Source: a virus. From it: a DNA stretch of 26,136 nt. Shown one piece after another: positions 1 to 26,136 of this stretch. The notes beneath the pieces were generated by a model that was given only the letters and a program-made list of their open reading frames with translations, was not told the origin of the DNA and ran no database searches. A program made the translations under genes and the position numbers. Position 1 is the stretch's first letter. Each line of letters opens with the position of its first letter. The stretch spans positions 1 to 26,136 of IMG/VR virus record IMGVR_UViG_3300021962_000560; one strand, written 5' to 3'.

Positions 1-164
1 GGGTGGTCTGGTCCAACGAGGAGTGGACCGAAGCGCAGTTCCCGGGCCACGGGCTGCGGCGCTTTCGCACCGACCGCATCTCGCGCCAGCCCGACGGGCT
101 CAACTGCGCCCGCGCCCTGGACAAGGCCATCCTGGCGGCCTCCGGCACCTGCCGCGAGCCCTGA
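1..164 (+). CDS. C-terminal fragment of an unrecognised host protein
   Basis: The frame reading from base 3 stays open to a TGA at 162-164 and gives about 53 residues, ending GTCREP. It is the only plus-strand frame here that I take as coding: GC-rich third positions, a stop just before the tRNA, and position outside the minus-strand prophage operon. The 5' end lies outside the window. The visible part has Trp, Phe and Arg-rich stretches (VVWSNEEW, GLRRFRTDR) and two cysteines. I do not recognise the family and assign no function. It is probably chromosomal flank rather than phage. Confidence 0.5.
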   Translation, partial: VVWSNEEWTEAQFPGHGLRRFRTDRISRQPDGLNCARALDKAILAASGTCREP

Positions 165-178
165 GGGTCAGGGGGTAA

Positions 179-255
179 TGGGGTGGTCGATGGGGCTCGA
201 ACCCACGACCGCTGGAATCACAATCCAGAGCTCTACCAACTGAGCTACGACCACC
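179..255 (-). tRNA. tRNA-His (GTG)
   Basis: Reading the minus strand gives a complete cloverleaf. The acceptor stem GTGGTCG pairs with CGACCAC, an extra G at position -1 faces C73 (the hallmark of tRNA-His), and CCA is encoded. The D-arm reads GCTCAGTTGGTAGAGC, the anticodon arm CTGGATTGTGATTCCAG carries anticodon GTG, and the T-arm contains GGTTCGAGCC. The gene is intact. The prophage lies on its 5' side, which is unusual for tRNA-targeted integration (see findings). Confidence 0.97.
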
Positions 256-267
256 GCTGCTGCAGAT

Positions 268-285
268 GTGGCACGTTTACGGCAC
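268..285. repeat. Heptamer pair 1 (GTGGCAC and ACGGCAC), 11 bp apart
   Basis: GTGGCAC at 268-274 is followed by ACGGCAC at 279-285, start to start 11 bp. The second copy is followed by AAAA, giving ACGGCACAAAA at 279-289, identical to 431-441. The arrangement resembles adjacent integrase arm-type sites on one face of the helix. Function is inferred. Confidence 0.5.
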
Positions 286-318
286 AAAACCGATCCACAC
301 CTGAGAAAACCTTAACAA

Positions 319-331
319 AATCAACTAGCTA
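319..331 (+). promoter_or_regulatory. IHF-like site
   Basis: AATCAACTAGCTA matches the IHF consensus WATCAANNNNTTR at all fixed positions except one (C in place of the first T of TTR). It sits between the two heptamer pairs, where an IHF bend would be expected in an attachment arm. One mismatch in AT-rich DNA can arise by chance. Confidence 0.3.
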
Positions 332-347
332 GAAGCGAAACCAACCA

Positions 348-358
348 GAATCACAATC
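348..358 (+). repeat. 11-bp copy of the tRNA-His anticodon-loop sequence
   Basis: GAATCACAATC occurs here and also at 215-225, inside the tRNA-His anticodon arm. Similarity stops at both edges of the 11 bases. It could be a core-type integrase site, a remnant of an earlier integration, or chance in a locally repetitive stretch (AATCAC appears twice in a row). Confidence 0.3.
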
Positions 359-430
359 ACAATACATTGAGGATTTCGCAGCGTGGGCATGTCTCATCGG
401 TGAGGTTTCCGCACATTGTGACGCCGGATG

Positions 431-448
431 ACGGCACAAAAACGGCAC
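431..448. repeat. Heptamer pair 2 (ACGGCAC twice), 11 bp apart
   Basis: ACGGCAC at 431-437 and again at 442-448 have the same 11-bp spacing as pair 1. The first copy extends to ACGGCACAAAA, matching 279-289. The pair lies just past the end of the endolysin gene, on the prophage side of the junction. Confidence 0.5.
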
Positions 449-458
449 AGGGTTCGAG

Positions 459-896
459 CTACAGCAGAGCGGCCTCGGCGGCGCGGCGGCGCACCAGGCC
501 GGGCAGGCGGCGGCCACCACCGTAGATCCAGCGCGCCAGCTCGGCGCGGGCGCCGTGGCGGTCGTCGTCGTTGACGCGGCGCCGCAGGGTGCTGGCCTGC
601 AGGTTGCCGGGGCCGAGGTTGAACGTGAAGTCCAGGATCGCGCCCTGAGCCTCGGGCGGCCATTCGGCCAATCCAGGGCACAGGCGCATGACGCGGGGGG
701 CGAGGTCGCGCAGCTCGTGCTCCAGCAGCTGCAGCGCGCGCTCGCGGTCGATGGGCGGGTCAGCCAGGGTGACGGCGGTGCCGTCTTCGTAGCGGGTGGT
801 GCCGACGCCGATGGTGGGGACGTTGGCCGGGCACAGGTACGGTTCGAGGATCAGGCCCTCGAAAGCGAGGCACAAGGCCCTGGCCGTCTCGATCAC
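459..896 (-). CDS. Endolysin, GH24 phage lysozyme (muramidase)
   Basis: The predicted 145-aa protein should cleave the MurNAc-GlcNAc bond of peptidoglycan. Glu13 (in AFEGL) is the expected general acid. Nine residues on is Cys22, and six further Thr28 (in PTIGVGTT). This is the E-8aa-D/C-5aa-T triad of the T4/P22 lysozyme family in its Cys form. A second family motif, FNLGPGNL, lies near residue 97. Length fits the family. The start is the GTG at 896, which overlaps the holin stop as GTGA; the open frame to 1058 has no phage-like sequence before it. There is no signal peptide or SAR-type membrane segment, so release should depend on a hole-forming holin. It is the last gene of the late operon. 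Confidence 0.9.
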   Translation of the reverse strand: MIETARALCLAFEGLILEPYLCPANVPTIGVGTTRYEDGTAVTLADPPIDRERALQLLEHELRDLAPRVMRLCPGLAEWPPEAQGAILDFTFNLGPGNLQASTLRRRVNDDDRHGARAELARWIYGGGRRLPGLVRRRAAEAALL

Positions 897-1360
897 TTGC
901 CCCTCTTGCCCAAGGACCGGTCGGCGTAGAAGAAACCCAGCACGGTGCCGCACAGGGTGACATCCCAGCCGTCCATCACGTAGCCCTGGGCGTGGAGCTT
1001 CAGCACCCACAGACCGAGCGCAATGGTGGCGCCTGCGGGGCGGATGATGCCGTTCCACACATCCACCACGGTGTAGCCGGTGGGCTTGAAGGCGGCCTCC
1101 ATCACCTTGCCGAAAGCCGACGCCTCGGCCACCGCGACATCGGCATCGGCCTTGACGCGCACGGTCTGGATTCCCAGGTCGTGCTGCAGGCGCAGGGCCT
1201 CAAGGCTGCGCTCATGCGCGCGGTCGTCCATGTCGCGCTGCAGGGCCAGGCGCTCCATCTCGTGCCGGTGGTCCTGGCGGCGGTTGAGCCAAGCGGACGC
1301 CTCCCCCCAGATCATGCGGAAGACGGAGCCACCAAGGAAGGACAGCAGGGCTTCGATCAT
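893..1360 (-). CDS. Holin, resembling the GTA/phage 3TM holin family
   Basis: The 155-aa protein begins with a short hydrophobic segment (residues 2-17, IEALLSFLGGSVFRMI). A charged helical stretch rich in Arg, His and Glu follows (28-70). Two C-terminal membrane segments (about 104-122 and 133-147) flank a short loop, and the tail is basic (RSLGKRGK). The segment IIRPAG before the second membrane helix and the overall plan resemble the 3TM holins of phages and gene transfer agents. The start is the ATG at 1360, overlapping the previous stop as ATGA; the longer frame to 1441 runs into that gene. Its position directly before the endolysin supports a pore-forming role in the inner membrane. Confidence 0.75.
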   Translation of the reverse strand: MIEALLSFLGGSVFRMIWGEASAWLNRRQDHRHEMERLALQRDMDDRAHERSLEALRLQHDLGIQTVRVKADADVAVAEASAFGKVMEAAFKPTGYTVVDVWNGIIRPAGATIALGLWVLKLHAQGYVMDGWDVTLCGTVLGFFYADRSLGKRGK

Positions 1361-1701
1361 TTGACCCACTTCGATCCGAATTGAACGAGGGCGAACACGG
1401 TCACCGCCAAGGCCCAGACGCCCGTGCCGCGGTTGATCCACTTTTCCAGCTTGCTGTCAATGCGGTGCAGTGACTGGGCGAAGGCGTCGCACTGCGTCTC
1501 GCAGCGCTTGAGCTGCTCAGTTATGACCGCGTGGCGATCCGTCGCCTTGGTCTCGCTGGCCGCCACCGACTTGTCGATGTACGACACCAGGTGGTGCTTC
1601 TGGTCCCGCAGCGCCGTGGACACCATCTCAGCGACAAGGAGCTTGACGTGGTCGTCAGTGACCACCCGTCGCCGATCCTCGACGTCGTAAGGCGGTGTCA
1701 C
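1357..1701 (-). CDS. C-terminally membrane-anchored coiled-coil protein, lysis cassette
   Basis: This 114-aa protein has a charged N-terminal region and a long helical stretch with heptad-like hydrophobics (about 18-90). It contains a Cys pair (C67, C71) and one C-terminal membrane helix (about 94-109, GVWALAVTVFALVQF) followed by a basic tail. The start is the GTG at 1701, overlapping the upstream stop as GTGA; the open frame extending to 1773 is a shadow of the neighbour. Position and shape suggest a holin partner or antiholin, or a role in disrupting the envelope. A classical i-spanin carries its membrane helix at the N-terminus, so I do not call it Rz. Confidence 0.65.
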   Translation of the reverse strand: MTPPYDVEDRRRVVTDDHVKLLVAEMVSTALRDQKHHLVSYIDKSVAASETKATDRHAVITEQLKRCETQCDAFAQSLHRIDSKLEKWINRGTGVWALAVTVFALVQFGSKWVK

Positions 1702-1904
1702 CTGCCGCCCCAGTGCCCGGCGAACCAGGCCACCACGCCGCCGAAGAAGCTGGCCAGCGTCATGCCGACCCACAGGCCGCCCTTGCTACGGTTGGCCAGC
1801 GCCAGCAGACGCTTGACGTCCTCTTGCATTGAGGAAACTTGACTGCGCAGGGTATGAACCTCGGCTTCCAGGCGGCCAAACTCGCGTGGATCAATTTCCG
1901 GCAT
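1698..1904 (-). CDS. Small XhlA-like protein: coiled coil plus C-terminal TM helix
   Basis: This 68-aa protein has an N-terminal amphipathic coiled coil (about 9-38, with Leu/Val heptads) and one membrane helix at about 43-63 (GLWVGMTLASFFGGVVAWFAG). This is the architecture of haemolysin XhlA-type phage proteins that work with holins. The ATG at 1904 is preceded by GAGG at a good distance. The longer open frame in this phase, up to 2366, is only the antisense-side shadow of the collar gene. It overlaps the next gene by four bases (GTGA), opening the four-gene lysis cassette. Its exact role in lysis timing is inferred from context. Confidence 0.7.
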   Translation of the reverse strand: MPEIDPREFGRLEAEVHTLRSQVSSMQEDVKRLLALANRSKGGLWVGMTLASFFGGVVAWFAGHWGGR

Positions 1905-1917
1905 GACCACCTCAGCG

Positions 1918-2541
1918 TCAGGTCTTGATGATGAAACGGATGCCCAGGTAAGGCGGCAGGTTGGCGTCAGTGGCTGACGAACCATCGGTGCTGGTGGAGC
2001 CCGACACGCTGTGCGTGTGGTTGGCGCTGACGCCTCCAGTTGTGATGGTGTGGTCGTGACTACCCGCTGCGTCCGTATCGACGGTCGCCGATGTGCCTCT
2101 TGTCTCCTGGTCGATCGCCAAAATTCCGCCGGCCCCAAGGACCGTGGGAATCCCGTGCTGGTGGCTTCCACCTGTACTCGTCGTCCCACTGTGCGAGTGG
2201 TCCGCACTTTCAGTGCTGGTCGTTGCGCTGTAAGTGTGCGAATGCGATACAAGCGTCGCATCCTTGCTGCCCCCCGTGGCCCCGACCGAGTACAGGCCAC
2301 CAGCACCGATGACCGTGCGGTCGGTGTAGTTGGGCAGGCCGAATGTTGAGCTGCCGTCTCCAGCACCGAATGTTGTACCGATCAGCGCGAACAGCGCCGC
2401 GTAGGTGGTGCGGCTGACTGCGCTGCCGTCGCACAACAAGTAGCCCACCGGCGGCGAGCTCGTTGGCCACATCTTGATTTCACCCGTTTGCGCCAGCTGC
2501 CCGTTGTTTGGTACATCGGCAAGCGTTGCAGTCTTCGTCAT
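1918..2541 (-). CDS. Phage tail-collar / fibre-tip protein with five HxH motifs
   Basis: The 207-aa protein starts with a tail-collar domain (about 18-80): GEIKMWPTSSPPVGYLLCDG, then a Gly-rich turn and FGLPNYTDRTVIGAG. It ends with the typical NLPPYLGIRFIIKT strand. Between them is a Thr/Ser/Gly-rich stretch with five H-x-H motifs at residues 100-102, 115-117, 127-129, 162-164 and 175-177. In T4 gp37, HxH repeats coordinate iron along the trimer axis, so a metal-stabilised needle is plausible here. An AGGAG precedes the ATG. The gene follows the fibre gene at 2562 and precedes lysis. It is probably a distal receptor-contacting tail part. Confidence 0.85.
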   Translation of the reverse strand: MTKTATLADVPNNGQLAQTGEIKMWPTSSPPVGYLLCDGSAVSRTTYAALFALIGTTFGAGDGSSTFGLPNYTDRTVIGAGGLYSVGATGGSKDATLVSHSHTYSATTSTESADHSHSGTTSTGGSHQHGIPTVLGAGGILAIDQETRGTSATVDTDAAGSHDHTITTGGVSANHTHSVSGSTSTDGSSATDANLPPYLGIRFIIKT

Positions 2542-2561
2542 TGGGCACTGCTCCTGCTACG

Positions 2562-3473
2562 TCAAATGAACACCCAGCCCAGCGTCGCGGAGACGTAGCA
2601 CAGGGTGATGGTCTCATTAAGGCTGCCAATGGTTAGATCGTTGGGCAGGCCTTGGATGTTGTTGCCGTTGCGCGCGACCACGCAGGTGGTGGTGCCGGAC
2701 AGGTTGCTGATGCGGACCTGGTCGCCCACGTTTGGCGTCGCCGGCAGCGTCAGCGTCAGGCTGGCCGTCAGCACGTAGATGCAGTTCTTGACCGCGTCCG
2801 TGTTGGTGCTGATGATTTGTACCGACGGGCCCGGGATGTAGGCTCCGTTAGCCACGATGTCGACGGTGTCGCCAGCTGGCAGCCCCGCCGCAAATACGAT
2901 CGAGGTGCCGTCGGTGGCCGTGAAGTCGGTGCCGTTGATCTGCTTGACGCCGTTGCGCCAGACGTCAACCGAGCCCACCGTGTAGGTGATCGAGAAGGTG
3001 GTCTGACTGGCCGTTGCGGTGTACACAACGCGTGTCGATGTCAACGACACTGCGGCCACGGCGGTATCCACGTAGCCCTTGGTCGCCGCGTCAGTAGCCA
3101 CCGAAGGCGCCGACAAGCCCTTGAGCACCGCGTTGTCGGTGCGGAACTGGATTGCCGCAGGCACCTGCACGGTGGCGTTGGTCATGCTGACCACCGCGGT
3201 GCCGCTCACCGCCAGGCCCATCTGGCTGGAACCTGGCCGGTACATGCCCGACGAGGTTTCGTTGGTGAACGCGATGCCTGGCGCACTTACCGAGCCATCG
3301 GACAGTCGGAACGGCGCCAGCATGCCGCCCTCGCCGTTGCGGCTGAGGCTGTTGGTGATCTCGTTGCCAACGTCGGACAACGTCGAGTTTGCCCAGCTGG
3401 CCTCAATGGTGGTGCCGGTCACCACCGGGTTGCCGGCCGGCAGCGTGTAGGTGCCTGATGCGTTGCGTGGCAT
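2562..3473 (-). CDS. Tail fibre protein
   Basis: The 303-aa protein opens with MPRNASGTYTLPAG and TIEASWANSTLSDVGNEI, an N-terminal block commonly seen in short-tail phage fibres and likely the virion anchor. Residues about 50-90 carry GIAFTNETSSGMYRPG, another recurring fibre segment. A short helical ATKGYVDTAVAAV segment near 130 looks like a trimerisation stalk, followed by beta-rich Thr/Val sequence with a central FSITYTVGSVDVWRNGVKQ block. The last 70 residues are beta-rich and end in LGWVFI. GGAGAA lies before the ATG. With the collar gene next door it forms the distal fibre locus. Host-receptor binding is inferred from class. Confidence 0.8.
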   Translation of the reverse strand: MPRNASGTYTLPAGNPVVTGTTIEASWANSTLSDVGNEITNSLSRNGEGGMLAPFRLSDGSVSAPGIAFTNETSSGMYRPGSSQMGLAVSGTAVVSMTNATVQVPAAIQFRTDNAVLKGLSAPSVATDAATKGYVDTAVAAVSLTSTRVVYTATASQTTFSITYTVGSVDVWRNGVKQINGTDFTATDGTSIVFAAGLPAGDTVDIVANGAYIPGPSVQIISTNTDAVKNCIYVLTASLTLTLPATPNVGDQVRISNLSGTTTCVVARNGNNIQGLPNDLTIGSLNETITLCYVSATLGWVFI

Positions 3474-3487
3474 GTCTCAGTTCTCCG

Positions 3488-5407
3488 TCATTGAGCCGCG
3501 ACCGGCAGGCCGCGCAGCAGCGCCAGCAGTTGCTGCTCGGCGGGACCCAGAGGGCGACCGGCGGCCAGCTGCTGCTCCAGGATCTCGATCATTCTCTGCG
3601 GGTTCTGCAAAGCTTCGGCCAGCGCGGCATCCTTTCGGGCGTTGGCGAAGTTACGCAGGCCTTCAAGGGATGCACGCCCCGGCGCGCCGGCCGTGTTGGC
3701 CACCGCATCGGCGACCGAGCTGGCCGCCTTGGCCGCGATGGTGTCGCTGGCGGTGTTGCTGCCGCCGCCGGCGGTTGCGCTGCGCTTGACGCCCTGGACG
3801 ATGTTCTGGGCCCGCAGGGCGCCCAGCACGGCCTCCAGGCGCGCGTTGGCGGTCGGGTCGAGCACCATCTCCTTGCGCGGGCCGCGTGCCGTGTCCAGAG
3901 CCCGCCCGAGGCCCGCCTCGGTGATCTTGGGCACATCGCCTGCCGTGTCGGCCGAGACGCCGCGCACGCGGCCCGTGGCCGGGTCGGTGAAGCTCTCGCG
4001 CACCTTGCCGGCGGCCTGGCTGGCCCGCACGATGTCGCTGTCGCGCTTGTAAGCGCCCAGCACGTCCTGCCAGCGCCCGCCGGTGGCGTTGTTCAGGATG
4101 TTGTCCACCTCGCTGAGCACCGACATCGTGGCCGGGCTCTCGCGCGGCGCAGCCTGGTAGGCGTTGGTCGGCACCATCGGCGACTTGCTGGCCAGGTTGG
4201 CGCGGATCGTCGCCAGGTGCTCCGGCCGGAAGTCAGGCCCAAGGCGGTCGATCTCGTCGGCCACCGTCTGCAGCATGGTGCGCACCGCCGGGTTGCTGGC
4301 CTCGGCCGAGCGCGCTGCGGTGTCCAGGTTGGCCCGGAAGGCGCCCAGGTCGCGCAGGAACGCCGGCTCGTTGATGGTCGACATCGCCTGGTTGTAGAGC
4401 GCCGAGCGGTTGGCAGACCGCAGCGCACGGCGCTGGCCCACCTGCTCGGCGCCACGCGTGGCCGCGGTCAGCTCGTCGGCGATTGCGCGCGCCTGCGTCT
4501 GGTCGAAGTCGTACCAGTTGGCGCCGCTCCGGGCCCGGCTGCCGGCCTCCAGGCGCGCCAGCTGGGGGTTGGCAAGGGTAGCGGCCGTCGACAGTGGAAT
4601 CGGCGCTCTGGGCGCGTTCTGGTTCGCCCTGAGAGCATCGATGGTCTGCTGCAGGACAGCCGGGCGCTGCGCCGCGTCCTCGACCAGCTCGCCGGCCACC
4701 TGCTCGCCCGCACGCTGCGCGCCGCCGCGTTGCGTAACCATGCGCCGCACCTGGTTGCCCACACCGAGCACGGCGGGCGTCACGGCGCCCATCGTCCCGC
4801 CGATGGCCATGTTCAGACCGCGGCTCTCGCCAGGGGCCACCGGGTCCAGCGCCGACAGCCCGGCGCCGGTCAGCGCCGAGTCGGCGATCAGCGCCCCGGT
4901 GCCCAAGCGGGCCACCGTCGGTGCCGCTGACATCATGCCCATGGCACGCGGCAGCGCCGTGGCAGCCCTGTAGGCCCCGCCAACGGGCAGCGCCAGCGTC
5001 GGCGCCACGTTGCCCACCACCTGCAGCGCCTTGCCGGCCAGGGGCCCGCCCGGTGACGCATCAGCCAGGCGCCGGTCGCGCGCGCGCTTGGCGCGCACCT
5101 CCTGCCTGGTCGCGTCCTGCTCCTCGGGCGTGCCGGTCATGTCGGTCCACAGCTGCTTGGCGCCCGTGGCCAGGTCCGTCATCCCCGCGCCGATGTTGGC
5201 CAGCACCTTCTGCGTGCCCGACATCGAATCCAGCACCGACTGCTGCTGCCGCTCGCGCTCAGTGTCGAAGTCGATGCGCGAGTAGAACTGCCCGGCCGGC
5301 ATGTCGGCGTAGAACTTCTTGCGGAAGCCCTGCAGGAACTCGTCGTCGCTCAAGTCCCCGTACATCGGGTACTTGGCGCGCAGCTCGGAAAGCCTGACCT
5401 GCTCCAT
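3488..5407 (-). CDS. Internal virion / DNA-ejection protein (large)
   Basis: The 639-aa protein begins with YPMYGDLSDDEFLQGFRKKFY followed by a Phe/Tyr-rich stretch. This N-terminal pattern recurs in ejected internal proteins of podoviruses. Residues about 124-218 form a long Gly/Ala-rich, weakly hydrophobic region able to contact membrane (PTLALPVGGAYRAATAL, then GLNMAIGGTMGAVTPAVLG). The rest is mostly helical, Ala/Arg-rich and without Cys. Such proteins leave the head with the DNA and help form a conduit across the envelope. It is the last of three tandem ejection-type genes, one base from the stop-start junction with 5409. The enzyme-less helical composition argues against a lytic transglycosylase domain. 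Confidence 0.7.
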   Translation of the reverse strand: MEQVRLSELRAKYPMYGDLSDDEFLQGFRKKFYADMPAGQFYSRIDFDTERERQQQSVLDSMSGTQKVLANIGAGMTDLATGAKQLWTDMTGTPEEQDATRQEVRAKRARDRRLADASPGGPLAGKALQVVGNVAPTLALPVGGAYRAATALPRAMGMMSAAPTVARLGTGALIADSALTGAGLSALDPVAPGESRGLNMAIGGTMGAVTPAVLGVGNQVRRMVTQRGGAQRAGEQVAGELVEDAAQRPAVLQQTIDALRANQNAPRAPIPLSTAATLANPQLARLEAGSRARSGANWYDFDQTQARAIADELTAATRGAEQVGQRRALRSANRSALYNQAMSTINEPAFLRDLGAFRANLDTAARSAEASNPAVRTMLQTVADEIDRLGPDFRPEHLATIRANLASKSPMVPTNAYQAAPRESPATMSVLSEVDNILNNATGGRWQDVLGAYKRDSDIVRASQAAGKVRESFTDPATGRVRGVSADTAGDVPKITEAGLGRALDTARGPRKEMVLDPTANARLEAVLGALRAQNIVQGVKRSATAGGGSNTASDTIAAKAASSVADAVANTAGAPGRASLEGLRNFANARKDAALAEALQNPQRMIEILEQQLAAGRPLGPAEQQLLALLRGLPVAAQ

Positions 5408-5408
5408 G

Positions 5409-6719
5409 TCACGGGCCTTTCTTGCGGATGCCGAAGGGGTCTTCCGGGTCGGCGCCTGCAGCCGCGCCGCCTGGAGCGCCTGGAGACTTGGGCAGGGCGC
5501 GGTTGGCGCGGGCCTTCAGCGCTTCCATGTAGACGTCGTAGGAGTTCATCTTCTGCCTGACGCTCTCGGGCTTTTCCCCGATTCGCGGAACCAGCTCGCG
5601 CACCTTCTGTTCCGCTTCGTCTTTGTTCACGCCGGCGCCGGTGGCCGCACGCAGCAAGGCCTCGGCCATCGACTCGGACGCCTGAATGAACATCTGCCGA
5701 TCGGCCGTGCTCATGGCGTATGCCACGTCGCTGCCAACGCCGGGGATCATGCCTACGGCTCGCTCGGCCACCGTCGGGTAGGCGGCCTCGGGGTTGCGCG
5801 CCATGACCGCTTTGATGTTCTTGATGGCGTTGTTGGCCTGATCAAACCAGCCCCTTGCCTTGCGCTCGTCCTCAGTCGACTCGGCGCTGCTCACTTTGGG
5901 ATTGACCTGGCCTTGGTACGGCACGGCCTGGCCCTGCTGGTCGTAGGTGAACAGCTGCCCGTTGTTGGACCGCATGATCGGCTCGTTGTTGGGGCCGCTG
6001 CCGATCTGCGTGGCCGTGCCGGCGCCCAGCACACCGCCGCCGGCCATCATGCGCGCCGTCTGGGCGTTCTGCTGGCTGATCTGCAGCTGCATCAAGCGCA
6101 GCTGGTTGACAACCTCCTGCTGCGCAGCCGTGGCCGCGGCCCGCTCCTGCGCCGTCTGAGCGCTGAGCGCCATCTGCTCGTAGGCCTTGGCCTGCTGCAG
6201 CAGGAACTCGGCGCGCTTGGCCTGCGACGCGCCCGGGTCCTTCAGGAACTGACCGTCGGGCGTCAGCATGCCGCCGGACAGCTTCATGGGCTCGCGGGCG
6301 GCCGCGGCGCGCTTAAGGTACTGCGCCTGGATGGGCTGGAAGCCCTCGCCCGCGTACTGCGCCGCCAGCGCGTTGAGCATGGACGTGTCGGCCGATTGGC
6401 CCTGCTGGCGGGCGAAGGCCTGCAGCGCCGACATGTCGGGCACGGCGTCCATGAGGTCGGCGCCCTGCTGGTACAGCTCGCCGGCCTTCTTGCGGTAGGC
6501 CTCCACCGACGACGGCAGCATCGACGGCGCCTTGGGCTTGGTGGGCGCGGCCTGGGGCTGGACGTTGGCCGTCAGCGTGCCGTGCGGCGACAGCACACTG
6601 CGCGCCTTGGGCAGACGCGACTCGCGCTGCAGGCGCCAGATCTCCTCCAGCTCCGGCAGCATGCCGGTGCTGACCGGCGCGCCCAATGTGTCGGCAGACG
6701 TCCAGTTGTCCATGGCCAA
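5409..6719 (-). CDS. Internal virion / DNA-ejection protein (medium)
   Basis: The 436-aa protein is helical and Gln/Ala-rich. Residues about 160-225 form a strongly charged, coiled-coil-like stretch (RAEFLLQQAKAYEQMALSAQ). Near 340-400 is the block RQMFIQASESMAEALLRAAT, then NKDEAEQKVRELVP, a segment I associate with podovirus DNA-transfer proteins. A short GMIPGVG turn precedes it. The tail is Gly/Pro-rich. It lies directly upstream of the large ejection protein with a one-base gap, consistent with joint assembly inside the head around the portal. The family name is inferred from these motifs and from position. Confidence 0.65.
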   Translation of the reverse strand: MAMDNWTSADTLGAPVSTGMLPELEEIWRLQRESRLPKARSVLSPHGTLTANVQPQAAPTKPKAPSMLPSSVEAYRKKAGELYQQGADLMDAVPDMSALQAFARQQGQSADTSMLNALAAQYAGEGFQPIQAQYLKRAAAAREPMKLSGGMLTPDGQFLKDPGASQAKRAEFLLQQAKAYEQMALSAQTAQERAAATAAQQEVVNQLRLMQLQISQQNAQTARMMAGGGVLGAGTATQIGSGPNNEPIMRSNNGQLFTYDQQGQAVPYQGQVNPKVSSAESTEDERKARGWFDQANNAIKNIKAVMARNPEAAYPTVAERAVGMIPGVGSDVAYAMSTADRQMFIQASESMAEALLRAATGAGVNKDEAEQKVRELVPRIGEKPESVRQKMNSYDVYMEALKARANRALPKSPGAPGGAAAGADPEDPFGIRKKGP

Positions 6720-6725
6720 GCTCCC

Positions 6726-7106
6726 TCAGTACACCGGCCCGTCGCCGTAGGGCAGCTCGTACAGGCTCGGCGACATGCTCTGCATGCCTCCGCCCTGGCC
6801 GTACTGGCGGCGGCGGTCGTTGCGCATGTCCTCAAGAATCTTGCGCTGGCGGTTGTTGAAGCCGCGCATGGACTCGTCCTGGCCGGTCTGCATCTTGCCG
6901 GCCATGTAGCCCTGGGCTATCTTGGCCACCGCGCCCAGCGGGCTCGGCGCCACGTAGTGCTTGCCAACCATCTGGCCCTGCATCGGCTCGGTGGCCGACT
7001 GGCGCAGCGCGTCGATCGTGGCCTGCTTCTTCCTCATCTCCTCCTGCTCCGGGCGCAGGGCGCCCATCTGCAGCAGGTACTCGAACATCAGGTCGTCGTT
7101 CATCAC
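6726..7106 (-). CDS. Small virion-associated protein, function unknown
   Basis: This 126-aa protein has an N-terminal helical, Met/Glu-rich segment (DLMFEYLLQMGALRPEQEEM), a middle with PSPLGAVAKIAQGYMAGKM, and a basic helix (NNRQRKILEDMRNDRRRQY). The C-terminus is Gly/Ser/Tyr-rich. Its start overlaps the stop of the S74 protein as ATGA and it ends six bases before the medium ejection protein, so it belongs to the internal-virion group. The GAVAKIAQGYMAGK segment is typical of small proteins next to ejection proteins. I do not know a specific function. Confidence 0.6.
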   Translation of the reverse strand: MMNDDLMFEYLLQMGALRPEQEEMRKKQATIDALRQSATEPMQGQMVGKHYVAPSPLGAVAKIAQGYMAGKMQTGQDESMRGFNNRQRKILEDMRNDRRRQYGQGGGMQSMSPSLYELPYGDGPVY

Positions 7107-8389
7107 AGGCCTCCGTAGTTCACCATCAAGTAGCCGTTGGCGTGACGCTTGACCAGGTCAGGCCGCACCGCTTGCACCTCTTGCGCGATCACGCCGCGCT
7201 GGCGCTCGCCGAACATGTCGTACTCGTAGACGCCCACGCCAATGGCATGCGTGCCCACGCGGCGGATGCGGGACTTCAGGCGCCGATCCGAGAACATGAA
7301 CGCAGCGGTGCCAAGCTGCGCCCCGGCGTTGAGCAGGTTGCCGAAGGCCGCGTTTTGCGCGTTGACCGCGCCCAGCTGCGCGTCGTAGCCCATCTGCGTG
7401 GCACCCAGGATGTTGGGCACCTGCGCCATGCCTCCCTGCGAGAAGGACGGCATGCTGGGCATCTGAACTTGTTGCCCCGAGAGCAGCGCGTTCATCTCGT
7501 TCAGGCTCATGCCACGGCGCTGCATCTGCTCGGCGATCGCCTGCTGGCGCAGCCGGTTCTGGGCGTCGGCGTAGGACTGATTCAGGCCCTGCTGCTGGCC
7601 GATGGCCTGGTTCTGCGCCTGCATGCGGCTCTGATCCATCGCAGCCGCCTGGCCGAGCGCCTGGTTGGCGAACTGCGCCGCGCCCAGGTTCTGGTTGTAG
7701 CCCGTCTGCGCCGTCTGCATCTGCATGCCGAACAGGCGCTGCATCTCGTTGCCGGACTGGTTCAGCGCCTGGAACCGCTCGGCCGCTTGGCGCTGCTGCT
7801 GCTCGTCCATCGCCCGCTTGAAAGCCTCGCTGCCCTGCGTGAAGCCCTGGTTGGCCAGGCGCGTCTCGAGCTGGCGCTGCTGGTAGTCGTGCACCGGCTG
7901 CATGCGCTCCATCATCTGGTTGGCAACCGTGTCGCGATAGCCGCTGTCCACCTGTGGCAGCGCGCTGAAGTTGAAGCCCGTGGCCAGCCCCGGCGTGTAG
8001 TTGTTCAGGCCGGTGGTCAAGCCGCCAGGCGCGTTGGCCTGCGCCATCTGCGGCAGGTTGCTGTAGTCGAAGGGCTGCGCGTACTCGCTGGCTACGCGGT
8101 CCATGAAACCACTGGCCAGCTGGGTGCGATCGTTCTGCGTGCCGATCTGCGCATCCAGCGCCTGCTGCAGAGCCGGAGTCAGCGTCGTGTTCTGCATCCA
8201 CTGCGTGAACTGCTCGCCGGTGCTTGGGTCGGTCACCGCTTGGGTGTCCCACGACTGCGTGCCCCACGGCGTGTTCTGCACCGGCCGGTTGGCGTAGTTC
8301 TGCATGTTGAGGTTCTCTTTCGAGAGCTCCCCCTGCAGCTGCGCTGCGCCGACGTAGTCAGGCGGCGGCGGTGCTGATGCTTTGCCCAT
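7103..8389 (-). CDS. Gln-rich virion protein with C-terminal S74 chaperone domain
   Basis: The 428-aa protein has a Pro-rich start (MGKASAPPPPDY) and a long Gln/Asn/Met/Ala-rich helical body (about 30-350). The last 62 residues form an intramolecular chaperone of the peptidase S74 type: SDRRLKSRIRRVG, then VYEYDMFG and GVIAQEVQAVRPDLV. Ser367 and Lys372 are the expected self-cleavage dyad. S74 domains usually trimerise fibres and tailspikes and then cut themselves off. The ATG at 8389 has AAGGAG seven bases upstream (8397-8402); the frame open to 8434 lacks this. The gene overlaps the GNAT-like gene by 32 bases. The body may be an internal virion or tail-tip protein. Confidence 0.75.
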   Translation of the reverse strand: MGKASAPPPPDYVGAAQLQGELSKENLNMQNYANRPVQNTPWGTQSWDTQAVTDPSTGEQFTQWMQNTTLTPALQQALDAQIGTQNDRTQLASGFMDRVASEYAQPFDYSNLPQMAQANAPGGLTTGLNNYTPGLATGFNFSALPQVDSGYRDTVANQMMERMQPVHDYQQRQLETRLANQGFTQGSEAFKRAMDEQQQRQAAERFQALNQSGNEMQRLFGMQMQTAQTGYNQNLGAAQFANQALGQAAAMDQSRMQAQNQAIGQQQGLNQSYADAQNRLRQQAIAEQMQRRGMSLNEMNALLSGQQVQMPSMPSFSQGGMAQVPNILGATQMGYDAQLGAVNAQNAAFGNLLNAGAQLGTAAFMFSDRRLKSRIRRVGTHAIGVGVYEYDMFGERQRGVIAQEVQAVRPDLVKRHANGYLMVNYGGL

Positions 8390-8795
8390 GCTCTTGCTCC
8401 TTGATCCAGCGGCACTCGTCGTGACGCATCTCAAACATCACGCAATCAACGGTCTTGACGATCTCGCGGTAGCCCAGCCGCCGCACCAGGCGCAGGCACT
8501 CGTCATTGCCCTGGTCGATCAGCGCGTACACCGCGGCCTTGCCGGCGTGCAGGAACGGGTACTGGAACGCGGCCCTCAACAGCGCACGGGTCAGCGAGTG
8601 CGGCGTGTCGAACGCGACGTGCATCCAGCAGCTGGCCGTCTGCCACGCGTTGAAGCCCACCGCAGCCGCAACCGTGCCGTCGTCGCGCATCACGCCGACG
8701 CAGCGCAGGTCGCTGCTCCACGGCAACTTCGTGCGGCGATGCAGCCAGTCCCAGACGACGGGTTGCGTGCCAGGTTGATCGGTGACCAGCTTCAC
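8358..8795 (-). CDS. GNAT-like acyltransferase-fold protein
   Basis: This 145-aa protein follows a GNAT-like order: strand pair near 30-50 (RCVGVMRDDGTVAAAVGFNAW), strand MHVAFDT, helix SLTRALLRAAFQYPF, strand AAVYALID, then the C-terminal NDECLRLVRRLGYRE helix that marks this fold. The acetyl-CoA loop R/QxxGxG/A is not visible, so catalysis is uncertain. The start is the GTG at 8795, overlapping the nozzle stop as GTGA; the frame open to 8966 is a shadow of the nozzle gene. Similar proteins often sit among tail genes of phages; a role in modifying virion or host protein is only inference. Confidence 0.65.
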   Translation of the reverse strand: MKLVTDQPGTQPVVWDWLHRRTKLPWSSDLRCVGVMRDDGTVAAAVGFNAWQTASCWMHVAFDTPHSLTRALLRAAFQYPFLHAGKAAVYALIDQGNDECLRLVRRLGYREIVKTVDCVMFEMRHDECRWIKEQEHGQSISTAAA

Positions 8796-10390
8796 ATCAC
8801 CCCGCCCATCTCGGTCATCACGTTGGCCGACAGGAACGCCGTGCCAGGCAACCCACGCATCTTCAAGCGCAGCGACCCGAAGTAGCCCAAGCCTGTCGTG
8901 CCGTACCAGGCCTCGTAGCTGTTGGGCGCGGCCCAGGTCGCTGTACCCCAAACATCCGAGTCCCACAACGACGTCGCCGTCGAATCAAACGCGGGCGCAC
9001 CGTCAATCTGCTGGAAGCTGTACTGAGTGTTGATGCTGACCTTGACTGCAGGTGCCGCAGAGCCATAAAAAATGGGCCTTGCAAGACCAAATTTCTTCAA
9101 GTTGGCAGGCGTGCCAAAGGAGTTGAAAGCGCACTGCGCCTCGCCGACGACATACGTGCCGCCCGTGCCATCTTGAGCGACGCCATCAAGGCTGCCGTAC
9201 AGCCCACGACCAACGATTCCATCGGCGTTACCGAAGTACAGCTGCCCAGCGACCACCGTTGCCGAGCGCATCGGGATGCCCTCAAATTGGCCCCATGCCC
9301 CGGTGGTGACGTTCATGGCGAACTGCCGGAAAACGCCGTTGTCCACGGGGAGGCTGATCAGCAGCACCTCGGATCCCGGCACCGTGCAGACGTGGAAGAA
9401 CTTGTTGTTGCGCAGCCTTTGCACCAGCGGCGAGAACACCGACTGGATCTTGGCCGCGGGGCCAATGTTCTGGTTGTCGACGCTCCACTGCCCGTTGATC
9501 AACCGCGACATCGGCACCAGCCCGAGCTCGCTGACGACCATCACGTCGCCGCCGTACTGGGTGAAATAGTTGCCGTGCAGCGGCACTGGGCCGACGTACC
9601 AGACGCCCTTCAGGCCGAACGTCGTGGCACTGGTCGGGTCAGTCCCCTCCCAGACACCGATGTCGCCCTCGGTGCCGATGGCCACCAAGTAGTCGTCGAT
9701 GGACACCCCAGCATCCAAGGTCCAGTTGACCAGCGCTGAGACGTAGCCCCCGTTGCGCAAGATGCTGCCCATTGGCATGGAGGTGCAAGATCCCGTGACA
9801 GCGTTTACGGTGTCCAGGTAGTACACCTGGGGGTCACCTTCGGCCGTAAACCACACCCGCTGCTTCCACACCGCGACCGTGCGCACGTTGGCCGGCAAGC
9901 CAGTCGTGGTGGCCGTGCGGTTGACCCAGCCCGTACTGGTGCTGTAGGTCCAATAGCCGGCGCCAGGCGAGACGGCCAGCAAGAACGTGTCGCCGGGCGT
10001 CGAGAACTGCGTTGTCCACCACTCGTCGCTGGTGCTGCCCGTCGTGGTCACCACTATGGTCGGCGTGCCGCTCAACGTGACATCGTAGATGTCACCATCA
10101 GCCGCAGCGAACACTTTGTTGTTGGCGCTGGCGGGAGCCACGTAACCGAACACCGACTCAACCGACAAGCCCTCGATTGCGGCATGCTCCTGCCAGCCAC
10201 GGCGCAGCTCGACGCCTTGCTGGCGCGGGATAAAGTTGGTCAGCACCAGTGCGTCGCGCGGGTCCATGGCGCTGATCGGGTCACGATAGTTCAGGCCACC
10301 CACCGGCGCCGGCACCAGGAACGGCTGCGCGACGCGAGCCGCCGCGGCCCGCCGCGGACTCTTGGAGGGCGCAAGCGGCACCAGAGGCAT
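8792..10390 (-). CDS. Tail nozzle / tail tubular protein B-like
   Basis: The 532-aa protein is beta-rich with few charged helices. Its N-terminus has PVGGLNYRDPISAMDPRDAL and LTNFIPRQQGVELRRGWQ, a signature of podovirus stabilisation/nozzle proteins. Repeated blade-like segments follow (VFAAADGDIYDVT, YWTYSTSTGWVN, VWFTAEGDPQVYYLD, GQLYFGNADGIVGRG), suggesting a propeller. The T7 gp12 and P22 gp10 class forms the lower tube of the short tail. It follows the adaptor gene by a single base, the usual adaptor-nozzle order. Start ATG at 10390. Size is between the P22 and T7 proteins. Confidence 0.85.
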   Translation of the reverse strand: MPLVPLAPSKSPRRAAAARVAQPFLVPAPVGGLNYRDPISAMDPRDALVLTNFIPRQQGVELRRGWQEHAAIEGLSVESVFGYVAPASANNKVFAAADGDIYDVTLSGTPTIVVTTTGSTSDEWWTTQFSTPGDTFLLAVSPGAGYWTYSTSTGWVNRTATTTGLPANVRTVAVWKQRVWFTAEGDPQVYYLDTVNAVTGSCTSMPMGSILRNGGYVSALVNWTLDAGVSIDDYLVAIGTEGDIGVWEGTDPTSATTFGLKGVWYVGPVPLHGNYFTQYGGDVMVVSELGLVPMSRLINGQWSVDNQNIGPAAKIQSVFSPLVQRLRNNKFFHVCTVPGSEVLLISLPVDNGVFRQFAMNVTTGAWGQFEGIPMRSATVVAGQLYFGNADGIVGRGLYGSLDGVAQDGTGGTYVVGEAQCAFNSFGTPANLKKFGLARPIFYGSAAPAVKVSINTQYSFQQIDGAPAFDSTATSLWDSDVWGTATWAAPNSYEAWYGTTGLGYFGSLRLKMRGLPGTAFLSANVMTEMGGVM

Positions 10391-10391
10391 G

Positions 10392-11153
10392 TCAGACCCC
10401 TGCGGCCGACCCGTAGCCGGTGTCCGGCGTGTTGGTCAGCGGCTGGATGAGCGGGATGCCGAAGGTGCGCACCATGCTCAGCACCGGGGCACCCTTCTCC
10501 GCGCCCTTGCGGTTCTCAAACGAGACCTGGAAGTCGCGCATCGCCGCCGCGCTGTCCAAGCCCTTCATCTCAAGCCACTTGACCCGCGTGTACAGCGTCA
10601 CCAGCGTGGCGTCCAGCAGCACGGTGTCGCCGTTCTTCTGCACCCGGTTCTTGTACAGGTCGCTGTTGTCGGCGTCCTGCACCCAGGCCTGGGACAGATA
10701 GAAAAACGTCATCGTCTGCGACGCAGACGGCGGCGCCAGCACGTACAGCTGGTTGCCACGCACTTGCCAGTAGAACGACAGCGTGGGCAGCGTCGTGCGC
10801 ACCAGCAGCTGCTGCCACATCTGCGGCGAGATGGGCCCGAGGCTCGGCAGCTGCGTGGTGGCGTTCCAGTTGGTCTGGTCGACCCAGTCGAAGAAGTCAT
10901 CCGGCAGGGCGAAGGCTTTCTCCTTCTGGCCTGCGGTGTCGGACGCGATGCTGACGGTGAAGGGCTTGACCAGCTCCTGCCACTCGTACATGGTCAACAG
11001 CTCGATGCCGGCCATGTTGCAGGCCTGCACCATCTGCTGAACGGCCGGGTCGGCGCTGCCGGCCGGATCGGTGGGCACGGGGAACGCGACCATCGAGGCC
11101 ACGTTCTGCACAATGGCCGACAGGCTCGACTCGTCGACAAGCTGGAAAGCCAT
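10392..11153 (-). CDS. Head-to-tail adaptor / tail tubular protein A-like
   Basis: The 253-aa protein contains the block ELLTMYEWQELVKPF followed by FALPDDFFDWVDQTNW and LGPISPQMWQQL. This combination recurs in podovirus adaptor (tail tubular A) proteins. The C-terminal half holds strands (FYWQVRGNQLYVLAPP, MTFFYLSQAWV) and a helix with the KWLEMKGLDSAAAMRDFQ motif. It would form the ring that joins the portal to the nozzle. The stop lies one base before the nozzle start. It is longer than P22 gp4 (166 aa) and T7 gp11 (196 aa). Confidence 0.8.
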   Translation of the reverse strand: MAFQLVDESSLSAIVQNVASMVAFPVPTDPAGSADPAVQQMVQACNMAGIELLTMYEWQELVKPFTVSIASDTAGQKEKAFALPDDFFDWVDQTNWNATTQLPSLGPISPQMWQQLLVRTTLPTLSFYWQVRGNQLYVLAPPSASQTMTFFYLSQAWVQDADNSDLYKNRVQKNGDTVLLDATLVTLYTRVKWLEMKGLDSAAAMRDFQVSFENRKGAEKGAPVLSMVRTFGIPLIQPLTNTPDTGYGSAAGV

Positions 11154-11171
11154 CCCGTGCCCCTTTCAGCT

Positions 11172-11783
11172 TCAGCCCACCGCCTCGGCGGCCGCCACCG
11201 CGCGCTTGCTCGGCAGCTTCATCTGAGCCTGCATCGCGTCCAGGCGCGTCTTCAGGTCATCGATGACAGCGTCGCGCTCCTGCAGCGCGGCGTTCAGCGC
11301 CTCCATCGGCGCGTTGCCCTTGGCCACCTCGATGAAGGCCTTGGCGGCCGACTTGTCCTGGTGGAAGGACATGAACTTCTGGCCCAGGTTGTCTGCGGCA
11401 CCAGCCAGCTGCTCCACCGTCTTGATGCTGAAATACTCGTACTCTTTGACCTTGCCGGGGGTCATGCTGGGCATGGCCGACAAAGGCGTCCCCGAGACGG
11501 CCTCGGCCTGGCCCGCGCGCCACTTGGCCAGGCGGTCGGCAAAGCGCTGCTCGTCCAGCGCGTCCACCGGACGGTCGACGATGTTGAGGCGGTCGCCCGG
11601 GATGTGGATGCGCACAAAGTCACGCTCCACGTAGATCGCCCGGCCGGCTTCCTTGCTCTTGAACTCGTGCAGAACGGGCACGCGGTGAAACTCGACGTGC
11701 AGCCGGTTGTCCTCGGTGTTGCGCGTCGGGTCCGGCCGCGCCATCGGCGGGGCTGCAAATTCAGTGGACGTGGTGGGTTGCAT
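11172..11783 (-). CDS. Conserved head-region protein with C-terminal coiled coil
   Basis: This 203-aa protein has an N-terminal beta-type domain (about 28-80: HVEFHRVPVLHEFKSK, IYVERDFVRIHIPGDRLNIV). A linker with WRAGQAEAVSGTPLS and an all-helical part follow, ending in a clear coiled coil (about 160-193, ALQERDAVIDDLKTRLDAMQ). The layout recurs in head-gene clusters of podoviruses, but I know no assigned function. It lies between a small Ala/Ser/Gly protein and the adaptor gene. A capsid-associated or connector role is possible. An enzyme is unlikely, since no catalytic motif is visible. Confidence 0.6.
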   Translation of the reverse strand: MQPTTSTEFAAPPMARPDPTRNTEDNRLHVEFHRVPVLHEFKSKEAGRAIYVERDFVRIHIPGDRLNIVDRPVDALDEQRFADRLAKWRAGQAEAVSGTPLSAMPSMTPGKVKEYEYFSIKTVEQLAGAADNLGQKFMSFHQDKSAAKAFIEVAKGNAPMEALNAALQERDAVIDDLKTRLDAMQAQMKLPSKRAVAAAEAVG

Positions 11784-11806
11784 GGTGTTTTCCTTGTGTT
11801 GATGGA

Positions 11807-12004
11807 TCAGACGCCGACGCCGTCGCCGTACTCGACGAGGAAGTCGGACCCGGGCGCGGAGCCGATGCGAGAGCCGCTGACGCTGGCGCCGTCAGCCCCC
11901 GTCAGGCCGATGCCCTGGGTGGATGCGCCAGTCGACTGCGACGCGGCGGTGTCGACGATGGCCGGAGCGGTTGCAGAGACGGCGGCGCCGTAAGTCACTG
12001 CCAT
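11807..12004 (-). CDS. Small Ala/Ser/Gly/Thr-rich protein, possible head decoration
   Basis: This 65-aa protein is low in charge and rich in Ala, Ser, Gly, Thr and Val (TAPAIVDTAASQSTGAST, then GIGLTGADGASVSGS), suggesting short beta structure. The ATG at 12004 has AAGGAG at good spacing. It is the first gene after the intrinsic terminator downstream of the capsid gene, so its transcription depends on readthrough or another promoter. Position next to the capsid gene makes a head-decoration or cement role conceivable. No family is recognised. Confidence 0.5.
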   Translation of the reverse strand: MAVTYGAAVSATAPAIVDTAASQSTGASTQGIGLTGADGASVSGSRIGSAPGSDFLVEYGDGVGV

Positions 12005-12025
12005 GATGGTTCTCCTTCAGATGTG

Positions 12026-12072
12026 AAAAAGCCCCCCGGGAGGGTCACCCCGCCCGAGGGGAAGGGTGACCC
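12026..12072 (-). terminator. Intrinsic terminator downstream of the major capsid gene
   Basis: Reading the minus strand, GGGTCACCC and GGGTGACCC can form a 9-bp stem. Alternatively CCCCTCGGG can pair with CCCGGGGGG (one G-U) right before CTTTTT. The second fold plus the T-run at 12026-12030 is a standard rho-independent terminator; the first competes with it, which could make it a partial terminator. It would give more capsid transcript than downstream tail transcript. Confidence 0.7.
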
Positions 12073-12090
12073 ACCACAGGTCCACCAAAC

Positions 12091-13071
12091 TTAGGCGACC
12101 ATGCGGCCTTGGAACTGCGCGCCGTTGCAGGTGAGGTTGCCGGCCCAGCCCAGGATCTGAACTTCTGCGTCCTGGTTGATGGCGTAGCGACGATTCGGCG
12201 ACAGCGGCACCATGTTGCGCTGCGCGTGCGGGCGCCACTTCAGGTACTTCGTGTTGAGGAAGAACCCGGTGTTCGCAGGGCAGTAGCCGCCGATGCCGCC
12301 GTCCAGCACGACGTCCGCGTCCATGAACTTGATGGACGGGAAGCCGAGGTTGGCCGTGTCGGGCGACGTGAAGCGCTGGATCGCCTGCAGCGACGCGACG
12401 TAGTAACCCCAGTAGTTGCTGTCGAACACGATCAGGTCCGGCCGGTCGGTGCCCCGAACGGTCTGCGACCAGAGGTTGTTCATGCACGACTGGATGTTGG
12501 CCGCGGAGGCCGCACCGCCGGTGAAGGTCGACACGTCCAGCAGCTGGCTGCGCCAGAAGGTCCAGGTCGCACGGTCGATGCCACCGTAGGTGCCGGAGCT
12601 CGGCGCGGTGGGCACGGCAGCGCCCAGGCCGGTGATCTCCTTGCCGCCGGAGCCGGTGCCGTCGGAGTACACCGACTGCGCCAGCTTGTTCACCATCGTC
12701 GCCTCGGCGACGTTGATGCGGGCTTCCATCAGGTCGATCAGCGCTTCCTTGCCGCTGTTCTGCAGCATCTCCAGGCCGGACATGATGACCGGCACGGCGA
12801 ACTGCTTCAGATCGAACTGGGCGGCGCTGATAACGTCCTGAGCGGCCACCGGCAGCAGGTCGTACCCGCTGTAGAACCCGGCGTTGCCGTTCTCAGCGAA
12901 CGACAGCTCCTCGATGATCACGTTGCCGCCCGAGATGGTGCGGACGTTGCCGCGCTGCTGCAGCTTGGCCAGCAGGGCGTTGTTCTTCGTGACGTTGTCG
13001 GCGATGGTGCGCGACCGATTCTGGATCGTGGTCGCGATGATGTCCGTGATGGACGAATTGGCGAATGCCAT
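12091..13071 (-). CDS. Major capsid protein
   Basis: The 326-aa protein has a long N-terminal helical arm (SITDIIATTIQNRSRTIADN), then NVRTISGGNVIIEELSF, then FYSGYDLLPVAAQDVISAA. The central part includes VPVIMSGLEMLQNSGKEALID and the P-domain-like AEATMVNKLAQSVYSDGTG. This order is typical of HK97-fold coat proteins in this phage group. A C-terminal strand-rich part contains VVLDGGIGGYCPANTGFFLNT. It has no N-terminal delta domain, in line with a separate scaffold gene upstream. GAGGAG precedes the ATG. It has its own structured leader and a terminator behind it, suggesting a high-output segment of the operon. Confidence 0.9.
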   Translation of the reverse strand: MAFANSSITDIIATTIQNRSRTIADNVTKNNALLAKLQQRGNVRTISGGNVIIEELSFAENGNAGFYSGYDLLPVAAQDVISAAQFDLKQFAVPVIMSGLEMLQNSGKEALIDLMEARINVAEATMVNKLAQSVYSDGTGSGGKEITGLGAAVPTAPSSGTYGGIDRATWTFWRSQLLDVSTFTGGAASAANIQSCMNNLWSQTVRGTDRPDLIVFDSNYWGYYVASLQAIQRFTSPDTANLGFPSIKFMDADVVLDGGIGGYCPANTGFFLNTKYLKWRPHAQRNMVPLSPNRRYAINQDAEVQILGWAGNLTCNGAQFQGRMVA

Positions 13072-13084
13072 GATGAAAACTCCT

Positions 13085-13125
13085 CATCTGAGATGGAAAC
13101 GGGCTTGCGCCCACCAGATCAGATG
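13085..13125 (-). promoter_or_regulatory. Nested stem in the capsid mRNA leader beside the ribosome site
   Basis: On the minus strand CATCTGA (13119-13125) can pair with TCAGATG (13085-13091), enclosing a small hairpin GGGC-GCAA-GCCC (13101-13112) with a GNRA tetraloop. The 3' arm ends next to the GAGGAG of the capsid gene, so folding could influence translation. No promoter match is evident in the 211-base gap. Confidence 0.4.
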
Positions 13126-13169
13126 CGCCTCTCGCGAACCGGGTCAGTCCGTCTTTGTCGCGAAGGTGG

Positions 13170-13185
13170 GACGCCGGGCGGCGTC
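13170..13185 (-). other. Short GC hairpin in the capsid leader
   Basis: GACGCC and GGCGTC form a 6-bp stem around a four-base loop, extendable by a G-U and a G-C pair. No T-run follows, so it is not an intrinsic terminator by itself. It may be part of the leader structure. Confidence 0.35.
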
Positions 13186-13218
13186 TCCTCGGAGCTTGCG
13201 GTGGCTGGGGTGCTTTGG

Positions 13219-13250
13219 CACACCAAGTGCGCATTGCGCACCATGGTGTG
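13219..13250. other. Long dyad downstream of the scaffold stop codon
   Basis: GTGCGCA-T-TGCGCAC (13227-13241) is a perfect 7-1-7 inverted repeat. CACACC (13219-13224) and GGTGTG (13245-13250) extend it past a small internal loop to 13 bp. No T-run follows on the minus strand. It could be an mRNA end-protecting stem, a processing site between scaffold and capsid transcripts, or an operator. Confidence 0.55.
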
Positions 13251-13282
13251 ATTGTCGCACCGTCCGTGCCGTGAATGTGCCG

Positions 13283-14464
13283 TCAGCGGGCCGCCTGGAC
13301 GATGGCGGCCTCAATGGCCGAGCGCACGTCGGTGGCGTCTTGGCGCATAGAGCCGGCCGGCGCAGCCCCGGTGACGCTGACCGCGGCCGCCTTGGCGCGC
13401 TGCACGGCCTGCGTCTGGGCCTGGGCGCCTTGGGCTTTTTGTCTGCCATGGATCACGCTGCGCACGCGCTCGTTGATCATGCACGCCTTCTGGTAAGCGT
13501 CCTGCAGCGTCATCTCCTGGCCGCGACGGTGCGCCAGCTCGAGCAGGTCGGCCATCTCCTGGCGCACGTCGTCGCCAAACTCGGCGCGGTCTAGAAACTG
13601 CGCCACCTCGCCGTGGGCCTTTTCCACCACCCTCTGACGCTGCGTCTCCTGCGCCTGCTGGAACTGCTGGAACATCTGCTGCATTGGCGCCAGGCGCTGG
13701 TTCAGCACCTGCTCGATGGCGGCCTGCTGCGGATCCTGCCGGGGCGTCTGGCCGGCCAGGGCGCTGTCGAGCATGTCGACGAAGCCGTTGCCAAAGCGGC
13801 CGATGCCGAACTGGCTGACGATGCCCGCCACCATCTGCGCCAACTCCGGCGCGGTGCCGGTACGCAGCCGCGCAGCCGTGCTCATCAGGTTGTCGATGGC
13901 CTGCAGGGCGTTGCTGTTCTCGGCGCGGATGAAGCCCTCGTAGGGGGCGATCGTGCGCATCACGGCGTCGTAGTTGCGCCGCGCCTCAGCCGACTCCTGC
14001 AGCGTGCGCTGCACTTCCACCTCGCGCCGGTGCACCTCGGCGCGCACCGCCTCGGGCAGCTGCGCCCAGTGCTCGCGCACGTCGGGGCGCCAAGCCTGCG
14101 GAGCACGGTCGGCGCGGGGGCCGGGCTTGGGGCCTGGCTGCACGCCTTCGGCCTGCTGGTCTTGCTCGGCCTGCTGCTCGGGCTGCTCGGCCTCGGCCTC
14201 GGCCTGCGCCTGGCGGGCCTTGAAGCGGCCGTGCTCGTCGCGCTCGCGGGCGGGCGACGAGGCGTCGGACTCTGCCAGCGCGTTCAGGTCCTGGCCGCTG
14301 GCTTGCGGCTCCCCAGTTGATGACTCGGCGCCTTGTGGAGCGTCGAGCAACGGCTCGTCAGCCGCGACGGGCGCGTCGGCCTCAAGGATAGGCGCCGGGC
14401 TCGGCGAATCGATCGCGGCCTCGAGGGCCTCGCGCAGGGATGGTGTGGTGGGTTCAGTCATCAT
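13283..14464 (-). CDS. Capsid scaffolding protein
   Basis: The 393-aa protein sits directly upstream of the capsid gene. Residues 1-125 are acidic, disordered-looking and Gln/Glu/Ala-rich (AEAEAEQPEQQAEQDQQAEG). From 126 a helical part begins with WRPDVREHWAQLPEAVRAEV, then RRNYDAVMRTIAPYEGF, then ALQAIDNLMSTAARLRTG. A Gln-rich helix (about 270-300) and a basic C-terminus follow. Acidic N-terminus, high helix content, no Cys and this position are the usual marks of scaffold proteins, which shape the procapsid and then leave. Its start overlaps the previous stop as ATGA. Confidence 0.8.
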   Translation of the reverse strand: MMTEPTTPSLREALEAAIDSPSPAPILEADAPVAADEPLLDAPQGAESSTGEPQASGQDLNALAESDASSPARERDEHGRFKARQAQAEAEAEQPEQQAEQDQQAEGVQPGPKPGPRADRAPQAWRPDVREHWAQLPEAVRAEVHRREVEVQRTLQESAEARRNYDAVMRTIAPYEGFIRAENSNALQAIDNLMSTAARLRTGTAPELAQMVAGIVSQFGIGRFGNGFVDMLDSALAGQTPRQDPQQAAIEQVLNQRLAPMQQMFQQFQQAQETQRQRVVEKAHGEVAQFLDRAEFGDDVRQEMADLLELAHRRGQEMTLQDAYQKACMINERVRSVIHGRQKAQGAQAQTQAVQRAKAAAVSVTGAAPAGSMRQDATDVRSAIEAAIVQAAR

Positions 14465-14790
14465 CGGCTTCGGTTAAGTACCTGATGGACAGCCCGTGCG
14501 ACGTCTGCGCGCCGAATCGAGCCGCCCTGCTGGAAGTAGGCCTGGCGCTGCTGTTGCGCCCGCGCCCACGACTCCTTGTAGTCATCCGCCATCGTCAGCC
14601 CGCGCGCAGCCATGTACTCGCGGTGCTTGGTGCGGGTGCTGATGTCGGCGCCGTCGGTGGCCCGTGCGCCGTCGTAGTGGCGATCACCCCAGAGCACGCC
14701 CGCGTCGTTGCGCATGGGCTCGCGGTGGTCCTCGGTGACCTCGATCAACTCTCCGGTGTGACGGTCTTGGATGAAGCGGCGACGGGTCAA
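14461..14790 (-). CDS. Small conserved podovirus protein, function unknown
   Basis: This 109-aa protein begins with RRRFIQDRHTGELIEVTEDH, continues with LWGDRHYDGARATDGADIS, then TKHREYMAARGLTMADDY. I associate these motifs with a protein often found just before phage scaffold genes, but no function is known to me. It is highly charged and probably helical. The start is a rare TTG at 14790 that overlaps the 777-aa protein's stop as TTGA, so translation is likely coupled and modest. It in turn overlaps the scaffold gene by four bases. Confidence 0.65.
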   Translation of the reverse strand: MTRRRFIQDRHTGELIEVTEDHREPMRNDAGVLWGDRHYDGARATDGADISTRTKHREYMAARGLTMADDYKESWARAQQQRQAYFQQGGSIRRADVARAVHQVLNRSR

Positions 14791-17120
14791 CGCTGGTCCT
14801 CCTCAGCCATGGCACTGAGCGAGTAGCCGAGGGCGGCCACCGCGGCCGCGGGCGCCATGCCCTTGCGCATCAGCTCCACCGCGCGCGCCCAATCGGCCTC
14901 GCTGAAGAACTTGCGCATCAGCTGAATGTCGTCACGGGCGCCGCCGCCGTATTGAGGGTCGGCATCGCGCGCGATCTTGGCCTCGATGACCTTGCGAACG
15001 TCCGGCGACTCGCTGATGTTGCGGCTCACGGTCTGCGACACGCCCTCGGGCAGGTCCGCGAAGCCCTGCAGAATCGAACTCGTCTTGGCGCCCTCGCCGT
15101 ACTCGTGCGGGACGTAGAACGACTCCAGGCGGCCGGACTGCACCGGGATGCCGGCTTGTTGGGCACGCTTGATTGCATCCACCGACGCTTTGGGGTCGTC
15201 AAAGACGGTGTTGAAGTCGGCAACCAGACCACCTCTCGCGGACGGACTGACCGCCAGGCCGCTGCGCAGCGCCGCCAGGCGCGCGTTGAACGCGTCGACC
15301 TCCGCGGGGTCCATAGGCCGCCCGCCCGTGTCGATGACACCCGCCACGCGCTCCGATGCCGGCACCTGGCGCGAGGTGTGCACGATGTGGCCGGCGCTGG
15401 CCTCCTGCGCGTCGATGCCGCCGCGCATGTTCTCGATCGCCTCCAGCACCTTCATGGTGTTGGGCTCGACCATCTGCTCGCCCGTGCGCATGTCCACCAG
15501 CACCGGCGAGACGTTGCCGAGGTTCTGCTCGACCTGGCCAGCCGAGTTGGTGTACCGCCCGATGTGGTCCTGAACGGGCAGCGTGCGGAACTGCGCCGCA
15601 CTGTGCAGCACGTCGCGCGGGCCAGCGCCCACCGACTCGGGCATGCCCGGGTACATCGACGCGTCCTGGTTGCGCAGGGCCCAGGTGGCCGAACGGCTGT
15701 ACAGGTTCTTGGTGTCCTCGGGCATGCCCGGCAGAGCCGGCAGGTGCCCGGTGTTGAAGCCCGGCATCTGCTCGTGCGTGGCCGAGAACAGGTGCTTGGG
15801 CACCGAGTCAGCCATGGTGGCGTTGGCATCACGCAAGGCCTGCACCATGCCTTCGCGCCCGGTCGGATAGCTGGCGCCGGCCCGCCGGCTGTACAGGTCC
15901 TGGGCCTTGCCAGAGATCCACGGCACCTCCTGCGTCATCGGGCCGGTCCAGTCGGTGCGGCCGCCCACGCCGCGCTCGTTCAGGCGGGCCGTCTGCAGCG
16001 CCGTCTCGGCGTCCATGAACTGGTGCATGGGCGACGTGACCCCAGCGCGCCACGGCTCGCCCGTGGGGTGGGTGTAGCCGTAGTGCTGGGCATTGCGGAA
16101 GTCGTTGACGCCGAACAGGCCGGCGGTTGGCTCACGCGGGTCGATCTTCGGGCCGTACTCGCCGGTCTTCTCACCCAGAACGGCGGCACGGTTCTCGGCC
16201 ACCGCGGAGTCCAGCGTGTCAGCCTGGTCCTGGTACTTGGCCCGGCGCGGCGCGCCGATCGCGCGGCTGGTGCTGTGCTTGATGGCCAGGTCGGTTTCGC
16301 TGGCGGGGCTGACGCCGGCCGAGTACACGGCGTGCGCCTCCACGTCGCGCCCGATGCGCCACGGCTCGCTGGTCTCAGCCATACCGGCCTTGGCGCGCGG
16401 ATACCAGCTGCCGGCCGGGCGCGTCGGGTCGGCGTAGTTGATCTCGGTGGCGCTCGTCTCGACGTTGCGGTCGAGGCGGTTGCGCATGGACCCCAGCGCC
16501 TGCGGGCTCTTGATGTCGCGCGGTGCTCCCACGTACCCGCCGTCGGGCGTGCGGTGCAGGTGGTCGCCCTTGCGCGCTGCAGCCAGCACGGCGTCCGGCC
16601 CGTCTTCACGCGCCATCTCGCGGTAGTAGGTGCCCGGACGCGCCGCGCGCCGGCCATCACCTTTGCCCTTGGCCTCAACGGCCTGGCCCTCGGCCGCAGC
16701 CCGGTTGGCCTTCTCCACCTTCTTCTGGCGGGCGGCGTCCTCAGTCTGCTTGCGGCCGAACTGCGCCAGCGGATCGGGCGGCCCGGCGCGCTCGCTCTCG
16801 GCCACGGCCTGCTCGACGGCCTCGCGCACCGAAGTGGCTTCCTTGGCCGCCTTGCCACCCTTGCGCGCCTTGTTGGCCACCTTGGCCACGCCGCCGACGA
16901 TAGGCACGGCACCCAGGCTGGCCAGGGCCATGCCCAACTTGTCGTCGTCTCGCCTGGCACGCTCAAAGTCGCGGCCGGCCTGGGCGGTGCCCACCACCGG
17001 CAGGAAGCCCGTGGCAATGTCAATGGCCATGTCGCCGAGGTCCGCGTCCTCGGGCGTGTCCAGCGACACGTACTTGCGGGCTCGGTCGCGCAGGGCGTCA
17101 ATCAAGGCTTGGGTGTCCAT
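14787..17120 (-). CDS. Large 777-aa virion-type protein, function unknown
   Basis: An N-terminal Gly/Ala-rich region carries two membrane-prone segments (about 31-45, MAIDIATGFLPVVGT, and 62-82, LGMALASLGAVPIVGGVAKV). A Lys/Arg/Glu-rich linker follows (84-160). The long middle (about 165-640) is rich in Arg, Gly, Tyr and Trp and has short motifs such as GYTHPTGEPWRAG, VPWISGKAQDLYS and WALRNQDASMYPG. The C-terminus has another Ala-rich segment (MAPAAAVAALGYSLSAMA). The two-segment N-terminus resembles membrane-interacting ejected proteins, but the middle is not the Gln-rich helix type. It could be an ejected effector or internal protein. No catalytic motif is recognised. Confidence 0.55.
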   Translation of the reverse strand: MDTQALIDALRDRARKYVSLDTPEDADLGDMAIDIATGFLPVVGTAQAGRDFERARRDDDKLGMALASLGAVPIVGGVAKVANKARKGGKAAKEATSVREAVEQAVAESERAGPPDPLAQFGRKQTEDAARQKKVEKANRAAAEGQAVEAKGKGDGRRAARPGTYYREMAREDGPDAVLAAARKGDHLHRTPDGGYVGAPRDIKSPQALGSMRNRLDRNVETSATEINYADPTRPAGSWYPRAKAGMAETSEPWRIGRDVEAHAVYSAGVSPASETDLAIKHSTSRAIGAPRRAKYQDQADTLDSAVAENRAAVLGEKTGEYGPKIDPREPTAGLFGVNDFRNAQHYGYTHPTGEPWRAGVTSPMHQFMDAETALQTARLNERGVGGRTDWTGPMTQEVPWISGKAQDLYSRRAGASYPTGREGMVQALRDANATMADSVPKHLFSATHEQMPGFNTGHLPALPGMPEDTKNLYSRSATWALRNQDASMYPGMPESVGAGPRDVLHSAAQFRTLPVQDHIGRYTNSAGQVEQNLGNVSPVLVDMRTGEQMVEPNTMKVLEAIENMRGGIDAQEASAGHIVHTSRQVPASERVAGVIDTGGRPMDPAEVDAFNARLAALRSGLAVSPSARGGLVADFNTVFDDPKASVDAIKRAQQAGIPVQSGRLESFYVPHEYGEGAKTSSILQGFADLPEGVSQTVSRNISESPDVRKVIEAKIARDADPQYGGGARDDIQLMRKFFSEADWARAVELMRKGMAPAAAVAALGYSLSAMAEEDQR

Positions 17121-17127
17121 CGGGGCC

Positions 17128-17499
17128 TCACTTCAGCATGCGCAGCTTGTAGATCGTGGTCTGGTACAGGCTCTCGATCTCGTCGATGATGTTCTGCAGG
17201 CAGGTCTCGTCACGCGGCACGGCCTGGTAGCGCAGCCGGGCGATGCGCTCGATGTCGAGCTCGAGCTCGTCGGCGATCGACTCCTTCGGCCTGGCCGCGT
17301 CCAGGGCCGGCTTGACGCGCTTGCCGGCGTAGCCCTGGTAGGACTCGACGAACTGGTCCATCAGGTCGCTCAGGGCGTCGTAGAACGCCCCCAGAGCCAT
17401 GTGCTGGCTGTAGCTGTCGGTGGCCCAGTGCTCGATGTGCGCCACCGTGCGCGCGCGCAGCAGCACGGTGACCAGGTCGCTCGTCTTTTCGAGGCTCAT
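17128..17499 (-). CDS. Dps/ferritin-like small helical protein (DUF5856-like)
   Basis: This 123-aa protein is predicted all-helical. H24-W25, H33, D48 and E52 line up with the Dps ferroxidase set H51-W52, H63, D78, E82: the distances H33-D48 (15) and D48-E52 (4) equal those in E. coli Dps, and AFYDALSDLMDQFVE matches GFRTALIDHLDTMAE in pattern. The Dps ligand D67 is replaced by Gly37 and the loop before H33 is three residues shorter. A second helical pair (about 72-120) has no obvious ligands. GAGG precedes the ATG. It lies between an adhesin cassette and the 777-aa protein. Iron or DNA binding is inferred. Confidence 0.55.
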   Translation of the reverse strand: MSLEKTSDLVTVLLRARTVAHIEHWATDSYSQHMALGAFYDALSDLMDQFVESYQGYAGKRVKPALDAARPKESIADELELDIERIARLRYQAVPRDETCLQNIIDEIESLYQTTIYKLRMLK

Positions 17500-17506
17500 G
17501 GCGCCC

Positions 17507-17821
17507 TCAAATCGTCACGTTGCCAGAGATGATCTGGTCGGTAGTGATGGTGCCGTTAGGCGACGGCGGCGGGGGCGGCGTTGGCGCTGGCGGGTCGGTC
17601 GGGATGGGATAGTCCACCCACTGCCCCTCGCTCTGGCTCCATTTCCACACATAGCCGTCAACAGGCGCTGGCTCCACAGGCCGCACCACCCAGCCTGGAG
17701 GATCCCACCAGATAGTCTCCTCGCCCGGCCCAGGCAGCGGAGGCTCAGGCACCTCCACCCAGCCCTCAGTGCCGTCCGTGTGATCCTTGGGGATCGAGCC
17801 GTTTTTGCTGTAGAGCGTCAT
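17507..17821 (-). CDS. Pro/Trp-rich small protein of the adhesin cassette
   Basis: This 104-aa protein has Trp-rich segments (GWVEVPEPPLPG, WWDPPGWVV, YVWKWSQSEGQW) and a poly-Pro stretch near 82-92. The tail (TITTDQIISGNVTI) is beta-like. It overlaps the LamG gene by four bases as ATGA, and no family is recognised. Pro-rich linkers plus Trp patches suggest a structural fibre accessory or chaperone. Its position ends the adhesin group. Confidence 0.5.
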   Translation of the reverse strand: MTLYSKNGSIPKDHTDGTEGWVEVPEPPLPGPGEETIWWDPPGWVVRPVEPAPVDGYVWKWSQSEGQWVDYPIPTDPPAPTPPPPPSPNGTITTDQIISGNVTI

Positions 17822-19803
17822 AGCGTCGGGAATGCTGCGGTTGGCGGGGTGAAGTTGCCGGTGTACCGGGCGTAGCCGTTAGTGATGCGGAGGTCTTGGA
17901 TGTAGCCGTTGAGCGCATCGCCGCCCGTGCGGTTGGCCGCGACATACATGACGCTGGTCTGGTTGAAGTCCGTGCTGACCGTTCCGGTTCCGTCGTTCAC
18001 GCCGTCAATGTAGATCTTGGTCTGGTTGCTGCCAGTGCCTTCACGCACTACGGCAATGTGATACCAAGTAGATCCAGACAACGCACCCGTGGATGTAATG
18101 GTGCTGGTCGTGTACGTGAACACCACCTTGTCGCTGGCATCCGTAGACACCAGCCAGCCGGTCGTGCTAGTACCTTTGGCCACCAAGCCGCGAGCAGCAC
18201 CCGTTGCGCCGAGGTACAGCCAGAACTCAACGGTGAACGCGCCCGTACCAAACCGTAGCTCAGGCTTGTCGATGATCGGCAGCCAATCCCCCGTCCCATC
18301 AAAATACATCGATGTCGTGCCGAATTTCGCCTGAGTTGTAGACACCTGCGCATTGCCTTCGGTCTCAGCATCGTTGATCGTCGCAGCGTCGTAGATGCCC
18401 GCGTTGTCAAAGTTCAGCAGGAGGCTGGTGCCGCTGATTGCGGTGAGGGGGGAGGTGGGAACAGTTAGTGTGGCACCGCTATAAACAGCAGTCCCATTTA
18501 CCAACCTCAAGTTTGAAATATAGCCCTTAAAATTAAGTCCACCGCCTCCAAATTGACCAATTGATACTGATTGATTGCCATAGTTGTGACTGTCAGCAGC
18601 AGATACTGAGAGAGTGCCGTTGAAATATAGTGAGGTTGTCCCTCCGCTCCTAACAGCCGCAATGTGATACCAAGTGTTTAATGGCGGATTTGATGCAAAC
18701 CCAGTTGTGTAAAGCGCAGACCCAACACCAATGGTTGCGTTGTAATAAGCAAGCCTTGTTCCGGCAAATGAGATTGTTCCGCCGTTTGAGCCGTGTTCTA
18801 TTATGTAGCCACCGTTTGTTGCAGCGTAAAACCAGCATTCCCAGGTAAAATCGCCTGTTCCATATGCAAAAGCCGCGTTGCTTGGAACAGTGAGAAAATC
18901 CCCCGTACCATCAAAATACCCACTGCCCCCATAGGTAGCCGTGCTGTACGACGCTGGCGGGTTGAACGGCGCGAACTTGCTGATGCGCGTGTCGCCGTTA
19001 ACCGTGATGGCAAAGGCGTTGGTGCTGTTGTCTTTGAAGCGGTTGTCCTGCAAGCACAGCAGGCTGGTGCCGCTGATCGCGGATAGGGGTGACGTGGGTG
19101 GCGTGAAGGCGCTGGTGTAGACAGCGGTGCCGTTCACAAAGCGCTGATTGCTAATATAGCCCGCAAACTGTGCATTAGAGACGTTATTATATGGATCTGA
19201 TGCCGTCCAATAAGCAGCGCCAGGATTAAAACTTGGGGAATAAGTGCCTGACCCAGCACTTGCCCCATTAACGTACAGCGTGACTGTTGTCCCAGAACGC
19301 ACTAATGCAACGTGGTTCCACTGATTATTTTTGTATGTGCCGCTTGTCTGCGTAATAACTAAAGTGCCGCTTGAAATGCTAACTACTAAATTTTCACTAT
19401 TATTTCTGTAAATTACAAAACCTGCCCATGGAACCGATCCAGTTCTCCAGCCAAGCAAAGTGCCGTAAGATTTAGTTCCTAAATCGTAAATCCAAGTTTC
19501 CCAAGTAAAATCTCCAGCTATCGTAGATCCAGAAGAAAAATTAACGCTTAAATAATCCCCCGTCCCATCAAAATACCCGCTCCAATACCCCGTAGGCATG
19601 TACGGGTTGAAGCTGCCCTGCGTAGTGTCGCCGTTCCGCGTAACGCTGAAAGCGTTGGTGCTGCTGTCTAGGAACGTATTGTTCTGGGCGCCGTTCGTGC
19701 TGGTGGTGTTCAGCAGCAGACTGACGTATTTCCAGTACGCATCGGTGACCGAGGCCACCGCAGTCTTCAGGCTGGCGATTACGCCGTGGAGTACACCGCT
19801 CAT
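17818..19803 (-). CDS. Triple LamG-type (concanavalin-like) adhesin
   Basis: The 661-aa protein has a short N-terminal helix (1-30) and three LamG-like jelly-roll modules at about 76-236, 295-451 and 499-655. Each begins with YFDGTGD followed by Y/F/W-L, and each carries FTWE or FTVE, a NxWxH or TWYHIA strand and a YI/V-DG or YFNG turn. Linkers repeat S/T-AISGTSLL. Such domains bind glycans or proteins, so this is likely a receptor-binding surface protein. DNA for modules 1 and 2 (about 19131-19600 and 18480-18950) is clearly more AT-rich than the linkers and module 3. The start overlaps the upstream fibre stop as ATGA. Confidence 0.8.
   Translation of the reverse strand: MSGVLHGVIASLKTAVASVTDAYWKYVSLLLNTTSTNGAQNNTFLDSSTNAFSVTRNGDTTQGSFNPYMPTGYWSGYFDGTGDYLSVNFSSGSTIAGDFTWETWIYDLGTKSYGTLLGWRTGSVPWAGFVIYRNNSENLVVSISSGTLVITQTSGTYKNNQWNHVALVRSGTTVTLYVNGASAGSGTYSPSFNPGAAYWTASDPYNNVSNAQFAGYISNQRFVNGTAVYTSAFTPPTSPLSAISGTSLLCLQDNRFKDNSTNAFAITVNGDTRISKFAPFNPPASYSTATYGGSGYFDGTGDFLTVPSNAAFAYGTGDFTWECWFYAATNGGYIIEHGSNGGTISFAGTRLAYYNATIGVGSALYTTGFASNPPLNTWYHIAAVRSGGTTSLYFNGTLSVSAADSHNYGNQSVSIGQFGGGGLNFKGYISNLRLVNGTAVYSGATLTVPTSPLTAISGTSLLLNFDNAGIYDAATINDAETEGNAQVSTTQAKFGTTSMYFDGTGDWLPIIDKPELRFGTGAFTVEFWLYLGATGAARGLVAKGTSTTGWLVSTDASDKVVFTYTTSTITSTGALSGSTWYHIAVVREGTGSNQTKIYIDGVNDGTGTVSTDFNQTSVMYVAANRTGGDALNGYIQDLRITNGYARYTGNFTPPTAAFPTL
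18289..18307 (+). repeat. 19-bp sequence shared by LamG modules (copy at module 3)
   Basis: CCCCGTCCCATCAAAATAC occurs here and identically at 19558-19576, with one mismatch at 18901-18919. It encodes the YFDGTG motif at the start of each module. Identity at the base level, including silent positions, points to recent duplication or gene conversion rather than protein-level selection alone. Confidence 0.7.
18901..18919 (+). repeat. 19-bp LamG module sequence (copy at module 2, one mismatch)
   Basis: This copy differs from the other two only at one base (CCGTACC in place of CCGTCCC). It marks the 5' border of module 2 in the coding direction. Confidence 0.7.
19558..19576 (+). repeat. 19-bp LamG module sequence (copy at module 1)
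   Basis: Identical to 18289-18307 although the DNA following it in the coding direction (module 1) is AT-rich and dissimilar to module 3. This makes it a likely short homology seed for module exchange. Confidence 0.7.
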
Positions 19804-20684
19804 GACAAGCCGTTCCCGCTGATGATCCAGGTCGTGCTGGAGACCTTCACTGCCGTGGCGATGCCGTACGCCGCCAGCGTCCTGCTGCCCGTCGAGCCGT
19901 CACCAGCCTGATACAGCGTGTCGCTCGTGATGGCAACCGTCACGGTGTTGATCATGTTGATGAACGTGATCGTGGTGCCTACCGGGAACGCCACACTTGC
20001 ATTGGCAGGGATCGTGAACGTGCGGGCGTTGTTGTCCGAGGCCGGGTGAACGATGGTCTTGCCCGCATCCCCCGCAACCAGCGTATACGCCGCAGACTGC
20101 GCGTTCTGAGGCATCCCGGTGTAGCCCACCGAGCTTGCGTTGTTGGACTCAGGAGCCACCGTCGCCAGCGTTGTGGTGCCGGTGAATGTCGGCCCCGCAG
20201 TAAGCGCCAGTTCCGTGCCGGACCCGCTGGTCGTGTAGCTCGTTGACCAAGCGCTGCCGGTGCTGACTGCGACCCCGGCAGATGGGTAGACCATCGAGCC
20301 ACCACCACCAGCCGCGTCAATCGTCTGGTTGGGCCACGTGCCAGTGATTGTGATGTTGGTGCCAGCAACCAGACTAGGGGTCGCCGTGCCAGTGCCGCCG
20401 TTGGCAACCGGCAAAAGACCCGTGACGCCCGTGGTCAGAGGCAAGCCCGTTGCGTTGGTCAGCGTAGCCGCTGCCGGGGTGCCAAGATTCGGCGTCGTGA
20501 ACTCTGGATTGGTGGCCAACACCAAGTTGCCAGTACCCGTTACCGCGTTGGCCAGCGTCACGCCACCGTAAGTGATGGCTGCGCTGAACGTCGCAGCACG
20601 CGGGAATGTGTAGGTGTCAGACGCCCCCGGCGCTCGCAACTGCGGTGTTGCAGTATCAAGAGCGATGACTTCAAAAGCTGCCAT
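19800..20684 (-). CDS. Tail-fibre-type protein
   Basis: The 294-aa protein carries blocks common in phage fibres: FTTPNLGTPAAATLTN, then LPVANGGTGTATPS, then NITITGTWPNQTID. The C-terminal part has VHPASDNNARTFTIPANASVAF, VGTTITFINM and GSTGSRTLAAYGIATAVK, ending WIISGNGLS. This is a beta-rich fibre terminal domain seen in many tailed phages. GAGGTAA precedes the ATG. It is translationally coupled to the LamG adhesin, so the two may form one appendage with this protein as shaft and LamG as binding part. That arrangement is inference. Confidence 0.75.
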   Translation of the reverse strand: MAAFEVIALDTATPQLRAPGASDTYTFPRAATFSAAITYGGVTLANAVTGTGNLVLATNPEFTTPNLGTPAAATLTNATGLPLTTGVTGLLPVANGGTGTATPSLVAGTNITITGTWPNQTIDAAGGGGSMVYPSAGVAVSTGSAWSTSYTTSGSGTELALTAGPTFTGTTTLATVAPESNNASSVGYTGMPQNAQSAAYTLVAGDAGKTIVHPASDNNARTFTIPANASVAFPVGTTITFINMINTVTVAITSDTLYQAGDGSTGSRTLAAYGIATAVKVSSTTWIISGNGLS

Positions 20685-20692
20685 GATTTACC

Positions 20693-21061
20693 TCAAACGG
20701 TGTACGCCGTGCCGTTGCTGGACAGCACAGAGTCTGTGACGGTGTAGCTCGCGCCCGTGCTGGTCAAAATGGCCAAAGGCACTGAATACGACGTGCCGGT
20801 GCTGTTGAGCACGTTGATGTTTCCGGCTGGTGGGGTTGGTGACGGCGGGTTCTGCAGCAGATAGTTCAATGCAGACGATGCGGTGGTGACTGTTGAGTCA
20901 AACAGCTGAACCAGCGCAATGACTCTTCCGCTGATAGGCGCATCAGGGATCCCGTAGTACGAACACAAGTCGTGCAAGTCGCCGTTGAAATCCTGGCTTG
21001 ATTTGCCAGTAATGTCGCGAATCGCTTGCTGCAGGGCGCCTTGAAGCGTCTGAGTCATCAT
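20693..21061 (-). CDS. Small protein with helical head and three C-terminal beta repeats
   Basis: The 122-aa protein has a helical N-terminus (about 4-70; LQGALQQAIRDITGKSSQDFNG) and a Pro-rich hinge (72-79). Three repeats of about 11 residues follow: VLNSTGTSYSV (84-94), LTSTGASYTV (99-108) and VLSSNGTAYTV (112-122). GAGGTAG lies before the ATG pair. It is the first gene after the portal and first of the adhesin cassette. The helical head may anchor to the virion while the repeats start a beta shaft. No family is recognised. Confidence 0.6.
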   Translation of the reverse strand: MMTQTLQGALQQAIRDITGKSSQDFNGDLHDLCSYYGIPDAPISGRVIALVQLFDSTVTTASSALNYLLQNPPSPTPPAGNINVLNSTGTSYSVPLAILTSTGASYTVTDSVLSSNGTAYTV

Positions 21062-21066
21062 CTACC

Positions 21067-23013
21067 TCACTGCACCGGCATCGGGCCCTGCAGCGGCGGC
21101 ATGGGCGCGCCGGCGGGGGGCAACATCGGGTTGGGCTGCATGGCCATCTGCTGGCCCAGCTGCATCTGCATGCCCGCGGCCTCCACGTTGGCCTTCTTGG
21201 CCTTGGCAGCACGCTCGGCCGCACCGGCCTTCTTCTCCTCAACCTCGGCCATCTGCATGGGGCTCGGCTGCTGCGGCTGCACGCCCTGCTGCTTCAGCCC
21301 CGTGATGGCCTGGTCGAGGATCGACTCGATCTGCGTCGACACCCGGAACTTGCTCACGCTCCACTGCAGCATGCTCAGCAGCACGGGCGCCGCACCCGGC
21401 ACGCTCTGCGCCATCGGCGCCACTTGGCTGATGAACGCCCCCAGGCCCTGCATGAACTGCACCGCGGCGTCACGCTCGGCGGCCCAGTCAAGCGCGGCCA
21501 TCGAGTCAGCCTCAATGGTCACCCGGTACTCGCTCATCTCCTCGTCCTTGAGCAGGGCGATCGCCTCGCCGGCCAGCGGCGCGTCAGGCGTGCGCTCAAT
21601 GTTCGAGCGCCGGATGATCGTCTCAGGCTGCCAGTGCTTGCAGATGATCTCGGCCTTGATGCGCAGCGCCTGGCTGATCCAGTCGGCGATGTAGAACTGC
21701 ATCAACTGCACGCGTGTCGAGCCGAACTGCGCCTTGATCTGCTGCGCCGCGGCCGTCTCGCTGGCCTTGGAGCTGCCACGCATGATGTCCGAGATGCCCA
21801 GCACCTCGTAGATCTGCATCACCTTGTCCTGGCGGTACTGGCGCAGGCGATCGATGGCGTTGACGATCATGTCGATCGGCACCCAGTCGACCTGACCCTT
21901 GACGCCGCCCCGCTCGGCGAACAGCGCCCAGTTGTCCACCGGGATCAGCTGGTTCTCGGCCGCCTGCTGGAACATGCGCTGCACGCCCTCGGCCGACTTG
22001 TCGTAAACACCCACCACCTTGGCCGCGCGCGTCAGCCAGGTGATGCGGGTGTTGATCTCGTCAAGCTCCTGGAACTGGTCCTGCGCGAACACGTAGTCCG
22101 CGCGCGGCATGAAGTTGCTGGACGTGATGTTGGCCGCCACCGGCTTCGGACACGGGTAGAACCCGTCCAGCTGCAGCGGGTCGTCCTTGACGTCCAGAAT
22201 CACCTCGGCGCCCTTGGCGTACCAATAGACCTTGCGGTTCTCCTTGCACCAGATCTCGAACACCTCGGCCTTGGTCCAGGGGTCGTACTGGGGCGTGCTG
22301 TCGTTGGTCGACTGCACCTGCTTGCGCCCACCCAGCGGCACGATGCGGGCGATCTCCTCGCCGAAACGCGCCTGCAGCTGGTCCTTGGTCATGTAGACGC
22401 GCCGCGCCACCCACCGAACCTCGTGCCAGGTGCGCGCCGGGCTCCAGAAGAAGTCCTCCCAGTAGATGTAGTCCACCGGGGCGTCCTCATCGACGATGCG
22501 CTCGGCCTCCTGCTCCGGCACCAGCACGTCACCCGTCATCGGGTCCAGCTCAGCCGGCACCATGTAGGGCTCGGTCGTCACCTCGTAGCGCAGCCAGATC
22601 TGCCCCAGGCCCACCACCAGCCAGTCCTCAATGCCCTGGCGCACCGCCGCGTCCCACGCCGAGGTGTCGTCATCGAACCCGCGGTTCAGGATGCGCTGCA
22701 GCATCGTGGCCGCCACCCGCGCCACGTCATCGTCGTAGTCCTGGAAGGTGCGGCTGACGTCAGCCTTCGGCGGCCGCGCGTACAGCATCGACAGGAGCAC
22801 CTTCATCGTGCTCCAGAACAGGTTCACCCGGCTCTCGTCTGCGCCATACGCGTCGCGCTTGTCCAGGTAACGCTTGTTGATGCGGCGCGCATCCTCGTGG
22901 AACTTCAGCAGCTCCTTGCCCGCCGCCTCGATCTCGGTGCCCCAGCGCTGCGCCAGACCAGCCGGGTTCGACTGGAAATCGCTCTCGCTGGTGATCTTGC
23001 CTTCGTCCATCAC
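21067..23013 (-). CDS. Portal protein
   Basis: The 648-aa protein forms the dodecameric DNA channel at one head vertex. Visible parts: helical N-terminus with RRINKRYLDKRDAYG and FWSTMKVLLSMLYARPPKADV; wing-like region with WEDFFWSPARTWHEVRWVARR; RADYVFAQDQFQELDEINTRI and MQIYEVLGISDIMRGSSKASETAAAQ, both typical of podovirus portals; and a Met/Gln/Pro-rich C-terminal helix region (about 575-648) comparable with a barrel. The first codon is GTG at 23013 (GTGA overlap with the terminase stop). An ATG follows directly at 23010 (TGATG) and may be the real start, giving 647 aa. It lies in the standard place behind the large terminase. Confidence 0.88.
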   Translation of the reverse strand: MMDEGKITSESDFQSNPAGLAQRWGTEIEAAGKELLKFHEDARRINKRYLDKRDAYGADESRVNLFWSTMKVLLSMLYARPPKADVSRTFQDYDDDVARVAATMLQRILNRGFDDDTSAWDAAVRQGIEDWLVVGLGQIWLRYEVTTEPYMVPAELDPMTGDVLVPEQEAERIVDEDAPVDYIYWEDFFWSPARTWHEVRWVARRVYMTKDQLQARFGEEIARIVPLGGRKQVQSTNDSTPQYDPWTKAEVFEIWCKENRKVYWYAKGAEVILDVKDDPLQLDGFYPCPKPVAANITSSNFMPRADYVFAQDQFQELDEINTRITWLTRAAKVVGVYDKSAEGVQRMFQQAAENQLIPVDNWALFAERGGVKGQVDWVPIDMIVNAIDRLRQYRQDKVMQIYEVLGISDIMRGSSKASETAAAQQIKAQFGSTRVQLMQFYIADWISQALRIKAEIICKHWQPETIIRRSNIERTPDAPLAGEAIALLKDEEMSEYRVTIEADSMAALDWAAERDAAVQFMQGLGAFISQVAPMAQSVPGAAPVLLSMLQWSVSKFRVSTQIESILDQAITGLKQQGVQPQQPSPMQMAEVEEKKAGAAERAAKAKKANVEAAGMQMQLGQQMAMQPNPMLPPAGAPMPPLQGPMPVQ

Positions 23014-24353
23014 CCGATCCTCTGCAGCGGCTTCGGCCCGCAGTCCCAGATGTCATCCAGAGCAAACGCATAGTGCGCACCCTGCCCCAGACCCTTGCTT
23101 GGTGCCACAGGCACACCGCGATGCGATTTTCCCACCACCGGGCGCGCAGCCAGCGCGAGGTATCTGAACGCGTCCGCCGCGTGCGAGTGCTGGTCGTGCT
23201 TGGGCTTGTTGCGGTAAGTCTGCGTCCGCTCGTCCCACTCCCGCATGTACGCACGCAGGTGCTCAACCCCCTCATACGTGCCGCCCTCATCGAACCAGCA
23301 GCGCTGGATCACCAGCCGCGCCGCCTCGATGCCGTCCTGCAGACTCATCTCCGGCACCAGCTGCGGCCGAATCCCCGCGGCCAGGAACTGCTCGATGATC
23401 GACTTGCCCGTCTGCAACGACTTCGCCCGCGCATCGTGCGGCAGGTACACCTGCCCCACCTTGTAGGCCCGGCTCTTCACCCAGTCGATGTAGTGCTTGA
23501 CCGGCTGGTTGTCGTTCTCGTAGAACTCAACCACCCGATACCCGTCCGGCGTCTCCTGCCAGCCCCACCAGCTGCAGCTGTCGGTGTAGCCCAGGTCCGC
23601 CACCAAGTGCACCGGGAACGCCGCATCCACCGCGTGCTCGCCCACCCGCCCCTGCTCGTAAGCCTCCCCCACCAGCTTGGCGTAATACGCCCCAGGCACC
23701 GCCGCGTCGAAGCTGCACTCGTACTCAACCTCGAACGCCTCCTCCGTCATCTGCGCCTTCGCATCACGCAGCTCGTCCGGGTGAATGATCTGAGTCTTGG
23801 ACGCCGGCAGCTCCATCAGCAAGTGCGTGCCCGGGTTCAGCCGCGCCTCCTCGCGCAGATTCCAGAACATGTTCTTGCCCGCAGGCGTGCCAGCAAAGAT
23901 GGCCCAGCCGCGCCGGTCTGACAGGGCCGGACGCAGCACCGTGTACCAGGCACTCGGCCGGATCTGCCCCACCTCGTCCAGCACCACACCGTCAAAGTAC
24001 ATGCCCCGCAGCGCGTCATAGTTGTCCGCGCCCGCCACGTAGATCGTGCTCTCGCCCTTGTGGCCGTTGTAGATGCTGATCTTCAGCTCCGACTCGTTGG
24101 GCTGCTTGCTCCAAAACGGCTTCGTCAGCCCCTTCAGGTAGCTCCACGCCACCCGCTTGGCCTGGTCCCTTTGGGGGGCGAGATACGCAAACTGCGGCTT
24201 CGGCAGCGACGTCTCGAGCGCGCCCAGCACCAGGTCAGCACACATCGCCACCGTCTTGCCGGCTCTTCGGTGCGCGACGACAACCGTCCAGCGCTTGGCC
24301 CGGTTGTGCAAAGGCAGGAACACCTGCCGGGGTTGGTACTCCTGAAGATTCAT
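23010..24353 (-). CDS. terL: Terminase large subunit (packaging ATPase-nuclease)
   Basis: The 447-aa protein has an N-terminal ATPase with Walker A HRRAGKT (28-34), Walker B VVLDE (123-127, Asp126-Glu127) and coupling motif FAGTPAG (153-159). The C-terminal RNase H-like nuclease has acidic residues at Asp253 (VADLGYTD), Asp307 (LPHDA) and Asp394 (HAADAFRYLA). It pumps DNA into the procapsid through the portal and cuts concatemers. Length is normal. The start overlaps the DUF3310 stop as ATGA. Motifs alone do not show whether packaging is by cos, pac or another mode. Confidence 0.95.
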   Translation of the reverse strand: MNLQEYQPRQVFLPLHNRAKRWTVVVAHRRAGKTVAMCADLVLGALETSLPKPQFAYLAPQRDQAKRVAWSYLKGLTKPFWSKQPNESELKISIYNGHKGESTIYVAGADNYDALRGMYFDGVVLDEVGQIRPSAWYTVLRPALSDRRGWAIFAGTPAGKNMFWNLREEARLNPGTHLLMELPASKTQIIHPDELRDAKAQMTEEAFEVEYECSFDAAVPGAYYAKLVGEAYEQGRVGEHAVDAAFPVHLVADLGYTDSCSWWGWQETPDGYRVVEFYENDNQPVKHYIDWVKSRAYKVGQVYLPHDARAKSLQTGKSIIEQFLAAGIRPQLVPEMSLQDGIEAARLVIQRCWFDEGGTYEGVEHLRAYMREWDERTQTYRNKPKHDQHSHAADAFRYLALAARPVVGKSHRGVPVAPSKGLGQGAHYAFALDDIWDCGPKPLQRIG

Positions 24354-24574
24354 GCCCGCGTCAGCCTCTGAATCTCACGCTCGACATACCACCGCGCCTT
24401 GCGCAAGTCCTCCACCGGGCTGCTGCTCTTCAAACCCGCCCTCCAGATGTACTTGATCGCGTTGCCACAGTTGAAGTTGAAGTGCTCCGTGATCGCAATC
24501 GCCTCCACCCCACTCGGATGCTGCGTGTAGTGCGCCGGGCGCTCGACAGGGTCGTGTTGCGGAATGCTCATCAT
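24350..24574 (-). CDS. DUF3310 family protein
   Basis: The 74-aa protein matches the DUF3310 plan over nearly its whole length: VERPAHYTQHPSGVEAI, then FNFNCGNAIKYIWRAGLK, then EDLRKARWYVEREIQRL. The family includes the region found in T7 gp1.7 nucleotide kinase, but this copy is only the small domain, without a visible nucleotide-binding loop. In most phages it lies in early DNA-metabolism regions. Here it is between the two terminase genes and coupled to the large terminase by ATGA. The ATG at 24574 has no good ribosome site, because the upstream mRNA is C-rich. Confidence 0.8.
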   Translation of the reverse strand: MMSIPQHDPVERPAHYTQHPSGVEAIAITEHFNFNCGNAIKYIWRAGLKSSSPVEDLRKARWYVEREIQRLTRA

Positions 24575-24760
24575 GGTCTGAGGGGGTAGGGAGAAATGGG
24601 GGGGGGCCCCTGCCTCGACCCCTCCCCCCTCCCCCGCGCGCGACGGGGGGTGGGGGTCGGCCCGCGGCCTGCCCGCCCCTCCCCCGCCTGGCCCGGGGCA
24701 ACTGCCCCGCGCCGATGGCCCTGGGACGCGTCAGAACGGCCCAGGATCGACGATCGAGGG
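24575..24760. other. Non-coding gap with G-tracts and inverted repeats
   Basis: The plus strand holds a run of nine G at 24598-24606 with GGGGG and GGG just before it, and two C-tract/G-tract pairs around 24620-24657 able to form a long imperfect stem. CCTGGG and CCCAGG near 24720-24746 make another short inverted repeat. The plus strand satisfies a G-quadruplex pattern. The operon is not interrupted by a visible terminator. Open frames through here look like compositional artefacts. Confidence 0.5.
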
Positions 24761-25297
24761 TCAGTCGGTGCCACCGTAGCCACCAGGCCCGTCGGCGGCT
24801 CCTACGGCCTCCTGTGCGGTCGGGGTTTCGAGGGTGTCAGCGGCTTCGGCGCCTGTCTTCGGATCAATGATCTGGTACTTACCCCGCGAATTGCGTTGCA
24901 GATCAATGACTTCCGTCTGCTGCTCGACGGTTTGTGCCGTCGTTGTGCCAATCTGCCGCCCGCCCAGCCAGGCCAGCTCGAGCCTGATGCCGCCGTCGAC
25001 GGTCTGGTTGATCTGCGTGGGCAGCACCTTGGCCACCAGGCCGCAGAACGCGGCCCGGTCGCTCTGCGTGCCCTTGGCCAGCTGCGCCAAGTACTGCACG
25101 CCGCCGACCTGGTCGAACGCCTCGAGCACCGCGTCGCGGAGGTTGATCAGCCGCGACTTCTGGCCCTTGGGCCGCCCTGGCCCCGCCGGCAGCGCCTGGC
25201 CGTTGCGTGGGCTGACCGCGACGATTTTTCGGTCACCCTTCGGTTTCGCCACCGCCGCAGGCTGCGCCCGACTCACCGTTGCACTTTCCAACATCAT
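24761..25297 (-). CDS. Terminase small subunit-like protein
   Basis: The 178-aa protein has a basic N-terminus leading to GPGRPKGQKSRLINLRDAVL (about 39-58), a motif widely seen in small terminase-like phage proteins. Helices with YLAQLAKGTQSDRAAFCGLVAKVLP (69-93) follow. The C-terminal part is less ordered, Thr/Gln-rich, ending Gly-rich. The basic GRPKG segment followed by a helical domain fits DNA recognition and oligomerisation in packaging. It lies upstream of the large terminase, separated only by the G-tract gap and the DUF3310 gene. ATGA overlap with the zinc-ribbon gene. A general DNA-binding protein is the alternative. Confidence 0.65.
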   Translation of the reverse strand: MMLESATVSRAQPAAVAKPKGDRKIVAVSPRNGQALPAGPGRPKGQKSRLINLRDAVLEAFDQVGGVQYLAQLAKGTQSDRAAFCGLVAKVLPTQINQTVDGGIRLELAWLGGRQIGTTTAQTVEQQTEVIDLQRNSRGKYQIIDPKTGAEAADTLETPTAQEAVGAADGPGGYGGTD

Positions 25298-25506
25298 GCT
25301 GCGATTCTCTCAACACCGAACAATCGCTGCTCGGCTGCTCTGACGATGCGTCTGGCTGCTGTCTCGGTGACGCCTGGCAGTGCGAGCTCGAACCAGAGCC
25401 TGCCGATCTCGTCGTCTGACAGCCGCGGCCGGCTGCTTGCGCACTGCCTGCACTCGCTATCCAGCGGCACGTGGTGTTTGCATTCCGGCATCGTGTTGCG
25501 GTTCAT
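25294..25506 (-). CDS. Small zinc-ribbon-like protein
   Basis: This 70-aa protein begins with a metal-site pattern C9-x2-H12-x6-C19-x2-C22. A helix-rich part follows (about 29-66: LSDDEIGRLWFELALPG, then TAARRIVRAAEQRLFG). AAGGAG lies eight bases before the ATG at 25506. The stop overlaps the terminase-like start as ATGA. It is the first gene after the 260-base repeat block. The combination of a small zinc finger and a helical domain suggests nucleic-acid or protein binding, perhaps with the packaging machinery. No known family name. Confidence 0.65.
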   Translation of the reverse strand: MNRNTMPECKHHVPLDSECRQCASSRPRLSDDEIGRLWFELALPGVTETAARRIVRAAEQRLFGVERIAA

Positions 25507-25584
25507 GCGTCAGCTCCTTCGCTCCCAGTTTGCCCAACCCTTGGCCCCTGCTTTGGGCCCCAATAACCCCACGCTCAGTAGGGC

Positions 25585-25599
25585 TGCACGCGGTGCACG
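25585..25599. repeat. Two inverted copies of the phased hexamer (TGCACG)
   Basis: TGCACG at 25585-25590 and 25594-25599, nine bases apart, are the reverse complement of CGTGCA found at 25721-25761. The local sequence TGCACGCGGT is the reverse complement of ACCGCGTGCA on the far side of the large stem. Confidence 0.5.
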
Positions 25600-25607
25600 C
25601 GCTCTCC

Positions 25608-25625
25608 CCCCCCCTAAAGGGGGGG
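25608..25625. other. C7-TAAA-G7 hairpin
   Basis: Seven C, the loop TAAA and seven G form a perfect 7-bp stem inside a longer C-run of nine. No T-run follows on the minus strand. Similar C-tract/G-tract palindromes with TAAA loops occur as dispersed short repeats in some Burkholderiales genomes; I cannot confirm that here. Confidence 0.6.
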
Positions 25626-25654
25626 AATGAAGCGAGTGCGGATGCGCGTGCACC

Positions 25655-25712
25655 CAGCAGGGGGCAGGCCCCCGCCCATGGCGGCGGGGCCTTGCCTGCC
25701 CCAACCCTGCTG
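25655..25712. other. Large interrupted stem-loop, 22 bp in three blocks
   Basis: CAGCAG pairs with CTGCTG (6), GGGGCAGGC with GCCTGCCCC (9) and CCCCGCC with GGCGGGG (7), closed by a CATGGC loop. All bulges are on the right arm (CCTT at 25690-25693 and AACC at 25703-25706); the left arm is continuous. Such regularity in a non-coding stretch suggests a structured RNA or protein-binding DNA site. Confidence 0.65.
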
Positions 25713-25720
25713 CACCAGCC

Positions 25721-25761
25721 TGCACGTGCAGTGCACGTGCAACCGCGTGCAACCGCGTGCA
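25721..25761. repeat. Four helically phased CGTGCA repeats
   Basis: CGTGCA starts at 25725, 25736, 25746 and 25756, spaced 11, 10 and 10 bp. The first two copies lie in the palindrome TGCACGTGCA and the last two in a perfect tandem AACCGCGTGC. One-turn spacing puts all copies on one face of the helix, as in iterons or activator/terminase sites. Confidence 0.65.
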
Positions 25762-25766
25762 CGCCC

Positions 25767-26117
25767 TCATTCCGGTGCTCCTTTCCACATCGCCGGCGCC
25801 CCTGAGCCCGATGCCGCGCGCAGCTTGCCCACATCCGTGAGCGCCAGGCACTTGGCCTTGGCGCGGTTGCTGCGCACGTACTCGGCCTCCTCGATGAGGC
25901 CGTCGCGTTGCATGCCGAACAGCGTTGCGAAGAACTCGCGCCTGTCCATGCGTGCTGGGAAGCCTTCGGCGCTGCTGAGTGCGATCCAGGCGTTGTTGTT
26001 GGCCTGGGCGGACATGGACAGGCGCTGGCCTGCGTGCTCCGCGTCCAGCAGCAGGCGCAAGATGGCTGCGCGTTGTTGGTTGCGCATGAGCGAGGCGGCG
26101 GCCGCCTGGCCTGGCAC
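25767..26117 (-). CDS. Possible winged-helix protein, start uncertain at the window edge
   Basis: The frame encodes up to 116 aa from the GTG at 26117 but stays open to the window edge (FTRFGT before that GTG), so it may be the end of a longer protein. An ATG at 26087 (MRNQQRAAIL) is another start; neither has a good ribosome site. The region RREFFATLFGMQRDGLIEEAEY followed by KCLALTDVGKLRA has the helix, wing and LT-x-x-G pattern of small winged-helix proteins. No Cys-rich or catalytic motif. It lies upstream of the repeat block and might bind it, which is speculation. Confidence 0.45.
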   Translation of the reverse strand: MPGQAAAASLMRNQQRAAILRLLLDAEHAGQRLSMSAQANNNAWIALSSAEGFPARMDRREFFATLFGMQRDGLIEEAEYVRSNRAKAKCLALTDVGKLRAASGSGAPAMWKGAPE

Positions 26118-26136
26118 GGTGCCGAACCGCGTGAAG

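Follow-up and report, generated by a model that had tools for sequence, protein, structure and literature searches.

What is the function of the 260 bp of repeat-filled non-coding DNA that lie upstream of the terminase genes in this phage fragment, and which protein reads the repeats? The fragment comes from IMG/VR and was analysed over its whole length of 26,136 bp (the window). The first-pass annotation regarded the layout of the stretch at 25507-25766 as too regular for a passive spacer, and named a late operator, a packaging initiation site and a replication origin as candidate functions. The structural genes that we read are encoded on the minus strand. The element is preceded, on its upstream side, by an ORF which runs off the contig and has an open 5' end, and downstream of the element follow a small zinc-ribbon-like ORF, a terminase-small-like ORF, the genes of a DUF3310 protein and of the large terminase, and the portal gene. 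The features are, in minus-strand order:

25767-26135, minus strand: 3' end of rep, coding for the C-terminal winged-helix (WH) domain, the proposed reader of the iterons; cut by the contig end, the full protein has about 706 aa
25721-25763, minus strand: left array of iterons, with four TGCACG units in tandem at 10/10/11-bp steps (TGCACGCGGT twice, TGCACGTGCA twice) with overlapping inverted copies; the arrays of the relatives are syntenic
25655-25713, no strand assigned: H1, a GC-rich bulged hairpin with a three-block stem, which separates the two iteron clusters; many relatives have GC hairpins with other stems there
25644-25654, minus strand: left arm of the right element, GGTGCACGCGC (iteron), of an 11-bp perfect inverted repeat
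25605-25627, minus strand: core variant TTCCCCCCCTTTAGGGGGGGGGA, a C-run/G-run hairpin where most relatives have TAGATAGGGTGTGGG; L030 and L032 are similar
25592-25602, minus strand: right arm of the right element, GCGCGTGCACC (inverted iteron), of the inverted repeat
25585-25590, minus strand: another inverted copy of the iteron (minus-strand CGTGCA), from the repeat count
25507-25584, no strand assigned: remaining non-coding stretch to the next ORF, from the ORF map
24761-25297, minus strand: terminase-small-like ORF (TerS), the downstream neighbour (phrog_11043, E 3e-7)

The repeats were where the first-pass annotation had put them: on the plus strand CGTGCA starts at 25725, 25736, 25746 and 25756, that is at steps of 11/10/10 bp, with an additional copy at 25647. 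The inverted copies noticed at 25585-25599 are also present (minus-strand copies at 25585 and 25594), and to these we can add three unlisted ones at 25721, 25732 and 25758, which arise from the near-palindromic nature of units such as TGCACGTGCA. Both the C7/G7 hairpin, which is the C-run/G-run variant of the core, and the three-block bulged stem were found again. The regularity is well beyond chance. CGTGCA/TGCACG occurs 10 times in the 260 bp, compared with a mean of 0.35 and a maximum of 5 in 1000 dinucleotide shuffles, and the repeat score of 310 (102 +/- 20 after shuffling) was reached by none of the 1000 shuffled sequences. By repeat scoring this is the densest stretch of the window. Over the whole window CGTGCA is without excess (29 observed, 38 expected), therefore it is the clustering that constitutes the signal. 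The stretch is GC-rich and, on reading, shows no evident AT-rich unwinding element; the DnaA box types that were searched for are absent from the window's array.

To see what is constant in the element we turned to related phages, of which about 100 viral loci were fetched and 42 distinct arrays analysed. The layout recurs: tandem near-palindromic iterons of about 10-11 bp, in most cases a GC hairpin, then inverted iterons flanking a G-rich core. The comparison of repeat spacing proposed at the outset thus shows tandem units at 10-11 bp in the relatives, too, and the array is syntenic, the order rep, element, terminase-small gene being kept in the loci read even where other genes are inserted. 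The core has a TAGATAGGGTGTGGG-like consensus, which includes a TA-rich stretch in the relatives and scores above shuffled sequence for most of the 42 arrays, to which the motif had itself been fitted. A C-run/G-run core stands in place of the consensus in the window, L030 and L032; in the window, whose core is of this diverged form, the TRT that separated the G runs is lost. In 6 of the 42 arrays a DnaA box lies directly 3' of the right arm (five times TTATCCACA, once TTGTCCACA), and in the 14 genomes with a located array two perfect DnaA boxes were found in the origin and none elsewhere. Being present in those six arrays only, the DnaA box was rejected as a general marker. The same applies to GC skew, as cumulative skew had no consistent extremum at the site in the relatives. 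Covariation in H1 (flank pairing exceeded the permutations) was not used as evidence because the test is biased by picking the best hairpin of each phage beforehand.

In the near-complete relatives (34-43 kb) a tyrosine-integrase-like gene is followed by genes for a repressor-like and a small HTH-like protein, after which comes that of the ~706-aa Rep; the first three names come from reading translations in three genomes. One of the relatives, L032, has upstream of its rep a further cluster of 8-mers in the origin dialect (G001:C1, oriented position about 17951), which could be an autoregulatory site. In the window a tRNA-His is predicted near the start (179-254, minus strand); it may mark the attachment region, because in the relatives the integrase-like gene comes after the structural genes. 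The major capsid protein (12091-13071, minus strand) shares 63-70% identity with its counterparts in Stenotrophomonas phage BUCT555 and Myxococcus phages Mx8/Mx9, whereas the terminase-small-like protein had no match in the phage collection. Between 18000 and 20000, across a 661-aa ORF, GC content drops to 0.48-0.53 from ~0.66 in the surroundings; the ORF is perhaps a recently acquired tail-fibre-like gene.

The ORF that precedes the element had been described as a 116-aa winged-helix gene. The winged-helix fold is indeed predicted (pLDDT 87 for the C-terminal 122 residues; Z 9.7 of the model to WH proteins of the DtxR/MarR/PadR type), the gene, however, is not a whole one but the C-terminus of a longer ORF cut by the contig end. 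Its product shares 71% identity with residues 586-706 of L035 Rep, a full-length protein whose architecture comprises a putative primase, an RSF1010 RepA-like helicase and the C-terminal WH. The helicase is recognized by Pfam (AAA_25, E 9e-36, L035 Rep), by phmmer against RSF1010 RepA (E 1.4e-6, L035 Rep), by hhalign against IncQ1 RepA (probability 95.6) and by Foldseek against the RepA structures 1nlf/1g8y/1olo (TMt 0.75-0.79). The RepB-type primase signal is weak (Pfam E 0.029, below the cut-off; hhalign probability 0.5; low pLDDT in that part), and the DD...TSP motif was aligned by hhalign to the RepB-type primase at this low probability; we regard the primase as putatively of the archaeo-eukaryotic type (AEP). 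When the WH fragment alone was searched against PHROGs there was no match, and a sub-threshold Pfam match to an ECF sigma factor (E 0.0039) was taken as chance.

The most informative property of the iterons is that their unit, uniform inside each array, varies by phage (TGCACGCG, TGCGCTCGCA, GGTGCACCGCAC, TGCACACGC, CGGGACA). These dialects track the WH domain: among 39 phages dialect distance correlated with WH distance with a Mantel r of 0.617, the permutations ignoring phylogeny, and with a partial r of 0.537 (p 0.001) when TerS and TerL were given. The corresponding partial correlations were 0.109 (p 0.006) for TerS and 0.006 for TerL, and that for the rest of Rep, given WH, was -0.109 (34 phages). 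The five dialects nearest to that of the window belong to phages with 70-74% WH identity, yet 40-49% TerS identity, whereas its nearest TerS relatives (58-64%) have other dialects and WH identities of mostly 38-47%. Judged by these identities, the window is a natural swap of dialect and WH against TerS. The WH domain reads LSMSAQANNNAW in all six phages sharing the dialect of the window. A second swap was seen in a small sample, the few phages with CGGGACA iterons: in the two with complete Rep (L036 and L053) the match to the family stops at residue 503 and the C-terminus of Rep is different. On present evidence TerS, with its partial correlation of 0.11 to dialect, is not the reader of the repeats. 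The zinc-ribbon protein, also proposed as reader, is encoded by a small CxxC-containing ORF at 25294-25506 (minus strand); it is unlikely to have this role because tblastn found zero matches to it in the fetched relatives.

A genome scan with the Rep alignment extended the comparison to prophage-like loci of 27-42% identity in Alpha-, Beta- and Gammaproteobacteria, 75 of which were usable. A core of the G4-8/TAT-type/G4-8 pattern (GGGGGTATGGGGG-type) lies between -150 and +500 of the rep stop in 51 of the 75, which is not a blind count because the pattern had been derived from some of these loci beforehand; 24 loci are without it near the rep stop, and elsewhere there were 6 hits in 1.09 Mb of flanks. 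Despite the non-blind count, the contrast between rep stop and flanks is large. The densest repeats are at the rep stop in 47 of the 75 loci, and dialect again correlates with the C-terminus of Rep (r 0.50, partial 0.36) but not with the helicase (partial -0.01). The core may be on either strand relative to rep, and the ORFs picked as next after the element vary. It is most likely that phages and prophages across the Proteobacteria carry similar origins, with quite different repeats, at this position. In Wolbachia phage WO (L223:5180-5420; KX522565.1, about 62144-62384) direct and inverted TGGCAA/AAGATGGCAA repeats flank CCTATATAGAGGG immediately 3' of a RepA-like ATPase gene, adjoining an AT-rich stretch, and we consider this array a candidate for the phage WO origin.

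We propose that a temperate phage starts its replication at the repeat patch and that the reader of this origin is the C-terminal WH domain of the phage's own Rep, and estimate the probability of this reading, which is based on sequence comparison, at roughly 0.87. Of the three functions initially considered this one is supported by the tracking of Rep WH by the dialect, by the position of the element at the rep stop in distant prophages and by the DnaA box of some arrays. It fits best because of the linkage to a putative primase-helicase-WH protein, the dialects that track the DNA-binding domain of this protein, and the DnaA boxes in 6 of 42 arrays. What weighs against it is the diverged core of the window and the negative DnaA box search there, the want of an evident AT-rich unwinding region, the GC skew of the relatives, the weak primase signal, the Mantel permutations that ignore phylogeny, the small number of CGGGACA phages and the 24 distant loci without the core pattern.

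The same observations bear on the suggestion that the patch is a packaging initiation (pac) site bound by the small subunit of terminase. In pac of phage P1 hexamer clusters flank the cleavage region, and a P1 pac-like arrangement could be seen in the hexamer clusters described here, all the more as in the family of the window the element is just upstream of the terminase-small-like gene and a small dialect-TerS correlation is left over. This reading has nevertheless become quite improbable: across the terminase mismatches the dialect follows the WH of Rep, distant prophages tie the element to the rep stop with varied ORFs next to it, and some relatives carry DnaA boxes. A late operator or promoter, or a terminator, between the early (rep) and late (terminase) genes, which could coexist with an origin, would suit the early/late junction at which the site is found in relatives, the GC hairpin and the TA-rich stretch within the relatives' core. 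A scan of 25507-25766, however, found neither a sigma-70-like promoter nor a T-tailed terminator, in distant prophages the strand of the core relative to rep is not fixed, and dialects tracking Rep would be unexpected if a separate regulator read the site; we thus hold this possibility to be very improbable. Either a pac site or a late operator could overlap the origin. A structured cis-acting RNA or untranslated-region element is hardly credible, as the strong predicted fold (z -5.7) is matched by the opposite strand (z -5.3), which must be so for inverted DNA repeats, Rfam had no match at the element, and the iteron sequence varies with a DNA-binding domain.

The comparison on which the origin reading stands covers architecture, position, chance tests, dialect-WH tracking, core conservation and the DnaA boxes of relatives; that Rep binds the DNA, that the site opens and is primed, and what each hairpin does is what we infer. 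Copies of Rep would dock with their WH domains on the ~10-11 bp iterons, along one side of the helix and beside their own gene, and a second set of Rep would be held at the G-rich core by the flanking inverted iterons. The core region would then open and the helicase load, and the primase would begin synthesis in or near the exposed loop, so that the core may serve as priming site; in some relatives host DnaA may assist. A more general proposal, to which we give even odds, is that these elements represent a widespread, undescribed family of temperate-phage origins. Such an origin would combine an iteron array with a core of the GGGGGTATGGGGG type, both at the 3' end of the gene for a primase-RepA-WH protein; WH and iterons would be an exchangeable, fast-diverging specificity pair and the core would be fixed as opening or priming site. 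A fixed-motif search of the openly licensed literature found no report of the core in phages. If the proposal is true, the family would provide a natural data set for the recognition code of winged helices, and would place a candidate origin in Wolbachia phage WO. What were unexplained intergenic repeats in the window are now a candidate origin of replication whose proposed reader, the WH of Rep, can be named, and for each relative it can be predicted that the iterons match its own WH domain. With so many dialect/WH pairs the specificity of protein-DNA recognition in phage replication can be tested directly, and the core pattern can serve as a probe for origins in prophages without annotated ones.

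It remains to compare the element with known replication systems. In iteron origins such as phage lambda O/ori and P1 RepA/oriR direct repeats phased with the helix lie close to the initiator gene, in some cases together with a DnaA box. The features of an iteron origin found here are phased tandem repeats beyond chance, an adjacent initiator with a predicted WH, and repeats that track this WH; what differs from lambda and P1 is that the repeats follow the gene of a multi-enzyme initiator on its 3' side and surround a G-rich core, and that the dialects turn over fast. The origin repeats of phage P4 probably differ in sequence and layout from the arrays described here. The alpha protein of P4 contains primase, helicase and WH in one polypeptide, the WH binding the origin repeats (PMC4234260), and Rep may resemble it in this fusion layout, for which the helicase and WH parts are supported and the primase weakly. 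P4 alpha has a Toprim-type primase (PMC4234260), whereas full-length Rep had no Toprim match in the Pfam scan, and the helicase of Rep is, unlike that of P4 alpha, of the RepA/DnaB class. The replicons of pRN1 (ORF904) and phage BIP-1/BPP-1 encode primase, helicase and WH in one protein, whose gene is directly followed on the 3' side by a stem-loop, and the pRN1 and BIP-1 origins were placed 3' of their rep genes (PMC4234260). In pRN1/BPP-1 the helicase belongs to SF3 and the stem-loop is without iterons (PMC4234260), here there is a RepA/DnaB-class helicase and the iterons are tandem and dialect-specific. With IncQ/RSF1010 the element shares a RepA-class hexameric helicase, an iteron array, hairpin elements and possibly an AEP primase. 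In the IncQ plasmids that were fetched no G-TAT-G core turned up, and the repeat units here are 10-11 bp compared with the 22-bp spaced repeats of pCP52E-IncQ1. The oriV of RSF1010 has iterons and ssiA/ssiB, of which ssiA is a hairpin with a GTG proposed as primer start (PMC4434180); hairpins are present here, too, as possible counterparts. IncQ/RSF1010 employs three proteins (RepA helicase, RepB' primase, RepC iteron binder), here there is one fused Rep: a separate RepC initiator was not encountered, similarity of Rep to RepC is not detectable, and the WH is part of Rep itself, whose gene, unlike in IncQ/RSF1010, directly adjoins the proposed origin.
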